Source: a bacterium (GTDB taxonomy: Bacteria; CAIWAD01). Taken from it: 64,000 nucleotides of DNA. A program made the translations under genes and the position numbers. Location of the stretch: positions 1 to 64,000 of the forward strand of contig JAUIFJ010000011.1 of NCBI GenBank assembly GCA_030429345.1, in the 5' to 3' direction. The notes beneath the pieces are model-generated. The model saw nothing but the letters and a program-made list of their open reading frames with translations, was not told where the DNA came from and did no database searches. Shown in pieces: positions 1 to 64,000 of the stretch (position 1 is its first letter; the number at the start of each line of letters is the position of its first letter).

Positions 1-349
1 TGGTGAAGCTTGAATAGGTTCGTTCATGGATGTTTCTATTTATCAGCCCCTTAAAAAGTTTCCGCCTGGAATGCTTCAGCAAAATCGTGGGGAGGCATTA
101 GGCGCAGGCGGGGGCCTATCTTGCATCACAATTGAATCGAACCGATCGCATTCGGACGCCACGGCCCCCCCCCCAACCATTTTGTCATTCCCGCCTGCGC
201 GGGAATGACGGGACAGGAGGGGATGTCAGGGCATTTGATTCAGAGGAAAAAGGCGTGTGATCCAAAACCACACCCGCACCATGTAGTGGTGCTTGCATAG
301 AATCGCCGCAGCATGCTGCGGGTCACCCTGCGCGCTTACGCACTCCCGT
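1..349. other. Intergenic region with hairpins
   Basis: No convincing gene. It holds three inverted repeats: the 11-bp stem at 184-209 (separate entry), GCACCA/TGGTGC at 276-292 with a 5-nt loop, and the perfect 16-nt palindrome CCGCAGCATGCTGCGG at 306-321. The last lies just beyond the stop of the downstream minus-strand DinB gene and may act as its terminator, although no T-run follows. Confidence 0.5.
184..209. repeat. Short interspersed hairpin repeat (GTCATTCCCGC type)
   Basis: Perfect inverted repeat GTCATTCCCGC / GCGGGAATGAC with a 4-nt CTGC loop. Hairpins of the form CATTCCCGC-N-GCGGGAATG are common dispersed repeats in many bacterial genomes. Only one copy is seen in this window. 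Confidence 0.6.
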
Positions 350-835
350 CTACACTTCCAGCGGTAAGTCAATCCCGTTCAGCGGCCGCCCCAGCAGGCG
401 GCAGATGGCGGTGATCTGTCCCAGGTGCATGAAGGCGTGGGTCAGGGGACGCATCACGACCTGGGCCGGCATCAGCTCGCGGTCGATGTTCTGCCAGGTG
501 GTCAGGGTGCGCGGCGTGTTGAGCTCTTCCAGGTCCGTGCTCCGCAAATAGTCCTGTGTCACGGCCGCCACCTCGGCGCGATGGGCCTCCAGGCTGTCGA
601 TGTCGCGGAACTCGGCGGCGCGGTCCTCGGCCAGCATCCGGTCGCGGATCACGCTGATCCAGTACTGCTCGGCAGCGATCACATGGTAGAACTGGTCGCG
701 CAGGCCGCCGACTCCAAAACCCTCCGGCCGCTGCAGCAGCAGCTCCTGCGTGAAGGCGCGGCAATGGTCCAGGGCCTTGGCCAGGCTTTTGTGGGTTCGA
801 TCGTGCACATCAAGGAGGGCTTCGGTGCGGTACAT
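350..835 (-). CDS. DinB superfamily protein
   Basis: A 161-residue protein of the DinB/YfiT-like four-helix metal-binding superfamily. The N-terminal helix starts MYRTEALLDVHDRTHKSL, a His lies in the middle helix (FYHVIAAEQYW), and the C-terminal helix has LTHAFMHLGQI, whose histidines are where this fold binds a divalent metal. The start at 835 was chosen because GGAGAAGCCCC precedes that ATG; an upstream in-frame ATG at 865 lacks a ribosome-binding site. DinB-like enzymes include thiol-dependent transferases and isomerases, but the substrate cannot be read from sequence. It stands alone upstream of the GATAGC-repeat/four-helix-bundle element. A second, unrelated-looking DinB protein lies at 11.6 kb. 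Confidence 0.8.
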   Translation of the reverse strand: MYRTEALLDVHDRTHKSLAKALDHCRAFTQELLLQRPEGFGVGGLRDQFYHVIAAEQYWISVIRDRMLAEDRAAEFRDIDSLEAHRAEVAAVTQDYLRSTDLEELNTPRTLTTWQNIDRELMPAQVVMRPLTHAFMHLGQITAICRLLGRPLNGIDLPLEV

Positions 836-866
836 GGGGCTTCTCCAATTGTTTGAACCTGACACA

Positions 867-901
867 ATCGCTATCGCTATCGGGATCGCTATCGCTATCG
901 A
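867..901. repeat. Left 35-bp inverted repeat of CGCTAT hexamers
   Basis: Short-period repeat (CGCTAT)n interrupted by CGGGAT in its centre. Its 35 bases are the exact reverse complement of 1492-1526, so the pair brackets the four-helix-bundle gene between them. Confidence 0.85.
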
Positions 902-942
902 TGCCGGAACCAGTCACTGCCCGTTCCTTTGCGAAGCAACCC

Positions 943-1308
943 CTATCTGGGGCAGTCACGATACCCTCGTCCTCCCAGGCGAGTGAGCATGCCCGCCACT
1001 CGATCCAGCATCCCTTTGCGTTCCACACTGATGGATTCATCCAAGGCATGGCTGAGAACCAGAATATCCTGAATCGCAGCACATTCCAGCACAGATCCAC
1101 GAGCGATCTCGAAAAAGCGTCTGCGATCGTTTGCCGCTGTCTTCCCGTTTCCCTCCGCGATGTTCAGCGGAATCGAAGTTGCTGCGCGAATCCACTGGTC
1201 GCGTGCGATCCTGTCCTTTGAGGGAAGAGTGCGGGAGTGTTCAAGGGCCCACTTCGTGTAGAGCAGGGCCAGTCTGTAGACATCCAGTTTCTCATGCATG
1301 AAAGCCAC
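943..1308 (-). CDS. Four-helix bundle protein (S23/IVP family)
   Basis: A 121-residue protein of the four-helix-bundle family known from 23S rRNA intervening sequences (S23/TIGR02436), also structurally akin to Avd of diversity-generating retroelements. Family hallmarks are visible: MHEKLDVYRLA at the N-terminus, then IRAATSIPLNIAEGNGK in the second helix and RRRFFEIARGSVLE. The GTG at 1308 is preferred because AAAGGAGG sits 8 nt upstream; the ATG at 1299 is farther away. The gene is flanked by perfect 35-bp inverted repeats at 867-901 and 1492-1526. Members probably bind nucleic acid, but their cellular role is unresolved. No rRNA gene is nearby, so this is a free-standing copy and not an rRNA intervening sequence. 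Confidence 0.85.
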   Translation of the reverse strand: MAFMHEKLDVYRLALLYTKWALEHSRTLPSKDRIARDQWIRAATSIPLNIAEGNGKTAANDRRRFFEIARGSVLECAAIQDILVLSHALDESISVERKGMLDRVAGMLTRLGGRGYRDCPR

Positions 1309-1491
1309 TTCGTTGTCCTCCTTTCAGTGGAGGACAGTTTGGCGCAGTCGGACGGTGGAAGCTACGATGGATGCTGTCCCTTTGGGTGGAAGTGATCGGC
1401 TTGACTGTTTGTGCTGACAGAATTCGCGATTTGTACGATTGTCCATTGGGTGTGGCTGAGTCCAGGGGGTGCCGGTGCTGGCATGCATCGA

Positions 1492-1526
1492 TCGATAGCG
1501 ATAGCGATCCCGATAGCGATAGCGAT
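1492..1526. repeat. Right 35-bp inverted repeat of GATAGC hexamers
   Basis: Exact reverse complement of 867-901, built from GATAGC hexamers with a central GATCCC. It lies upstream of the four-helix-bundle gene and about 120 bp before fabV. Confidence 0.85.
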
Positions 1527-1647
1527 GAAGAGGGGTGGGGCCGCCGCCATTCCGCCTCGCTTTCATCTTGCTTGGCCGCATGATAACTTGACCTGATCAT
1601 TGATTGTCGAATCCTGTCTGGAAGTTCTTTCCTTTCAGTAGTTTCCG

Positions 1648-2850
1648 ATGAAGGAGGCAGACATCAGCCAGGAAGTCATCCGCCCGCGCACCCGCGGGTT
1701 CATTTGCACCTCGGCCCACCCCACCGGATGCGCCCGCGAGGTCGAGGCGCAGATCCTCACTGCCCGGGAACAGCAGCAAAAGACCGGCGGCAAAATGCTG
1801 GTCGTCGGCAGTTCCATGGGCTATGGCCTTGCCACCCGCATCACGGGCGCTTTCACCTACGGTATGGATACCCTGGGCGTGGCCTTCGAGCGCCCGGCGC
1901 GCGGCAAGCGCAGCGCCTCCGCCGGCTGGTACAACACGGCGGCCTTCCACGACAAGGCCCGCGCCGCCGGCCTGGAATGCGATACCCTGCTCGGCGACGC
2001 CTTCAGCACGGAATTGCTTGACCAGGCCGTGGAGGCACTCAAGAGGGGCTACGCCCCCCTGGACTATTTCGTCTACAGCGTCGCCGCCCCGCGGCGCACG
2101 GACCCCGTCAGCGGGGAAGAGTATCACAGCGCGCTGAAGACCACCGAACAGACCTTTCACACGCGCTTCCTCGATGTGCAGAAGGGCACGCTGGCCCCGG
2201 CCTCCTTCGAGCCGGCCACCGAGGAGGAGATCCGTCACACGGTCAAGGTGATGGGCGGCGAGGATCTGGAGCGCTGGACCCTGCGCCTGAAGCAGGAAGG
2301 CCTGCTGGCTCCCGGCTGCCGCGTGATCGCCTATTCCTATGTCGGCCCGAAGGTGACACACCCGGTCTACCGCGAAGGCACCATCGGACACGCCAAAAAG
2401 CATCTCGAAGCCACTTGCCGGAAGCTCGACGAGGCCCTGGGCGAGGCGGGCAGCTGCCACGCCGTCGTCGCCAAGTCGATCGTGACACAGAGTTCCGCGG
2501 CGATCCCCGCCATCTCCCTCTACATGTCGCTGGCCTTCCGGGTGATGCGCGAGCACGGCCTGCACGAGGACGCCATGGGCCAGATCCAGCGGCTCTTCAA
2601 GGACCACATCGGTCCGGGCTGCCGGCCGCGGGTCGACGACGAGGGCCGCATCCGCATCGACGACTGGGAAATGCGCCCCGAGATCCAGCAGGAGATCTCG
2701 GATCTGTGGGACATCGCCACGGAGGAGAACGTGAAACAGATCGCGGATGTCGACGGCTTCTACCACGACTTCCTGCGCCTCTTCGGTTTCGACATTCCCG
2801 GTGTGGACTACGAGGCGCCTGTCGAGACCGAAGTGGAACTCGACCGGTGA
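1648..2850 (+). CDS. fabV: Enoyl-ACP/trans-2-enoyl-CoA reductase FabV
   Basis: A 400-residue NADH-dependent enoyl reductase of the FabV/TER family, catalysing the last reductive step of the fatty-acid elongation cycle (or crotonyl-CoA reduction) in the cytoplasm. Visible hallmarks are the N-terminal RPRTRGFICTSAHPTGC block, the cofactor loop VVGSSMGYGLATRI, and the family Tyr-X8-Lys catalytic motif in YREGTIGHAK after YSYVGPKVTHP. Length matches the family (about 400). The ATG at 1648 has only a weak upstream ribosome site, and an AAGGAGG occurs just after it, so the true start could be slightly downstream. FabV enzymes are typically triclosan-tolerant. The gene is followed, after about 100 bp, by pdxH. 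Confidence 0.95.
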   Translation: MKEADISQEVIRPRTRGFICTSAHPTGCAREVEAQILTAREQQQKTGGKMLVVGSSMGYGLATRITGAFTYGMDTLGVAFERPARGKRSASAGWYNTAAFHDKARAAGLECDTLLGDAFSTELLDQAVEALKRGYAPLDYFVYSVAAPRRTDPVSGEEYHSALKTTEQTFHTRFLDVQKGTLAPASFEPATEEEIRHTVKVMGGEDLERWTLRLKQEGLLAPGCRVIAYSYVGPKVTHPVYREGTIGHAKKHLEATCRKLDEALGEAGSCHAVVAKSIVTQSSAAIPAISLYMSLAFRVMREHGLHEDAMGQIQRLFKDHIGPGCRPRVDDEGRIRIDDWEMRPEIQQEISDLWDIATEENVKQIADVDGFYHDFLRLFGFDIPGVDYEAPVETEVELDR

Positions 2851-2947
2851 GCACCTTCGCCGGATCACGGCCCTGCCCGGCATCCGGCGGCGCGCCCGGT
2901 TTTCGCACTCCAGCAAATCCATGTGTAACCCAGCTCAGGGAGACCCG

Positions 2948-3547
2948 ATGAGACTGCAACGCGGCCGCATGCAGAAGGACCCGTATCACCAGTTCGATGC
3001 CTGGTATCGCGAATACCGCGAGGTGGCGACACACGATCCGACCAGCATGATCCTGGCAACGGCGGACGCCGGCGGCAAGCCGAGCACGCGCGTTGTGCTG
3101 CTCAAGGGCTACAGCCCGGAGGGCTTCCTCTTCTATTCCAACCTGGGCAGCCGCAAGGGCAACGACCTGGCGGCCAATCCCCGCGCCGCGCTGCTCTTCC
3201 ACTGGCCGGAGAAGGAGCGCCAGATCCGCGTCAGCGGCCCGGTCAGCGACCTGGACCGGGAACAGGTGCTGGAGTACTTCCACAGCCGGCCGCGTGGATC
3301 ACAGCTTGCTGCCGCCATCTCGAAGCAGAGCCGCCCGGTGCCTTCGCTGCACCAGCTGGTCGAAGAGCACCACCACATGAGGTCGAAGCTGGAAGGCCAG
3401 GAAGTCCCCCTGCCTGATGACTGGGGCGGCTGGCTGCTGAAGCCTGAAGAGGTCGAGTTCTGGCAGGCGGGGGCCGATCGCCTGCACGATCGCATTTTGT
3501 ATACGCCGGAGGGCGCCGGCTGGAAGCTGGATCGCCTCTACCCCTAG
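2948..3547 (+). CDS. pdxH: Pyridoxamine 5'-phosphate oxidase
   Basis: A 199-residue FMN-dependent oxidase that converts pyridoxine or pyridoxamine 5'-phosphate to pyridoxal 5'-phosphate, the last step of B6 synthesis. Typical blocks are DPTSMILATADAGGKPSTRVVLLKG near the N-terminus, FYSNLGSRKGNDL (FMN-phosphate contact region), and the C-terminal RLYP ending. The ATG at 2948 is preceded by GGGAG; an open frame extends further upstream but lacks homology. AMP nucleosidase follows after 15 bp, so the two are probably cotranscribed. pdxJ, at 51.2 kb in this window, supplies the earlier step and indicates the DXP-dependent B6 route. Confidence 0.95.
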   Translation: MRLQRGRMQKDPYHQFDAWYREYREVATHDPTSMILATADAGGKPSTRVVLLKGYSPEGFLFYSNLGSRKGNDLAANPRAALLFHWPEKERQIRVSGPVSDLDREQVLEYFHSRPRGSQLAAAISKQSRPVPSLHQLVEEHHHMRSKLEGQEVPLPDDWGGWLLKPEEVEFWQAGADRLHDRILYTPEGAGWKLDRLYP

Positions 3548-3562
3548 GAAGGAGCGCGCGAC

Positions 3563-4336
3563 ATGGTCAAGCGCATGGAACTGGCGAAGAACTGGCTGCC
3601 CCGGTATACGGGCATGCCCCTGGAGAACTTCGGCCCCTACATCCTGCTGACCAATTTCAGCAACTACGTGACGACCTTCGCCGAACTCTTCAACTGCGAT
3701 GTCTTCGGCGTCGGCCGGCCGATGCAGGCGGCGACGAACTCCAACGGGCTGACCATTGTCAATTTCGGAATCGGCTCGCCCAACGCGGCCACGGTGATGG
3801 ACCTGTTGACGGCTGTCCAGCCCAAGGGCGTCCTCTTCCTGGGCAAGTGCGGCGGGCTGAAATCAAGCACGGAAATCGGCCATTTCGTGCTGCCCATCGG
3901 CGCGATCCGCGGGGAGGGAACCAGCGACGACTATTTTCCGCCGGAAGTGCCAGCGCTGCCCTCCTTCAAGCTGCACAAGTTTGTCAGCCAGAAGATTGTC
4001 GAGCGCAAACTCGAGTACCGGACGGGAGTGGTCTATACGACGAACCGGCGCGTCTGGGAGCACGACGACGGATTCCAGAACAAGCTGCAGCAGATGACCT
4101 GTCTGGCCATCGACATGGAGACGGCGACGGTTTTCATTGTCGGCCACTACAACGAGATCGCCCGTGGCGCATTGCTGCTCGTCAGCGATGTGCCGATCAC
4201 TCCGGAAGGCGTCAAGACCGAAGCCTCGGATGCGAAGGTCACCCAGAACTGGGCGCGCACGCACCTGGAGCTGGGCATCGACGCCATGACCGAAATCGGG
4301 CAGAAGGGCGAGAAGATCAAGCACTTCTATTATTAG
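3563..4336 (+). CDS. amn: AMP nucleosidase (short form)
   Basis: A 257-residue protein of the nucleoside phosphorylase/AMP nucleosidase superfamily, matching the short AMN form found in Bacteroidota rather than the roughly 480-residue proteobacterial enzyme. It should hydrolyse AMP to adenine and ribose 5-phosphate. Visible landmarks are TIVNFGIGSPNAATVMDLL, the glycine-rich LFLGKCGGLK, and CLAIDMETATVF, where the Glu of the D-M-E-T motif contacts the ribose in this superfamily. RBS AAGGAGCG lies before the ATG. It follows pdxH by 15 bp; both handle phosphorylated nucleotide-like cofactors, but a shared pathway is not established. Confidence 0.88.
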   Translation: MVKRMELAKNWLPRYTGMPLENFGPYILLTNFSNYVTTFAELFNCDVFGVGRPMQAATNSNGLTIVNFGIGSPNAATVMDLLTAVQPKGVLFLGKCGGLKSSTEIGHFVLPIGAIRGEGTSDDYFPPEVPALPSFKLHKFVSQKIVERKLEYRTGVVYTTNRRVWEHDDGFQNKLQQMTCLAIDMETATVFIVGHYNEIARGALLLVSDVPITPEGVKTEASDAKVTQNWARTHLELGIDAMTEIGQKGEKIKHFYY

Positions 4337-4813
4337 GTCGAGGCCGAAGCGGGTCCAAAGCGGACGCAGCCTTGAGATGGCTTGATTCTTGCTGGGCAAT
4401 TGAACCAGAGATCGTCCACCGCAGCAAGATGAATCGTTCTTCTGTGCGCAGGCATTGCCTTCGAAGGCGCGCCAGCACGGGAGTGGGGAATTCTCCAATC
4501 CGAAGAGGATCTGGGTGGCCTGCGGTGAATCGTGAACAGAATCGACGCAACAGGTGTTCGATTTCTGGCAGGGGGCCGGGCCCGGGTTTTCGTTGTTTTT
4601 CAGCCCGGTTATTGAAGTTTTTGGCGAAACCGTTCCCGCGGGCGCGTTTCGGCAAAGGGCCGGGATCGGCTTCCTGACTAGTTTTGCAGGCCTGTCGAGG
4701 CCATTGCACAGCTTGCCAATTAAGAAAAATTAACCTATTGTTTCTGATAGGCTTAATTTCAGCGCGTTGCTTTCCGATAGAGAGCGGAAAGTCAGAGCAC
4801 AACCGGGGTTGCC
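4337..4813. other. Intergenic region, AT-rich promoter-like segment
   Basis: No gene supported. A GC-rich palindromic stretch (GGGCCGGGCCCGGG) followed by TTTT near 4571-4588 may terminate the amn transcript. Around 4720-4756 the composition turns AT-rich and contains nested inverted repeats TTAAG...CCTAT-N8-ATAGG-CTTAA. A weak -35/-10 pair (TTGCCA at 4713, TATTGT at 4736) suggests that the promoter and possible operator of the following small HTH gene lie here. Confidence 0.4.
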
Positions 4814-5056
4814 ATGGCCAGAAAATCGATCGAGCTTTCATACGAACCGACCCGTTCCTGGACGCCGGATCTGGATCGTACTTCCTTCAGCCTGAAGAAG
4901 GTGCAGGAAGAGTTTACCTGCCGTGTGGTGATGGAGATCCTGAATCGTTTTCAGGGTGACATCAAGGCAGCCGCCAACTATATGCAGGTGAGCGAACGCA
5001 GTGTTTATCGCTGGATCAAGAAGGACAGCGATACCTCACGCGAGAGTAGTCTGTAG
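4814..5056 (+). CDS. Small Fis-type helix-turn-helix protein
   Basis: An 80-residue protein whose C-terminal half is a Fis/HTH_8-like DNA-binding domain: VVMEILNRFQGDIKAAANYM followed by the recognition helix SERSVYRWIKK, as in the C-terminus of NtrC-family activators. The N-terminal 35 residues (SIELSYEPTRSWTPDLDR) have no recognised domain. There is no AAA+ domain, so it cannot itself activate sigma-54 polymerase. A GGGG sequence 5 nt before the ATG is the likely ribosome site. An AT-rich inverted repeat about 60-90 bp upstream could be its own operator. It lies directly upstream of the secreted LVIVD protein; a regulatory link is possible but unproven. Confidence 0.7.
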   Translation: MARKSIELSYEPTRSWTPDLDRTSFSLKKVQEEFTCRVVMEILNRFQGDIKAAANYMQVSERSVYRWIKKDSDTSRESSL

Positions 5057-5123
5057 AGTCCAGCAGTCTCTCCGCTTCCACAGCTGACCGACCCACCATA
5101 TGTCGCCAAACGGTGACAGCCGG

Positions 5124-7262
5124 ATGCAGTGCATCACTTTTCTCTGGACCCTTTGTTCCTGTCTGGCGGGGCTGACTCCGCTTGTGCAGGATGCGCGGGC
5201 CCAGGACTGTGTCGACCTTCGGGACTATCCCCGCATCTCTTTTGAAGCTTCCGCATCGGGAGTGCTGCAGCTTCTCTCTTTCGGGGAGCTGGTGCTTGTG
5301 CTGGGGGAGGACCGCCAGCTGCGAATCCTGGACTCCCAGCAGCCGGAAGCGGATCCCATTGGGCAGTACCAGGCGGGATCGAACCTGACGGCCATGGCTC
5401 TGGACGTCGATCGACTGGCCATCAGCTCCCAGATCGGCGTGCTGCTGCTGGATTTGCAGGATCCTTCGCAGCCGGACAGCCTGGGTCTGGTTCTGCTGCC
5501 CTTCTCTCCCAATCGCCTGGTGCTGGAAGGCGACCGGCTGGCGGTCGGTTCCTTCAACCAGGGGCTGGTCTACTGCAATATCGAAGACCCTTCCCAGCCC
5601 GACGTGATCTGGACATCGCCTGAAATCTCCTTCAATGCCGGACTCGTTCCCACGACCGATGGATTGGCGGCCCTGGACCTGATGGGGCTCCTGCAATTCT
5701 ACGAACTGGGAGAGGACTCCCTGCTGACGCGGGGCAGCCTGCCGGAAATCGGCCTGGCCAATGGACTGGTCGCATTCGGGGACACCCTCGCGGTCAACGG
5801 GGTCGATGGGACGATCCTGGTCGATGCCCGGAATCCCGATGCCCCTGCCGTGATCGGCTCCCTGGACGAGAACAACTGGCGAGCGGCACGACGCGAAGGA
5901 TCCTTCCTGCTGCTTCTGGATCCCGCCTCCCTTCGTGTGTTGGACTTCCAGGACGCCCTCAATCCGGTCGCGCGTCTCCGCGTCGGAGTGAACTCGGGCA
6001 GGGACCTTCTGCAGGTAGACGGGGCCTTGTGGCTGGCCTCGGCCGACAACTTGCTGGGACTGGAGAACCTGGACGCTCCGCCTCTTGAGCCTTCCTCCGG
6101 TGTGACGCTTCCCGGCCAGCTGCAGAGCCTGAGTGTCTACGGGGACTACTACCTGGCGGCGCGCACAGCGGTCGACGGAATCGGCCTTTCTGTTTTCGAC
6201 CTGAGCACTCCAGGTTTTCCGGTGGAGGTCGGTTCGGCCTTTGGATTCAGCAATGCCTCGCAGGTGGTCACCGCAAGGAATCACGCCTACTTGCCCACGA
6301 CACAGGGCGTGCGAATCGTCGACCTGGAGTTTCCCTGGACTCCGCTCTATGCGGGGGATTTCCGCGATGGGGAATCACAGCTGCAGCTTGCCGCGGGCGA
6401 TTCGACGCTCTATGTGCTCGACTCGGAGGATCTGCTGCATGTCTACAGCCTGGAGGATCCGCTGGCGCCGGCATTCCGCGGAAGCCTGGCGCTGGAGCAC
6501 AACCCGACAACGATCCGGGTCTGCGGACAGCGGCTATATGTTCCCAGCGCCGGACTCGGCCTGCAGATTCTCGACCTGTCGGACCCCTGGTCTCCGGGGC
6601 TTCTTGGAGCACACGAGATTCTCAGCCCGCAGTTCGACCTGCTCTGCGAAGGCGAACGGGTCTGGATCGGCTGCCGCGAGGAAGGCCTGCTCTGCGTGGA
6701 TGTCGGCGATCCGGCCAACCCGCAGCGCCTGTCCAGCACCCCGATGGCAGGATTCTTCCTGGACGCGGACCGGATCGGCAACACGCTCTACGTGGCCGGA
6801 GGAGAGGCGGGCGTTGCCGTATACGACGTCGGTGATCCGGCTGCCCCGGTGAGAATCGGGAATCTCTTCCACCAGGGCTACTGCCGCGCGGTGATCGCCG
6901 AGGCGGACAGGGTGCTGGGCGCCTGGAGTACGGAAGGGCTGCAGCTCTTTCCCCCGCAGTGCGACGACAGTGTCGACCTCTTGCCGCCCGCAGCTCCGGC
7001 CTCCTTTGCCCTGCATGCCCCGGCTCCGAATCCCTTCAATCCGCAGACGATTCTTCGCTATCGCCTGGAGAAGCCGATGTCGGTGCAGTTCCATGTATAC
7101 AGTGTGACAGGCGCGAGGGTGGCAAGCCGGAATGCGGGAGTCCAGGCGGCGGGTGACCATTCCTGGACGTACCGGGGACAGGGCCTGGCCAGCGGCCTCT
7201 ACCTGATTTCGCTGCAGACGCCTGCAGGCGCGCAGACACGCAAGGCGCTGTTGCTGAAGTAG
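5124..7262 (+). CDS. Secreted LVIVD-repeat protein with T9SS sorting domain
   Basis: An exported protein of about 712 residues. An N-terminal signal peptide (MQCITFLWTLCSCLAGL...ARAQ) is followed by many roughly 45-residue LVIVD-type beta-propeller repeats of the form LxVxDLxDPxxPxxxG (for example VYDVGDPAAPVRIGN). A C-terminal domain of about 80 residues begins PAPNPFNPQTILRYRLE and ends GLYLISLQTPAGAQTRKALLLK, the usual FlgD-like / type IX sorting signal. It is probably delivered to the cell surface. The ATG at 5124 was chosen because the signal peptide begins there; an in-frame ATG at 5100 would add an unlikely 8-residue leader. Binding partner and function are unknown. Confidence 0.8.
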   Translation: MQCITFLWTLCSCLAGLTPLVQDARAQDCVDLRDYPRISFEASASGVLQLLSFGELVLVLGEDRQLRILDSQQPEADPIGQYQAGSNLTAMALDVDRLAISSQIGVLLLDLQDPSQPDSLGLVLLPFSPNRLVLEGDRLAVGSFNQGLVYCNIEDPSQPDVIWTSPEISFNAGLVPTTDGLAALDLMGLLQFYELGEDSLLTRGSLPEIGLANGLVAFGDTLAVNGVDGTILVDARNPDAPAVIGSLDENNWRAARREGSFLLLLDPASLRVLDFQDALNPVARLRVGVNSGRDLLQVDGALWLASADNLLGLENLDAPPLEPSSGVTLPGQLQSLSVYGDYYLAARTAVDGIGLSVFDLSTPGFPVEVGSAFGFSNASQVVTARNHAYLPTTQGVRIVDLEFPWTPLYAGDFRDGESQLQLAAGDSTLYVLDSEDLLHVYSLEDPLAPAFRGSLALEHNPTTIRVCGQRLYVPSAGLGLQILDLSDPWSPGLLGAHEILSPQFDLLCEGERVWIGCREEGLLCVDVGDPANPQRLSSTPMAGFFLDADRIGNTLYVAGGEAGVAVYDVGDPAAPVRIGNLFHQGYCRAVIAEADRVLGAWSTEGLQLFPPQCDDSVDLLPPAAPASFALHAPAPNPFNPQTILRYRLEKPMSVQFHVYSVTGARVASRNAGVQAAGDHSWTYRGQGLASGLYLISLQTPAGAQTRKALLLK

Positions 7263-7306
7263 AACCGCATCGACGCGGGCGGCGAGCGGCGAGCGGCGAG
7301 TGGCAG

Positions 7307-7759
7307 CTATTTCGTGGAAGGGTGCCGGTGTCCGGCGTGTTCCGCGCAGCGCGCGCAGTTGACCCATTCCGCGTCCCCGTCCGTGTAGTGCTCCTTCTTC
7401 CAGATGGGCACGCGGTGTTTCAATTCGTCGATCACGAACTGGCAGGCCTCGAAGGCCTCGCCGCGATGTCCGCTGAGCGCTCCGACCCAGACAGCCACAT
7501 CCCCGATTTCCAGGGCGCCCGTGCGGTGCACGCAGGCCAGGCCCAGCAGCGGAAAGCGCTCGCCGGCTTCGGCCAGGATGCGCTTCATTTCCCTTTCGGC
7601 CAGTCCGGGATAGGCCTCGTACTCCAGGCGGTCCACGGAGCGGCCCTCGTTGCTGTTGCGTACACGCCCCTCGAAGGAAACCAGGGCGCCGGCCCCGGGA
7701 GCGGCAAGCTCCCGGTTCAGGGCGGCGCAGTCGATCGGTACAGCCTGTAGACGAAACAT
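7307..7759 (-). CDS. moaE: Molybdopterin synthase catalytic subunit MoaE
   Basis: A 150-residue large subunit of molybdopterin synthase, which converts cyclic pyranopterin monophosphate to molybdopterin using the MoaD thiocarboxylate. Family blocks are GALVSFEGRVRN, YEAYPGLAEREM, VHRTGALEIGD, and GHRGEAFEACQFVIDELKHRVPIWKKE with the active-site lysines. The ATG at 7759 gives the normal family length; longer reading upstream overlaps moaD. A C-terminal tail with CARCAEHAGHRH is slightly Cys/His-rich. It is the last gene of the minus-strand operon moeA-moaC-mobA-moaD-moaE, only 2 bp after moaD. Confidence 0.95.
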   Translation of the reverse strand: MFRLQAVPIDCAALNRELAAPGAGALVSFEGRVRNSNEGRSVDRLEYEAYPGLAEREMKRILAEAGERFPLLGLACVHRTGALEIGDVAVWVGALSGHRGEAFEACQFVIDELKHRVPIWKKEHYTDGDAEWVNCARCAEHAGHRHPSTK

Positions 7760-7761
7760 GT

Positions 7762-8001
7762 TCAGCCTCCGGCCACGGGGGGAATGAAGACGACGCGATC
7801 GCCCTCGCACAGGGATCGATTCCAGGAAGAGAAGTCGTCGTTGACGGCGGCGCGCAGGTGCTCCCGGTCCATGCCGAAGCCGTGCGCGCGGTTCAGCTCC
7901 TCGTAGAGATCGCCGACAGTAGGGGCCTCCGTGATGCACGTCTCGCTGGAAAGGCCGCGCAGCTCGCGCAGGCGGGCGAAATAGTCGACCTGGATCTTCA
8001 C
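7762..8001 (-). CDS. moaD: Molybdopterin synthase sulfur-carrier subunit MoaD
   Basis: A 79-residue ubiquitin-like sulfur carrier. It starts with a GTG (KIQVDYFARLRELRG) that overlaps the end of mobA by 4 bp and is preceded by GGAGGGAGGA. The beta-grasp core (VGDLYEELN, AAVNDDF) and the terminal PPVAGG are visible; the last Gly is adenylylated by MoeB and converted to a thiocarboxylate, then delivers sulfur to MoaE, encoded immediately downstream. Its short length and lack of an ATG hide it inside a longer spurious frame. No moeB-like E1 enzyme is encoded in this window. Confidence 0.92.
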   Translation of the reverse strand: MKIQVDYFARLRELRGLSSETCITEAPTVGDLYEELNRAHGFGMDREHLRAAVNDDFSSWNRSLCEGDRVVFIPPVAGG

Positions 8002-9029
8002 CGGGGTCCTCCCTCCAGTCGCTGCCTGGCTTTCTCGTATTCGTCGGGATGATTGATGTTGTCCAGCGCTTCCGCCTGCGGCAGATCCAACAGGCGGACC
8101 GAGCTCTTGATCAGCATCTTGCGCGGGCAGGAGATCCCTGCCGCCAGGAAGCGGTGCAGGACGGGGAGCATGGCCGGTTCCCAGATGGCGCACAGCGGCT
8201 CGGGCAATCCGTCCGTCGCGCTGCGGAAGGCGGTGGCCGCCTTCTGTGTCACGCGCTGCTCGAGCAGGGTCTCCAGGGTGGCCGCCTCCAGGAAAGGCAG
8301 GTCGCAGGCCAGGACGAGCCAGGCGTGATCCGGCAACTGGTGCATCGCGCTCAGGATGCCGCCCGCCGGGCCGAAGTCCAGGAAGCGGTCGTGGATCACG
8401 GGAAGACCTCCCGCTTCCTGGTCCGCGCGCAGCCCCAGGTAGACTTTGTCGCACACGCCGGCAAGCAGCTCGAAGGCCGCCTGCTGCTGGGGCTTCTCCC
8501 GGTAGACCAGTTGCGCCTTGTCGCGGCCCATGCGCCGGCTGCGGCCCCCGGCCAGCACCAGCCCGGCCAGCGGCGACCGGTTCTCTTCGCGCGCCAGCCA
8601 GTGGGCCAGGGCCTGGCGCAGGGCAGGATCCGCCTCGTCTTCGCGCGCCAGCTCCGTGTCCTGCCCGTCGACCAGGGTCGCGAAACCGTGCTCGCCCTCG
8701 GTCCCTTCTTCTGCGCGCAATCGCAGGATCAGGTCCGCCTCCCCGTTCAGCAACTGCTGCTGGCGGAACGGCGGCGGGCCGTGGTGCTGCAGGATCCAGC
8801 CCTCGCTGCTGTGACGCAGGTGTCGTATGTACCCGCGCCCGTCGCCGCTTTCCAGCTCTTCGCCTTGCGGATCGCCTTCGACCACCAGCACGCGGAAGTC
8901 CTCCGGCAGCAGGGCGAGGATCCGTCCGGCAAGCTGCGTGCGGCCTTCCGCCGTACCGCCGCGGACGGCCAGGCCGTCGCGCGGCTCCGGAAGAGGCCTT
9001 GCGCGGTTGCAGTCAGTCTTTGCGGACAT
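7998..9029 (-). CDS. mobA: MobA guanylyltransferase with degenerate MobB-like N-terminus
   Basis: A 343-residue, two-part protein. The C-terminal part (about residue 153 on) is MobA, which transfers GMP from GTP to molybdopterin. Its nucleotidyltransferase loop is LAGGRSRRMGRDK (159-171), followed by DFGPAGGILSAM and LACDLPFL. The N-terminal part of about 150 residues resembles MobB in layout (strand-loop-helix at the start, LLPEDFRVLVVEGDP), but its P-loop reads GGTAEGRT around 24-31, with the invariant Lys replaced by Arg and the glycine spacing changed. It therefore may not bind GTP. The start lies 17 bp inside moaC, and moaD begins inside its 3' end, so translation is probably coupled. 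Confidence 0.85.
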   Translation of the reverse strand: MSAKTDCNRARPLPEPRDGLAVRGGTAEGRTQLAGRILALLPEDFRVLVVEGDPQGEELESGDGRGYIRHLRHSSEGWILQHHGPPPFRQQQLLNGEADLILRLRAEEGTEGEHGFATLVDGQDTELAREDEADPALRQALAHWLAREENRSPLAGLVLAGGRSRRMGRDKAQLVYREKPQQQAAFELLAGVCDKVYLGLRADQEAGGLPVIHDRFLDFGPAGGILSAMHQLPDHAWLVLACDLPFLEAATLETLLEQRVTQKAATAFRSATDGLPEPLCAIWEPAMLPVLHRFLAAGISCPRKMLIKSSVRLLDLPQAEALDNINHPDEYEKARQRLEGGPR

Positions 9030-9480
9030 CGTTGGATCCTCCTCGTTTCTCGACCAGGCGAATGCCGTGGATCTCCATGTCCTGCGTGACGGCCTTGCAC
9101 ATGTCGTATACGGTGAGGGCGGCGACGCTGGCCCCGGTCAGGGCCTCCATCTCGACGCCTGTCCGGTGATGCACGCGCACCGTGCACTCGATGGCCACCT
9201 CTTGCCCGCGGAGCCGAACCGTGATCCGGCATCCGTCGATGGGAAGGGGATGGCAAAAGGGGATCAGCGAGGAGCACTGCTTGACGGCCTGGGTTCCGGC
9301 GATGATCGCGGTCTGGAAGACGGGCCCCTTCTTGCTGTGATACTCGCCCTCGCTGAAGAGGGAGGCGAGATCGGCAGGCAGCTGCACGCGGGCCTCGGCC
9401 CGGGCCATGCGCTTCGTTGGCGTCTTGGCGCCCACGTCCACCATGCCGGGCTGGTTCTTGTCGTCTACGTGACTGAGCAT
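9013..9480 (-). CDS. moaC: Cyclic pyranopterin monophosphate synthase MoaC
   Basis: A 155-residue accessory enzyme that turns the MoaA product (3',8-cyclo-7,8-dihydro-GTP) into cyclic pyranopterin monophosphate. Diagnostic blocks are MVDVGAKTPTKRMARAEA, AGTQAVKQCSSLIPFCHPLPI, and GVEMEALTGASVAALTVYDMCKA with the catalytic Asp and Lys in the last motif. Length is typical. It lies 6 bp after moeA and overlaps mobA by 17 bp within the same operon. No moaA is encoded within this window, so the first pathway step must be encoded elsewhere. Confidence 0.95.
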   Translation of the reverse strand: MLSHVDDKNQPGMVDVGAKTPTKRMARAEARVQLPADLASLFSEGEYHSKKGPVFQTAIIAGTQAVKQCSSLIPFCHPLPIDGCRITVRLRGQEVAIECTVRVHHRTGVEMEALTGASVAALTVYDMCKAVTQDMEIHGIRLVEKRGGSNDVRKD

Positions 9481-9486
9481 CGCGGA

Positions 9487-10686
9487 TCAACTCCAGGGTC
9501 TGTAGGCGGCCTTGAAGCCGGCAGGGTACTCCTGGCGGCCCTGCGGCAGCTCGATGAATCCATCACTGTCACACAAGCCCGCCAGGTCGCCGGAGCCTGC
9601 TGTCGGGCGCGGCAGGACGCTGCGGGCGCCATCCTCCCCGACCTCCACCTTCACGGGCAGGAAGCAGCACAGGTCGGGCTTGAACTCGAAGGGCTCGGCC
9701 AGCGGCAGGAAGTCCATTCCGTGGTCGGCGCCGCCCGGCGTGATCCATGGCAGAATGTAGCGGTGCAGGCCGACGAGGGCGCTGACCGGATTGCCCGGAA
9801 GGCCGAAGACGACCTTGCCCTCGTCGCTTCTGCCGAACCAGAGCGGCTGGCCGGGTCGTTGTCTCACGCGGTGGAAGACGCAGTGCACGCCGAGTTGCTC
9901 GATCAAAGCCGGCACGTAGTCGAACTTGCCCCGGCTGACTCCGCCGCTGAGGATCAGGATGTCGGTTTCGTGGAGCGCTTCCGCCATGCCCCGGCGAAGC
10001 AGGTCCACCTCGTCGCCGAGATGGCGCGGTTCCGGAGTGGGATGGCCGGCCCGCCGCAGGGCCGCGACCAGGGCGGGGCCGTTGGATTGCCGGATCTGGT
10101 GCGACTGGGGCGTGTGAGACACGGGGACAAGTTCGTCGCCCGTTGAAAGTACCAGCAGACGCGGCCTGCAGGCCACCTGCATTGCCAGCTTCCCGATGGT
10201 CGCCGCCACCGCGATCTCCGGTGACCGCAGCAGGACCCCCTTTTCCAGCAGCACCGATCCTTCCTGCCGGTCGCTTCCCTGACGATGCACATGCCGCCAG
10301 GGGCGCACCGCTTCCGGCTGCACCAGGCGGAAGCCGCCGCCTTCGGCCTCGATCTGTTCGTAGGGAATGACCGTATCACAGTCCCTGGGCAGGACGGCGC
10401 CGGTCATCACCTCGAGACAGGAGCCGCGTTCCAAGGGGTGGTTCCTGCGCGGCCTCCCCGCAGCCTGGCAGCCGGCATTGCGGAAGACCCGCCCGCCATC
10501 GAGGACCTCGGAGGCTTTCAGCGCGATGCCGTCCATGGCCACTCTGTCGAAGGGCGGAAAATCCCGGTCCGCCAGCAGGTCCTCGGCAAGAACCCTTCCC
10601 TGCGCCTCGGGCAGGGAGCAGCGTTCCTCTCCGCCGGGAAGCGGGGTTGCAGCAATCCGTTTCCAGGCTTCTGCTACATCGATCAT
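9487..10686 (-). CDS. moeA: Molybdopterin molybdenumtransferase MoeA
   Basis: A 399-residue enzyme that inserts molybdate into adenylylated molybdopterin. Landmarks are FPPFDRVAMDGIAL near the N-terminus, GAVLPRDCDTVIPYE, the MoCF-domain block STGDELV, SGGVSRGKFDYV (GGxSxGxxD) and GLPGNPVSALV. The ATG at 10686 is preceded by AAGGAATCCTG; an in-frame upstream ATG would add 27 residues without homology. It is the first gene of the operon moeA-moaC-mobA-moaD-moaE. The roughly 400-bp leader upstream contains two strong hairpins, but I do not recognise a Moco riboswitch. Confidence 0.95.
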   Translation of the reverse strand: MIDVAEAWKRIAATPLPGGEERCSLPEAQGRVLAEDLLADRDFPPFDRVAMDGIALKASEVLDGGRVFRNAGCQAAGRPRRNHPLERGSCLEVMTGAVLPRDCDTVIPYEQIEAEGGGFRLVQPEAVRPWRHVHRQGSDRQEGSVLLEKGVLLRSPEIAVAATIGKLAMQVACRPRLLVLSTGDELVPVSHTPQSHQIRQSNGPALVAALRRAGHPTPEPRHLGDEVDLLRRGMAEALHETDILILSGGVSRGKFDYVPALIEQLGVHCVFHRVRQRPGQPLWFGRSDEGKVVFGLPGNPVSALVGLHRYILPWITPGGADHGMDFLPLAEPFEFKPDLCCFLPVKVEVGEDGARSVLPRPTAGSGDLAGLCDSDGFIELPQGRQEYPAGFKAAYRPWS

Positions 10687-11102
10687 CAGGATTCCTTCAC
10701 TCAAAGGCTGTCGGTCCAGGAAGGGGCGTAGAGTAGGAATACCCGGCATGAAAATCGAAAGGGACACCGAAGTGTCCCTTTCTCTCTCTTCCCCTTTTTC
10801 AAGGGGCTACACCGCAAAGGCCACTATCTTGCGAAGCGGTCCAGGGAGTTCATGTGTTGTGGAGTTCAGGCAAGGGCACCTGAGATGGGGTTGCGATCGG
10901 AATCATGCAATTTGTATGCCCCGAAACCCTACAGATCTAAGTTCATGGTGGCCAAATTCTTAGATCAGAAGATTGATTCGGCCGTCCCTGATGAATTGTC
11001 AGGATGTTCAGGCCTTGAACACTTGATGCGCCGGCTGAAGGTCAAGTGGAAGAGGGTCCGGAAGCGTGGCAGCCGCTGTCATGCAGAGAACAGGAGAATC
11101 CT
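10687..11102. other. Divergent intergenic region between moeA and dtd
   Basis: No supported gene in 416 bp. Two hairpins lie near the moeA side: a perfect 10-bp stem AAAGGGACAC-CGAA-GTGTCCCTTT at 10758-10781 and CCCCTT-TTTC-AAGGGG at 10791-10806. The middle part is locally less GC-rich and probably holds divergent promoters, though no convincing -35/-10 pair was picked. Confidence 0.4.
10758..10781. other. Perfect 10-bp stem-loop in moe operon leader
   Basis: AAAGGGACAC pairs exactly with GTGTCCCTTT around a 4-nt CGAA loop, about 70 bp upstream of the moeA start. It is followed on the plus strand by a pyrimidine tract and a second small hairpin. It could be an attenuator, a terminator of an upstream transcript, or a protein-binding site. 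Confidence 0.5.
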
Positions 11103-11576
11103 ATGCGTGCGGTACTGCAACGAGTCCGACAGGCGGAAATTCGCTGCACAACGGGAAAAGTGGAATCGATCGGCTATGGCCTGGTGATTCTGCTGGGCAT
11201 TCATCGAGAGGATCAGCAGGAAGACCTGCAGTACCTGGTGTCGCGCATACCGGATCTGCGCATTTTTCCGGACGCGGAAGGGGTCAACAACCTGAGCCTG
11301 CTCGATGTCCAGCAGGCCGGACAGTCCTGTCAGGCCTTGGTGGCCAGCCAGTTCACGCTGCACGCGGACACGACTCGCGGCCGAAGGCCCTACTATGGAC
11401 ATGCGGCTCCCGCCGAACAGGCGATTCCACTGTATGAAGCATTCCTGGACGCCCTTGCCGACCGTGTCGGGCCGCTGGCCAGCGGGCAGTTCGGAGATCG
11501 CATGGAAATCGAGATGCAGGCCTGGGGACCGATGACGATCCTGCTGGATTCGCGGGAGGAACGGCGGAAACGCTAA
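11103..11576 (+). CDS. dtd: D-aminoacyl-tRNA deacylase
   Basis: A 157-residue DTD-family enzyme that removes D-amino acids (and glycine) mischarged onto tRNA. Family features are MRAVLQRVRQAEI at the start, VILLGIHREDQQED, NNLSLLDV, SQFTLHAD, GRRPYYGHAAP and GQFGDRMEIEMQAWGPMTILLDS. The SQFTL motif and the Gly-Pro that enforces L-chirality rejection are present, but the usual Asn-Asp preceding Gly-Pro is Ala-Trp here. The ATG at 11103 has AGGAGAATCCT just upstream, which decides the start over a longer open frame. The neighbouring downstream gene is a DinB protein. Confidence 0.92.
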   Translation: MRAVLQRVRQAEIRCTTGKVESIGYGLVILLGIHREDQQEDLQYLVSRIPDLRIFPDAEGVNNLSLLDVQQAGQSCQALVASQFTLHADTTRGRRPYYGHAAPAEQAIPLYEAFLDALADRVGPLASGQFGDRMEIEMQAWGPMTILLDSREERRKR

Positions 11577-11644
11577 GAGGATGCGCGCGTGTCCCATCCC
11601 TGAATGATCTTCAGTGATCACATCCAAATTGAATGGAGCCATCG

Positions 11645-12151
11645 ATGCTGAGTGAACTCTTCGCCGCCGAATTCGAGATCGAAATTGCCAAGACTCGCGC
11701 CATGCTGGAGCGTGTTCCTCTGGAGAAGGCCGACTGGAAGCCGCACGAAAAATCCCTGAACATGGGGGACCTGGCTTTTCACATCGCCAATTTGGTGGGC
11801 TGGACGTCCCTGACCTTGACCACAGAGGAGTTCGACACATCCGCACCGGGGAACGAGTCGCCGAAACGGGACCGGAATCCGAGCCGCGAGGACCTGTTGA
11901 AGATTCTCGATGAGAAGGCCGTTGAAGGCCTGGCGGCACTCAAGGGCGCCTCGGACGAGGACTTTGCCGTCCATTGGGCGCTGAAGACAGGGGACACGAC
12001 CCATTTCTCCATGCCGCGAACCGTCGTGATCCGCAATTTCGTGTTCAATCACCTGGTGCATCACCGCGCCCAGCTCGGCGTCTACCTGCGCATCAACGAT
12101 GTCCCCCTCCCAATGACCTACGGCCCCAGCGCGGATGAGGGTGGCATGTAG
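11645..12151 (+). CDS. DinB superfamily protein
   Basis: A DinB-like protein of about 168 residues. It opens LSELFAAEFEIEIAKTRAML; the middle helix LAFHIANLVGW carries the first histidine of the metal site, and NHLVHHRAQLGVYLR near the C-terminus carries the other two, the arrangement expected for the DinB four-helix fold. The ATG at 11645 is preferred because GGAG lies 6 nt upstream; another in-frame ATG is at 11633. Role unknown; relatives include thiol transferases acting in detoxification. It differs clearly from the other DinB protein at the left edge and shows intact metal ligands. The REP array begins right after its stop. Confidence 0.83.
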   Translation: MLSELFAAEFEIEIAKTRAMLERVPLEKADWKPHEKSLNMGDLAFHIANLVGWTSLTLTTEEFDTSAPGNESPKRDRNPSREDLLKILDEKAVEGLAALKGASDEDFAVHWALKTGDTTHFSMPRTVVIRNFVFNHLVHHRAQLGVYLRINDVPLPMTYGPSADEGGM

Positions 12152-12328
12152 GACATGAATCGCGAATCGCCGTGTGGTTGTTCCACGCGGCGGTTCGGAT
12201 CCCCACCGCGGCCAGGGCCAATGTGTTCAGATCGATTCGACCCCGCCGCGACCAATACCAATCCATCGTCGGGCTCGTTCGGCTACCACCACGACCAGGG
12301 CCAACCTGTTCAGGCCGATTCGACCTCC

Positions 12329-12463
12329 GCCGTGGACCAGGGCCCACGGCTATCGTTCTGGGCCACTGCGTGACCCGGTCTATTGGTCAATCCGCCTCTG
12401 TTTCGAATGCAATCAATTGCCGCGCAGCCGCAACGAACGATAACCGCGGGCCTTGGTCCGCGG
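12329..12463. repeat. REP pair 1 (BIME)
   Basis: Inverted hairpins: GCCGTGGACC-AG-GGCCCACGGC with TATCGTT tail (12329-12357) and its partner AACGATA-ACCGCGGGCC-TT-GGTCCGCGG (12436-12463). The conserved 7-nt tails face each other across 78 bp. Confidence 0.85.
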
Positions 12464-12742
12464 AAACCGGAACGCGCACCAACCCCCGTTCCCATTCGCC
12501 AACCACCGTGACGCACGCCAACCCCCGTTCTCATTCACGGTTGATCGGAACGGACACCCATTCCGCACGAATCGCCGCAAATCGGCGCACCATTGATCAG
12601 GGCCCGTTCGCATACCGCCGCGGCCAATGCCGACCATTGTCAGATCGATTCAACCCCGCCGCGACCAATACCAATCCATCCTCGGGCCCGTTCGGCCACC
12701 GTCGTGGGCCAGGGCCAACCTGTTCAGGCCGATTCGACCTCC

Positions 12743-12771
12743 GCCGTGGACCAGGGCCCACGGCTATCGTT
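12743..12771. repeat. REP hairpin, left partner of the RAYT-containing pair
   Basis: Same hairpin and TATCGTT tail as the left member of pair 1. Its partner is not 107 bp away but 728 bp away at 13471, with the transposase gene in between. Confidence 0.85.
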
Positions 12772-12795
12772 CTGGGCCACTGCGTGACCCGGTCT

Positions 12796-13450
12796 GTTGG
12801 GCGGAAGAGAGAGGGTGTACGGCCTGTAGTACAGGGTAGTCAAGCCCATGTTCTGTCCGCGTAGTTGTACACCCTGTGCAGCTCGATGAGATATCCGGTG
12901 ATTGGTTGTTGTTTGAGGAGTATATAGGGGTGATATTAGGACACAAGACACGGAAAACCATTTGAGATCAAATCCATGGGAAGCTACAGCAGCCTTACAG
13001 CACATGCAGTCTTTGCGACGAAGCACAGACAGCCGATTATCAGGAAAGAATTGCGTGATCCGCTGTATTCATATATGGGAGGCATTCTAAGGCGAGCAAA
13101 ATGCAAGAGTTTGATGATTGGTGGAGTGGAGGATCATGTCCATGTGTTATTCGGGTTTCCTCCCACAATGGACCTTTCGGAACTTCTCTGCGAAGTCAAA
13201 TCAGGTTCTTCTCGCTGGCTGAATACTGAAATGCTGGTCAATGGAGGGTTTCGTTGGCAGATCGGATATGGTGTATTCAGCATTAGCGAATCACACAGAT
13301 CCAGGGTCTGTCGATATATCCAGAATCAGGAGATTCATCACAAGAAGCGAAGTTTCGAGGATGAGTATCACGCACTCCTTCGACAACATGGATTCGATCC
13401 ATCGCATGATCAGCTACTCAAGAAGAGAAAAGAGGGATGAGTCACCACCA
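12796..13450 (+). mobile_element. RAYT insertion within a REP pair
   Basis: Compared with the uninterrupted pairs, sequence identity after the left hairpin stops near 12795 (after GACCCGGTCT) and resumes near 13450 (CGCAGCCGCAACGAAC). About 655 bp containing one transposase gene replace the usual roughly 60-bp inter-hairpin core. Base composition inside is much more AT-rich than the array. No target-site duplication is visible, as expected for Y1 transposases. Confidence 0.7.
12976..13440 (+). CDS. REP-associated tyrosine (IS200/IS605-like Y1) transposase
   Basis: A 154-residue Y1 HUH transposase of the IS200/TnpA_REP superfamily: MGSYSSLTAHAVFATKHRQPII at the N-terminus, GGVEDHVHVLFGFPP with the HUH (His-Val-His) metal-binding pair, and CRYIQNQEIHHKK with the probable nucleophilic Tyr in the YIxNQ helix. 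Such enzymes cleave and join single-stranded DNA at hairpins. The gene sits between two inverted REP-like hairpins at 12743 and 13471, which is the defining context of a RAYT. Catalytic residues look intact, so it may be active. Codon use and GC differ from neighbours, indicating separate ancestry. No tnpB accompanies it. Confidence 0.88.
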   Translation: MGSYSSLTAHAVFATKHRQPIIRKELRDPLYSYMGGILRRAKCKSLMIGGVEDHVHVLFGFPPTMDLSELLCEVKSGSSRWLNTEMLVNGGFRWQIGYGVFSISESHRSRVCRYIQNQEIHHKKRSFEDEYHALLRQHGFDPSHDQLLKKRKEG

Positions 13451-13470
13451 ATCGTCCCGCAGCCGCAACG

Positions 13471-13498
13471 AACGATAACCGCGGGCCTTGGTCCGCGG
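13471..13498. repeat. REP hairpin, right partner of the RAYT-containing pair
   Basis: AACGATA followed by the CCGCGGGCC-TT-GGTCCGCGG hairpin, identical to the right member of pair 1, starting 31 bp after the transposase stop codon. Confidence 0.85.
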
Positions 13499-13807
13499 AG
13501 CACCGGAACGCACGCCAACCCCCGTTCCCATTCGCCAACCACCGTGACGCACGCCAACCCCCGTTCTCATTCACGGTTGATCGGAACGCACGTCCATTCC
13601 GCACGAATCACCGGGACGCGTCCCCATTCCGCACGAATCGCCGCAAATCGGCGCACCATTGATCGGGGCCCGTTCGCATACCGCCGCGGCCAATGCCGAC
13701 CATTGTTAGATCGATTCAACCCCGCCGCGAACAATACCAATCCATCGTCGGGCCCGTTCGGCCACCGTCGTGGGCCAGGGCTAACCGATTCTGGCCAATT
13801 GACCTCC

Positions 13808-13942
13808 GCCGTGGACCAGGGCCCACGGCTATCGTTCTGGGCCACTGCGTGACCCGGTCTATTGGTCAATCCGCCTCTGTTTCGAATGCAATCAATTGCC
13901 GCGTAGCGGCAACGAACGATAGCCGCGGGCCTTGGTCCGCGG
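13808..13942. repeat. REP pair 3 (BIME)
   Basis: Left hairpin 13808-13836 and right hairpin 13915-13942 with the same 107-bp start spacing as pair 1. The right member has AACGATAG instead of AACGATAA. Confidence 0.85.
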
Positions 13943-14250
13943 AAACCGGAACGCACGCCAACCCCCGTTCCCATTCGCCAACCATTGTGACGCACGCCAA
14001 CCCCCGTTCTCATTCACGGTTGATCGGAACGCACGTCCATTCCGCACGAATCACCGGGACGCGCCCCCAATCCGCACGAATCGCCGCAAATCGGCGCACC
14101 ATTGATCGGGGCCCGTTCGCATACTGCCGCGGCCAATGCCGACCATTGTCAGATCGATTCAACCCCGCCGCGACCAATACCAATCCATCGTCGGGCCCGT
14201 TCGGCCACCACCACGACCAGGGCCAACCTGTTCAGGCCGATTCGACCTCC

Positions 14251-14385
14251 GCCGTGGACCAGGGCCCACGGCTATCGTTCTGGGCCACTGCGTGACCCGG
14301 TCTATTGGTCAATCCATCTCTGTCTCGAATGCAACGAATAGTCGCGCAGCGACAACGAACGATAACCGCGGGCCTTGGTCCGCGG
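14251..14385. repeat. REP pair 4 (BIME)
   Basis: Left hairpin 14251-14279 and right hairpin 14358-14385, again 107 bp start to start. Sequence after it decays into shorter AACGCATGC/CCATTC repeats up to about 14510. Confidence 0.85.
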
Positions 14386-14554
14386 AACACCGGAACGCGC
14401 ACCAACCCCCATTCCTGTTCACGATTCATTGGAACGCATGCACAACCCCAATCGCAAACCACCGGAACGCATGCCCATTCCCATTCGCAACCCATCGGGG
14501 TGTGACGAGTTGCGGATCTTTGTTCGTGGCGATTCGTGCAGGAGGGCGAGGGCC

Positions 14555-14902
14555 TTAGCCCCGCCCGGGTTTTGGCGGCAGGCTGGTGGCGAATTGGAGC
14601 CCGCGGCGGATCCAGTGGCGCATGGATTCCTTTCGCTGCAGGCCTTCCGGCAGGATGTATACCCAGCCTTTCATCGCTCGCCCTGTCAGGTCGAAAGGAG
14701 CCGTGTGCGCGCGGTTCAGCGCCTCCGCATAGTCGTCAGGGCCGACGCGGATGATCAGGCGCTCGCCGAGAATGCCGAAGGCCATATTTCCGTATACGAG
14801 ATAGCCGATGCCGCCGAACATCTTGCAGCTTTCCACGCCGGGGCAATCCGCTTCCTCGACAATGGCGAAAGCCCTGTCCGCCAGCTTGCTGTCATAGGCC
14901 AT
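14555..14902 (-). CDS. TfoX/Sxy N-terminal domain protein
   Basis: A 115-residue stand-alone TfoX N-terminal domain. Typical pattern: MAYDSKLADRAFAIVEE, then KMFGGIGYLVYGNMAFGILGERLIIRVG, ending YILPEGLQRKESMRHWIRRGLQFATSLPPK. Full-length TfoX/Sxy regulates natural competence with CRP, but single-domain relatives are widespread and of unknown function, so a competence role is not claimed. Its ATG overlaps the stop of the GNAT gene (TGATG at 14904-14900), implying coupled translation. It forms a minus-strand group with GNAT and VOC genes. Confidence 0.88.
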   Translation of the reverse strand: MAYDSKLADRAFAIVEEADCPGVESCKMFGGIGYLVYGNMAFGILGERLIIRVGPDDYAEALNRAHTAPFDLTGRAMKGWVYILPEGLQRKESMRHWIRRGLQFATSLPPKPGRG

Positions 14903-15435
14903 CAGTCTGCGCCTCCTTCATCGGATTCCTCTGCCTCGGGGAAGACGAGCTCCCAGTAGCCTACATCGATCCAGCGGTCGAACTTGCGGCCCACCTCGCG
15001 GAAGCGCCCGGCGGGCCTGAAGCCCAGGCTCTCGTGCAGGGCGATGCTTGCCGGGTTGGGCAGGGCGATCCCGCCGATCATCGAATGCATGCCCCCCTGT
15101 GCTACACGCTTGACGAGTGCGCCATAGAGGCGCTTTCCCAGTCCCCGGCCGAGCGCCTCCGGATCCAGGTATACGCTGCTTTCGACCGAATGCCGGTAGG
15201 CGCATCGGGATTTCCACGGTACCGCGCCGGCATAGCCGCGCACCCTGTCGCCCTGCTGAATCACGAGCCAGGGGTGGCGCGAGTCCTCGAGCAGCATGTG
15301 ATCCAGCATCCCCTGCTCGTCGAGCGGCTCTTCGTCGAAGGTGATGGTCGTATGGAGCACATAGTGGTTGTAGATCCGGACCAGCGCGGCCGCATCCTCG
15401 CGGCGCGCCGAACGGATCCGCGCGGAGTGTTGCAT
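14902..15435 (-). CDS. GNAT N-acetyltransferase (phosphinothricin acetyltransferase-like)
   Basis: A 177-residue GNAT enzyme resembling the Pat/Bar/MnaT branch: IRSARREDAAALVRIYNHYVLHTTITFDEEP at the N-terminus, SRCAYRHSVESSVYLDPEALGRGLGKRLYGAL containing the acetyl-CoA pyrophosphate loop (GRGLGKRL), and the C-terminal ALPNPASIALHESLGFRPAGRFREVGRKFDRWIDVGYWEL signature. It probably acetylates a small amine (methionine sulfoximine/phosphinothricin-like or an amino-acid derivative). The ATG at 15435 starts the homologous region; the frame is open further upstream but would overlap the VOC gene. It shares 1 bp with the TfoX start and lies 13 bp after the VOC gene. Confidence 0.85.
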   Translation of the reverse strand: MQHSARIRSARREDAAALVRIYNHYVLHTTITFDEEPLDEQGMLDHMLLEDSRHPWLVIQQGDRVRGYAGAVPWKSRCAYRHSVESSVYLDPEALGRGLGKRLYGALVKRVAQGGMHSMIGGIALPNPASIALHESLGFRPAGRFREVGRKFDRWIDVGYWELVFPEAEESDEGGAD

Positions 15436-15448
15436 GGCGGTGCCTCGA

Positions 15449-15892
15449 TCAGGAGCGGTTGCGGTAGCTTTCCGCGGCGCGCCGGGCGAGCTCCGCCTCG
15501 TCCAGATCCTCCTTGTGCGTGGCAAACCACCAGGAGATTCCCGCCGGATCGACGACTCCGGCATTGCGATCGCCGTAGAACTGGTCTGCGGGATCCATCA
15601 CGGATTTCGCTCCTTCGGCAACGGCGCGCTTGTGCCACGCGTCACAGTCCTCGACATAGAGGTAGTACATGCCCTGCTGCGCGGGCCACTGTTCGGCCGC
15701 CCGCCCGAGCATCACATTGGAATCGCCGACACGCAGCTCGGCGTGCATGGCCTTCCCGTCCGGTCCGGGGCTGACATGCTTCTCGCGCGCGCCCAGCGCC
15801 CGCTTCATCCAGTCGATCTGTGCCTCGACATCGCTCACAATCAGGTAGGGGGTGATGGTATGGTACCCATCCGGAATCGGCTTGACGGCCAT
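15449..15892 (-). CDS. VOC-superfamily (PhnB-like) protein
   Basis: A 147-residue glyoxalase/bleomycin-resistance-fold protein of the PhnB-like type: PIPDGYHTITPYLIVSDVEAQIDWMKRALGA, then GKAMHAELRVGDSNVMLG and DAWHKRAVAEGAKSVMDPADQFYGDRNAGVVDPAGISWWFATHKED. The C-terminal block is characteristic of this YdhF/PhnB-like branch. Start ATG at 15892 has AAAGGAG 8 nt upstream. It is the first gene of the VOC-GNAT-TfoX group. Substrate unknown. The roughly 320 bp upstream, to the plus-strand peptidase gene, hold the divergent promoters. Confidence 0.87.
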   Translation of the reverse strand: MAVKPIPDGYHTITPYLIVSDVEAQIDWMKRALGAREKHVSPGPDGKAMHAELRVGDSNVMLGRAAEQWPAQQGMYYLYVEDCDAWHKRAVAEGAKSVMDPADQFYGDRNAGVVDPAGISWWFATHKEDLDEAELARRAAESYRNRS

Positions 15893-16214
15893 GGGATGCT
15901 CCTTTCGCTGTGTACCGCGAAGATGGAGATTCCCCTTGGCAGCAGAAACCATCTCCTGCGCGGCGCAACAAGAGGGTCCGCGCAAGAGATCCTGGCAAGA
16001 AACAGCCCCCGTTCGGCATTGCGACCAATCTTATTCAAAGAGCTGTTTGTAAAGCTGTTGCAGCTTTGGTGCCATGCAAGAAAAGCTGCGTTACTGACAA
16101 AACTGTCTAGCAGCCTTGCGAACGATGTTCTAGCTTGGCCCTGCTGATTCGCTCCCGTCAGGTCCGGTGGCTGGAGTGGATCCGTCCAACCACTTCTTAG
16201 GAAAGAGCTTCTCA

Positions 16215-19200
16215 ATGGTACTGACCAAGACTTCTGTTTTGGCCGCCGCCCTTTTTCTGGCGCATTCTGCTCTGGCGGCCACCCAGCCCGATCGACGGGC
16301 CGACTCCGAATCCCTCCTGCTGGAGTGGAACTTTCCGGAACTGCAACTTGAGACGGTGCATTTGCAGGGCCAGGAGTGGCTGCAGGTGCGCGGGGACGAG
16401 GCCTTCGGCCAGCTGGGCCAGCCAGGCGCTCCGGATCTGCCGGTTCTCAACAACTGGCTGCAGCTTCCTGACCGCTCGGGAGTGCAGGTCACCATTCTGG
16501 ACTCGGAATGGGAGGAGTACCCGGGCCGCATCCTGCCTGAGCAGGAACGGGTCCACGGCGAGAACGATTTCCCGCCGACATGGTTGCAGGACCAGGAGAT
16601 CTACTCCGCCGACGGCTGGTTTCCCGGACAGGAATTCCAGCTGGGAGAGCCGGCCCTGCTGCGGAACACGCGCCTGGCCCAGTTGTGCCTGCATCCGGTC
16701 CAGGTGAATTCCGAGGCCGGCGTGACACGCGTCCTGCGAAGGATTGAACTCCGTGTCGATTTCGAGGGCCAGGACCTGCGCAATGCCCGCATGCAGGCCA
16801 TCGCCGGCGAATCCGTCCTGCTGAAGGCGATCACGCCCTCGCTGATTCCCGCCCCCGGCCAGAGCGCGCTGCGTGATCTCTTCGACGGCGTGACCTTTCC
16901 CGGAACATACCGCGTATACGCCAAGACCTCGGCCGTGGCAAACAACGCGATCCTGCAGAACCTGCTGAACTGGAAGCGCGAGAAGGGGCATGTGGTGGAG
17001 GTGCGGACCAGCAGCGACATCAGCTGGAACGCGACCTCGATCCGAAACGACATCAGCGCGGCCTACTTCAACAGTCCGACTCCGCCGGACTATGTGCTGC
17101 TCATCGGCGATCCCACCGAGAGCTCAGGCAGCGACTACTGGCTGCCCTGTGGTGATACATCCAGCGACGGCGACCAGGACCACTACTATGCGATGATCGA
17201 CGGCAACGACGTCCTGGGCGACGTGGCTGTCGGGCGCTTCAGTGTCACATCTTCCAGCCAGTTGCAGGCCGTGGCCAACAAGGTGCTGGCCTACGAGACC
17301 GCTCCCCAGACGGCGGAGGCCGACATGGGCTGGCTCGAACGGGCGGCCCTGGCCGTTGGCTACGACGCGCTCAGCATGCGCCAGCAGTCGCAGACCATCA
17401 TTGACGACATGGTGGCCAACGGCATGAATCCCGGCGAGATCGCCACCCGCTATGGCGGCACCAGCGACCAGCAACTTTCCTGGGTCAACAGCCAGTTCGT
17501 CAACGGCATCGGCCTCTACAACTACCGCGGCTGGATCGGCATGAACGGAGTCAGCGCCAGCTCGGTCAGCAACAGCTCGAACTTCACCAACAGCTACCGC
17601 ACGCCGGTTGCCGCCATCTTCACCTGCAGCACCGGGGATTTCAACAACGGGACATCCACGACGGAGGCTTTTCTGCGCAAGGGCAGCCTGGCCACGCCGC
17701 AGGGAGCGGTCGCGGCCATGGGCTTCGCCACGTCCCAGACGCACACGGCCTACAACAACGCCGTCTGCGGCGGCTTCTGGGGCGCCTTCCTGGACCTGGG
17801 CCTGGACCAGATCGGCCCGGCGATGTTCTACGGAAAGTATACACTGGTCAACAACCTGCCTCCCGGCGATTCCAACGCCTCGGCCTTTTCGCGCCGCGCC
17901 AACCTGATGGGTGACCCGGGCATGGACATGTGGGTCGGCGTGCCGCCCGTTCTCGATGTGGAACTCGCCGATGGCGGAAACAGCATTCCCTACGGAACGA
18001 GTGTCATCGAGCTGGAAGTCACCGCCGACGGAAGTCCTGCCGAAGGGATCACGGTCTGCCTTTTCCAGAACGGCCAGGTCTTCCAGCGAGGCCTGAGCGA
18101 CGCGAACGGCCGTGTCTGGCTCGATGCCAGCGGAGCTCAGACGGGCACGCTGAGGATGACAGCCAGCCGGTCACGCCACCTGCCAGATCGTGACGCATTG
18201 AGTGTCACGGCCGCCGGCGACACGCCGGAGATCAGCGCACTTGGCATCGCCGGCGACGGCCTGGCGGCGCCGGGAGAAAGTGTCACGCTCTTTCCGACGG
18301 TGACCAACAACGGCAACAGCCTGATCATCAACCTGAGCCTTGGCATCAGCCTGGATCCTGCCCTCGGTACGGCTACCGATGCCAGCTGCAGTTGGCCTTC
18401 GATTCCGATCGGTGCCACGGTGGCCAGCAGTGATCCGGTCATCGTGACCCTGAATGGTGGCTTGTCAGACGGGGACAATGTCCTCGTAGACGGCTTCTTC
18501 GAGACCCCGTCGCGTGACACTTGGGACCAGGCCTTCCTGCTTCCGGTGTCTGCTCCCGAGCTCCTGCAGACCGATGCCTCCTTCAATCCGGGCGGCTCGA
18601 TCATCAACCCCGGCAGCAGTGCCACCCTGACGGTCGACCTGGCCAACCTGGGCGGCCTGGACGCCACGTCCCTGCAGCTGACCCTGGGCGAGGGCGGGGA
18701 TCCCTTCCTGGGTGTGACAAACGGCGTATACAACGGGTTCAGCGCCGCAGCCGGCGGCAGCTCCAGCGCCCAGTTCACTGTCAGCGCCGCGGGGAACAGC
18801 CTGCGCGGCCATGTAGCACAGCTTCCGCTGGACTGGAGCGGCGGCGGCCTGAACGGCTCGACGACCGTATCCGTGACCATCGGCAGTCCCAATTCCGCCG
18901 CGCCCACGGGGCCGGACGCCTACGGCTACTACGCCATCGAGAACGAGGACTTCCACAGCCTGTCGCCGGACTACAACTGGATCGACGTGGAAGGCGGCGG
19001 GGGCACCTGGCTCAACCTGGGAGACAACGGCGACGAGCAGGACGCGGCCACCCTGGTCAGCCTGCCCTTCACCTTCCAGTACTACGGTGTCGAGTATACG
19101 CAGATGGCCGTCTGCTCGAACGGCTTCGTCGCATTCGAGGACGGCGCCGAGCTGCAGCACGACTTCCGCAACCACTATTTCCCGACAAGCCTGGGCCCGG

Positions 19201-20849
19201 ACGCGATGATCGGCGTCAACTGGGACGACCACAAGAGCAGCGGTTCCAACGGCGTCTACGTACAGTCGATTCCCGCGCAGCACATTTACGTGGTCGAGTG
19301 GCACCAGATGCAGCACAATCCCAGCGGCGGGAGCAACACCTTCCAGCTGATCCTCTATGATCCGGACTTCTACCCGACTCCGACGGGCGACGGCCCTTTC
19401 AAGATGCAGTACGCCGCATGGAACAATACCCAGTCGGGCAACACGGATTTCAACTACTGCTCCGTCGGCATCAAGGACCACGACAGCGCGGTGGGCCTGA
19501 CCCTGACCAACTTCAACCAGGATGCCGCCACCGTGCAGGGCTTCCAGGCAGGCCGCGCCGTCTACTTCACGACGGAAGCGGGAGTCTTCGACGATTCGGA
19601 CACGACCGCGCCGATCATCAATGTGATCGCCCCCGGAGTCGTCGAACCCGACGAGATGCCCATGGTCAGCGCCGCGCTGGAGGACCAGTCGGGCATTGAT
19701 ACGGCGACCTTGTCCTACAGCACCGATAACAGCAGCTTCACTCCGCTGGCCATGTCCTTCCAGGGCGGGCAGACCTGGGCCGCCACGCTGCCCGGCTTCC
19801 CGCTGGGGACGACGGTCTGGTACTACATCACGGCGGTCGACCTGTCGGACAATTCCAACTCGGCGCAGAGCGCGACCTACAGCTTCACGGTTGCCGACGG
19901 CGATCCGCCCACCTGCCAGGACGGCTACGGCTACTGCATGTACGACACGGAGGACGCGGTCGAGTCCCGCGACTTCAACTGGGTCGACATCAGCGGTCTG
20001 GGATCGGGCCTCAGCCTGGGAGATGACGGCGCATCCGTCGTGACGCTGCCCTTCCCCTTCACCTACTACGGAACTGATTTCAGCCAGATCGCGATCTGCA
20101 GCAACGGCTTCGTCAACCTCGGCAGCACGAGCTATACCGCCTACAGCAACCAGGACATGGCGGACGGGGACGGCACGGCCAACCAGATCTGCCCCCTGTG
20201 GGATGACCTGAATCCCTCGCAAGGCGGCGAGGTCCGCTACTGGCACGACAGCGCCGGAGCGCGCTTCGTGATCTCCTGGATCGACGTTCCACACTACTTC
20301 AGCAGCAATCCGGAGACCTTCCAGGTGATTCTCTACGATGAAAGCGTACACGAGACGATCACCGATGACTCGCCTTTCCAGTTCCAGTACCTGACGGCCG
20401 CCGATCTCGGCGACTGCACCGTCGGACACCAGAACAGCGGCCGCAACGACGGCAACTCCTACCTGTACAACAACTCCTACGACAGCAACGCCGCGACGAT
20501 CGCCGCGGGGCAGTCGATCTGGATCACGACCGGAACCTATTCCGAACCGCCGCTCGAGCCCCTGGATCCGATCACGGACCTGTCCATCCTGCATGCCGGT
20601 TCGAATGTCATCCTGTCCTGGACGGCGATTCCCGACGCGGACTTCTACGAAGTCTACAGTGATACAGATCCCTACGGGGAGTTCGGGGTCCTGCTGCTGT
20701 CGACACCGAGTGTTCTGCAGGTACTTCCCTCGCCGGGTGCAGACACCTTCTACCAGGTCCTGCCCAGGAGGAACGAGGCCGCCCTGCGCGCGGGAACGCC
20801 TGCTGCGGCGCCGGTTCGCATTCTTCGCACCATCGAGACACACAAATAG
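16215..20849 (+). CDS. Giant secreted C25 (gingipain-family) peptidase homologue 1
   Basis: An exported multidomain protein of 1544 residues. Order: signal peptide (LTKTSVLAAALFLAHSALA), a propeptide of about 200 residues, a C25-like domain (about 225-600), Ig/CARDB-like domains, a nidogen-like module (GPDAYGYYAIENED, CSNGFVAFEDGAE), another Ig domain, a second nidogen-like module, and a C-terminal FN3-like domain. In the C25 domain Cys471 (FTCSTGDFN) aligns with the gingipain nucleophile, but the catalytic His position of NYxGHG reads NYRGWIG (Trp440). A conserved His510 in THTAYNNAV is a possible substitute. The ATG at 16215 follows AGGAAAGAG and starts the signal peptide. Lacking an obvious sorting tail, its surface route is unclear. 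A paralogue follows. Confidence 0.85.
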   Translation: MVLTKTSVLAAALFLAHSALAATQPDRRADSESLLLEWNFPELQLETVHLQGQEWLQVRGDEAFGQLGQPGAPDLPVLNNWLQLPDRSGVQVTILDSEWEEYPGRILPEQERVHGENDFPPTWLQDQEIYSADGWFPGQEFQLGEPALLRNTRLAQLCLHPVQVNSEAGVTRVLRRIELRVDFEGQDLRNARMQAIAGESVLLKAITPSLIPAPGQSALRDLFDGVTFPGTYRVYAKTSAVANNAILQNLLNWKREKGHVVEVRTSSDISWNATSIRNDISAAYFNSPTPPDYVLLIGDPTESSGSDYWLPCGDTSSDGDQDHYYAMIDGNDVLGDVAVGRFSVTSSSQLQAVANKVLAYETAPQTAEADMGWLERAALAVGYDALSMRQQSQTIIDDMVANGMNPGEIATRYGGTSDQQLSWVNSQFVNGIGLYNYRGWIGMNGVSASSVSNSSNFTNSYRTPVAAIFTCSTGDFNNGTSTTEAFLRKGSLATPQGAVAAMGFATSQTHTAYNNAVCGGFWGAFLDLGLDQIGPAMFYGKYTLVNNLPPGDSNASAFSRRANLMGDPGMDMWVGVPPVLDVELADGGNSIPYGTSVIELEVTADGSPAEGITVCLFQNGQVFQRGLSDANGRVWLDASGAQTGTLRMTASRSRHLPDRDALSVTAAGDTPEISALGIAGDGLAAPGESVTLFPTVTNNGNSLIINLSLGISLDPALGTATDASCSWPSIPIGATVASSDPVIVTLNGGLSDGDNVLVDGFFETPSRDTWDQAFLLPVSAPELLQTDASFNPGGSIINPGSSATLTVDLANLGGLDATSLQLTLGEGGDPFLGVTNGVYNGFSAAAGGSSSAQFTVSAAGNSLRGHVAQLPLDWSGGGLNGSTTVSVTIGSPNSAAPTGPDAYGYYAIENEDFHSLSPDYNWIDVEGGGGTWLNLGDNGDEQDAATLVSLPFTFQYYGVEYTQMAVCSNGFVAFEDGAELQHDFRNHYFPTSLGPDAMIGVNWDDHKSSGSNGVYVQSIPAQHIYVVEWHQMQHNPSGGSNTFQLILYDPDFYPTPTGDGPFKMQYAAWNNTQSGNTDFNYCSVGIKDHDSAVGLTLTNFNQDAATVQGFQAGRAVYFTTEAGVFDDSDTTAPIINVIAPGVVEPDEMPMVSAALEDQSGIDTATLSYSTDNSSFTPLAMSFQGGQTWAATLPGFPLGTTVWYYITAVDLSDNSNSAQSATYSFTVADGDPPTCQDGYGYCMYDTEDAVESRDFNWVDISGLGSGLSLGDDGASVVTLPFPFTYYGTDFSQIAICSNGFVNLGSTSYTAYSNQDMADGDGTANQICPLWDDLNPSQGGEVRYWHDSAGARFVISWIDVPHYFSSNPETFQVILYDESVHETITDDSPFQFQYLTAADLGDCTVGHQNSGRNDGNSYLYNNSYDSNAATIAAGQSIWITTGTYSEPPLEPLDPITDLSILHAGSNVILSWTAIPDADFYEVYSDTDPYGEFGVLLLSTPSVLQVLPSPGADTFYQVLPRRNEAALRAGTPAAAPVRILRTIETHK

Positions 20850-20855
20850 AACCAT

Positions 20856-20880
20856 GGAAGCCGGCCTTGCGCCGGCTTCC
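20856..20880 (+). terminator. Stem-loop between the two C25 genes
   Basis: Perfect 10-bp stem GGAAGCCGGC / GCCGGCTTCC with a CTTGC loop, starting 6 bp after the first stop codon. Only a pyrimidine-rich tail follows, so it may be a partial terminator or an mRNA-stabilising element in a two-gene operon. Confidence 0.55.
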
Positions 20881-20897
20881 CTCTTCCAGAGGAGATC

Positions 20898-23800
20898 ATG
20901 ACACACAAGACGCTATTTCTTGCCGGATTGAGCCTTGCTCTCGGCGCCGGCCTTTCGGCCAGGAACCTGGATCCGCAGGGCGCGCCGCAGCTGCGCCTCG
21001 AGAACCCCGACTACCAGGTCGAGGGTGTGATCGCTTCCGACATCCGTTTCGACTTTCCGCGCCCTGTCCTGGAGAGCCTCCAGGAGAACGGACGCAGCTG
21101 GACCCGCGTGAGCATCGAGGGCTGCAGCATTCTCGACCGTCCGGGCGCTCCGGATCTTCCTTCGCGCAGCACTTTGGTCGAGATTCCCGACCGCAGCGGC
21201 GTGCGCTTCGAGCTGGTGGATGCCGAATACGAGATCCTGCCGCTGGACGCCCCCGTCTACCCTCAGCAGGAGCGAGTGGTCGACGCCGAACTCGGCCTGC
21301 CGATGGACTTCATCCAGGACGAGGCGGCCTACGCGGCGCCGGTCTTCCCGGCGGAGAACTTCGCCAGCGGTGAACCCGCCCTGCTGCGCAACACGCGCGT
21401 CGTCCAGCTCAGCACCTTCCCGGTGCAGGTGGTCGAGGGCGGCCAGGCGCTGAAGGTCTGCACGAGCATGGTGATCCGCCCCGTCTTCGAAGGAACGGAC
21501 CTGCGCAACGCCAGGACCTACACGATCGGCAGCGAGTCCTCGCCGATGAACCGCGCGGTCGCTCCGCTGGTGGTGAATCACGCCGCCAATGCGGAAACTG
21601 CCGGACGCGAGATCTTCGAGCAGACGCCGGAACCCGGAAACTACCTGGTCGTGGCGCGCAACTCGACGATCACCAACGAATCCTATTTCCAGCAGTGGGT
21701 CGACTGGAAGCGCGAGAAGGGCCATCGTGTGACAGTCATCGGCGAGGCCGAGACCGGCAGCTGGACCAACACGGCGATCCGCAACTACGTGATCAACGCC
21801 TACCAGAACTGGGAGCACACGCCGGACTACCTGGTCCTCTTCGGGGATACGGGCAGTACAGGCGCCTACCAGCTTCCGGGTGGCGCCGGCAGCAGCTACA
21901 GCGGCGAGCAGGATCATTTCTACGCCAAGCTGGAAGGCAATGACATTCTTGGTGACATCGCCGTCGGCCGCATCTCCGTGACCAACTCCAGCCAGCTCAG
22001 CAACGTGCTGAACAAGGTCATGCTCTACGAGCGCGACATTGCCGGTGATACAAGTTGGCTCGGGCGCGCCGCCCTGGGAACCGGCTGGCAGGCCGTCAGC
22101 ATGGAGCAGCAGAGCCGCACCATCGCCTCCGACCTGGTCAATGACCATGGCTTCACCCAGATCGATACGGCCTGGATCGAGGACATGTCCAGCACCTGGG
22201 TCGAGCAGCGCTTCAACTCGGGCATCGGCTTCTACAACTACCGCGGCTGGATCGGCATGCAGGGAGTCAACACCAGTTTCGTCGACAGCCACTTCAGCAA
22301 CGTGGGCCGTCCCGTGGTCACGGTGATCTTCACCTGCGCCACCGGCGATTTCCACGGCGGCTATTCCACCACGGAGGCCTTCCTGCGCAACGGCAGCGTG
22401 CCGCAGCCCAAGGGCGGCGTCTGCGCCCTGGGCTTTTCCACGGCCAGCACTCACACGGCCTACAACAACGCCGTCGTCGGCGGCTTCTGGAACGGCGCCC
22501 TGGAGCACACCTTCCCGGAGGTCGGCGTGTCGTTGTTCATGGGCAAGTATACGCTCTATGCCACCATGCCTCCCGGCAACAGCAATCCGGAGAACTTCGC
22601 CAACTGGGCAAACCTGATGGGCGATCCCGGCATGTACCTCTGGCTGGGCGATCCGGCGACCGTATCTGTGACACACGACGGTTCGTTGACCGACGGGCAG
22701 AGCCATCTGCCGGTCAGCGTCAGCAGCGGCGGTTCGCCCCTGGCGGACGCGGTGGTCACCCTGTACCAGAGCAGCACCGGCGCCTGGACGCGCGTGATGA
22801 CAGACGCCGCGGGCGAGGCCCTGGCCCTGGTCGACGGTTTCAGCGCCGGTTCGGTCAAGCTGACGGTCAGCAAGCAGAATCACCGCGTATACCAGAGCAC
22901 CCTGAGCCTGGGCAGCGCCAATGCCTGGGCCGAGGTCGCGGATCCCGGCATCGCCGGCGGGGAAGCGATTCCCGGCCAGCTGCTGACCCTGAACCCGGTG
23001 CTGCAGAACACGGGCACTTCCACCGCCTTGACCAGCCTCAGCGCTACGGCCAGCCTGGACGCGGCCTATGGCAGCCTGAGCGACAACAGCGCGAGCTGGC
23101 CCAATGTCAGCGCCGGCGGTTCTGCCGCCGCCAGCGGCAGCCTGGCCCTTACGCTGGATGCCGACCTGCCGGTAGGAACCGTGGTGCCGCTCGAGCTGTC
23201 GATCAGCAGCGGGCAGGGCAGTTTCGAGGACATCGTCGAGCTGCTGGTGGTCGCCCCGGGAGTGGTCGTCACCAACATGAGCTTCAGCCCCGGCGGCTCC
23301 GTGATCCAGCCCGGTGTCACAGCCACCATGACGCTGACCCTGTCCAACAACGGCACGCTGGATGCCGGATCGCTGGCCTGCGCGCTTTCCGGTTCCGACC
23401 CGCTGCTGGCCGTCGTGGACGGCAACGACGTCTCCGGCTCCTACCCTGAAGGCGGCACCACGACCGTCAGCTTCGTGATCGACGCCGACAACGGCTCCTT
23501 CGGCGGCTACCAGGCGGCGCTGGAGCTGGATTGGACGGCGGACGGCCAGATCCTCGGCAGCCTGCCCCTGGTCGTTCCCGTGGGGACGGAAGTCGCCATC
23601 AGCCCCACCGGGCCGGACGCCTACGGCTACCGCGCCTACGAGGACACGGACAGCAATACCGAGTCGCCCGTCTACAACTGGATCGAGCTTGCCCCCGCCG
23701 CCGGCGGCAGCGGCACGCTGGTTCCCTTGAGCGACACCAGCGACGAGGGCGACGATGCCCACCTGGTCACGCTGCCCTTCACCTTCCGTTTCTACGGCAT

Positions 23801-25385
23801 CGACTACGACCAGATGGGGATCTGCAGCAACGGCTTCGTCGGCATGGGTCCGCTGGGTCACATCGAAACCGATTTCCGCAATCACCCCTTCCCGACGGGT
23901 CTCGGCCCGGACGCGATGATCGCTCCCATGTGGGACGACATGTGGGTCGGATCGGGCGCCAATGTCTACACGCAGTACTTTCCCGCGGATCACATCTACG
24001 TGGTCGAGTGGTACAACATGCGCCACAACAACACCAGCGGACGGAACACCTTCCAGCTGATCCTCTACGATCCCGCGCACTACCCGACGGCGACCGGCGA
24101 CGGCGAGTTCGTGTTCCAGTACCAGAACTTCGAGAACACGCAGTCCCACAGCTACGATTTCCCCTATTGCTCGATCGGCATCAAGGACCACACCAGCACG
24201 GTGGGCCTGACGCTGAGCAACTACAACATCGAGCCGGCCTCGATCGCCGGCATCAACGACAACAAGGCGATCCGCTTCACCACGGACCTGGGCGTCTATT
24301 CCGACGAGGACCTGGTGCCGCCCACGATCCTCCACACGCCTCCCGCAGTGAGCTATGCCGGCTCGGCGATCCCGATCACGGCGAATGTCAGCGACAATCA
24401 TGCCGTGGCCCAGGTGCTGCTTTTCTACGACGACGGCTCCGGCTATGTGCAGCAGGCCATGAGCAACACCAGCGGCGACACCTGGACCGGCAGCATTCCC
24501 GACCAGGCCGGCGGCGGCACGGTGATGTACTACATCGAGGCCACCGACGCGGCGGAGGAGTCCAACACGACAACCACGCCGACCTACACTCTGACCATCT
24601 ATGACGTGCTGTTCACGGAGGATTTCGACGGCGGCCATGCCTTCACGCACGAGAGCATCGCCGGCGGAGTCGACCAGTGGCACCAGGAGAACTACCGCTC
24701 CAACTCAGCGCCCAACAGCTTCAAGTTCGGTGGAACCGGCAGCGCGGATTATGCAAGCAATGCCGATGGCTGGCTGACGACCCCGTTGATCCCGCTGGGG
24801 GACAACGCCACCGACATGCAGTTCAGCTTCTGGAGCTGGGTCGACGGCGAGAATTCGGGCTTCTACCCGGACAGCTGCTATGACGGCGGCGTGGTCGAGG
24901 TTCTTCTGGATGGCGGCGCCTGGGAGCCCGCGGTCCTGAACCCGGACTACACCCATGCCTTGCGCGCTGAGGCGGCGGACACGGTTCCCTTCGACTATCC
25001 GCGACAAATGATCAGCGGCGCGGCCGAATGGAGCCTCTACGCCATCGAGATTCCGGACGGCACCGAGAGCCTGCAGGTGCGTTTCGGCTTCGCCTCGGAT
25101 GGTGGTGTCACGCGCGAAGGATGGTACCTGGACGACATGCTGCTGACAGGCATTGCGCCCATCGAGCAGGAACCCATCGAGGACCTGACGATCACGGTGG
25201 TCGGTCCGACCGTCGTTCTCAACTGGTCCGCGGTGCCCTTCGCCAGCTCGTACAACATCTACCGTTCGAACAGCGCCTACGATTTCAGCGCTCCGCCGGT
25301 GGCTGTTTCCGCGACGAACCTCTGGGTCGGCGCGACCGAAGGAAGCAGCATGTACTTCTACCGTGTCGAGGCGGTCTTCGAATAG
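20898..25385 (+). CDS. Giant secreted C25 (gingipain-family) peptidase homologue 2
   Basis: A 1495-residue paralogue of the preceding gene with the same opening architecture: signal peptide (HKTLFLAGLSLALGAGLSA), long propeptide with matching blocks (PGAPDLPSRSTLVEIPDRSGV), C25-like domain, CARDB/Ig-like domains, one nidogen-like module (TGPDAYGYRAYEDTD), an Ig domain, then a MAM/jelly-roll-like domain (FTEDFDGGHAFTHESIAGG...GWYLDDMLLTGI) and a C-terminal FN3 domain. Cys480 (FTCATGDFHG) is kept, whereas the catalytic His position is Trp451 in NYRGWIGMQG; His519 lies in the shared THTAYNNAV motif. RBS AGAGGAG is 4 nt before the ATG. An intrinsic terminator follows at 25410. Probably an extracellular protease or a protease-derived surface protein. 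Confidence 0.85.
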   Translation: MTHKTLFLAGLSLALGAGLSARNLDPQGAPQLRLENPDYQVEGVIASDIRFDFPRPVLESLQENGRSWTRVSIEGCSILDRPGAPDLPSRSTLVEIPDRSGVRFELVDAEYEILPLDAPVYPQQERVVDAELGLPMDFIQDEAAYAAPVFPAENFASGEPALLRNTRVVQLSTFPVQVVEGGQALKVCTSMVIRPVFEGTDLRNARTYTIGSESSPMNRAVAPLVVNHAANAETAGREIFEQTPEPGNYLVVARNSTITNESYFQQWVDWKREKGHRVTVIGEAETGSWTNTAIRNYVINAYQNWEHTPDYLVLFGDTGSTGAYQLPGGAGSSYSGEQDHFYAKLEGNDILGDIAVGRISVTNSSQLSNVLNKVMLYERDIAGDTSWLGRAALGTGWQAVSMEQQSRTIASDLVNDHGFTQIDTAWIEDMSSTWVEQRFNSGIGFYNYRGWIGMQGVNTSFVDSHFSNVGRPVVTVIFTCATGDFHGGYSTTEAFLRNGSVPQPKGGVCALGFSTASTHTAYNNAVVGGFWNGALEHTFPEVGVSLFMGKYTLYATMPPGNSNPENFANWANLMGDPGMYLWLGDPATVSVTHDGSLTDGQSHLPVSVSSGGSPLADAVVTLYQSSTGAWTRVMTDAAGEALALVDGFSAGSVKLTVSKQNHRVYQSTLSLGSANAWAEVADPGIAGGEAIPGQLLTLNPVLQNTGTSTALTSLSATASLDAAYGSLSDNSASWPNVSAGGSAAASGSLALTLDADLPVGTVVPLELSISSGQGSFEDIVELLVVAPGVVVTNMSFSPGGSVIQPGVTATMTLTLSNNGTLDAGSLACALSGSDPLLAVVDGNDVSGSYPEGGTTTVSFVIDADNGSFGGYQAALELDWTADGQILGSLPLVVPVGTEVAISPTGPDAYGYRAYEDTDSNTESPVYNWIELAPAAGGSGTLVPLSDTSDEGDDAHLVTLPFTFRFYGIDYDQMGICSNGFVGMGPLGHIETDFRNHPFPTGLGPDAMIAPMWDDMWVGSGANVYTQYFPADHIYVVEWYNMRHNNTSGRNTFQLILYDPAHYPTATGDGEFVFQYQNFENTQSHSYDFPYCSIGIKDHTSTVGLTLSNYNIEPASIAGINDNKAIRFTTDLGVYSDEDLVPPTILHTPPAVSYAGSAIPITANVSDNHAVAQVLLFYDDGSGYVQQAMSNTSGDTWTGSIPDQAGGGTVMYYIEATDAAEESNTTTTPTYTLTIYDVLFTEDFDGGHAFTHESIAGGVDQWHQENYRSNSAPNSFKFGGTGSADYASNADGWLTTPLIPLGDNATDMQFSFWSWVDGENSGFYPDSCYDGGVVEVLLDGGAWEPAVLNPDYTHALRAEAADTVPFDYPRQMISGAAEWSLYAIEIPDGTESLQVRFGFASDGGVTREGWYLDDMLLTGIAPIEQEPIEDLTITVVGPTVVLNWSAVPFASSYNIYRSNSAYDFSAPPVAVSATNLWVGATEGSSMYFYRVEAVFE

Positions 25386-25409
25386 ACATTCCTGTGTATA
25401 CAATGAATG

Positions 25410-25443
25410 CGGCCGGCGGGAAACCGTCGGCCGTTTTCTTTTC
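25410..25443 (+). terminator. Rho-independent terminator after C25 gene 2
   Basis: Ten-bp stem CGGCCGGCGG / CCGTCGGCCG (one G-T pair) closed by a GAAA tetraloop and followed by TTTTCTTTT. Confidence 0.9.
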
Positions 25444-25484
25444 TGGAACGGCGAAGTGGCTGCAGCTGCGATCTGCCTGCGGGG

Positions 25485-26855
25485 TCAGGTGCGGGCCGAT
25501 GGTTGTTTGTGTGGCAGAAGCAGCAGCAGGGCAGAGGCTGCCAGTCCGGGGAAGAGCGGCTCGAGGCCCAGAGGATACCGGGGCCAGCCGCCCGCGGCAT
25601 GCGCCTGGCCCCAGGCGAACCAGGCCAGGCTCGTCACGGCGCCGGCGGTCATCGAGCGCAGCCCCTTGCCGCGGGGCAGGGGCTCCTTTCCCAGGTAGCT
25701 CTGCAGCAGGACCGGCAGGAGCACGGGAATGCCCAGGGAGGCGATGCTGACCCAGAGCTCGACCACGCTCGGAATGCGCAGCGCCAGCACGACTCCGATC
25801 ATGCAGGAGGCGAGTATGCCGAGCCGCGTGTGAAAGACCTGGGCCTTGCCGCGGGAACAGAACAGATCACGGGCCAGGGTCTGGCCGCTCAGGAAACTCA
25901 CGCTGTCCAGCGTGCTCAGGACCGTGACCAGCATGCCGGCGAAGAAGATGCCCTGCAGAAGCGGCGGCATGAGTCCGGCAAGCGCGGGAAAGGCCTGTAC
26001 CGGCTGTTGAAGCTCGGGCAGGAGGGCGCGTGCGTACAGGCCGCAGGCTGTTGTCAGCCCGTCGAAAACCAGCCAGAATCCCACGCTGATGAAGATGCCG
26101 CGACGGGCGGTGGGCACATCCTTGGCGACGGCGACACGCTGGTGAAAGCCCGGATCGACCAGAGTCCACATGGCGACCAGGCCCCAGAGCATCACGGACG
26201 ACCAGGGGAGCTCGCCGGGAATCCGAAGATGTCCCGCGGGCAGCGCGGCGCGCAGGAAGTCGATTCCGCCATAGTGTGAGACAAGCCAGGCGGCCACGAT
26301 GCCGAAGGCCGCGAACATCATCACGAATTGGAGCACGTCGGTCAGCAGAACGCTGCGCAGGCCGCCGCGCCAGGTGTAGAACAGGGTCAGCATCAGGGCC
26401 CAGCCCAGCCCGGATTCCAGGCTCAGGCCGAGGGCCGCCTGCAGCAGGACGGCCGCCATCAGCAGATAGGGCGCAGGGGAGACCATCAACCAGGTATACA
26501 CTCCGGCCAGGCGTCCCGCGGCGGGGCCATGCCGTTCGCCGATGCGTTCGGGAATACTCAGTTCCCCTGCCTGGCGCACACGAGGCGCGATCCAGTAGGC
26601 GTAACACAGGGCGAAGAGATAGTAGAAGGCGCCCAGGGCCAGCCAGTTGACCAGACCGTAGCTCCAGGTGAACTCGCCGACGCCAAGAATGCCGCCGTAC
26701 CAGGTGCAAACCAGGCTGGCCACGAAGACGGGCAGGGTGATCCGCCTGCCGGCGCTGATGAACTCGGCCTCGTCCTTCCGGCTCGCGAACCAGCCGAAGA
26801 GCGGCACGGCCAGCAGGCTCAGGCCGACGATCCACAGGACCAGCGGATCGATCAC
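25485..26855 (-). CDS. Sodium:solute symporter (SSS family), possible thiamine transporter
   Basis: A membrane protein of about 456 residues with roughly 13 hydrophobic segments and SSS-family landmarks: DEAEFISAGRRITLPVFVASLVCTWYGG near the N-terminus (the family's A/G-rich substrate-site helix), GLRSVLLTDVLQFVMMF, and FFAGMLVTVLSTLDSVSFLSGQTLARDLF. It uses a Na+ or H+ gradient for uptake across the inner membrane. The start is taken as the GTG at 26855, which overlaps the TGA of the thiamine diphosphokinase gene (CTGTGATC), so it is translationally coupled to that enzyme. This pairing suggests thiamine or a precursor as substrate, which is inference. No closer Met start keeps the first helix. 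Confidence 0.82.
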   Translation of the reverse strand: MIDPLVLWIVGLSLLAVPLFGWFASRKDEAEFISAGRRITLPVFVASLVCTWYGGILGVGEFTWSYGLVNWLALGAFYYLFALCYAYWIAPRVRQAGELSIPERIGERHGPAAGRLAGVYTWLMVSPAPYLLMAAVLLQAALGLSLESGLGWALMLTLFYTWRGGLRSVLLTDVLQFVMMFAAFGIVAAWLVSHYGGIDFLRAALPAGHLRIPGELPWSSVMLWGLVAMWTLVDPGFHQRVAVAKDVPTARRGIFISVGFWLVFDGLTTACGLYARALLPELQQPVQAFPALAGLMPPLLQGIFFAGMLVTVLSTLDSVSFLSGQTLARDLFCSRGKAQVFHTRLGILASCMIGVVLALRIPSVVELWVSIASLGIPVLLPVLLQSYLGKEPLPRGKGLRSMTAGAVTSLAWFAWGQAHAAGGWPRYPLGLEPLFPGLAASALLLLLPHKQPSART

Positions 26856-27538
26856 AGGGCGGTGGAATCCATGTGCGTCAGGAAGACCGGCCCGTGATCG
26901 ATCTCGACGACGAAGGTCTCGTTCGTGATCCGGTTCGCGCCCGCCTGGCAGCCCAGGGGCAGCTCCAGCTTGTCCGCTTCGTACGCCAGGCCTGTGATAC
27001 TCAGGAGCGGCAGCCGGGCATTGAAGTGCATCAGGCCGACGATGTCTCCGGGCATGCCGCGGAAGACGTGTCGTCCAGCAGGCAGACGCCATACGCTGTT
27101 GCGGGTGCTGGCCAGGCGGACCTTGAGGCCGTCGTCCTGGCACAGGCCGGAGAAGAGGCAAAGGATGTGATCCAGACGATCACCGCGCCAGCAGATCAGG
27201 TCGACGTATTCCGCGCCCAACTCGTAGGCTTCGGCGAAGCATTTTTCCACATCGGAGCTCTCCTGGTCCGGCTGGTGCACGATGCGGGCTCCGCGCTGAC
27301 GCTGTACCTGGATGTCCTCCAGGCTGGCGCTGTCCATGTCTCCGACCAGCAGGTCCGCCGAAAGGGCGCAGTTTCTCAAGTGGCGGGCCGCGCCATCGGC
27401 GGCAATCACCACATTCGGAGCCGGGCGAGGTGGGACGCTGTCCAGTCGCTGAGGCAGGGCTTCCCCCGGACGCAGACTTTTGAGCAGGGCTTCGTCTTCC
27501 GCGCCGTTGAGAACCATCAGGATACTCGTAGTACTCAT
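26852..27538 (-). CDS. Thiamine diphosphokinase
   Basis: A 228-residue thiamine pyrophosphokinase-family enzyme that transfers diphosphate from ATP to thiamine. Family motifs are VVIAADGAARHL, LVGDMDSAS (usual GDFDS), HQPDQESSDVEKCFAEA (usual DqxxTDxEKAL), and WRGDRLDHILCLFSGL (usual GGRxDHxlxni); a C-terminal binding domain ends NETFVVEIDHGPVFLTH. The ATG at 27538 follows AGGCAGGA. The downstream SSS transporter begins inside its stop codon. No TPP riboswitch (CTGAGA/ACCTGA pairing) was found in the 110-bp leader; instead an 18-bp perfect palindrome lies at 27641-27658 between this gene and the divergent PorV-like gene. Confidence 0.88.
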   Translation of the reverse strand: MSTTSILMVLNGAEDEALLKSLRPGEALPQRLDSVPPRPAPNVVIAADGAARHLRNCALSADLLVGDMDSASLEDIQVQRQRGARIVHQPDQESSDVEKCFAEAYELGAEYVDLICWRGDRLDHILCLFSGLCQDDGLKVRLASTRNSVWRLPAGRHVFRGMPGDIVGLMHFNARLPLLSITGLAYEADKLELPLGCQAGANRITNETFVVEIDHGPVFLTHMDSTAL

Positions 27539-27640
27539 TCCTGCCTTTCCGATCGTCTTGGCTTCGGGAGAAACCCGGCCCGAAGAATCGTAGAAGCTTT
27601 CAGTGTCGCCTGACGATATGCAGTACCGACGACCGGCGCC

Positions 27641-27658
27641 AATGTACAATTGTACATT
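27641..27658. promoter_or_regulatory. 18-bp perfect palindrome in divergent promoter region
   Basis: AATGTACAATTGTACATT is a perfect inverted repeat with no spacer, in the 156-bp gap between the thiamine diphosphokinase gene (minus) and the PorV-like gene (plus). Its AT-richness in a GC-rich genome and its length suggest a dimeric repressor or activator site; the factor is unknown. Confidence 0.55.
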
Positions 27659-27694
27659 AGGCCTGCGGTCGGCCTTCGTTTAGCCTGGAAATTC

Positions 27695-28615
27695 ATGCAG
27701 ATTCTCTTTCGCCTCAGCCTGACCGGCCTGACCCTGGCCACGATCTCGAGCAGCGCCCTTGCCACCAGCGGCTTTGCCTTCCTGGGCCTGCAACCGGATT
27801 CCCGCTGCGCCGCCATGGCGGACAGCCGCCTCGCCGGGGTTGAAGGCGTCTCCGGCCTCTTCCAGAACCCGGCCTCCCCCGGCAGCCTGCAGGAAAACCA
27901 GGTTCAGTTCCTTTGGCTCGACCATCTGCAGGACATCAACTACTTCAACACCAGCCTCAGCCTGAAGCGCTTTCAGCCCTGGACGCTGAACCTGGCGATC
28001 AGCCATCTCAACTACGGCAGCCTGGAAGGCCGGGACATCTACAACCGGCCGACCGGCGAATTCAAGGCCAGCGACAACCTGTTGGCGGCCGGCGTTTCCC
28101 GGGGATTCGGTTCCCTGCGCGTGGGGGTGCTGGGCAAGCTGGGTCTGAGCAGCATTGACGACAGCCGCGCCAGCCTGCTGGCCCTGGATCTGGGCCTTTC
28201 CTGGACATCCGAGAGCGATTGGAGCCTGGCGGCGACCCTGCGCAATGCCGGCACGGTGCTTTCCGACTATGGAAGCAGCGACACGCCCCTGCCGACGGCT
28301 TTCAGCCTGGGCGTGGAAAAGAAGCTGCGTCACCTGCCCTTCCGCTGGGCTCTGGCCTGGGAACAAGTGAAGGAAGAGGATCCCTGGATCAAGGCCGGGG
28401 GCGAATTCCTGATTGCCAGGCGCTGGCACCTGGGTCTGGGCTACCATTTCGGCCGCGGCGAGGACCGCCTGAGCAGCGGTTCCGGTGAAGGCACCCGCGG
28501 TCTGAACCTGGGGATTGGCGGCCTGATTGCCGGAGGAATCCACTTCCACTGGGCCTGGAGCTCCTTCGGCGAGCTGGGCGCGCTGAACCGTTTCACGCTT
28601 TCGCGGAGTTTCTGA
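27695..28615 (+). CDS. PorV/PorQ-type outer-membrane beta-barrel protein
   Basis: A 306-residue exported protein: signal peptide (LFRLSLTGLTLATISSSALA) and then the PorV/PorQ family opening GFAFLGLQPDSRCAAMADSRLAGVEGVSGLFQNPAS, followed by alternating hydrophobic strands to a C-terminal Phe (FTLSRSF), as in outer-membrane barrels. PorV-like proteins shuttle or anchor T9SS substrates, and PorQ relatives share the fold; which of these applies cannot be decided. The ATG at 27695 begins the signal peptide; an in-frame ATG at 27650 overlaps the palindrome. Its TGA overlaps the ATG of the next gene by one base (TGATG), so the pair is coupled. Confidence 0.8.
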   Translation: MQILFRLSLTGLTLATISSSALATSGFAFLGLQPDSRCAAMADSRLAGVEGVSGLFQNPASPGSLQENQVQFLWLDHLQDINYFNTSLSLKRFQPWTLNLAISHLNYGSLEGRDIYNRPTGEFKASDNLLAAGVSRGFGSLRVGVLGKLGLSSIDDSRASLLALDLGLSWTSESDWSLAATLRNAGTVLSDYGSSDTPLPTAFSLGVEKKLRHLPFRWALAWEQVKEEDPWIKAGGEFLIARRWHLGLGYHFGRGEDRLSSGSGEGTRGLNLGIGGLIAGGIHFHWAWSSFGELGALNRFTLSRSF

Positions 28616-29313
28616 TGCTCGATTGCCGCACATGCCGCGAGCATCTGCAGGCCTGGCAGGAAGGCAGCCTGGACGAGGACACGGCCGTCCAGGTGCGGCT
28701 GCACCTGGAGGACTGCGAATTCTGTCGCACCTGGCGCAAGCAGCACCTGGCAGGGGAGACGGGTTCCGGCGGAAACGGCAATGGTCACGGCGACGCGCAG
28801 AAGGGCGGCCGCCTCGATCCGATCGCCATGTGGTACGACCGCTTCGAGAAGCCGCGGGAAGTGCGTGTATCACGCAGGAAGCTGCGTGTGATCCAGTCCC
28901 TTCTGATCCTCGGCGCGTTCTCGATCATGCTGCTGGGCCTGCGCATGCGCGGGGATCGCATGAGTCAGGTCCTTTCCCCGGAAGAGGGGCGACCGGCGGA
29001 TCTGGCGGCCCTGCTGACGGAGGAGCTGGCGCTCGAGGATCGTGATGCGGAAGTCTTCTTCCCGCTTTTCCGCCGCTACCGTCTCACGGCCGACAGCCTC
29101 GAACTCAGCATGACCCGCGGCCGCGCCGAGCTGGAAGCGCTCAACGAGGCCTATTCCCCCCACAACCGGCGGATCCCGGAACTCAACTCCCGTCTGCAGG
29201 CCGAAGAGGCCGAACGCGCGGCCCTGCGCAGCCGCTTTCTCGAGGACATCGGCCAACGCCTGGGCCCCCAGCGCGAAAGCCGCCTCCGCGCGATCCAGTC
29301 CGACTGGGACTGA
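28615..29313 (+). CDS. Zinc-finger anti-sigma-like membrane protein
   Basis: A 232-residue protein in three parts. Residues 1-40 form a zf-HC2-like finger (LDCRTCREHL...HLEDCEFCRTW; C-x2-C ... H-x3-C-x2-C). One transmembrane helix lies near residues 98-115 (SLLILGAFSIMLLGLRM). The C-terminal exported region is helical and charged (ALLTEELALEDRDAEVFFPLFRRYRL...RLQAEEAERAALRSRFLEDI), resembling periplasmic LTxxQ/CpxP-like helical hairpins. This is the build of a transmembrane anti-sigma factor, but no sigma factor gene adjoins it. Translation is coupled to the upstream PorV-like gene. Membrane orientation and partner are inference. Confidence 0.65.
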   Translation: MLDCRTCREHLQAWQEGSLDEDTAVQVRLHLEDCEFCRTWRKQHLAGETGSGGNGNGHGDAQKGGRLDPIAMWYDRFEKPREVRVSRRKLRVIQSLLILGAFSIMLLGLRMRGDRMSQVLSPEEGRPADLAALLTEELALEDRDAEVFFPLFRRYRLTADSLELSMTRGRAELEALNEAYSPHNRRIPELNSRLQAEEAERAALRSRFLEDIGQRLGPQRESRLRAIQSDWD

Positions 29314-29330
29314 ATTGTTGTAGCAGGAGC

Positions 29331-29349
29331 CCGCAGCATTCTGCTGTGG
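29331..29349. terminator. Hairpin between convergent genes
   Basis: CCGCAGCA-TTC-TGCTGTGG (one G-T pair) in the 96-bp gap between the anti-sigma-like gene and the minus-strand FN3-like gene. No T-run, so terminator function is tentative. A similar CCGCAGCATGCTGCGG palindrome occurs at 306-321. Confidence 0.4.
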
Positions 29350-29409
29350 ACACCGTCTTGCTCGAATGACGGGATGCTGGTGTGTGTGATGGGTAAAAGG
29401 GCGGAGTGC

Positions 29410-29853
29410 CTAGCGGAACATGGCCTTGATGCTGCCCCAGGTGGTGCTGACCGTGTTGAGCTGCATCTCGACCTGGATCACATCGTCCTGGAGCACGAGG
29501 CGGCTGTTGTCGTTGCCGAGGAAGACCAGGCGGTAGTAGTAGGTCTGGTCCTGATCCACGCCCAGGCCCTTGCGGGACTGGATCGGGGAATTGCTCATGC
29601 CGTCGAGGGGATAATCGGTGAAGCTGTAGTCCAGCCCGCCATTGCAGAGGATGCGCTGGGAAACAGTCTGGAAATGCTCGTTGTCGGTGCTGCGCTCGAT
29701 CTCGAAGCCCTGCAGGCCGGCGGAGGCGTCGATTTCCCAGTACAGGCGGACGGCGGGATCCGGCAACAGATGATGGCCGAAGAGCACCAGCTCCGCCGCG
29801 CCCAGTTTCAGGGCGAAGAGGGAAAGCAGGATGAGGGTGCTCAGAAGCTTCAT
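29410..29853 (-). CDS. Small exported FN3-like protein
   Basis: A 147-residue exported protein with a clear signal peptide (KLLSTLILLSLFALKLGAAE) and one fibronectin-III-like beta domain: VRLYWEIDASAGLQGFEIERSTDNEHFQTV ... YSFTDYPL ... YYYRLVFLGNDNSRLVLQDDVIQVEM. The Trp, the FEIERS strand and the YYYRL strand are the usual FN3-like landmarks. The ATG at 29853 begins the signal peptide; an upstream in-frame ATG would add 18 unrelated residues. In T9SS-bearing bacteria such domains are normally parts of larger proteins, so a free-standing one may be a truncated relic or a small surface or periplasmic factor. No sorting domain. Confidence 0.65.
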   Translation of the reverse strand: MKLLSTLILLSLFALKLGAAELVLFGHHLLPDPAVRLYWEIDASAGLQGFEIERSTDNEHFQTVSQRILCNGGLDYSFTDYPLDGMSNSPIQSRKGLGVDQDQTYYYRLVFLGNDNSRLVLQDDVIQVEMQLNTVSTTWGSIKAMFR

Positions 29854-30233
29854 CGGGTTCCATTCATGGGGTTGTCCGCCGGTCTTATCGGCAGCGGGAC
29901 TTGCCAAACACGTCTATTTTAGCCTTTTCCTTTCCAGCTCGCAAGAAAATCCGCACAGCGAAGGACTGGGCAGGAGCCGGAGCCAAAGCTGAACCTTGGG
30001 GAAGCCCGGGCCTGCGTAGCACTATAGCAAGCTTCATGCCAGTGAATGAGTCGGCCCTTCCTGCAGGACAGTCCTACAAGTTCTTCAGAAACAGTGTCTC
30101 TTGGCAAAGCGATTCGGACCCGCCCGATGCACTTCTGTCATTCTATTCAGCAGTCTGACTTTCTTGCCTCGGGGACTCTCTCATGCGGTATTGTGGTAGC
30201 CAGACGGTCATGGAGCGCTTAATAGAGGTCCAG
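29854..30233. other. Divergent intergenic region
   Basis: 380 bp between the FN3-like gene and RidA, without a supported gene. Locally AT-richer around 29918-29932 (TATTTTAGCCTTTTC) and 30018-30026 (CACTATAGC), where promoters are likely, but no element could be assigned with confidence. Confidence 0.3.
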
Positions 30234-30623
30234 ATGAATGATCAGGAACGGGCGGCCGGTTTGGCCCCGACGCCGGGCTACCGCTATGCCGAGCGCGTGG
30301 GCAACAGGCTCTTTGTCGCGGGGCAGGTTCCCCTGGACGCGGAAGGCATTCTGCAGGGAATCGGGGATCCCGAAGAACAGACACGGCAATGCCTGCGGAA
30401 CCTGGACACGCTGCTTGCGTGTCATGGTTTCGAGCGCAGGGACATTCGCAGACTTGTGATCCACGTGAAGGGGTCGCGTCCGGACCTGGGCAAGGCGTGG
30501 GAGGTCGTGCGCCACTCCTTCGAGGACCGTGTGCCGCCGGCGACACTTCTGGGGGCAGCGGAACTGGGCTACGAGGGGCAACTGGTTGAGATCGATGCCA
30601 CGATCCTCTCGGGGAAACTCTAG
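30234..30623 (+). CDS. RidA/YjgF family protein
   Basis: A 129-residue RidA-superfamily protein. Landmarks are YRYAERVGNRLFVAGQVPLDAEG, GDPEEQTRQCLRNLDTLLACHGF, and the C-terminal strand LGYEGQLVEIDATILSGKL. RidA proteins are trimeric enamine/imine deaminases that destroy reactive 2-aminoacrylate; many paralogues have other roles. The Arg that binds the substrate carboxylate in classical RidA is not obvious at its expected place here, so deaminase activity is uncertain. The start at 30234 follows GAGGTCCAG. PEP carboxylase follows after 16 bp and may be cotranscribed. Confidence 0.82.
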   Translation: MNDQERAAGLAPTPGYRYAERVGNRLFVAGQVPLDAEGILQGIGDPEEQTRQCLRNLDTLLACHGFERRDIRRLVIHVKGSRPDLGKAWEVVRHSFEDRVPPATLLGAAELGYEGQLVEIDATILSGKL

Positions 30624-30639
30624 AGCAGGGAGCACGGTG

Positions 30640-33186
30640 ATGAACACGCAGCAGCGCACACGGGACTTCGAGGACCTGGTCGGACGGAAGTTCACGCTCT
30701 ATAACAGCCTCTTCCTGAGCCTGCCTTTCCAGGGCATTTCGCGGACCGGCATGCTCGTGCCTCTGCTGGGGGAAGCATGCCGCAAGGGCCTCGCGGACGG
30801 GCGCTCCCCGCGCGAGATCCTCGACTCCTTTTTTCGCCATTCTCCGGATCCGATCGAGGACGGCGAGGTCGCTGATTTCCTGTTCCGCGTGATCCAGTAC
30901 GTGGAACGGCAGATCGTGTTGTACGACAGCGTGGAGGATGCCGCCTTCGCCGACCTGCAGCGGGGCGGACCGGAGTGGACGCTTCGCGAGATCCTCCATG
31001 CCGGGCGAGAGAGCGGCCGGCTGGAAAGCCTGAAGCGCAAGCTGCGGGATTTCGGCGTGCGCATCGTGCTGACGGCTCACCCGACCCAGTTCTATTCGCC
31101 TTCCGTGCTCGGCATCATGGCCGAGCTGCGCGCGCTGATCGGCGAGAACCGCATCGACTCCATCGACCGGAAGCTCCGGCAGCTGGGCATGACTTCGCTG
31201 GTCAATTCGCGCAAGCCGACTCCCCTGGACGAGGCCCGGAACATCCTTTACTTCCTGCGGGATGTGTATTACGACGCCATCGGCGAGCTGCACGAGAACC
31301 TGGCCCAGGCCCTGGACGGGGAGGACCTTCAGCTGCACCGGCTGGTCCAGCTGGGCTTCTGGCCCGGCGGCGACCGCGACGGCAATCCCTTCGTCACCGC
31401 GGAGGTGACGACGGCCGTTGCCGACGAACTGCGGATGAGCCTGATGCAGTGCTACACGCGCGAACTGCAGGAGCTGCGCCGCAAGCTCACCTTCCGCGGC
31501 ATCGAGGAAGAGCTGGAAAGCCTGCTGCATCGCCTGCGGGAAGCGGCCTACGACCCGGCCGTGCTCGTAGGGGAAGAGGAGATCCTGCAGGCCCTGCAGG
31601 ACATTCGCGGGATCGTGATCCAGAAGTACAACAGCCTCTACCTGGAGGACCTGGAGCGGCTGATCCGCAAGGTGCGGATCTTCGGGACACGCTTTGCCAG
31701 CCTGGATGTGCGACAGAACCATTCGATCCACCGCCGCGCGCTGAACGTGCTGCTCAAGGCCCAGGGCCGGATCCAGGAGGACCTGCAGGAGCTGGAGCGC
31801 GAGGACCTGCTGGCCCAGCTCCTGCGCGAACCCTTCGGCACCATGCCCTTCCGTTTCGAGGATCCGCTGGTCGAGGATGTCTTCCGCACCGTCTACGCCC
31901 TGGGGCCGATCCAGCGGGCCAACGGCGAGGCGGGCTGCCACCGCTATGTGATCAGTCACGCGGAAGACGCGGACTCGGTGCTGTTCGTATACGGCCTGTT
32001 CGGCGCCTGCGGCTACGACCGCGCGAACCTTCCCTTCGACATCGTGCCCCTCTTCGAATCGATGCGCGCCATGGAGAACGCAGAAGGGATCCTGCGCGAA
32101 CTCTTCGAGCTGCCCGAGTACCGCGAGCACCTGCGCCGTCGCGGGGATACGCAGACGGTGATGCTGGGCTTTTCCGACGGCACCAAGGACGGCGGCTTCC
32201 TGATGGCCAACTGGTCGATCCTGCGCACCAAGGAGCGCATCAGCGAGCTCTGCGGGGAATTCGGTATACGGCCCTTGTTCTTCGATGGCCGCGGCGGACC
32301 TCCGGCCCGTGGCGGCGGGCGCGCCCAGCGTTTCTATGCCGCCCAGGGCCCGCGGATCGCCAACAGGGAGATCCAGCTGACGATCCAGGGCCAGACCATC
32401 AGCAGCAAGTACGGCACGAGGGAGCAGTTCCTCTTCAATTGCGAACAGCTGCTGGGCGCGGGACTTTCCCTGGAAATGCAGGGCGAGCGCAACGAGCTGG
32501 ATCACGACACACGGGAACTGATCGACGAGCTGGCCCGCGTGAGCCACGCGAGCTACCTGGAGTTGAAGAACCATCCGCGCTTCGTGTCCTACCTGGAACA
32601 CAAGAGCACGCTGCGGTATTACAAGCGGGCCAACGTGGGCAGCCGTCCCACGCAGCGCGGCGGCGAGGGGGCCCTGTCGCTGGAGGACCTGCGGGCAATT
32701 CCCTTTGTCGGCGCCTGGAGCCAGCTCAAGCAGAATGTTCCCGGCTACTACGGCCTGGGCACGGCCTGCAGCGCGCTCGCGAAGCGCGTCGGCATGGAGC
32801 GCCTGCAGGAACTCTACCGTGAACAGCCCTTCTTCCGCGCATTGATCGACAATGGCATGATGTCACTCACCAAGTGCAACTTCGCGCTGACGGCCTACAT
32901 GGAATCCGATCCGGAGTACGGCGGGTTCTGGAAACTGCTGCAGGAGGAGTTCGAGCTCTCGAAGCGCATGGCGCTCGAGATCAGCGAAAGCGGGGAACTG
33001 ATGGAGCGCGAGCCGCTCTCCCGCCTGTCGATCGGGATCCGCGAGCGGATCGTCCTGCCGCTTCTCGTGATCCAGCAATACGCCCTGCAGCAGCTGGAGG
33101 GCAAGCCGGAGAAGCGGGGGGTCTGGGAAAAGGTGGTCGAGCGCTCGCTTTACGGCAACATCAACGCCAGCCGGAATTCGGCCTAG
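30640..33186 (+). CDS. ppc: Phosphoenolpyruvate carboxylase
   Basis: An 848-residue biotin-independent PEP carboxylase forming oxaloacetate from PEP and bicarbonate, replenishing the citric-acid cycle. Active-site landmarks are LTAHPTQ (His147), FWPGGDRDGNPFVT, GFSDGTKDGGFLMANW, and the FDGRGGPPARGGG loop (near 551), then TIQGQTISSKYG. The GFSDGTKDGG and RGGPPARGGG variants and the C-terminal NINASRNSA ending (instead of GLRNTG) match Bacteroidota-type enzymes rather than proteobacterial ones. The ATG at 30640 follows GCAGGGAGCACGGTG. Its last 4 bp overlap the convergent NAD-binding gene. With PPDK and FBPase at 52-56 kb, it marks active C3/C4 interconversion. Confidence 0.93.
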   Translation: MNTQQRTRDFEDLVGRKFTLYNSLFLSLPFQGISRTGMLVPLLGEACRKGLADGRSPREILDSFFRHSPDPIEDGEVADFLFRVIQYVERQIVLYDSVEDAAFADLQRGGPEWTLREILHAGRESGRLESLKRKLRDFGVRIVLTAHPTQFYSPSVLGIMAELRALIGENRIDSIDRKLRQLGMTSLVNSRKPTPLDEARNILYFLRDVYYDAIGELHENLAQALDGEDLQLHRLVQLGFWPGGDRDGNPFVTAEVTTAVADELRMSLMQCYTRELQELRRKLTFRGIEEELESLLHRLREAAYDPAVLVGEEEILQALQDIRGIVIQKYNSLYLEDLERLIRKVRIFGTRFASLDVRQNHSIHRRALNVLLKAQGRIQEDLQELEREDLLAQLLREPFGTMPFRFEDPLVEDVFRTVYALGPIQRANGEAGCHRYVISHAEDADSVLFVYGLFGACGYDRANLPFDIVPLFESMRAMENAEGILRELFELPEYREHLRRRGDTQTVMLGFSDGTKDGGFLMANWSILRTKERISELCGEFGIRPLFFDGRGGPPARGGGRAQRFYAAQGPRIANREIQLTIQGQTISSKYGTREQFLFNCEQLLGAGLSLEMQGERNELDHDTRELIDELARVSHASYLELKNHPRFVSYLEHKSTLRYYKRANVGSRPTQRGGEGALSLEDLRAIPFVGAWSQLKQNVPGYYGLGTACSALAKRVGMERLQELYREQPFFRALIDNGMMSLTKCNFALTAYMESDPEYGGFWKLLQEEFELSKRMALEISESGELMEREPLSRLSIGIRERIVLPLLVIQQYALQQLEGKPEKRGVWEKVVERSLYGNINASRNSA

Positions 33187-34109
33187 GCCTGCAGGAGCTT
33201 CCTGTAGTACGCACCCAGCTCGTGGTTTCCGACGGGCTTCGGCATCTCGGCTGGTGATCGTTGCTGCAGCAGGCGAAGGGAGCCGGCCATGAATTGTGCG
33301 ATTTCCCAGGCATTGCGGGAAAAGGGGCGAACCAGCGGCAGCAGCGCGTTCACAAGGCCCAAAGGCAGGTGGCGGACGCGGACTTTTTGATCCAGGCACT
33401 CCCCGCAGAGGGCGGCCAGCTCGCTCCAGCTGAAGCACTGCGGGCCTCCGATTTCATGCACGGCCCGGTGGCCCTCCAGGGCCAGCAGGCTTTCCACCAC
33501 CAGCGGGCCCAGGTCCTGCAGGGAGATCGGGTTCATGCGCACGCTGTTGTCGCCCAGGGCCCAGATAGTGCCCTTGCGCGCCATTTCCAGGATCTCGGTC
33601 ATGTCGCTGAAGAACCCCGTCGGGCGAAGGATCACGTGATCCACTCCGCAGGCTGCCAGGGCGCGTTCCGCGTCTCCCTTCATGCGCAGCATCTCGACAG
33701 GACTCTCCGGGTCCGCTCCGTATACACTGACAAAGGCGATCCTCTCAAGCCCGGGCGTCTGCCGCGCCTCCTCGAAGAGGTTGCTGTTGGCGTCTACATC
33801 CACGCGTCTGCGCTCGACGCGGTCCTTCTGCCGCGTCTTTCCCAGCGCGGAGGCCAGACAGCGGCATCCGGTCAGGGCCCCCGCAAGACTCTGCGGATCG
33901 AGCGGGTCGACCTCGACAATGTCGTCCACCTGTTCGAGCAGATCCCCGAGCCGACTGCGGTCACGGACCAGGGCCCGTACGCGCAATCCGGCCCGGATGG
34001 CCGCCCTCAGGATTTCTTGGCCACAGTTCCCCGTAGCGCCGGCGACGGCGATCCAGGTTCCTTCCTGGGGCTTCGTATCGGCATAGGCCGATTCGGGGCA
34101 GGAGCTCAT
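33183..34109 (-). CDS. NAD(P)-binding NmrA/TIP30-like protein
   Basis: A 308-residue atypical short-chain dehydrogenase-like protein. The N-terminal Rossmann motif is VAGATGNCGQEI (GxxGxxG), followed by LVRDRSRLGDLLEQVDDIVEVDPLDPQSLAGALTGC, the usual NmrA-like layout; downstream are RIAFVSVYGAD, HVILRPTGFFSDM and DLGPLVVESLL. The Tyr of a catalytic YxxxK is not evident, so it may be an electron-transfer chaperone, quinone-type reductase or redox sensor rather than a classical dehydrogenase. RBS GGGGGAG lies 7 nt before the ATG at 34109. It follows the 92-residue gene by 1 bp, and both appear to be driven by the sigma-54 promoter at 34423-34438. Confidence 0.8.
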   Translation of the reverse strand: MSSCPESAYADTKPQEGTWIAVAGATGNCGQEILRAAIRAGLRVRALVRDRSRLGDLLEQVDDIVEVDPLDPQSLAGALTGCRCLASALGKTRQKDRVERRRVDVDANSNLFEEARQTPGLERIAFVSVYGADPESPVEMLRMKGDAERALAACGVDHVILRPTGFFSDMTEILEMARKGTIWALGDNSVRMNPISLQDLGPLVVESLLALEGHRAVHEIGGPQCFSWSELAALCGECLDQKVRVRHLPLGLVNALLPLVRPFSRNAWEIAQFMAGSLRLLQQRSPAEMPKPVGNHELGAYYRKLLQA

Positions 34110-34110
34110 G

Positions 34111-34389
34111 TCATTCTCCCCCTCTTTCCGCTCCGATGAAAGGATACCAACTGCTGTGATGCACGATGCCACAGTCCTTCAGTTCGGCTGCCAGTCGCAG
34201 ACCGATGACACTCGTTCCAGCCTTGTGGGAGGCCTCTGCCTGATGCAGGTGGATTGACAGGTCACCTTCTTCCGGTTGGCGAATCCAGATTTTCACATCC
34301 GGTCTGCAGTCCTTCAGTTCTTTCAGAAGCCCTTCCAGCTGCTTCCGATTTCGGCCAATCCCTCTCACGGTGATGATCTCCAGGCCCAT
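34111..34389 (-). CDS. Unknown 92-residue protein under sigma-54 control
   Basis: Not recognised. A 92-residue soluble protein: MGLEIITVRGIGRNRKQLEGLLKEL, then CRPDVKIWIRQPEEGDLSIHLHQAEASHKAGTSVIGLRLAAELKDCGIVHHSSWYPF. The predicted pattern is alternating beta-alpha, rather like a dimeric ferredoxin-like (antibiotic-biosynthesis-monooxygenase) or ACT-size domain, but that is inference. It has no signal peptide and is rich in His in its second half. GGAGGG lies about 10 nt upstream of the ATG at 34389; the frame is open further upstream but lacks a start with a ribosome site. It is the first gene after a sigma-54 promoter facing an enhancer-binding activator, and is followed 1 bp later by the NmrA-like gene. 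Confidence 0.6.
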   Translation of the reverse strand: MGLEIITVRGIGRNRKQLEGLLKELKDCRPDVKIWIRQPEEGDLSIHLHQAEASHKAGTSVIGLRLAAELKDCGIVHHSSWYPFIGAERGGE

Positions 34390-34422
34390 GCTTTCTGTCC
34401 CTCCGATTTTTGCCACTCGGAA

Positions 34423-34438
34423 AGCAAGTCCAATGCCA
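34423..34438 (-). promoter_or_regulatory. Sigma-54 promoter of the 92-residue/NmrA-like operon
   Basis: On the minus strand the sequence reads TGGCATTGGACTTGCT, matching the sigma-54 consensus TGGCAC-R-N4-TTGCW at every conserved base except the last C of the -24 block (T here), with correct spacing. Transcription would start near 34411, about 20 bp before the start codon at 34389. Confidence 0.75.
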
Positions 34439-34546
34439 AGCTGCAAGCTGTTTAAAATCAGTAGTTTTGAGAATGGGTTAGTTAGAAATGTGAAATAGAA
34501 CAACAAAGATGATTGTATATCACAACATTTGGCATTACTGTGAAAT

Positions 34547-36133
34547 ATGACAACCGAAGAACTCCCGACAATTGATCCAGCAGAGTCCTTTTTTCGCGAC
34601 GCCACCCTTGCCATCTGCCGGCATCAGCAGGCCCACCACTCTCTTCAGGCCTGCGCCGCCATCCTTCGCCGGCATCTGCCCGTCGATCGCATGTTTCTCG
34701 AAGTCTACGAGAGCGATCTGGGCGCAATGCGTTCCATCGCCGAAGCGACACCGGATGATGGACATGCCCTGGATCTGCTGGTCCCGATGAGTCCCGAGCG
34801 CAGGCAAACCATCGAGGCATTCCGTGACCAGGCTCCCGCGGACAATGTCTTCATCGTCAATCGGCCGGAAGAAGACGCCGTTTCGAGCACCATGCTGCAT
34901 GCGCTTGGCGAGAACCAGGACTGCTCGATCCTCGGCACCTATCCCGTGCTGGACGGCAAACCGCTTGGCGCGGTTATCGTGCTCGCCAGGGGAAAGGACC
35001 GCTTCGAGAAGCAACACGCCCGGCTGCTTGGACAGCTGAAAGCACCCTTCGGAATTGCTCTCCACAATGCACTCAGATTCCGGGAGGTGATCCGCCTGCA
35101 GGAGCGGCTGCAGGACGACAACCGCTACCTGCAGCGGGAGGTCCTGGATCACAGCGGAAGCCACATCATCGGTTTCGATTTCGGGCTTGCCGCTACCATG
35201 CAGGCCGTCAACCGGGTGGCGGTGCATCACAGCCCGGTCCTGCTTACGGGGGAGACCGGTGTCGGCAAGGATGTCATCGCCAACTACATCCACGGTGTAT
35301 CACCGCGCTCGGCGGGGCCGATGATCCGCCTGAACTGCGGCGCGATCCCGGAGTCGCTGCTCGACAGCGAACTCTTCGGCCACCAGAAGGGCGCCTTCAC
35401 GGGAGCGCTGGAGACCCGTCGCGGCCGCTTCGAACGGGCCCATGGCGGAACGATCTTCCTGGACGAGATCGGGGAACTCGATACCGCCGCCCAGGTGCGT
35501 CTGCTGCGCATCCTGCAAAACAAGGAACTGGAGCGCGTCGGAGGAAACGAGACCTTGCACGTGGATGTGCGCGTGATCGCAGCCACCAACCGGGACCTGC
35601 AGGAGCAGGTGCATGAGGGCGCCTTCCGGGAGGATCTCTGGTTCCGGCTGAACGTGTTTCCTGTCCACGTGCCGGCCCTGCGGGATCGCCTGTGCGACAT
35701 TCCGGCCCTGGCCGAACATTTCGTATCACGAAAAGCTGTCGAGCTGAAGCTGGGCAAGGTGCCCCGGCTGGAGGCGGCGCAGCTGGACCGCTTGCGCGCC
35801 TATCCCTGGCCCGGGAACGTGCGCGAACTCGAGAACGTGATCGAGCGGGCACTGATCCTTGGTGGCGGCGAGAAGCTGGTGTTCGACTGGATTCCCGCGA
35901 CCGCGCCGGAAGCGGGCGTCACGGCGGCACTTCCGTCCACGAAGGACTTTCCCGGCATGGACGATGCCATGCGCGCGCACATCCGCAAGGCCCTGGTGCT
36001 CAGCGAGGGGCGCATTCATGGCCCGGGCGGAGCGGCAGAGCGGCTCGCACTCAACCCGAATACGCTGCGCAGCCGTATGAGGAAGCTGGGCATGGAGTTT
36101 CCACGCGCGAAGAACCGCGCCGGGAAGGCATAG
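34547..36133 (+). CDS. GAF-domain sigma-54-dependent transcriptional activator
   Basis: A 528-residue bacterial enhancer-binding protein. An N-terminal GAF-like sensor (about 15-185) is followed by the AAA+ domain with Walker A GETGVGKD (235-242), the sigma-54-contact loop GAFTGA (282-287), Walker B IFLDEIGE (Asp306, Glu307), and RLNVFPVHVPALRDR. A C-terminal Fis-type HTH starts around 480 (MRAHIRKALVLSEGR...LALNPNTLRSRMRKLG). The domain order resembles NorR/NifA/FhlA, where GAF senses a small molecule or gas. There is no receiver domain or obvious ligand motif. It is divergently transcribed from a two-gene operon preceded by a sigma-54 promoter 110-125 bp away, its most likely target. Confidence 0.92.
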   Translation: MTTEELPTIDPAESFFRDATLAICRHQQAHHSLQACAAILRRHLPVDRMFLEVYESDLGAMRSIAEATPDDGHALDLLVPMSPERRQTIEAFRDQAPADNVFIVNRPEEDAVSSTMLHALGENQDCSILGTYPVLDGKPLGAVIVLARGKDRFEKQHARLLGQLKAPFGIALHNALRFREVIRLQERLQDDNRYLQREVLDHSGSHIIGFDFGLAATMQAVNRVAVHHSPVLLTGETGVGKDVIANYIHGVSPRSAGPMIRLNCGAIPESLLDSELFGHQKGAFTGALETRRGRFERAHGGTIFLDEIGELDTAAQVRLLRILQNKELERVGGNETLHVDVRVIAATNRDLQEQVHEGAFREDLWFRLNVFPVHVPALRDRLCDIPALAEHFVSRKAVELKLGKVPRLEAAQLDRLRAYPWPGNVRELENVIERALILGGGEKLVFDWIPATAPEAGVTAALPSTKDFPGMDDAMRAHIRKALVLSEGRIHGPGGAAERLALNPNTLRSRMRKLGMEFPRAKNRAGKA

Positions 36134-36160
36134 TACCGGATCGAAATGCACGGAACGCGG

Positions 36161-36176
36161 CCGCTTCCGGAAGCGG
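36161..36176. other. 16-nt perfect palindrome between convergent genes
   Basis: CCGCTTCCGGAAGCGG lies in the 219-bp gap between the activator gene and porD, which converge. It may form a terminator-like hairpin for either transcript; no T-run follows. Confidence 0.4.
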
Positions 36177-36352
36177 AGCCCTGGAGAGCGGCTGCTCTAC
36201 GGCCCCGCGCCGGGTCATTGCGCGTTTCAGGAATCGATCTGTCCAGCGCCCCTGACACTCCGTGACACACTCTTGGTATACGAGCGCTTTTTCCTTGCGG
36301 CGCAGGGTCAGCCGCCTATCTTGCCGGTCCGTTCCCGTATCCCCCGATCGAC

Positions 36353-37219
36353 CTAGTCGTCGATTTCCGTGAGACGTTCCTGGTACCAGTCCATGCGGGT
36401 GGGGTCCGTGCGATCCAGCCGGCGGATCAGGTTGAGGTTGTCGCGGTCCGCGGCGCGCACGAAGATCATGCCCAGGTGGCGATAGTTGACGCGCCAGAAG
36501 TTCTGCAGCAGGGTCGGGTCATCCACCTGCTCGGCCAGTTTGATGGCCGTGACCGCGCTGATCCAGGCCTCGTAGTCGTTCTCGAGGACTTCCTTGTAAT
36601 ACATGGAAGTATGCGTCGCCCAACGCAGGCGGCGGTAGTTCTCGTAGTCCGGCGTGAAGAGCTTGCCCAGGTCCTCCATGCGCTTGTCCCAGCCCTGGTT
36701 GAGCTCGCTGAACTTGGCCCGATTGCCGATCTGCGCCGCCAGCTCGAAGTGCGCGTTGCCGGCCATCTCGCCCAGCTTGTCCAGCTCGTAGCCGATGATC
36801 AGGTGCATGTGGAAGTCGATCATGCCCAGCAGGCTGTCGAAGTTGTTGCGCTGGTGGCTGAAGTCGCGGAACTCGTCGTAGCGGAAGATCCAGTCGTTGT
36901 CCTGGATGTTGATGTCGCCGGAGTTGTTGCAGGCGAAAGTGCCACGGCACTCGATGATGCCCGTGGCGTCTGCGGCGCTCTGGACCTGGATCGCGATCGG
37001 CACATGCAAAGTCAGCCGCTCGTCCTCCGGGTCCCAGTCATGGTCCTCGACATAACTCTGAAGGCGTTCCTCGAACTCGTGGAAACGATCCCGCATCTCC
37101 TCGGGCACGGTGAGCATGTTGATCGTGATCTGCGGTTCGATGCTCAGCGCTTCCGTGAGACGAAGCGGCGCCAGCAGGAGCAGCCCTCCCAGAAGTGCCC
37201 AATGGATGGTTCGATGCAC
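36353..37219 (-). CDS. PorD-like (DUF4835) type IX secretion protein
   Basis: A 288-residue exported protein matching the DUF4835/PorD family, a T9SS-associated periplasmic or outer-membrane component of Bacteroidota. Matching blocks: EPQITINMLTVPEEMRDRFHEFEERLQSYVED, the strand INIQDNDWIFRYDEF, then NNFDSLLGMIDFHMHLIIGYELDKLGEMAGNAHFELAAQI and NQGWDKRMEDLGKLFTPDYENYRRLRWATHTSMYY. The GTG at 37219 is preferred: GAGGAG lies 8 nt upstream and a signal peptide (TIHWALLGGLLLLAPLRLTEA) follows. An upstream TTG at 37270 is less likely. It diverges from an outer-membrane-like gene. Its exact role in secretion is not established even in model organisms. Confidence 0.82.
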   Translation of the reverse strand: MHRTIHWALLGGLLLLAPLRLTEALSIEPQITINMLTVPEEMRDRFHEFEERLQSYVEDHDWDPEDERLTLHVPIAIQVQSAADATGIIECRGTFACNNSGDINIQDNDWIFRYDEFRDFSHQRNNFDSLLGMIDFHMHLIIGYELDKLGEMAGNAHFELAAQIGNRAKFSELNQGWDKRMEDLGKLFTPDYENYRRLRWATHTSMYYKEVLENDYEAWISAVTAIKLAEQVDDPTLLQNFWRVNYRHLGMIFVRAADRDNLNLIRRLDRTDPTRMDWYQERLTEIDD

Positions 37220-37220
37220 G

Positions 37221-38060
37221 ATGAAACTCCTCGCCTGCACTCCGGCCCCGCTCAGGGCCTGTTTCTTCAAGCTACCAATTTACACCACCCGGTTGTTCCG
37301 GCTGGCCGTCGGCCTGGTCTTCCTGTTTCCCTTGACCGCGCGTTGCGCGCTGGAGAGCCTGTCGGCCTTTTCCGTCGAATGCCTGGCCACGCCGCCGGGC
37401 GGCGCTGCCGAGCTTTTCGAAAGCGGCTGCGATCTGGGAAAAGGGCCGGCCGAATGGCATCTCTCCAGTCTGCGCCTCTACGGGCTGCCGGACCTGGCCT
37501 GCCACAGCCTGGCCCTCAGCGGAGGACGAAGGGCGCGCTGGGCCCTCGGTCTGCGCGCCTTCGGTCCGGAGGAGTGGCAGGAGCAGAGTCTGCTCATCGG
37601 CCGATCCGCTCCCCTGCACGCTTCGCTTTCCTGGAGATGCGGCCTTGGCATGCATCGACTGCAGTCCTTCACGGACTGGAGCGGCAGCCTGCAAAGCGCG
37701 CACCTGGGGCTCGAGCAGCGCTGGCAGGGTGGGGGACTCAGCTCGCTCTACCGCCTGAGCCGTCCCTCCTGGGCGGGAATGCAGGGACTCCGTCTGTCTC
37801 TATGGCAGGAAGTGGCGGGCTGGAGTCTGCGCCTGGCCTTTCGCAGCGCGCCCGAAACTCCGCCGGACGCGGAACTGGGCCTGACCTTTCCTTCAGGTTC
37901 TTCACGCTACGAGGTCGCCTGGCTTGGGAAACGAGGCTGGCGCGGGCTGTGCAGCTGGAAACTGGGCGAGTTTCGGGTCGGCGCGCTTTGCTGGCTGCAC
38001 CCGGTTCTGCCCGCCAGCTTGTGCTTCTCCTTCTCCTCCTCCTTGCCCTTCCTGGACTGA
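37221..38060 (+). CDS. Exported beta-rich protein, probably outer-membrane
   Basis: Not recognised by family. The frame encodes up to 279 residues. A hydrophobic signal-like segment (LFRLAVGLVFLFPLTARCALES) is followed by repeated amphipathic strands with alternating polar/hydrophobic residues (WALGLRAFG, LHASLSWRCGLGMHRL, GLSSLYRLSRP, GWSLRLAFRS, FRVGALCWL), typical of outer-membrane barrels. The ATG at 37221 abuts the divergent porD start, which leaves no promoter space, so initiation at the TTG at 37293 just before the signal peptide is plausible. The next gene starts inside its 3' end (GTG at 38021). Probably works with the following frameshifted gene or with PorD, on position only. Confidence 0.55.
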   Translation: MKLLACTPAPLRACFFKLPIYTTRLFRLAVGLVFLFPLTARCALESLSAFSVECLATPPGGAAELFESGCDLGKGPAEWHLSSLRLYGLPDLACHSLALSGGRRARWALGLRAFGPEEWQEQSLLIGRSAPLHASLSWRCGLGMHRLQSFTDWSGSLQSAHLGLEQRWQGGGLSSLYRLSRPSWAGMQGLRLSLWQEVAGWSLRLAFRSAPETPPDAELGLTFPSGSSRYEVAWLGKRGWRGLCSWKLGEFRVGALCWLHPVLPASLCFSFSSSLPFLD

Positions 38061-39489
38061 GGGACCTGAAGGCTTTTCCACTCCGGGAAAGCGGCGCGGT
38101 CTGGAGCCAGTCGAGCGAGTGGCGGTTTCACGGTTGGAGCCGTTTCCGGCAGGGCCCATGGGAGGCGGAAGTCCACAGCCGCAGGCGGCAGGGGGAGAGC
38201 GGCCCCAGTCCGCGAAGCGCTTTCAGCCTCTCTTATAAGAGGGCTGGATGGCTGATCCGCGCCGGCAGCCTGAGGCCCAGCCTGGCCGGAGGACGCACCT
38301 GGGGCGGAGGAGGAGTGTCCAGCCTGGCGGCGCCTTCCCCTTACCGAGGCTCAGGCATTCGCGCCGCCACGGCCAGCAGCTACGCCGCCGAGTGCACCGT
38401 CTTTCGATCGAGGTCCGCAGTGAATCCCTTCGCGCCGGTCTGCTTTGCAGCAGCGATCGCCGGGATCTGCGGTCGGACTCTCTTGGATTCAGCCTGAACA
38501 TGCTGCGGGACGGACATGCAGGTCGCAGCCTCCGTCGCGGAGCCTGGCGCGAGCAGCAGGCACATGCCTGGGTGGGCGGGCATCACACTTTGCCCGGCGG
38601 CGACCGTCTGGACTGGGAGTTGTCCGGGGGGCTGCGCAGGCTTCCCGCCTTTGTGGCCTGGCAAAGGCGGGTCTTCGCCGCCGGACTTCGTTGGCGGCCT
38701 TCGCGCCGCTTCGAGCATGCGCTGCAGGTCAGCCAGGGGGACCATCGCCTGAACTGGCATCAGGTGACGGGCAAAAGCGGCAGAAGCCTTCGTCTGCACC
38801 TGGCTCATTGGATCGGTACCCGCCCCGCGACTGCCGGCTACGGGGCCTGGCCCTTCAGCCAGGATGCAGGCAGCCGGGCATGGGGTCGCCGGGCGGGGAT
38901 TTCCTGGACACCCGGCCGGCTGGGGCTGAAGCTGGCTCTTGCCGAGTTGCGCTCCCTTCGACCGGGTCCCTGGGAGATCCCGGATCGACGCGATTGGGGT
39001 ATGCAAGTCCATTGGAAACAGCAAGCCCTTGAGCTGCGCACTCAGTTTTCAAGCATTTCGGGAAGGCACCGATATGGAGTGCAAGTCAATCGGCGTTTAT
39101 CCCGCCTGCTTTCCCTGCGAACGGGATTGCGGACGGATTCGCCGACGGGGCGCAAGGCGCGCTCCTTGTTCTTTCAAATTCGAGCCGACCGGAAGAATGA
39201 AGGCATGAGAGTGCACCTGGCCTTTCGCCACGGTGAGCGATCGCCCCCGGTTCAGGCCTTGTCCCCGGCGCCCGGCGTCTTGTGGCTTTTGAGTGGAAGC
39301 CAGGAGCAAAGTCGCTTCGGCATTGGATGCTGGAAGAGATTCGGGAAAAGGGACAAGGGACGGCTTCATATCCGCATCGCGCTGGAGCTTGCGAGCAAGC
39401 GACGGGAGAAGCGCAGTGCGCAGGAAGGTCTCATGGAGACTTCGAGTGAATGGCGATCCACCCTGAATCTGGTCTGGAAACGGCCCTGA
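38021..39489 (+). pseudogene. Outer-membrane-like gene with apparent frameshift near 38.4 kb
   Basis: A signal peptide (VLLLLLLLALPGLRDLKAFP) begins at a GTG at 38021, overlapping the preceding gene. The reading frame stays protein-like to about 38395 (FHGWSRFRQGPWEAEV, YKRAGWLIRAGSLRPSLAGGRTWGGGG, YRGSGIRAATASSYAAE) and then degenerates. From about 38390-38415 the next frame takes over with matching character (EVRSESLRAGLLCSSDRRDLRSDSLGFSLNMLRDGHAGR ... LNWHQVTGKSGRSLRLHLAHWIGT) and runs to 39489. The join reads as one beta-barrel-like protein of about 490 residues broken by a one-base shift. It could be a real inactivating mutation, an assembly error, or programmed frameshifting. Family not recognised. 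Confidence 0.5.
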
Positions 39490-39521
39490 GACCCGCGCCG
39501 CCGGTCCCCTCAGGAGAGGAA

Positions 39522-39547
39522 CCGGCGGTCCAATGAAGGACCGCCGG
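39522..39547. terminator. Bidirectional hairpin terminator
   Basis: Perfect 10-bp stem CCGGCGGTCC / GGACCGCCGG with loop AATGAA, in the 89-bp gap between the convergent outer-membrane-like gene and flagellin. It lacks a strong T-run on either strand. Confidence 0.7.
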
Positions 39548-39578
39548 CTGGGGTGCGTAATCGGGGATGGGTGATCGG

Positions 39579-40433
39579 CTAGCCGATCAGACCCGCGATG
39601 TACTGCGGTACCGAGTTGGCCTGGGCCATCATGGACACGCCGGACTGCATCAGGATCTGGGAACGCGTATACGCGGCCATTTCCACTGCCATGTCGGCAT
39701 CACGGATCTGCGATTCCGACGCGACGGCATTCTCGCGGGAGATCTGCAGGTTCGTGACCGTGTTCTGCATGCGTGTCACATAGGAACCGATGCGCGTACG
39801 CTCCGAATCCTTCGTGTCGATGGCAGAATCCAGGACTCCGATTGCACTCTGGGCATTGGCAGTGGTCGTCAAATTGACACTCGACAGTCCCAGACCCGAA
39901 GAGGTCATGTCACCGAGGTTCACGTAATAGTAATCCTCGTTGGAGACGTTGTAAGTGCCGATGTGGAACTTGATTCCCTGTCCACCAGCGCCCGACGCGC
40001 CCTGGGAGTAGGTTCCATCAATGAGATACACGCCATTGTAGTTGGTCACCGAAGCGATACGGGTGATTTCGCTCTTCAGCTGCTGGAATTCGACATCCAG
40101 ATAGCTGCGATCCAGCGAATTCAGAGTACCGTTTGAGGCTTCAACGGACAGTGCGCGCATTCGGATCAGTTTCTCATCGATGGTGTCCAAAGCGCCCTCA
40201 GCAGTAGACAACAGGTTGATGGCATAGTTGGCGTTTCGTTCAGCCTCGACCATGCTGTCGATCTGGGCCCGGAATTTCTCGCTGACGGCAAGACCGGCAG
40301 GATCATCCCAGGCGTTGTTGATGCGCAGACCGGACGACAGACGGGTAACGGCGTCGTTCATGTCTGCTTGTGTCCTGGAGAGGTTCCTGTGAACCCCGAT
40401 CGACAGGACGTTGTGGTTAATTCTCAGACTCAT
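39579..40433 (-). CDS. Flagellin
   Basis: A 284-residue flagellin, the filament subunit exported by the flagellar type III system. The conserved N-terminal D0/D1 region (INHNVLSIGVHRNL, VTRLSSGLRINNAWDDPAGLAVSEKFRAQI, INLLSTAEGAL) and C-terminal D0 (NLQISRENAVASESQIRDADMAVEMAAYTRSQIL, SVPQYIAGLIG) are intact, with only a small variable middle (about 130-190), so this is a short flagellin lacking an elaborate D2/D3. RBS GGGGGA lies 7 nt before the ATG. A sigma-54-like element at 40472-40487 is well placed as its promoter. No other flagellar gene occurs in the window. Confidence 0.95.
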   Translation of the reverse strand: MSLRINHNVLSIGVHRNLSRTQADMNDAVTRLSSGLRINNAWDDPAGLAVSEKFRAQIDSMVEAERNANYAINLLSTAEGALDTIDEKLIRMRALSVEASNGTLNSLDRSYLDVEFQQLKSEITRIASVTNYNGVYLIDGTYSQGASGAGGQGIKFHIGTYNVSNEDYYYVNLGDMTSSGLGLSSVNLTTTANAQSAIGVLDSAIDTKDSERTRIGSYVTRMQNTVTNLQISRENAVASESQIRDADMAVEMAAYTRSQILMQSGVSMMAQANSVPQYIAGLIG

Positions 40434-40471
40434 TCGTCAATCCCCCGAAATGGGTCGTTCGACAGTTTCTC

Positions 40472-40487
40472 TGCAACCTACGCACCT
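40472..40487 (-). promoter_or_regulatory. Sigma-54-like promoter of flagellin
   Basis: Minus-strand sequence AGGTGCGTAGGTTGCA keeps the -24 GG and -12 GC dinucleotides with correct spacing and a full TTGCA, but differs at three other positions of TGGCAC-R-N4-TTGCW. The predicted transcript would have a leader of about 28 nt. Confidence 0.55.
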
Positions 40488-41134
40488 TCTGTTACCCTTT
40501 GTGTCACGAGTGAGATAGCTGGAGACTTCTCTTGTCACACAGGGGACCGATTCTCCCGATGGCCCGTCCGCGTGAACTTTCGCTGAACTCTTCTTCGACC
40601 ACTTCCATGATTTCTTGACTCCGGGACCTTTTCGGCGCGTGTTCGGGACACTCCGGCTCGAATCCTTTTCGCACCCTGGACCCCGCCCCCTGCCGCAACT
40701 CCTTGAAACGGAAGCGGTTGAAAAACTCCGTGATGCCGTGCGCGTCGACGGAGTTTTTTTGTGGAAAAAAGAGAGGCCCTGCGGCGACTTCGGAACTTCC
40801 GAATCGGCAGGACCCGCGAGTCCGAAGCTGGTGGAAGAACCTGTGCTCAACGAATCGGGCACGCTTTCCGGCCCGCGGACAGGGCGGAGCCCTCTCCGCC
40901 AGCACTTCAACCTGTCGGCTGAGCGCGAACCCCGGCAATCCATCGCCTTCTCCGCGATCTCATCCGGAACCCCATAGGCAACGGTCTGGTAAGGGCAGAT
41001 GGCTCACTTCCATTCCCCAGACATGCCTTCCGGTCGTGGATCTTGAAGCGGGTTTGTATGTTTAGAGATTGTCCCCGCGCAACCGGAGCAACCCGCCAGC
41101 GATTGCGCCAACGAAGCCATTGGAGAATCAGTAC
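40488..41134. other. Long intergenic region upstream of the envelope operon
   Basis: About 650 bp between the divergent flagellin promoter and the lipoprotein gene. No protein-coding gene is supported. The most prominent element is the terminator-like hairpin at 40721-40760. Activator sites for the flagellin promoter and the promoter of the downstream operon presumably lie here. Confidence 0.4.
40721..40760 (+). terminator. Intrinsic terminator-like hairpin without an assigned gene
   Basis: AAAAACTCCGT (40721-40731) pairs with ACGGAGTTTTT (40748-40758) around a 16-nt loop and is followed by further T's, a canonical plus-strand terminator. No coding gene ends upstream of it on that strand, so it may end a small RNA or a long leader. 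Confidence 0.6.
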
Positions 41135-41143
41135 TTGCTTTCG

Positions 41144-43147
41144 ATGCCCCGGAACCCCGGCCGCCTGCGGCTGGTGCCTTTCGCGCTCCTCGCCCTGCTG
41201 GGATGCGAGGACAACGTCCAGGATCCCGCCACCTGGACTCCCGAGATCCTGATGATATCCGGACCGGAAAACCTGGTCGACAATTCCCCGGACCCCTATA
41301 CCCTGACCGTCAGCGTGGCTCTGCCGGCGGACGCAGCCCGGGCGGCGCAGCTTTCCGTCGAGCTGGAAATCAGCGGCAGCGGATTGAGCTCCCCCGACAT
41401 CTGGCAGCTGCTTGATGATGGCGGCAGCGAAACGCCCTCCGCCGGTCTGCTGCAGGATGCCGGTGGCAGCGGAGACGTTGTTCCCGGAGACGGGGTCTTC
41501 ACGGCCCGCGGACTGGCGGATCTGGCCGGCGCCCTGGGCGTCGACTTTTCCCAGGAAGCGGGATCCTATTCCCTGACCGCACGGCTGTTGGAGGGAAGTG
41601 AAGTCCTGGTCGACGCGACCCTGACGCTGGATGCCAGCAACAACAGCGCACCGGAAATCCTGTCGGTCACCGTGCCGGATTCCCTGGCCAGTGGCGATTC
41701 GCTGCATCTATCCTTCCTATATACAAGCGAGGAAAGCGACGACGAGCTGGCTGGCTGGCTGTACCTGAACGGAGAAGCCGAGACACGCTGGCCTCTGCAA
41801 AGCCAGGGCGACACCCTCTTCAGCGGCCATTTCGGTCCGGAGGTCGGTGCTCGCGCCGAAGGGCACAGTGCCTACACCCTGGCGCTGGAGGATGGATTCA
41901 ACGAGGCGGTGCTCAGCCCCCTGAGCCTCTTCATCGAGAACGACGAGCCTGCCATTCCTGCCGGCGGATTGCGCGCCTGGCAGCTGGTCGATGGCGCGCG
42001 CCTGCCGCTGGCCATTTCCGACAGCCTGCGCTTCGTGGTGCCGGACCCCGGCGAGACCCATACCTATTTTCTGGATGTCCGGGTGGAGGATCCGCAGGGA
42101 GTGCGCGATGTGCGTGCCGTCACCCTGGACATGTCCTCGCTGGGCCTGAGCGATCAGCCCCTGCGGGATGACGGCATGGGCGCCGACCTGGTGGCCGGCG
42201 ACGGCATTTATTCCATGGAACTGGTGCTGGATCATGCAGAAGAAGCGCCGGCGCCCGCCCTGCTGGTGGCGGAAGCCGAACCCTGGCTGGCTTCCCAGTC
42301 CCTGGCCACCCTGCAACAGCCGACGGCCTTCGTGCCCGCCATTCCCAATGCCGCTCCACTCATCGAGCAGATCTTCCTGCCGGATACGCTCTACGCGGGC
42401 GAGATGCTGCATGTGGAAGCGATCTTCAGCGATCCGGACGGCGCGGGCAACCTGGCCAGCGCCTGGATCCGCATCGAGGACACGGGCGATCAGTGGTTCC
42501 TGCACATTGCCGGCGAGCGCTGGGAAGCGGACATTCCCGACATGCTGGCCCATTTCCGCCCGACGGACTCCTACGATTTCACCATTGGCGTCAGCGACAT
42601 CTTCAACGAGGTGACGACCCAGTCGGTCTCGCTGGTGATCGAGAACGCCCTGCCGGTTGCCGATGAAGCACAACTGATCTTCTACGAGATCCAGGACGAT
42701 GGCACGGGCATTCCCATCGAGGTGGCCGACACGGTCTATTTCGAGATCCCGGCCGTCGGCGATTCGACCGTCTTCGTCGCCACCCTTCCGGTCAGCGACC
42801 TGGAGGGAGCCGACGAGATCCAGCGCGTGCAGTACATCAATCGCCCCGAGGGCGGAGGGGAATTTCCCTTTGATCTCTACGACGACGGCGGCAGCAACGC
42901 GGAATCGGCGGACCAGGAGGCCGGAGACGGCATTTACACCGCCGCCTTCGTGCTCGTCGGACAAGAGAGCTACAACAACTATGTATACGACTGGAGCTTC
43001 GTGGCAACAGACATCTTCGGGCGGGAATCGCTTCCCGTCGACCGCGTGATCCGCCTGGTGGAGGAGATTCCCGGATCCCCGCCCGACGGGGGGAACATGC
43101 GCTTCACCCTTCCCGATCGCCTGCCGGAGGTGAGCCGTGGACGCTAG
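41144..43147 (+). CDS. Outer-membrane lipoprotein with repeated choice-of-anchor X-like modules
   Basis: A lipoprotein of about 667 residues: signal peptide with lipobox LALLGC, Glu at +2. The mature part is built of Ig-like modules; a signature recurs at least three times: DDGGS...VPGDGVFTARG, RDDGMGADLVAGDGIYSMEL and YDDGGSN...AGDGIYTAAF, each followed by NxAPxI or IENxxP stretches (SNNSAPEILSVTVP, IPNAAPLIEQIFLP). This pattern resembles choice-of-anchor X / Ig-repeat proteins. The ATG at 41144 begins the signal peptide; a TTG at 41135 has GGAG at better spacing and may be the real start. It heads an operon with the beta-propeller protein (11-bp overlap) and two PorV-like proteins. Function unknown. 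Confidence 0.75.
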   Translation: MPRNPGRLRLVPFALLALLGCEDNVQDPATWTPEILMISGPENLVDNSPDPYTLTVSVALPADAARAAQLSVELEISGSGLSSPDIWQLLDDGGSETPSAGLLQDAGGSGDVVPGDGVFTARGLADLAGALGVDFSQEAGSYSLTARLLEGSEVLVDATLTLDASNNSAPEILSVTVPDSLASGDSLHLSFLYTSEESDDELAGWLYLNGEAETRWPLQSQGDTLFSGHFGPEVGARAEGHSAYTLALEDGFNEAVLSPLSLFIENDEPAIPAGGLRAWQLVDGARLPLAISDSLRFVVPDPGETHTYFLDVRVEDPQGVRDVRAVTLDMSSLGLSDQPLRDDGMGADLVAGDGIYSMELVLDHAEEAPAPALLVAEAEPWLASQSLATLQQPTAFVPAIPNAAPLIEQIFLPDTLYAGEMLHVEAIFSDPDGAGNLASAWIRIEDTGDQWFLHIAGERWEADIPDMLAHFRPTDSYDFTIGVSDIFNEVTTQSVSLVIENALPVADEAQLIFYEIQDDGTGIPIEVADTVYFEIPAVGDSTVFVATLPVSDLEGADEIQRVQYINRPEGGGEFPFDLYDDGGSNAESADQEAGDGIYTAAFVLVGQESYNNYVYDWSFVATDIFGRESLPVDRVIRLVEEIPGSPPDGGNMRFTLPDRLPEVSRGR

Positions 43148-44678
43148 ACTCCGCATCGGCCTTCCGCTGGTCCTGCTACTTGGCGCATCCCAGGTGCCGA
43201 GCGCCATGGACTTCCGCATCAGCGGCGCCGACGATCCCCAGCCGATCCCGGGCATGGTCTCCAACAGTGTGACACAGCTGGTCGTCGGCGAGCGCGGCGG
43301 GCAGACCTGGGTCTGGGGCAGCAACAGCTTCGGCGTGCTGCGCAGCGCGGACCTGGGCGCGACCTTCGAGACCTTCGAGAGCGTGGCGATCACGCCGCAG
43401 CTGGGCGGGGTGTCCGGCCTGGCGGTCGGCGAAGGCCTGGTGGCCGCCGCAACCGTGATCGACACGGCGATCGCCGACGTGCAGGGCGCGGGCGGCGGCA
43501 TTGTATACAGCCTGGACAACGGGCTCAACTGGACCTGGCTCGAGCAGCCCCTGGACTGCTATGTCGAGGCGGCCAGCGGCCTGCCCCAGGATCGCATTGC
43601 CGTCGACTGCTACACGGGAGACACGCTGAACACCATCGACATTCCCACCACGACCAGCATCCAGAACATCACCTACGACCTGAGCATCGAGGGCGACAGC
43701 GCCATCTGGGCCTCGTCCTTTGCCGGCGGTTTCCGCCGCTACAGCCTGTCCACGGGGCAATGGAAGAACGAGGTCGTCGACGACAACCTCTACGATCCCG
43801 TCGCCAACCTGAATCACCGCGCCTTCAGCGTGCTCTGCGCCGACGACGGCGTCTGGGCCGGCAGCGCGGGCGGGCTGAACTTCCGTCCCTACGGCTCGAC
43901 GGAATGGACGCAGTTCACCTACCAGAATCCGCAGGAGAACGGAGAGCCGACGATCACTGGCAACTGGGTCGTGGTGCTCGACCGCCAGGAGCTGCCCGGA
44001 GGCGGCGAGGCCATCTGGGCCGGCGGCTGGGCGACTTTCGCCAGCATCGGCGACTATTTCGGACTGTCCTACACCCGGGACAACGGCGAGAGCTGGACCG
44101 TGATCCACGACCTGGACGATGTCAAGGTCTGGGACCTCGCCTTCGACGGGGACGATGTCTACGTGGCCACGGACGAGGGACTCTACCGCTCCAACGCCGG
44201 CGGCGTGCCGGGCAGCTGGGCTCTCTATCCCTCGATGAACGTGGTCGAGAACGGCGTGATCCGGCGCGAGATGCTGGTCGACGAGGTGTATACGGTGGCC
44301 GTTCCCGAAGGGCAGCTGCTCGTCGGATCCACGCGCGGCCTGTTCCACAGCGCCGACGGCGGCAGCACCTGGAGCAGCACGCATCACGAGCCGAGTCCGC
44401 ACATCTTCTTTCCCAATCCCTTCTCGCCGACCGCCTTCCGCAAGGCGACCATCGGCTTCGACCTGGCGCAGCCCGGCGCGGTCAGCGTGAAGATCTATGA
44501 TTTCGCCATGGATCCGGTGCAGGTCGTCGCCGACGGCAGGAGCCTGCCTGCCGGTCCGGTGGAACTGTATTGGGACGGCCGCAATCGCCAGGGCAACGTG
44601 GTTGCCAACGGCGTCTACTTCTATTCCGTCGAAGGGCCCGGCATTTCCAGCTGGGGCAAGATCATGGTGATCAAATGA
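43137..44678 (+). CDS. Secreted BNR-type beta-propeller with FlgD-like sorting domain
   Basis: A 513-residue exported protein. A GTG start (43137) with GGAGG upstream overlaps the lipoprotein gene; signal peptide RIGLPLVLLLGASQVPSA. The body contains sialidase/BNR-like Asp-box repeats (SADLGATFETF, SLDNGLNWTWL, TRDNGESWTVI, SADGGSTWSS), forming a likely beta-propeller. The C-terminal domain FFPNPFSPTAFRKATIGFDLAQPGAVSVKIYDF...YWDGRNRQGNVVANGVYFYSVEG...GKIMVIK is a FlgD Ig-like / T9SS sorting domain. The following PorV-like gene starts within its stop (ATGA), which couples a putative T9SS cargo to putative T9SS outer-membrane partners. No enzymatic residues are evident. Confidence 0.8.
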   Translation: MDARLRIGLPLVLLLGASQVPSAMDFRISGADDPQPIPGMVSNSVTQLVVGERGGQTWVWGSNSFGVLRSADLGATFETFESVAITPQLGGVSGLAVGEGLVAAATVIDTAIADVQGAGGGIVYSLDNGLNWTWLEQPLDCYVEAASGLPQDRIAVDCYTGDTLNTIDIPTTTSIQNITYDLSIEGDSAIWASSFAGGFRRYSLSTGQWKNEVVDDNLYDPVANLNHRAFSVLCADDGVWAGSAGGLNFRPYGSTEWTQFTYQNPQENGEPTITGNWVVVLDRQELPGGGEAIWAGGWATFASIGDYFGLSYTRDNGESWTVIHDLDDVKVWDLAFDGDDVYVATDEGLYRSNAGGVPGSWALYPSMNVVENGVIRREMLVDEVYTVAVPEGQLLVGSTRGLFHSADGGSTWSSTHHEPSPHIFFPNPFSPTAFRKATIGFDLAQPGAVSVKIYDFAMDPVQVVADGRSLPAGPVELYWDGRNRQGNVVANGVYFYSVEGPGISSWGKIMVIK

Positions 44679-45646
44679 GAGCGCTGCATCACGCGGCCGG
44701 CCTGCTGCTGGCTGTCGGCCTGTCCGGCACGGCGACGGCGGACGAGAACAGCAACGGCGGCACGGCGGGTTCTTTCCTGCGGGTCGGCATCGACGCCCGG
44801 TCCATGGCCATGGGCAACACGGGCTTCGCCTGGGCCGGGAGCGCGGCGGGACGCCTGCTCAATCCGGCCTTGCTGGCGCGGCAGGACCAGCTGCAGTTCA
44901 GCCTGGGCATGATGAGCCTTTCCCAGGACCGCAGCCTGAACGCGGTCCACGCGGTCCTGCCTCTTCGTCCGATGGGCGCCCTGGGGCTGAGCTGGGTCGG
45001 CGCGGGCGTCGACGGGATTCGTGAGACAACCAGCTGGGGCGAGTATACGGGACGCTCCCTGGAGTACAAGGAGAACGCCTTCAGCTTCGGCTTCGGCCTG
45101 AAGCCCGCGGAGGCCTTTACCCTGGGGATTGCCCTGGATGTGAACTCGGCGGCCTTCCAGAAGGTCAACGAGGCCGGGGAAGAGATCAAGGCCAACAACG
45201 CCACCTTCTCGATCGGCGCCTCGATCCATCCGCTGCAGAACTGGTACGTGGGCCTGAGCGCCCGCGGCCTGCTGGGCACCTACGAATGGGACAGCACGCC
45301 CCTGTGGGAAGAGGACGGCGAATCGGGCGCGGAAGACACGATTCCCTCGCTGCTGGGAATCGGGGTTGCCACCCGCCAGCTCGACGATCGTCTGCTGCTC
45401 CTGGTGGATTACGAAGTCAGTTCCGAAGACGCCTGGGACCTGCGTCTGGGCGCCGAGTATACGGGGCCGGTCCAGGAGGACGGCGACTGGGCCTTGCGCG
45501 CCGGCTGGGACGACGGCTCGCTGGGCTTCGGTCTGGGGCTGGGCTGGCTCTTCAAGGGCAAGCGCATCGGCCTGGACTACGCCGTCACGATGCACGAGTA
45601 CGACCCGGACGACCTGCACAGTTTCAATTTCCATTTCGGCTTCTAG
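44675..45646 (+). CDS. PorV/PorQ-type outer-membrane protein
   Basis: A 323-residue barrel protein: signal peptide (ALHHAAGLLLAVGLSGTATA), then the family opening GGTAGSFLRVGIDARSMAMGNTGFAWAGSAAGRLLNPALLAR, repeated strands and a C-terminal aromatic ending (FNFHFGF) suitable for BAM insertion. The opening is the PorV (LptO/FadL-like) signature region. The ATG overlaps the preceding TGA by 4 bp, so translation is coupled to the beta-propeller/sorting-domain protein; the next PorV-like gene starts with no gap. Possibly a dedicated shuttle for the upstream cargo, which is inference. Confidence 0.8.
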   Translation: MRALHHAAGLLLAVGLSGTATADENSNGGTAGSFLRVGIDARSMAMGNTGFAWAGSAAGRLLNPALLARQDQLQFSLGMMSLSQDRSLNAVHAVLPLRPMGALGLSWVGAGVDGIRETTSWGEYTGRSLEYKENAFSFGFGLKPAEAFTLGIALDVNSAAFQKVNEAGEEIKANNATFSIGASIHPLQNWYVGLSARGLLGTYEWDSTPLWEEDGESGAEDTIPSLLGIGVATRQLDDRLLLLVDYEVSSEDAWDLRLGAEYTGPVQEDGDWALRAGWDDGSLGFGLGLGWLFKGKRIGLDYAVTMHEYDPDDLHSFNFHFGF

Positions 45647-46561
45647 ATGAAACGCATGATGCTTCTGGGCGGCCTGCTTCTCCTGGCCGGAACCGCCGGC
45701 GCCGACATAAGCGCCAGTACCGACGGCGCCGCGGAGACGGGTTTCGCCTTCCTGAAGATCTCGCGCAGCGCCCATTCCGGCGCCATGGGCGAAAGCGGAT
45801 CCGCCTTGTATACGGATGTCTTCTCCGGACTGCACAATCCCGCCCTGATGGCGGACACGGAGCAGCCGGTCTTCGCCGTCACCAACAACGACTGGATCCT
45901 CGACGCCAGCCAGGTCTCCCTGGCGGCGGGCTTCAGCCTGTGGAAGGCCAGGGTCCGCCTGGGTCTCGGGGTGCTGGAGGTCGACGACTTCGAACTGCGT
46001 GAGACGCCCGTTCCCGATCCGCAGGGCACTTTCAGCCTGCAGGACATCTCCTTCACGGTGGCGGCAGGCATGCCCTTGTCTCACGGACTCAGCGCGGGCC
46101 TGTCTCTCAATCGCCTGCACGAGAAGATCTACAACCAGGACAGCGGAGGGTATTCCTTCGACCTGGGGCTTGCCTGGCAGGGAGGTCCCTGGGGCGCTGC
46201 CGTCCTGGTCAAGCACCTGGGAAGCGTCGATCCCCTGGACGGGGAGGATGTGGAGCTGCCACAGCTGCTGCAGGCGGGCGCATCCTGGACGGGAAAACTG
46301 CCCGCGCTCGAGACACCGGTCAAGGCAGCTGCCGATTTCCTCTCCTACGATACCGAGGACGCAAGGGTCCACCTTGGCTTCGAGGCCAGTCCCCTGGCCG
46401 CTTTGCGCCTGCGGGGCGGGATCCTGAGCGGCTATGACAACCGCAGCTTCACCTGGGGCTTCGGGCTGCTATGGCGCAACCTGAAACTGGATTACGCCAA
46501 CACGCCCTTCGATGAGGACTTCGACGACACGCACAAGTTCACGTTCAGTTTCCGCATCTGA
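45647..46561 (+). CDS. PorV/PorQ-type outer-membrane protein
   Basis: A 304-residue paralogue of the preceding gene. Signal peptide (MMLLGGLLLLAGTAGA), then the family opening TGFAFLKISRSAHSGAMGESGSALYTDVFSGLHNPALMAD, strands, and a C-terminal FSFRI. Its ATG immediately follows the TAG of the previous gene. Similarity to the other two PorV-like proteins in the window (27.7 and 44.7 kb) is limited to the opening motif and the barrel pattern. Last gene of the four-gene envelope operon; the dehydrogenase follows after 23 bp and could be read through. Confidence 0.8.
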   Translation: MKRMMLLGGLLLLAGTAGADISASTDGAAETGFAFLKISRSAHSGAMGESGSALYTDVFSGLHNPALMADTEQPVFAVTNNDWILDASQVSLAAGFSLWKARVRLGLGVLEVDDFELRETPVPDPQGTFSLQDISFTVAAGMPLSHGLSAGLSLNRLHEKIYNQDSGGYSFDLGLAWQGGPWGAAVLVKHLGSVDPLDGEDVELPQLLQAGASWTGKLPALETPVKAAADFLSYDTEDARVHLGFEASPLAALRLRGGILSGYDNRSFTWGFGLLWRNLKLDYANTPFDEDFDDTHKFTFSFRI

Positions 46562-46584
46562 CCCAAATACAGGAGGACGGCCCG

Positions 46585-47700
46585 ATGGCCAAGTACAAGA
46601 TCGCATGGATGCCGGGAGACGGCGTCGGCAACGAGGTGATGGACGCGACTCGTCCCGTGCTGGACAAGCTCGGTTTCGACGCCGAGTACACGCATGTCGA
46701 CATCGGCTGGGAATTCTGGAAGAAGGAGGGCAACCCCCTTCCCGACCGCAGCCTGAAGGTGCTGCACGAGACGGATGCCTGCCTCTTCGGCGCGATCACC
46801 TCCAAGCCCCGGGACGAGGCGGCCAAGGAGCTGGATCCCTCCCTGCAGGACAAGGGCCTGAGCTACTTCAGCCCGATTGTCCGCCTGCGCCAGGAATTCG
46901 ACCTGCACACCTCCCTGCGCCCCTGCAAGGCCTACAAGGGCAATCCGCTCAACCTGAAGGACGACATCGACATCGTCGTCTTCCGCGAGAACACGGAAGG
47001 CAGCTACGGCGGTGTCGAGTTCCATCCCGTGCCGGACAATGTATACGAGGCCCTCTGCACCAATCCCAAGATGCACAAGTTCGACGCCGTGCCGCGCGAC
47101 GAGCTGGCGGTGTCGACGCGCATCATGACGAAGCACGGCTGCACGCGCATCGTGCGCAACGCCTTCGAGTACGCGAAGAAGTACAATCGTCCCAGTGTGA
47201 CACTGGTCGAGAAGCCCAATGTGCTGCGTGAGACGGGCGGCCTGATGACCCGCTGCGCCCGCGCGGTCGCCAAGGACTACCCGGGCATCGAGCTCTGGGA
47301 GACCAACATCGACGCCATGTGCATGTGGCTGGTCAAGAATCCCAACAGCTACGACGTGATCGTGGCCGAGAACATGTTCGGCGACATTGTCAGCGACTTG
47401 TGCGCCCAGCTGGTGGGCGGCCTGGGATTCGCGGCCAGCGGCAACATCGGCGACAACTATGCCGTCTTCGAGCCGACACACGGCAGCGCGCCCAAGTATT
47501 ACGGCCAGAACAAGGTCAACCCCATGGCCATGATCCAGACCGCCCGCATGATGATCGACTGGCTGGGCGAGAAGGAGATGGCGGCGAAGCTCGAGACCGC
47601 GGTGGCGGGCGTGATCGCCGAAGGCAAGGCCCGCACCTACGACATGGGCGGGAACACGGGAACCATGGAGATGGCGCAGGCCGTCATCGCGAAGCTCTAG
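46585..47700 (+). CDS. Isocitrate/isopropylmalate dehydrogenase family enzyme
   Basis: A 371-residue beta-decarboxylating dehydrogenase. Landmarks are MPGDGVGNEVMDATRPVLDKL, LHTSLRPCKAY (substrate-arginine region), DIVVFRENTEGSYGG, the Lys/Asp catalytic segment NIDAMCMWLVKNPNSYDVIVAENMFGDIVSDL, and EPTHGSAPKYYGQNKVNP. The adenine-binding region GSAPKYYGQNKVNPMAMIQ suggests NAD rather than NADP. The LRPCK and RENTEGSYGG motifs fit NAD-isocitrate/homoisocitrate-type members more than LeuB, but the substrate cannot be fixed from sequence. RBS AGGAGG lies 6 nt upstream. No leuC/leuD-like genes adjoin, which weakens a leucine role. Confidence 0.85.
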   Translation: MAKYKIAWMPGDGVGNEVMDATRPVLDKLGFDAEYTHVDIGWEFWKKEGNPLPDRSLKVLHETDACLFGAITSKPRDEAAKELDPSLQDKGLSYFSPIVRLRQEFDLHTSLRPCKAYKGNPLNLKDDIDIVVFRENTEGSYGGVEFHPVPDNVYEALCTNPKMHKFDAVPRDELAVSTRIMTKHGCTRIVRNAFEYAKKYNRPSVTLVEKPNVLRETGGLMTRCARAVAKDYPGIELWETNIDAMCMWLVKNPNSYDVIVAENMFGDIVSDLCAQLVGGLGFAASGNIGDNYAVFEPTHGSAPKYYGQNKVNPMAMIQTARMMIDWLGEKEMAAKLETAVAGVIAEGKARTYDMGGNTGTMEMAQAVIAKL

Positions 47701-47707
47701 GGGGAGC

Positions 47708-48313
47708 ATGCGGAGAGCCGGACGTCTTCTTGCCTTCTGCGGCCTGGCTCTTGGCGGGATGAGTGCCTGCGGCCTCTTCGAGCCGCGGGAGAGCGAAGCG
47801 CCGCTCGACGGCGGAAGCGGCCAGTACCTGCCCGCGACCAGCCCCTCGAATGTGATCCATAACCTCCAGGAGGCTTTCGGCCTCCTGGAGGTTTTCTCTT
47901 ACCTGCAGCAGCTATCTGACAGCGGCTGGACGGAAAGCTATTCCTTCGTGCCGGATGCCGGCGAGTACCAGGCGATCGCCGGCCAGCCCTGGGGCCGCGG
48001 GGAGGAGGAAGCCTGGCTGGAGAACCTCTCCAGCCTCTTCGGCACCCTGCCCGCGGATGCGCGTCACACGCTGACTTTCGGCCTGGAGACCAGTACCGAG
48101 CAGTACGGCGACAGCGCTCTGCAGGTCACGGGCTACACGATCCGCGTGGAGCACGGACTGGAAAGCCCGCCCGAGCTTTTCAGCGGCACGGCCAGCCTGG
48201 TCTTCGCCCGCAGCGCGGACAGCGGTGACTGGGGCCTGATCCGCTGGATAGACCAGGCCGCGGACACGGGCCAGGGCGCGACGGCCCTGCGTGTCGCATT
48301 CCGGGGTTTCTAG
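47708..48313 (+). CDS. Lipoprotein of unknown function (1)
   Basis: A 201-residue putative lipoprotein with signal peptide RRAGRLLAFCGLALGGMSAC (lipobox GMSAC). The mature protein starts GLFEPRESEAPL and contains SNVIHNLQEAFGLLEVFSYLQQL and a C-terminal beta-rich stretch (TLTFGLETSTEQYG, YTIRVEHG, ASLVFARSADSGDWGLIRWIDQ). The WxLxRWxD-type ending resembles NTF2/SnoaL-like folds found in the next gene as well. Family not recognised. It starts 7 bp after the dehydrogenase. A 14-bp perfect hairpin plus T-rich tract lies inside its coding region at 47861-47900. Confidence 0.65.
   Translation: MRRAGRLLAFCGLALGGMSACGLFEPRESEAPLDGGSGQYLPATSPSNVIHNLQEAFGLLEVFSYLQQLSDSGWTESYSFVPDAGEYQAIAGQPWGRGEEEAWLENLSSLFGTLPADARHTLTFGLETSTEQYGDSALQVTGYTIRVEHGLESPPELFSGTASLVFARSADSGDWGLIRWIDQAADTGQGATALRVAFRGF
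47861..47900 (+). terminator. Terminator-like 14-bp hairpin inside a coding sequence
   Basis: AACCTCCAGGAGGC (47861-47874) pairs perfectly with GCCTCCTGGAGGTT (47880-47893) around TTTCG, followed by TTCTCTT. It has the form of a strong intrinsic terminator yet lies in frame within the lipoprotein gene, about 150 bp after its start. Confidence 0.6.
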
Positions 48314-48326
48314 CGTGGTGCCGCAA

Positions 48327-48881
48327 ATGCATCGATCCCGTCGGCAAGGACTGCAACTGCTTGTTGCACTCTTCCTGCTTACCCTGGCGGCCCTGCTGCT
48401 GAGCAGCTGCCGCAACCCCTTCGCCCCGGCCCTGGGCGAGGCCCGCAGCGCCTGGAGCGACCAGGCCACGGTGGGCGGCCTGCTGGAGAACTTCCGCATG
48501 TCCTACATCCGCCGGGACTCGCTGCGCTATTCGGAATGCCTGGCCTGCGAGGGCTTCCGCTTCAATTACCTGGACACGGAGCTGGGCGAGTACAGCACCA
48601 TGCCCCGCGAAGTCGACTTGGCCACCACCGGCCGCCTCTTCCGCCACTTCAGCAACGTCGACCTGCGCTGGCTGGGAATCAGCGAGGAGCTCTCGGCTAT
48701 CGCCACCCCGGACAGCCTGATCACCTTCACGGTCTTCTTCTCCCTGAGCCTGGACGTCAACACCATCGACGGCCACGCCCGCTTCACCGTGCTACGCAGC
48801 AGCGGGGAAGACGGCTGCGAGGGCTCGCTCTACGAGGGGGAAGAGGTCTTCCGGATTTTGCAGTGGGATGATACGCTGTAG
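48327..48881 (+). CDS. Lipoprotein of unknown function (2)
   Basis: A putative lipoprotein of about 184 residues: HRSRRQGLQLLVALFLLTLAALLLSSC (lipobox LLSSC), then RNPFAPALG and an NTF2-like pattern (TVGGLLENFRMSYIRRDSLRYSECLACEGFRFNYLDTE ... LITFTVFFSLSLDVNTIDGHARFTVLRSSGEDG), ending EEVFRILQWDDTL. Likely one of the small NTF2-like lipoproteins that recur in tandem in this lineage. The ATG at 48327 begins the signal peptide. Its last 39 bp reappear, with 5 substitutions, at 50998-51036 on the far side of the AT-rich two-gene island, so its present 3' end may have been supplied by an integrating element. Confidence 0.65.
   Translation: MHRSRRQGLQLLVALFLLTLAALLLSSCRNPFAPALGEARSAWSDQATVGGLLENFRMSYIRRDSLRYSECLACEGFRFNYLDTELGEYSTMPREVDLATTGRLFRHFSNVDLRWLGISEELSAIATPDSLITFTVFFSLSLDVNTIDGHARFTVLRSSGEDGCEGSLYEGEEVFRILQWDDTL
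48843..48881 (+). repeat. Left 39-bp direct repeat (possible attL)
   Basis: Covers the codons for EVFRILQWDDTL plus stop of the lipoprotein gene. Matches 50998-51036 at 34 of 39 positions. Confidence 0.7.
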
Positions 48882-48980
48882 ATTCTACGTATTGAATATG
48901 GGGTCGGCGATACGCACATTCCAGTTTTGCACTTTCTTACTGATCTTGATCATGCTGAATGACAACAATTGAGGTGTATT

Positions 48981-50345
48981 ATGCTCGTACGGCTACAGGT
49001 TAAGAACTTCAAGAATATCAGAGACGCTGAGATCCGATTTGGACCTGTTTCCTGCCTAATTGGCCATAATGGCGTGGGAAAGTCTAATCTGTTTGATGCA
49101 ATTAAGTTTCTAAGCTTGCTTGCTGAGAACTCAATTCATGAAGCGGCAGATGGCGTTAGGGGCTCAAAGGATGCAGCATACTCGCCCTTGGATTTAGTCT
49201 ATAACAGGGACAAGAGTGCAGTAATACAACTAGCAGCTGATATGGTTGTGCCAAGTGTTGTAGTGGATGATTTTGGGCAATCAGTAAGCCCAAGTATTAC
49301 ACTCCTTAGTTACAAGGTGTCCTTATCATACTCTTCCGAGTATGATAGGCTAGTGCTAATTGAAGAACACCTTGAAGGTGTAAAAATAGGGGACTTTAGC
49401 AAGTTTGTCGGATTTAAGTGCTCACCGGAATTCAAGAGTTCTGTAGCAACTGGCGCAAGAAGAGGTGGACCCCTAATCTCGACTGATGACGAGAGAATTA
49501 GACTTCATGGCGATGGGGGGAGCAGAGGCAGACCAGCCCCAGTCGGCAAGTCTCCTTTAACTGTTGTTGGTGGAACGAATACGTCAGACTATCCTACAGT
49601 TTTAGCCGCCAAACGCGAAATGGCATCTTGGAAACTACTCCACTTAGAGCCATCTGCGATGAGAATGCCTGATCAACGTTCTGCTTCTCCACACGTCACA
49701 TCTAATGGAGGAAGGATTGCGTCAACATTTCATTCACTAGTGTCAGGTAATTCAAATTTGAAGTTTGAAATCATTGGTAGACTTCGAAAACTGAACTCCG
49801 ATATCGTGGATTTAGATGTTCATAGTGATGCGGCAAGGGATCAGCTAGCCCTTAGGGCGAAAGTACCAGGTGTTGACAACTGGTTGTATGCGAGGTCGTT
49901 ATCAGAGGGTACCCTTCGATACATAGCATTGGTCTTCATGCTAGTTGATGTGAACGAGAGAGCAGTACTATGCTTGGAGGAACCGGAGAATGGTATCCAT
50001 CCTTCAAGAATACCGTCCGTAGTTCAACTCCTTCATGATTATGCTGTTGATCCTGGGTTTGAGGTTAACTCAGAAAACCCATTGCGCCAGGTTATCATTA
50101 ATACCCATTCACCAGAAGTAGCTAGGAGAATGAATGTTGATGATTTGGTGTTTGTCGATCGAGTGAGTTCGAATGAATCTGGAAGCTACTGTCTTTTTCG
50201 TCCAATTCAAGGTACATGGAGAGCTTCATACGAGAATCAGGGAGTTCTGCCAAAGAACAAGAGGGCGTTTGTTGATTTCATTGGGGGGTCACCAGTCTCT
50301 GATGATACAATTCAACTGGAATTAAGGTTTGGGACGGCAACTTGA
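48981..50345 (+). CDS. RecF/OLD-like AAA ATPase (AAA_15/AAA_21 type)
   Basis: A 454-residue ABC/SMC-type ATPase. It opens LVRLQVKNFKNIRDAEIRFGPVSCLIGHNGVGKSNLFDAI with Walker A G28-S35, has the signature-like ARSLSEGTLRYIAL, Walker B AVLCLEEPENGIHP, and the H-loop INTHSPEVARRM. The long middle (about 60-290) is divergent. This architecture is shared by OLD nucleases, RloA, PARIS AriA and other defence ATPases in which ATP-dependent sensing gates a nuclease. The ATG at 48981 follows GAGGTG; a TTG 12 bp upstream is a weaker start. The partner gene begins inside its stop codon. Gene is AT-rich relative to neighbours, indicating transfer. Confidence 0.88.
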   Translation: MLVRLQVKNFKNIRDAEIRFGPVSCLIGHNGVGKSNLFDAIKFLSLLAENSIHEAADGVRGSKDAAYSPLDLVYNRDKSAVIQLAADMVVPSVVVDDFGQSVSPSITLLSYKVSLSYSSEYDRLVLIEEHLEGVKIGDFSKFVGFKCSPEFKSSVATGARRGGPLISTDDERIRLHGDGGSRGRPAPVGKSPLTVVGGTNTSDYPTVLAAKREMASWKLLHLEPSAMRMPDQRSASPHVTSNGGRIASTFHSLVSGNSNLKFEIIGRLRKLNSDIVDLDVHSDAARDQLALRAKVPGVDNWLYARSLSEGTLRYIALVFMLVDVNERAVLCLEEPENGIHPSRIPSVVQLLHDYAVDPGFEVNSENPLRQVIINTHSPEVARRMNVDDLVFVDRVSSNESGSYCLFRPIQGTWRASYENQGVLPKNKRAFVDFIGGSPVSDDTIQLELRFGTAT

Positions 50346-50941
50346 CACGGCAGATCACTTTTACACTTATTGCCGAAGGTGGAACAGATAGGGTTCTACT
50401 TCCTATCATTCAGTGGGCAATCCATAGGCTTGATCCTCAGGTGGACATTGTTGAACCAGAGTTCCGCAAGAAAGAGAGCAGCGTTCAAGAAACGCTACAA
50501 AATCTAAACTCTGATTCGATGTTGATTTTCTTTCATCGTGATGCAGATAATCAGCCATATGCCCAAAGACTTGAGGAGTTCCCTGTCTCAACTGGGATAA
50601 ATCTTGTTCCTGTCATCCCAGTTCGTATGACAGAAGCTTGGTTGCTTGTTGATGGGGGTGCTATTGCCAAAGCTGCATGTGTCCCGTCAGCAATGGTTAG
50701 TCTTCCAAATACTCGCACCATTGAGTCTATTGTAGATCCTAAGGCAGTGTTAGAACTTCTTTTACTTGAGGCTGCTGGTAATCCACGAGGTCGTAGGAGA
50801 AAGCAGTTCAAACGAGATATTGTTGAGAAACGAGTTGACATTGCAACTTGGATTTCAGACTTCTCGCGACTGGAGTCGTTGGACTCGTTTCGGCGTTTTC
50901 AATCGAGATTGAGAGAGGTTTACCCGTATCGTGTGTATTGA
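50342..50941 (+). CDS. DUF4276/TOPRIM-like partner of the defence-type ATPase
   Basis: A 199-residue protein with a TOPRIM-like arrangement: strand plus Glu motif LIAEGGTDRVLL (Glu12), then DxD in LIFFHRDADNQ (Asp67, Asp69), followed by VIPVRMTEAWLL (Glu98), a pattern typical of DUF4276-like proteins coded beside AAA ATPases. Those acidic residues would bind Mg2+ for nucleic-acid cleavage. A TTG start overlaps the ATPase TGA by 3 bp (CTTGA), so the two are translationally coupled and probably form one complex. Functionally analogous pairs include AriA-AriB (PARIS), RloA-RloB and AbiLi-AbiLii, but none of those identities is claimed. The AT-rich composition matches the ATPase gene. Confidence 0.75.
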   Translation: MTRQITFTLIAEGGTDRVLLPIIQWAIHRLDPQVDIVEPEFRKKESSVQETLQNLNSDSMLIFFHRDADNQPYAQRLEEFPVSTGINLVPVIPVRMTEAWLLVDGGAIAKAACVPSAMVSLPNTRTIESIVDPKAVLELLLLEAAGNPRGRRRKQFKRDIVEKRVDIATWISDFSRLESLDSFRRFQSRLREVYPYRVY

Positions 50942-50997
50942 GCATTTCTGTAGATCCAGGTTGTTTATTTCTTAAGTGTTTGTTCAAGGTAAGCCAA

Positions 50998-51036
50998 GAG
51001 GTTTTCCGGATCTTGCAGTGGAAGGATATGCTGTAG
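50998..51036 (+). repeat. Right 39-bp direct repeat (possible attR)
   Basis: Diverged copy of the lipoprotein 3' end; it encodes EVFRILQWKDML plus stop and lies 56 bp after the TOPRIM-like gene. It has no start codon or signal peptide upstream, so it is a gene-end remnant and not a gene. Confidence 0.7.
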
Positions 51037-51236
51037 CACACCCACCCATCCCCCTCCGCCCGCCGCCGAGGCCCGCCCGGTAAGAGTCCCACCATTGGCA
51101 CTGCCCGCCCACTTCCTTACCTTGGCCGCTTGACTTATATCAGTAAGGCTTCGCGCGGTTCTGCCGACACTGTCAGACTGCGGCGTATACTGCATTCCCC
51201 TCGCGGGATCCGGCCTTTTTCCAGCTTCGGAGAAGC

Positions 51237-51950
51237 ATGAGACTCGGCGTCAACATCGACCACATCGCCACCCTGCGCCAGGCCCGGCGCACGGTGGAGC
51301 CCGATCCGGTCCACGCGGTGGGCCTGGTGGAGCGGGCAGGAGCCAACGGCATCGTCTGCCATTTGCGGGAGGACCGGCGGCACATCCTGGATCGCGATCT
51401 GGAACTGCTGCGCAAGGTGGTCACCTCCCATCTCAACCTGGAAATGGCCGCGACGGAGGAGATGGTGCGCATTGCCATCGAAACCGGCCCGGACATGGTG
51501 ACCATCGTGCCGGAGAAGCGCGAGGAAGTGACGACCGAAGGCGGACTGGATGTTCGCGCCGCTGGTTCGCAGCTCAAGGAATTCATCGACAAGCTGAAAG
51601 CCCACGACATCGTGGTCAGCCTCTTTGTCGATCCCCAGCTGGAGGTGCTGAAGGAGTGCCGTCGGCTGGGCGCGGACTTTGTCGAACTGCACACGGGCGG
51701 CTATGCCAACATCCAGTCGGAAAGCGAGGCCGCGCAGGAAGCGGCGCGCATTCGTGAAATGGCGATGGCCGCGCGCAAGTTCGGACTGCGGGTCAGTGCC
51801 GGTCACGGCCTGACCTACCAGAATGTCGAGGCCATCGCCTCGATCCCTGAAATCGAGGAGCTGAACATCGGCCACAGCATCATGGCCCGCGCGATTTTCG
51901 ACGGATTGTCGAAGGCCGTCGGCGACATGGTCCGGCTGCTGCGCTCCTGA
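51237..51950 (+). CDS. pdxJ: Pyridoxine 5'-phosphate synthase
   Basis: A 237-residue TIM-barrel enzyme condensing 1-deoxy-xylulose 5-phosphate with 3-amino-1-hydroxyacetone 1-phosphate to pyridoxine 5'-phosphate. Signatures are [86 protein letters not shown] and [14 protein letters not shown]. It starts a co-directional cluster with a HAD hydrolase (4 bp later) and fbp. Together with pdxH at 2.9 kb it shows DXP-dependent B6 synthesis. The upstream 200 bp includes the island's right boundary. Confidence 0.96.
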
Positions 51951-51954
51951 CGCG

Positions 51955-52629
51955 ATGAAACGACTGCTCCCGACGACCCGCTTCCGCGCCGTGCTCTTCG
52001 ACATGGACGGAGTCGTGGTCGACAGCATACCCACCCATGTCCAGGCCTGGCAGGAGGCCTTCCGGGCGCAAGGGGTGGACCTGGACCCGGAATGGCCCCG
52101 CCTGCGGGAAGGCGAGAAGGCCCTGGAGACCTGCCGCTTGATCTGCCGCCGCCTTGATCTGGACTGGAACACGGAGCGCTGCGCCGCCCTGGTGGCGCAC
52201 AAGCGGGAGATCTTCCGCTCCCGCCCGACACCCCCCTTTTTTCCCGACTTCCTGCCTACCTGGCGCGAACTGCGTCGCCGCGGCATCGCCACCGCGCTGG
52301 TGACGGGATCGACCCGCGTCAACGTGGAACACCTGCTGAGCGGGGAACTGCTGCAGGGCTTCGACGCCCTGGTCTGCTCGGAGGATGTCACACAGGGGAA
52401 GCCTGATCCGGAACCCTACCTGAGGGGACTGAAGGCCCTGGGCCTGCCTGCCGATGAATGCCTGGTGGTCGAGAACGCCCCCCTGGGCATCGAGTCCGCC
52501 CGCGCCGCCGGCCTGGCCGTGCTGGCCCTGACCACGACCCTTCGAGAAGAACACCTGGAAGCCGCCGACGAGATCGGCCTGTCACACATGCGGGTCCTGG
52601 ACCTGGTCCGGCCCGAAGGAGAGTGCTAA
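51955..52629 (+). CDS. HAD-superfamily phosphatase (beta-phosphoglucomutase-like)
   Basis: A 224-residue HAD subfamily IA enzyme: nucleophile motif FDMDGVVVDS, helical cap (HVQAWQEAFRAQGVDL), motif II VTGSTRV, Lys in the KPDPEPYL segment, and motif IV VVENAPLGIESARAAGL. The DMDGVVVDS and ENAPLGI forms are typical of beta-phosphoglucomutase/phosphatase-like members; the substrate is undetermined. Flanked by pdxJ (4 bp upstream) and fbp (ATG overlaps its TAA). It could be a sugar-phosphate or, given pdxJ, a vitamer-phosphate phosphatase; this is inference. Confidence 0.87.
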   Translation: MKRLLPTTRFRAVLFDMDGVVVDSIPTHVQAWQEAFRAQGVDLDPEWPRLREGEKALETCRLICRRLDLDWNTERCAALVAHKREIFRSRPTPPFFPDFLPTWRELRRRGIATALVTGSTRVNVEHLLSGELLQGFDALVCSEDVTQGKPDPEPYLRGLKALGLPADECLVVENAPLGIESARAAGLAVLALTTTLREEHLEAADEIGLSHMRVLDLVRPEGEC

Positions 52630-53651
52630 TGGACGGTATGGTAACCATTGAACGCCACATCCTCGACCAGGAGGCCTCGAGCCCTTCCGCGAGCGGGGTT
52701 TTTTCCGGCCTGCTCTACGAGATCGCGCTGGCCGGGAAGATCATCCAGCGCGAAGTATCACGCGCCGGCCTGATCGAGCTGCTGGGCAAGACCGGGGATG
52801 TCAACATCCAGGGCGAGACGGTCGCCAAGCTGGACGAGTACTCCAACGAGGTCATGGTGCGCACCCTCTCCATGGGCAATCGCGTCTGCCTGATGGGCTC
52901 CGAAGAGGTCGACGACGTGATTATTCCCGAGAACGGAGCGAAGCAGGGCAAGTACGTCGTCTGCTTCGATCCCCTGGACGGTTCGAGCAATATCGACGCC
53001 AACGTATCCATCGGGACCATCTTCTCGATCTTCCGCCGCAAGTCCGAGCTGGGCACCCTGCCGACGCGGGAGGACGCCCTGCAGCCGGGCAGCGAACTGA
53101 TCGGCGCCGGCTACATCGTATACGGCAGCTCGACGATGCTCGTGTATACAACGAAGGGCGGCACGGTCGACGGCTTCACCTATGACCCTAGCGTGGGCGA
53201 GTTCCTGCGCAGCCACCAGAACATCCGCACGCCGGAGACCGGGCGCATCTACAGCGTCAACGAAGGCAACGTGCAGTACTGGGAGCGCGGCATCCAGCAG
53301 TTCCTGGTGGGCGTCAAGGCGGAGGACAAGGCTCGCAAGCGCCCCTACGCGCACCGCTATATTGGCAGCCTGGTGGCGGACTTCCACCGCAACCTGCTCT
53401 ACGGCGGGATCTTCCTCTACCCGCGGAACGTGCGCGGGGGCAAGAAGAACAATGGCAAGCTGCGCCTGCTCTACGAGGCCATGCCCCTGGCGATGGTCGC
53501 CGTCAACGCAGGCGGCGGAGCGAGCACGGGACGCATGCCGATTCTCGACGTGCAGCCGACGGAGCTGCACCAGCGCGTGCCCCTGATCATCGGCAGCCGC
53601 AACGACGTGGACGAAGCGGTCCGCTTCATCGCGGCCGAAGAGGAAGAGTAG
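52629..53651 (+). CDS. fbp: Class I fructose-1,6-bisphosphatase
   Basis: A 340-residue class I FBPase catalysing the irreversible gluconeogenic hydrolysis of fructose 1,6-bisphosphate. Metal- and substrate-site motifs: LMGSEEVDDVI, VVCFDPLDGSSNIDANVSIGT, GYIVYGSSTMLVYT, YIGSLVADFHRNLLYGGIFLYP and KLRLLYEAMPLAMV. The ATG shares a base with the HAD stop (TAATG). Next comes ppdK after 61 bp, so the region groups two gluconeogenic enzymes. Confidence 0.96.
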   Translation: MDGMVTIERHILDQEASSPSASGVFSGLLYEIALAGKIIQREVSRAGLIELLGKTGDVNIQGETVAKLDEYSNEVMVRTLSMGNRVCLMGSEEVDDVIIPENGAKQGKYVVCFDPLDGSSNIDANVSIGTIFSIFRRKSELGTLPTREDALQPGSELIGAGYIVYGSSTMLVYTTKGGTVDGFTYDPSVGEFLRSHQNIRTPETGRIYSVNEGNVQYWERGIQQFLVGVKAEDKARKRPYAHRYIGSLVADFHRNLLYGGIFLYPRNVRGGKKNNGKLRLLYEAMPLAMVAVNAGGGASTGRMPILDVQPTELHQRVPLIIGSRNDVDEAVRFIAAEEEE

Positions 53652-53712
53652 AATCAATTTCGTGACGCATCACATCCAATAGATCCGAAACAGCAAATCG
53701 GAAGGGTTTCCA

Positions 53713-56529
<2,817 letters not shown>

Positions 56530-56551
56530 TCTTTCTGAAGACAGGCAGCAG

Positions 56552-56580
56552 AACGGGAGCGCCCTGGCGCTCCCGTTTTT
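56552..56580 (+). terminator. Rho-independent terminator after ppdK
   Basis: Perfect 11-bp stem AACGGGAGCGC / GCGCTCCCGTT with a CCTG loop, running into TTT. Confidence 0.95.
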
Positions 56581-56688
56581 GTTCCTGCAGCTGTCCAATT
56601 GGATGGATTTTGTGTTAGCGACTTTTGTGGCAATAAAGCTGTGCACTGTGAGTAGGAGCGTGCATAGTTCGCACTTTCCGTCCACCGG

Positions 56689-58908
56689 CTAGTCGATCGC
56701 GGTCCGCAGCCGCAAGGCATTTCCGATGACCGAAACGGAGCTGAAGCTCATGGCGCCGGCAGCCAGGATCGGGCTCAGCAGGATGCCGAAGAAAGGATAG
56801 AGCAGGCCCGCTGCGACCGGCACGCCCGCCGCATTGTAGCCGAAGGCGAAGACGAGGTTCTGCCGGATGTTCCTCATTGTCAATCGGCTGATTCGCCGCG
56901 CGCGGGCAATGTCTCGCAGATCGCCCTTCACCAGTGTGACGGCGGCGCTTTCCATGGCCACATCCGTGCCGGTCCCCATGGCGATGCCGACCTGGGCCAG
57001 GGCCAGGGCGGGCGCGTCGTTGACGCCGTCCCCGGCCATCGCCACCACGCGGCCCGCCGCCTGCTCCTGCCTGACGGCTTCCGCCTTGTCGTCGGGCTTC
57101 ATCCCGGCGCGCACCTCGTCGATGCCGAGCTGTTGTGCTACGGCTCGCGCTGTGGTCTCGCTGTCCCCCGTCAGCATGAGAATGCGAATGCCCGCACGGT
57201 GCAAAGCGTCGATCGCCTGCGGCGTGCTCTCCTTGAGCGGATCCGCGACGCTGATCATGCCGGCGGCCTTCCCGTCCACCGAGAGAAACACGACGGTTCG
57301 ACCCTGCTCCCTCTGGGACTCTGCGCGCTCTTGCAGCAGGCTGCCGTCCACTCCCATGTGTTCCAGAAGGCTTCGGTTTCCCAGCGCGCAGCTCTTGCCT
57401 TGCCAGCGGCCGCGGATCCCTTCACCGGTGAGGGACTCGAAGTCCTCGATGGCAGCGGGCTGCAGACCCCATTTCCTGGCGCCCTCCAGGATCGCCGCGG
57501 CAAGCGGGTGCTCGCTGCCTTTCTCCAGGCCGGCGGCGATTGCCAGGACCTCTTCCTCCCCGAAGTCTCCCGCGGCCTCGACAGAGGCCAGCGCGGGCCG
57601 ACCCTCCGTGAGCGTGCCGGTCTTGTCGACGACGAGTGTATCCACTTCGCAAAGCGTTTCGATGGCCTCGGCGTCACGGAACAGGATTCCCACGCTTGCG
57701 GCCCGGCCGGTCGCCACCATGATCGACATGGGCGTGGCCAGGCCCAGGGCACAGGGGCAGGCGATGATCAGCACGGCGATGGCATTGATCAGGGCGTGTG
57801 CCATGGCGGGTTCCGGGCCGATCAGCGACCAGGCGGCGAAGGTGCCGAGGGCGATGAGGATCACGGAGGGAACGAACCATGCCGAGACCTGGTCTGCCAG
57901 CTTCTGGATCGGTGCCCGGCTGCGTTGAGCCGCGGCCACCATGTCCACAATGCGCGCCAGCAGCGATTCCGAGCCGATCTTCTCCGCGCGCATCACGAAA
58001 CTGCCCGGGCCGTTGACCGTGGAGCCGATCACGGACTCGCCGGCCTGCTTCTCCACCGGAATGGATTCTCCGGTCACCATGGATTCATCCACGGAGCTGC
58101 GGCCTTCCAGCACTTCTCCGTCGACGGGAATCCGCTCGCCGGGGCGCACACGCAAACGATCACCGTGTTCCACATGCTCCAGGGGCACATCGACCTCGTT
58201 GCCGTCCTCCTCGATGCGCCGGGCGGTCGTGGCCTGCAGATCGAGCAGCTGGCGGATCGCCTGGCTCGTGCGGCTTCGAGCGCGCAGCTCCAGCACTTGC
58301 CCCAGCAGGATCAGGGTCACGATGCTGCCGGCCGCCTCGAAGTAGACGCCCACTTCGCCATTGCTGCGGAAAGAGGCCGGGAACAGGCCGGGAAACAGCG
58401 AGGCCACCAGGCTGTAAAGGTAGGCCACGCTGACACCAAGACCTATGAGCGTGAACATGTTCAGGCTGCGGTTCGCCAGCGAGGCCAGCGCGCGAACATA
58501 GAAGGGCCATGCGGACCAGAGGCAGACCGGCGTCGCCAGGGCCAGCTCGGCCATCCTCTTCGCTTCCGGGGAGAGGAAGCTGGAAACCGGCGCCCCAGGC
58601 AGCATGTCGCCCATGGAGACGAAGAGCAGGGGCACGCTCAAGGCGGCGGCGAATCGGAAGCGCCGCGACATGTCGCGCAGTTCGGTCGAGTCTCCTCCCG
58701 CCTCGCCGGAGGACCGGCGCGGCTCGAGGGCCATCCCGCATTTCGGACACTCACCGGGCCCCTGTCGCACGACCTCCGGGTGCATCGGGCATGTGTACTC
58801 GGTCTCGTTCCGTGGGGGATCCGCGGCTTCCAGGGCCATGCCGCATTTCGGGCAACTTCCGGGCTCCGTCTGTCTCACTTCCGGGTGCATGGGGCAAGTG
58901 TAGGTCAT
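56689..58908 (-). CDS. Copper-translocating P1B-type ATPase with two heavy-metal-binding domains
   Basis: A 739-residue P1B ATPase exporting Cu+ (or related metal). The N-terminus has two tandem Cys-rich binding modules of the form YTCPMHPEV[12 protein letters not shown] (about 3-27 and 38-62) instead of MXCXXC ferredoxin-like domains. The membrane metal site is Cys384-Pro-Cys386 in [13 protein letters not shown]; the phosphorylated Asp428 is in [23 protein letters not shown] and [12 protein letters not shown] complete the set. The final helix contains [11 protein letters not shown] and [15 protein letters not shown], typical of Cu+ pumps. Start ATG at 58908 has AAAGGA 7 nt upstream. It lies downstream of the multicopper oxidase in the same minus-strand copper cluster. 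Confidence 0.94.
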
Positions 58909-59067
58909 CCGTTCATCCTTTCGCACGCCGCGGCAGGCGCGACAGGTCTTTCGGTCCGGAAACGGCAGAGGCGCCGAAGCACGCGCGTCGCATTCGTGCT
59001 TCGCGATCTCCTTTCCTGTCCGGCCGGTGGGAAACCGCCTCCGAAGTCCCTGATCACTGGCTCTGTG

Positions 59068-60840
59068 TCACTTCAGAAGCAGGATCTTCCGGTGGCGCGT
59101 TTCCGTCCTGCCCTTCATGCGGATGATGTAGACGCCGGAGGGCCGGTTGTCCGCATGCCATCTCAGATCATGCCTTCCCGCTTCCATCCTGCCTTCGTAG
59201 AGGGTCTCCACCAGGGCTCCGCGCAGATCCAGCACCTGGATCCGCACATCTTCCGCCCGCTCCAGCACAGCCGGGATGACCGTAGAGGGATTGAAGGGAT
59301 TCGGGTGCGCGGGAAGCAGGTCGAAGGCCCGTGGCGCCGTCGCCGGCCCGGCTTCCGTCTGGGGATCGACGACGACGAACTGGCCCATCATTCCGTCGTC
59401 CTCGTGGATCAGCATGTGGCAGTGATACATGTAGGGTACCTCGTCGTCTGCGTGATCCAGGAAGCGCGTGATGAACCGGACCGTGGACATGGGCCTGACG
59501 AGCACCACGTCCTTGCGGCCCTGCAGCTCCGGAGGCGGCGGCGAGCCGTTCAGGTCCAGGACTTGGAACTGCACATTGTGGATGTGGAAAGGGTGCGAGA
59601 TGGGCGAGGAGTTGGTCAGAGTCCAGATCTCCGTGTTCCCCAGGGGGATGTCCATGTTGATCTGCTCCATGTCGAAGGCCGTTCCGTTGATCAGGAAGGA
59701 GCCGTTGAGCGCTCCCGGTCCCGGGGACTGGGGAGTAAAGGTCAATTGCCGTGTCGTGTCCGCTTCGCTCTCCAGGTAGGGTGTTGCCGGCACCAGGGCT
59801 TCCGGGATGGAGGTGACCGGATCCGGTCCCGTTTCCTGGATCAAGAACCGCAGCACCTCGAAATCGCTGCCGTTGAGCGGATTCGGATTGTAGCCGTTCA
59901 GGACCATCTGCGGCATCATTCCCGGAGTGGTCGCGCCGTATACGCCGCTGGGCAGCTCGGATGCGTAGCTGTTGAGGGATACCTCGGGCATCGCGATGGC
60001 GGAGAAATCAAACAGGACCTCCGCCCGTTCGCCAGGAGAAAGCAGCAGGCGCGTCAGTTCAACGGGCTCTGCCAGCAGCCCGCCATCGGAGGCGATCATG
60101 TGGAAGGCGAGGTTGTCCGAAAAGCCAAGGTTGAAACTGCGCATCGAGGATCCGTTCAGCAGTCGAAGTCTCACGACCTGGGCAGGAACGGAGAGCTCGG
60201 CGTTCACCGAGCCGTTGACCGTCAGCACCGAATCAGAGTTGGAAGGCACGATGATCTGTCCCGCCGAGTCGATGTCTCGGGTCTGGATCGCCAGGGGAAA
60301 GTCGTCCACCCCATAGGTTCGGGGCAGTTCGAGAGCGGCTTCCTCCGCGTCGCGCACGATGACGAAGCCGGCGATCCCCAGCGAGGCGTGCAGGTTCGTG
60401 TTCTCGTGCAGATGCGGGTGGTACCAGTAGGTTCCGGCCTTGTCCAGAACCGCGAACTGCGGATTCCAGGTCTCGTCCGGCTGGATCACGGAGTGAGGGC
60501 CGCCGTCATTCGCCGCGCTGACATGCATGCCGTGCCAATGGATCGTTGTGGCCGTGCCCAGGTTATTCTGGATCTGGACGTCCACGAACTCGCCTTCGTT
60601 CATGACCAGGGTCGGCCCCAGAAGAGGGCCGTTCACTCCCATGGTCGAGGATGCCGTACCGGGGCGGATTTCACTCAGGCCCGTCTGCAGCGACAGGCTG
60701 AATTCGGGCCCCTCGAGCAATGGCGGAATGGCGATCTCCGCGTGCAGCAGGGAAAAGGTTCCTGCAAGGCATGTCAACGAAATGCCGCTGAGGATCCAAT
60801 GGCATACAATTGCAGGTGTGATGGAGGAAGGCAGGCGCAT
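59068..60840 (-). CDS. Multicopper oxidase with C-terminal T9SS sorting domain
   Basis: A 590-residue exported multicopper oxidase. All copper ligands are visible: HWHG (101-104), YHPHLH (140-145), HPFHIH (416-421), and HCHMLIHEDDGMM (473-485) with an axial Met. The fold is that of CotA/CueO-like oxidases that oxidise Cu+ or phenols while reducing O2 to water. Residues of about 505-590 form a FlgD-like sorting domain (AHPNPFNPSTVIPAVLERAEDVRIQVLDLRG ... SGVYIIRMKGRTETRHRKILLLK), so the enzyme is probably surface-exposed through T9SS rather than periplasmic. The N-terminal hydrophobic stretch is the signal peptide. Adjacent copper ATPase, metal-binding protein and CusA-type pump support a copper-detoxification role. 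Confidence 0.92.
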   Translation of the reverse strand: MRLPSSITPAIVCHWILSGISLTCLAGTFSLLHAEIAIPPLLEGPEFSLSLQTGLSEIRPGTASSTMGVNGPLLGPTLVMNEGEFVDVQIQNNLGTATTIHWHGMHVSAANDGGPHSVIQPDETWNPQFAVLDKAGTYWYHPHLHENTNLHASLGIAGFVIVRDAEEAALELPRTYGVDDFPLAIQTRDIDSAGQIIVPSNSDSVLTVNGSVNAELSVPAQVVRLRLLNGSSMRSFNLGFSDNLAFHMIASDGGLLAEPVELTRLLLSPGERAEVLFDFSAIAMPEVSLNSYASELPSGVYGATTPGMMPQMVLNGYNPNPLNGSDFEVLRFLIQETGPDPVTSIPEALVPATPYLESEADTTRQLTFTPQSPGPGALNGSFLINGTAFDMEQINMDIPLGNTEIWTLTNSSPISHPFHIHNVQFQVLDLNGSPPPPELQGRKDVVLVRPMSTVRFITRFLDHADDEVPYMYHCHMLIHEDDGMMGQFVVVDPQTEAGPATAPRAFDLLPAHPNPFNPSTVIPAVLERAEDVRIQVLDLRGALVETLYEGRMEAGRHDLRWHADNRPSGVYIIRMKGRTETRHRKILLLK

Positions 60841-60929
60841 GGTGGCTCTTTCCGTTCAGGAAGTTGAATTCGGCTCGTTTGATGGCCGCCATGTCCCATA
60901 CAATGTGGCGTGGGGAGCGATAGCAGCCA

Positions 60930-60956
60930 GGCAGGAGCGCTCATGACGCTCCTGCC
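60930..60956 (-). terminator. Hairpin between metal-binding protein and oxidase genes
   Basis: Perfect 10-bp stem GGCAGGAGCG / CGCTCCTGCC with a CTCATGA loop, 50 bp after the stop of the metal-binding protein gene. There is no T-run on the minus strand; it may be a terminator or attenuator that makes the oxidase a separate unit. Confidence 0.55.
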
Positions 60957-61006
60957 CGGTGCGGATTGGAACACAGTGCATTAGGCACATGGTGCCTCGC
61001 GAGGCA

Positions 61007-61540
61007 TTACTCGGCCGCGGCACGAGCTTCGCGCACCCTGTTCGCCATCTGCTCGCCCTTCTCGGCGAAGGCCTTTTCGCACATCGAGCCGCAGAGCAGG
61101 ACCAGGGTGCTGCCGTATACTTCCTTTTTCGCGCTGTCCGGATCGATCTTCATCCGGCAGTTGGCGCAGGTCTCCAGCGGGTAGTCCGCCGCGTCGCGCG
61201 CGAAGAGCGCCTCGCGGATCTTGCCCTTGACTTCGTCCTTGCGCTGGATCGCCTTCTCCTCGCAGCCGTCACAGCAGAGTTTGACGGTGACGCCGTCCAG
61301 GCTCATCTCGTAAGGTTCGCCCATCTCACCCAGCTTCTCGCCGCTGATCGGGCAGCGGTCCAACGGGTAGGACTCGGCGGCCATCTCCGTGTTCTGGCCT
61401 GCGTGCTCCATCAGCTTGTGCATGTGTCCGTGACCCGTCTTGTCGGAGCTGCCGCCCACGCCACAGCTGCCGCAGTGTGCCAAGGCTCCGGCCACGAAGG
61501 CGAGCAGGATGCCCAGGGTGATTGTCATTCGCTTCATCAT
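61007..61540 (-). CDS. Exported Cys-rich metal-binding protein with two TRASH/YHS-like modules
   Basis: A 177-residue exported protein. Signal peptide MKRMTITLGILLAFVAGALA is followed by HCGSCGVGG and a His/Met-rich linker (GHGHMHKLMEHAG), then two related modules: RCPISGEKLGEMGEPYEMSLDGVTVKLCCDGCEEKA, and ETCANCRMKIDPDSAKKEVYGSTLVLLCGSMCEKAF. The Cys pattern (CPxSG ... CCxxC; CxxC ... CGxxC) resembles TRASH/YHS metal-binding folds. The ATG at 61540 has AGGAG 5 nt upstream. It lies between the CusA-type pump and the multicopper oxidase, so it is probably a periplasmic or surface Cu/Ag chaperone; which metal is inference. Confidence 0.75.
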   Translation of the reverse strand: MMKRMTITLGILLAFVAGALAHCGSCGVGGSSDKTGHGHMHKLMEHAGQNTEMAAESYPLDRCPISGEKLGEMGEPYEMSLDGVTVKLCCDGCEEKAIQRKDEVKGKIREALFARDAADYPLETCANCRMKIDPDSAKKEVYGSTLVLLCGSMCEKAFAEKGEQMANRVREARAAAE

Positions 61541-61573
61541 GTACACTCCTCTACAGGTTTCAAGGGGGTTGGT

Positions 61574-64000
61574 TCATTGTGTTCCAATCGATACGCGGCC
61601 CCTGTGAGACAGGTAATACAGCACGGGCACCGTGAAGACCGTGATCGCCTCGAAGAGCATGCCGCCGAAGACGGGAATCGCCATCGGCACCATCACGTCG
61701 GCGCCCCGCCCGCTGCTGCCGAGCACGGGAAGCAGGGCCAGCACCGTGGTCGCCGTCGTCATCAGGCAGGCGCGAATGCGCAGGCGCGCGCCGGCGACAG
61801 TGGCATCCAGCTGTTCCCGGCGGGTGACGGGCCTGCGCTCGCTCCAGCTTTGATCGAGGCAGGTGGTCATCAACACGCCGTCATCGGTGGCAAGACCGAA
61901 GAGCGCCAGGAAGCCGACCCATACGGCCACACTAAGAAAGATCGGTTTCATACCGAATAGTTCCCGCAGGCTTCGATCGGCGAGGGAGACATCCAGGAAC
62001 CAGGGCTGCGACCACAGCCAAAGCAGTACGAAGGCGCCGGCAAATGCCACTGCAATGCCGCTGAAGACGAGCAGGGTCGCACGCAGCCGGCGGAATTGAA
62101 GCCAGAGCAGTGTCATGATGATCACCAGCGCGACAGGGATCACGACCAGCAGCCGCTTCTGGGCGCGCAGCTGGTTTTCCCAGGTACCCGCGAAGCGCAG
62201 CTGCACGCCGGCGGGAAGCTTCAGGCTGCCGTCCGCCCGGCCCTTCTCGATCTGCTCCGAGGCGGCGCTGACGACTTCTCCATCCGACAGGCCCGGACGT
62301 CCGTCGAAGAGGACGTATCCCGTCAGGAAGGTGTCCTCGCTTTTCAGGACCTGGGGACCCCGGACGATTTCCACGTGACCCAGTTCGGCGAGCGGGACCA
62401 GCCGGCCGTCCATAGCCTTGACCGGGATCGCCTCCAGATCCTCCGGGGAATCGCGCAGCTCGCGCGGGAAGCGCAGGCGCAGGGCCGTGCGTTCCCGGCC
62501 CTCGTAGAGCGTCGCGGCGACGGCGCCGCCGGTCGCCGCGGAGAAGGCGCGCTGGGCCGCGTCCATGGTCACGCCGCGCTCGCGCAGGCGGGAACGGTCG
62601 AGCGAGAGCTCCAGGTAGGGCTTGCCGATCACGCGGTCGGCTACGACAGCAGGCGCGTATACTTCCGGCACTTCGCGCAGGCTCTCTTCGACGGCCAGGG
62701 CCGCGCGCTCGAGCGCCGGGAGGTCGGGAGCCTGGATCTTGATGCCCATGGGTGCGCGCATGCCGCTCTGCAGCATCACCAGCCGGGTGGAGATCGGCTG
62801 CAGTTTCGGCGCGGAGGTGACGCCCGTGACCTCGCCCGCGGCGAGAATCTCCTGCCAGATGGCTTCTGTGTCACGAATACCGGGCCATGCATCGCGTCCC
62901 TCGTTCAGCTCCGGATCCAGCGGCGGTCGCCAGAGCGGAAAGAAGCGCCCCCCGCTGTCGGCGACCAGCTGTCCGTCGCCGTCCCGCTCGAAGCGTCCCT
63001 GGACGAGATAGGGCCGGCCGTCCGCGGCGGGCACGGGCTCGCCGGCCGCGTTGCGGAAGGTGTCACGCGCGGCCGGGTCGAAGCTCCAGCGTGTACGATG
63101 GCCGTTCTCGTCCTGCAGGTAGCTTGGATGATACTGGATCACGGTCTCGATCATCGAGAGCGGGGCGGGATCCAGCGGGCTGTCCACGCGTCCCAGCTTG
63201 CCGACGGCCTCGCGGATCTCGGGAATCGCCCGGAAGCTCTGGTCCTGGATCGCGAGCACATCCAGCACTTCGCCGATGGAGGCGTGAGGCATGGTGCTCG
63301 GCATGTAGAGGAAGCTGCCCTCGTCGAGAGCGGGCATGAACTCGCTGCCGGTCCGCGACCAGATCCAGCCGGCGCAGGCCACTAGGAGCGCGGGGACGAC
63401 CATGAACAACAGAGGGCGATGCAGGACACGGCGCAGCAGCGTCTCGTAGTGCCGCATCAGCACGTAATACAAGGAAAGGAAACTAGCGAGGAGAAGAGCG
63501 CTGAAGCCCAGGTTGAGCCAGGGACTACTGTCTCCCCCCATGGGGAGCCAGTGTTCGCTCAGCACACTCAAGGCCAGGGCCATCACCAGCAAAGGCTGGA
63601 ACCAGGCAGCCATAGTGGTCGACAGGCGCCGCTCCCAAAGGGGGCGCAAGAGCTCGGACAGGCCGAGTACAAGCAGCAGCACGGCTACAAACTGTGATAC
63701 AGGAAGGTACCAGCCGGCTGCCGCCGTCAGGCCAAGGGCCGGCAGTCCGGTATAGCGACGCAGGGATCTACCCTTTCGGCGGAAGAACAAGAGCTGCGCC
63801 AGGGCGGGTAGTACGAAAAGCGCCAGCACCAGGGCGGCCACCAGGGAAAAAGTCTTTGTCCAGGCCAGAGGCGTGAAGAGTTTGCCCTCCGCTGCTTGCA
63901 GGCTGAAGACGGGCAGGAAGCTGACGACGGTGGTGGCCAGCGCCGTCAGCACGGGGCGGGCCACACGCTGTACGGCACGCTCCACGACGGCCAGAGGGGC
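61574..64000 (-). CDS. CusA/CzcA-type heavy-metal RND efflux pump (partial)
   Basis: The C-terminal roughly 808 residues of a heavy-metal RND transporter; the reading frame stays open to the right edge, so the N-terminus (about 250-300 residues) is missing. Features: VVERAVQRVARPVLTALATTVVSFLPVF (end of the first TM bundle), then a long porter domain (GSEFMPALDEGSFLYMPSTMPHASIGEVLDVL; MRAPMGIKIQAPDLPALERAA; IGKPYLELSLDRSRLRERGV), and a second TM bundle (FGLATDDGVLMTTCLDQ, ACLMTTATTVLALLPVL, MAIPVFGGMLFEAITVFTVPVLYYL). It uses the proton gradient to expel Cu+/Ag+ or Zn/Co/Cd across both membranes with CusB and CusC partners, which would lie outside the window. The 33 bp to the metal-binding gene suggest cotranscription. 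Confidence 0.93.
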   Translation of the reverse strand, partial: APLAVVERAVQRVARPVLTALATTVVSFLPVFSLQAAEGKLFTPLAWTKTFSLVAALVLALFVLPALAQLLFFRRKGRSLRRYTGLPALGLTAAAGWYLPVSQFVAVLLLVLGLSELLRPLWERRLSTTMAAWFQPLLVMALALSVLSEHWLPMGGDSSPWLNLGFSALLLASFLSLYYVLMRHYETLLRRVLHRPLLFMVVPALLVACAGWIWSRTGSEFMPALDEGSFLYMPSTMPHASIGEVLDVLAIQDQSFRAIPEIREAVGKLGRVDSPLDPAPLSMIETVIQYHPSYLQDENGHRTRWSFDPAARDTFRNAAGEPVPAADGRPYLVQGRFERDGDGQLVADSGGRFFPLWRPPLDPELNEGRDAWPGIRDTEAIWQEILAAGEVTGVTSAPKLQPISTRLVMLQSGMRAPMGIKIQAPDLPALERAALAVEESLREVPEVYAPAVVADRVIGKPYLELSLDRSRLRERGVTMDAAQRAFSAATGGAVAATLYEGRERTALRLRFPRELRDSPEDLEAIPVKAMDGRLVPLAELGHVEIVRGPQVLKSEDTFLTGYVLFDGRPGLSDGEVVSAASEQIEKGRADGSLKLPAGVQLRFAGTWENQLRAQKRLLVVIPVALVIIMTLLWLQFRRLRATLLVFSGIAVAFAGAFVLLWLWSQPWFLDVSLADRSLRELFGMKPIFLSVAVWVGFLALFGLATDDGVLMTTCLDQSWSERRPVTRREQLDATVAGARLRIRACLMTTATTVLALLPVLGSSGRGADVMVPMAIPVFGGMLFEAITVFTVPVLYYLSHRGRVSIGTQ

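Follow-up and report, generated by a model that had tools for sequence, protein, structure and literature searches.

The window analysed here, that is, the whole stretch of 64,000 nucleotides, contains a small island of low GC content that lies between two imperfect copies of the 3' end of a lipoprotein-like gene (lip). The island between the copies measures 2.1 kb and holds only two genes, which encode (i) an AAA ATPase; and (ii) a small, probably TOPRIM-like protein. The coordinates of the locus are collected in Table 1.

Table 1. Features of the locus from lip to pdxJ, in window coordinates.
Feature	Position	Strand	Basis
Host lipoprotein-like gene lip, putative insertion target	48327..48881	+	ORF; orthologues 50-62% identical in G001-G004
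Left repeat copy, attL-like, in-frame lip end	48841..48881	+	36/41 vs right copy
Island leader, lip stop to ATPase start	48882..48980		39% GC
AAA_15/AAA_21 (RecF/OLD-like) ATPase, HEC-01A	48981..50345	+	PADLOC PDLC04184 1.5e-75; Pfam AAA_21 1.6e-26; alignment A1
Small, probably TOPRIM-like (DUF4276-like) protein, HEC-01B, TTG start	50342..50941	+	PADLOC PDLC04210 2.3e-19; AF2 model
Island trailer	50942..50995		37% GC
Right repeat copy, attR-like, orphan lip tail	50996..51036	+	No lip similarity upstream
Host spacer preceding pdxJ, 63.5% GC	51037..51236		Resembles the 188-bp lip-pdxJ spacer of G004
pdxJ, right-hand host neighbour	51237..51950	+	68-73% identical, syntenic in G001-G004

Repeat copies and composition of the island

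The two copies of the lip end are 41 bp long and differ at 5 positions (88% identity), the longest run without mismatches being 9 bp. A previous sequence-only reading had placed a 39-bp repeat with five substitutions at 48843-48881 and 50998-51036; these positions are exact, and the match extends by two further identical bases. The tails encoded by both copies end in frame at a TAG stop codon (EVFRILQWDDTL and EVFRILQWKDML, respectively). Beyond the 41 bp, no similarity above that of shuffled sequences was found within 200 bp on either side, upstream or downstream.

In an ungapped comparison of module flanks, the repeat scores 28.5, while the maximum among 810 Markov-shuffled flank pairs (from 81 loci) is 16. 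That the repeat reflects chance similarity or an assembly artefact is most improbable: the score lies far outside the shuffles and, although the assembly consists of 92 contigs, the island and both flanks are found on one contig of 134,794 bp, in an order conserved with relatives. When the 4.24-Mb genome was searched with an 18-bp core, allowing up to 3 mismatches, these two were the only good copies, and the remaining matches (all with 3 mismatches) occurred at about the control level. The core was absent from the viral contigs searched, and neither genome nor viral contigs contained an integrase-bearing sibling with the same core. The proposal that the repeat might also flank other cargos was not borne out by these searches, which found no second element.

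As claimed in the sequence-only reading, the ATPase/TOPRIM module is foreign in composition. GC content is 0.66 in lip, 0.39 in the leader, 0.45 in both genes, 0.37 in the trailer and 0.635 after the right copy (37-45% for the island vs about 64-66% for the flanks), and on both sides the boundary falls at a repeat copy. Two other stretches of the window deserve mention: (i) long direct repeats, spaced about 443 bp apart in a complex array (12182-14489), where GC dips to 0.46 and an ORF (12976-13440) looks, by eye, like an IS200-type Y1 transposase; and (ii) a second low-GC dip (0.49) at 34101-34900, adjoining a sigma-54-type regulator gene and without any flanking repeat of note.

Regarding gene content, neither tRNA, Rfam RNA nor recombinase was found in the island (the genome has 12 PF00589 matches, 0 of them in the island), so that the claimed absence of a recombinase stands. 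Transfer genes are absent as well, both genes being assigned, and no promoter or terminator signals above shuffles were detected. An autonomous integrative element can be ruled out, since there is no integrase of its own between the repeats. Likewise, a transposon or insertion sequence is ruled out by the missing transposase and terminal inverted repeats, the inverted repeats at the island ends being chance-level pairs only. The integrase loci of the same genome were also checked for a matching site: low-GC islands elsewhere have integrases, and these are unlinked to the 41-bp repeat.

The HEC-01 gene pair

The ATPase has a Walker A motif (GHNGVGKS), a signature motif (LSEGTLR), a Walker B motif (CLEEPENGIHP) and an H-loop (NTHSP), and its best PADLOC match is HEC-01A. 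The neighbouring gene, whose start overlaps the end of the ATPase gene (50342 vs 50345), has HEC-01B as its best match, and this model is also matched by 37 of the 38 aligned homologues. The small protein retains the motifs EGGTD and HRDAD. Its AlphaFold model has a pLDDT of 94, and the best PDB folds are C-terminal regions of OLD nucleases; because these matches are weak (E 0.006, TM about 0.44), the predicted structure makes the protein only likely to be TOPRIM-like.

By sequence, then, the cargo of the island is a HEC-01 pair, a candidate defence system in PADLOC. Its putative function is most likely anti-phage defence of an abortive or nucleolytic type, in which the ATPase would act as the sensor and the TOPRIM-like protein as the nuclease. 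The pairing is kept in nearly all of the 80 homologous loci retained for comparison, among which the closest sequence relatives (60-64% identical) come from MAGs labelled Acidobacteria, Thermoanaerobaculia, Gammaproteobacteria and others.

Like the HEC-01 system of PADLOC, the island has a HEC-01A ATPase gene adjoining a HEC-01B TOPRIM/DUF4276-like gene; what sets it apart is that the insert, bounded by att-like repeats, carries nothing besides this candidate pair. The ATPase plus TOPRIM architecture is shared with PARIS and with Gabija/OLD, and the ATPase also matches the AriA and GajA models, while the structural model of the TOPRIM-like protein weakly matches OLD. Nevertheless, membership in PARIS is ruled out, as the AriB partner is absent: the partner gene matches HEC-01B models, and the AriB model is not among its matches. 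Unlike Gabija/OLD, the island has neither a fused ATPase-TOPRIM protein nor a helicase gene.

The insertion site in related genomes

Relatives of the same family (G001-G003) and of the same class (G004) were compared, together with a further genome (G005) for a deacetylase gene; no relatives of the same genus or species were found, even when genome contigs were scanned with the lipoprotein as query. In G001-G004, the lip orthologues lie between an isocitrate/isopropylmalate-dehydrogenase-like gene and pdxJ. In the three family-level relatives, the dehydrogenase gene is followed by a small gene, lip, a deacetylase gene (PF04748) and pdxJ; in G004, lip is separated from pdxJ by 188 bp. Each of the four genomes has lip with a single tail, and lacks the island, its ATPase and a second lip tail. 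Since these relatives combine a single copy with the absence of the island, the insertion is lineage-specific. Moreover, the two tails of the window differ from each other at 5/36 positions and from the orthologous tails at 11-13/36, so the tail duplication is younger than the split of the genus from its sister genus.

A different explanation for the second tail is the decay of a tandem duplicate, that is, a second lipoprotein gene before pdxJ of which all but the last 41 bp was replaced by the ATPase/TOPRIM pair. The right copy does encode an in-frame lip tail with its stop codon. But the sequence upstream of it has no similarity to lip, the relatives have neither a second tail nor a paralogue between lip and pdxJ, and only coincidence could have placed the left island boundary exactly at the stop codon of the first gene. 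The sequence-only reading had named two arrangements that would speak for such decay, namely two tails without the island, or a right copy that terminates a complete paralogous lipoprotein gene; neither is seen in G001-G004, and no paralogous lipoprotein lies behind the right copy. All this makes tandem decay improbable.

Allelic exchange, in which the pair would have replaced the deacetylase gene between lip and pdxJ with the repeat as a by-product, is slightly less probable still. In its favour, the site holds the PF04748 deacetylase in G001-G003 and G005, whereas this gene is missing from the whole genomes G000 and G004; however, replacement alone makes no second lip tail, and G004 is an example of deacetylase loss without the island, its spacer of 188 bp being similar to that of 200 bp found here. 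In fact, removing the island in silico yields lip, 200 bp and pdxJ, the same shape as in G004. The alignment with island-less relatives proposed in the sequence-only reading thus confirmed lip with one tail, but not a clean junction: no clean empty site was seen in these relatives, three of which have the deacetylase at the site while G004 is related at class level only.

Homologous modules and the origin of the island

The 80 homologous loci (kept from 494 relatives reported by a scan) were inspected for repeats that hug the module, defined as lying at most 500 bp from it on each side and scoring at least 18. With this threshold, which was chosen post hoc, hugging repeats were found around 6 of the 80 modules vs 1 of 514 control stretches of equal length from the same loci (Fisher p = 3e-5). 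Since the controls come for the most part from ordinary genome, this enrichment is measured against average sequence rather than against other acquired genes. Gene ends are involved in four of the six: (i) a tRNA-Val 3' end, duplicated with 44/45 identities around two genes only (L128); (ii) a molybdopterin-oxidoreductase gene, duplicated at its 3' end (L068; 99/108), with the intact gene on one side, the tail on the other and only two genes inside; (iii) the 3' end of hsdS, duplicated around the module (L093); and (iv) a terminator-like hairpin directly after acnA (L100; 39/44). In the remaining two cases, the repeat is a short one of 29 bp that was assigned to no gene end (L091; 25/29) or corresponds to the 5' region of a NUDIX gene (L082), the latter being a partial duplication that was rejected as a gene-3'-end case.

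When wider flanks were considered, a tRNA-Thr 3' end was found on both sides of the pair at a further locus (L123; 37/37). The pair is adjoined there by the relic of a tyrosine integrase, whose PF00589 match (2.2e-4) falls short of the curated cut-off. This compact stretch of 3.7 kb (5314-9042 of that locus) may represent a transitional form between elements with and without an integrase. At L093, the hsdS tail remnant (7995-8150) lies past the HEC-01 pair and is followed by another AAA-type ATPase gene, while the intact hsdS gene adjoins.

About 94% of the homologous set lacks flanking repeats. No hugging gene-end duplication was found around some 22 further modules in other genomes; at one of these (L159), a 39-bp match with a score of 19.0 lies 1,061 bp upstream of the module. 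Nor were there flanking repeats above chance around nine distant homologues, or conserved non-coding ends common to the modules.

With moderate confidence, the stretch 48882-50995 is considered to be an att-bounded, integrase-less (CIME-like) island with a HEC-01 pair, integrated site-specifically at the 3' end of lip. An attachment site at this 3' end would have recombined with a matching tail on a circular or donor form, whereby the left product would retain the lip reading frame and stop codon and the right product would be an orphan tail. Because the cargo includes no recombinase, the enzyme would have been supplied in trans or lost later by deletion, leaving the island with cargo only. 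An integrating role of the TOPRIM-like protein itself finds no support. The 3' ends of tRNA genes are the classic target of integrases, and those of protein-coding genes are standard targets too. Tyrosine-type recombination at gene 3' ends would be the simplest account, favoured by the tRNA 3'-end cases and the integrase relic at L123; the lip and molybdopterin-oxidoreductase cases have the same geometry at protein-coding genes. The recombination step, the type of recombinase and any present mobility are all putative.

Site-specific integration at this 3' end had already been proposed in the sequence-only reading. It gains support from a foreign, lineage-specific island with coincident boundaries, from the intact lip end and from homologues between duplicated 3' ends; the clean empty site is the part that did not emerge. 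Also counting against it are the 88% identity of the copies, the missing recombinase, the lack of repeats around most homologous modules, the lack of conserved element ends and the deacetylase at the site in the closest relatives.

The same structure might have arisen without a site-specific enzyme, which is possible but rather unlikely: DNA with the lip tail would have been joined by homologous (Campbell-type) or RecA-independent short-repeat recombination, or by fill-in of a staggered break at end joining. The repeat is short and imperfect, a recombinase is absent, and for the microcin H47 island, which likewise encodes no recombinase, RecA-independent short-repeat recombination has been reported (PMC5426353); furthermore, the lack of repeats around most homologous modules would suit varied routes. 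On the contrary, two homologous modules lie between tRNA 3' ends, one of them with an integrase relic, and others lie at the 3' ends of protein-coding genes, whereas fill-in at random breaks gives no preference for gene 3' ends.

The sequence-only reading had called the arrangement unusual and cassette-like. This was overstated, because recombinase-less islands bounded by repeats are already known: (i) CIMEs, which keep attL and attR and have lost their integration and transfer genes (PMC5704250); and (ii) the microcin H47 island of Escherichia coli, which lies between imperfect direct repeats (PMC3191183; PMC5426353). Like CIMEs, the island has attL/attR-like repeats and a gene 3'-end target, and lacks integration and transfer genes, but it is confined to 2.1 kb and two cargo genes, its att-like sites are recognised by sequence and its descent from an ICE or IME is putative. 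It shares with the microcin H47 island the small size, the imperfect direct repeats and the absence of an encoded recombinase; the latter island, in contrast, spans 13 kb, has repeats of about 146 bp at 76% identity, carries a microcin cargo and has been excised experimentally. Integration at gene 3' ends is also found in SGI1, at trmE (PMC8409611), and in the Dehalococcoides vcr islands at ssrA, which leave behind a duplicated 20-bp ssrA tail (PMC3146451), but these are much larger, integrase-encoding families. By its anatomy, the island fits the known recombinase-less kind; its cargo is unusually small, and its target is a protein-coding gene.

What does merit pursuit is that one two-gene module is repeatedly tied to unrelated gene ends. 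Tentatively, and more probably wrong than right, HEC-01 pairs could be a recurrent class of recombinase-free defence cassettes of about 2 kb that trans-acting integrases spread and insert at the 3' ends of tRNA or protein-coding genes, recognisable repeats having since vanished from most of the older insertions. If defence pairs do move as bare two-gene inserts via integrases encoded elsewhere, this would be a testable route for part of the scattered, isolated defence genes, and the duplicated gene tail would offer a searchable signature that needs no recombinase gene nearby. Finally, one homologous locus (L071, 6001-7459) contains a broken HEC-01 pair, with a truncated ATPase ORF and a fragmented TOPRIM gene, at 46% GC in a host of 67% GC; this is a decaying copy.
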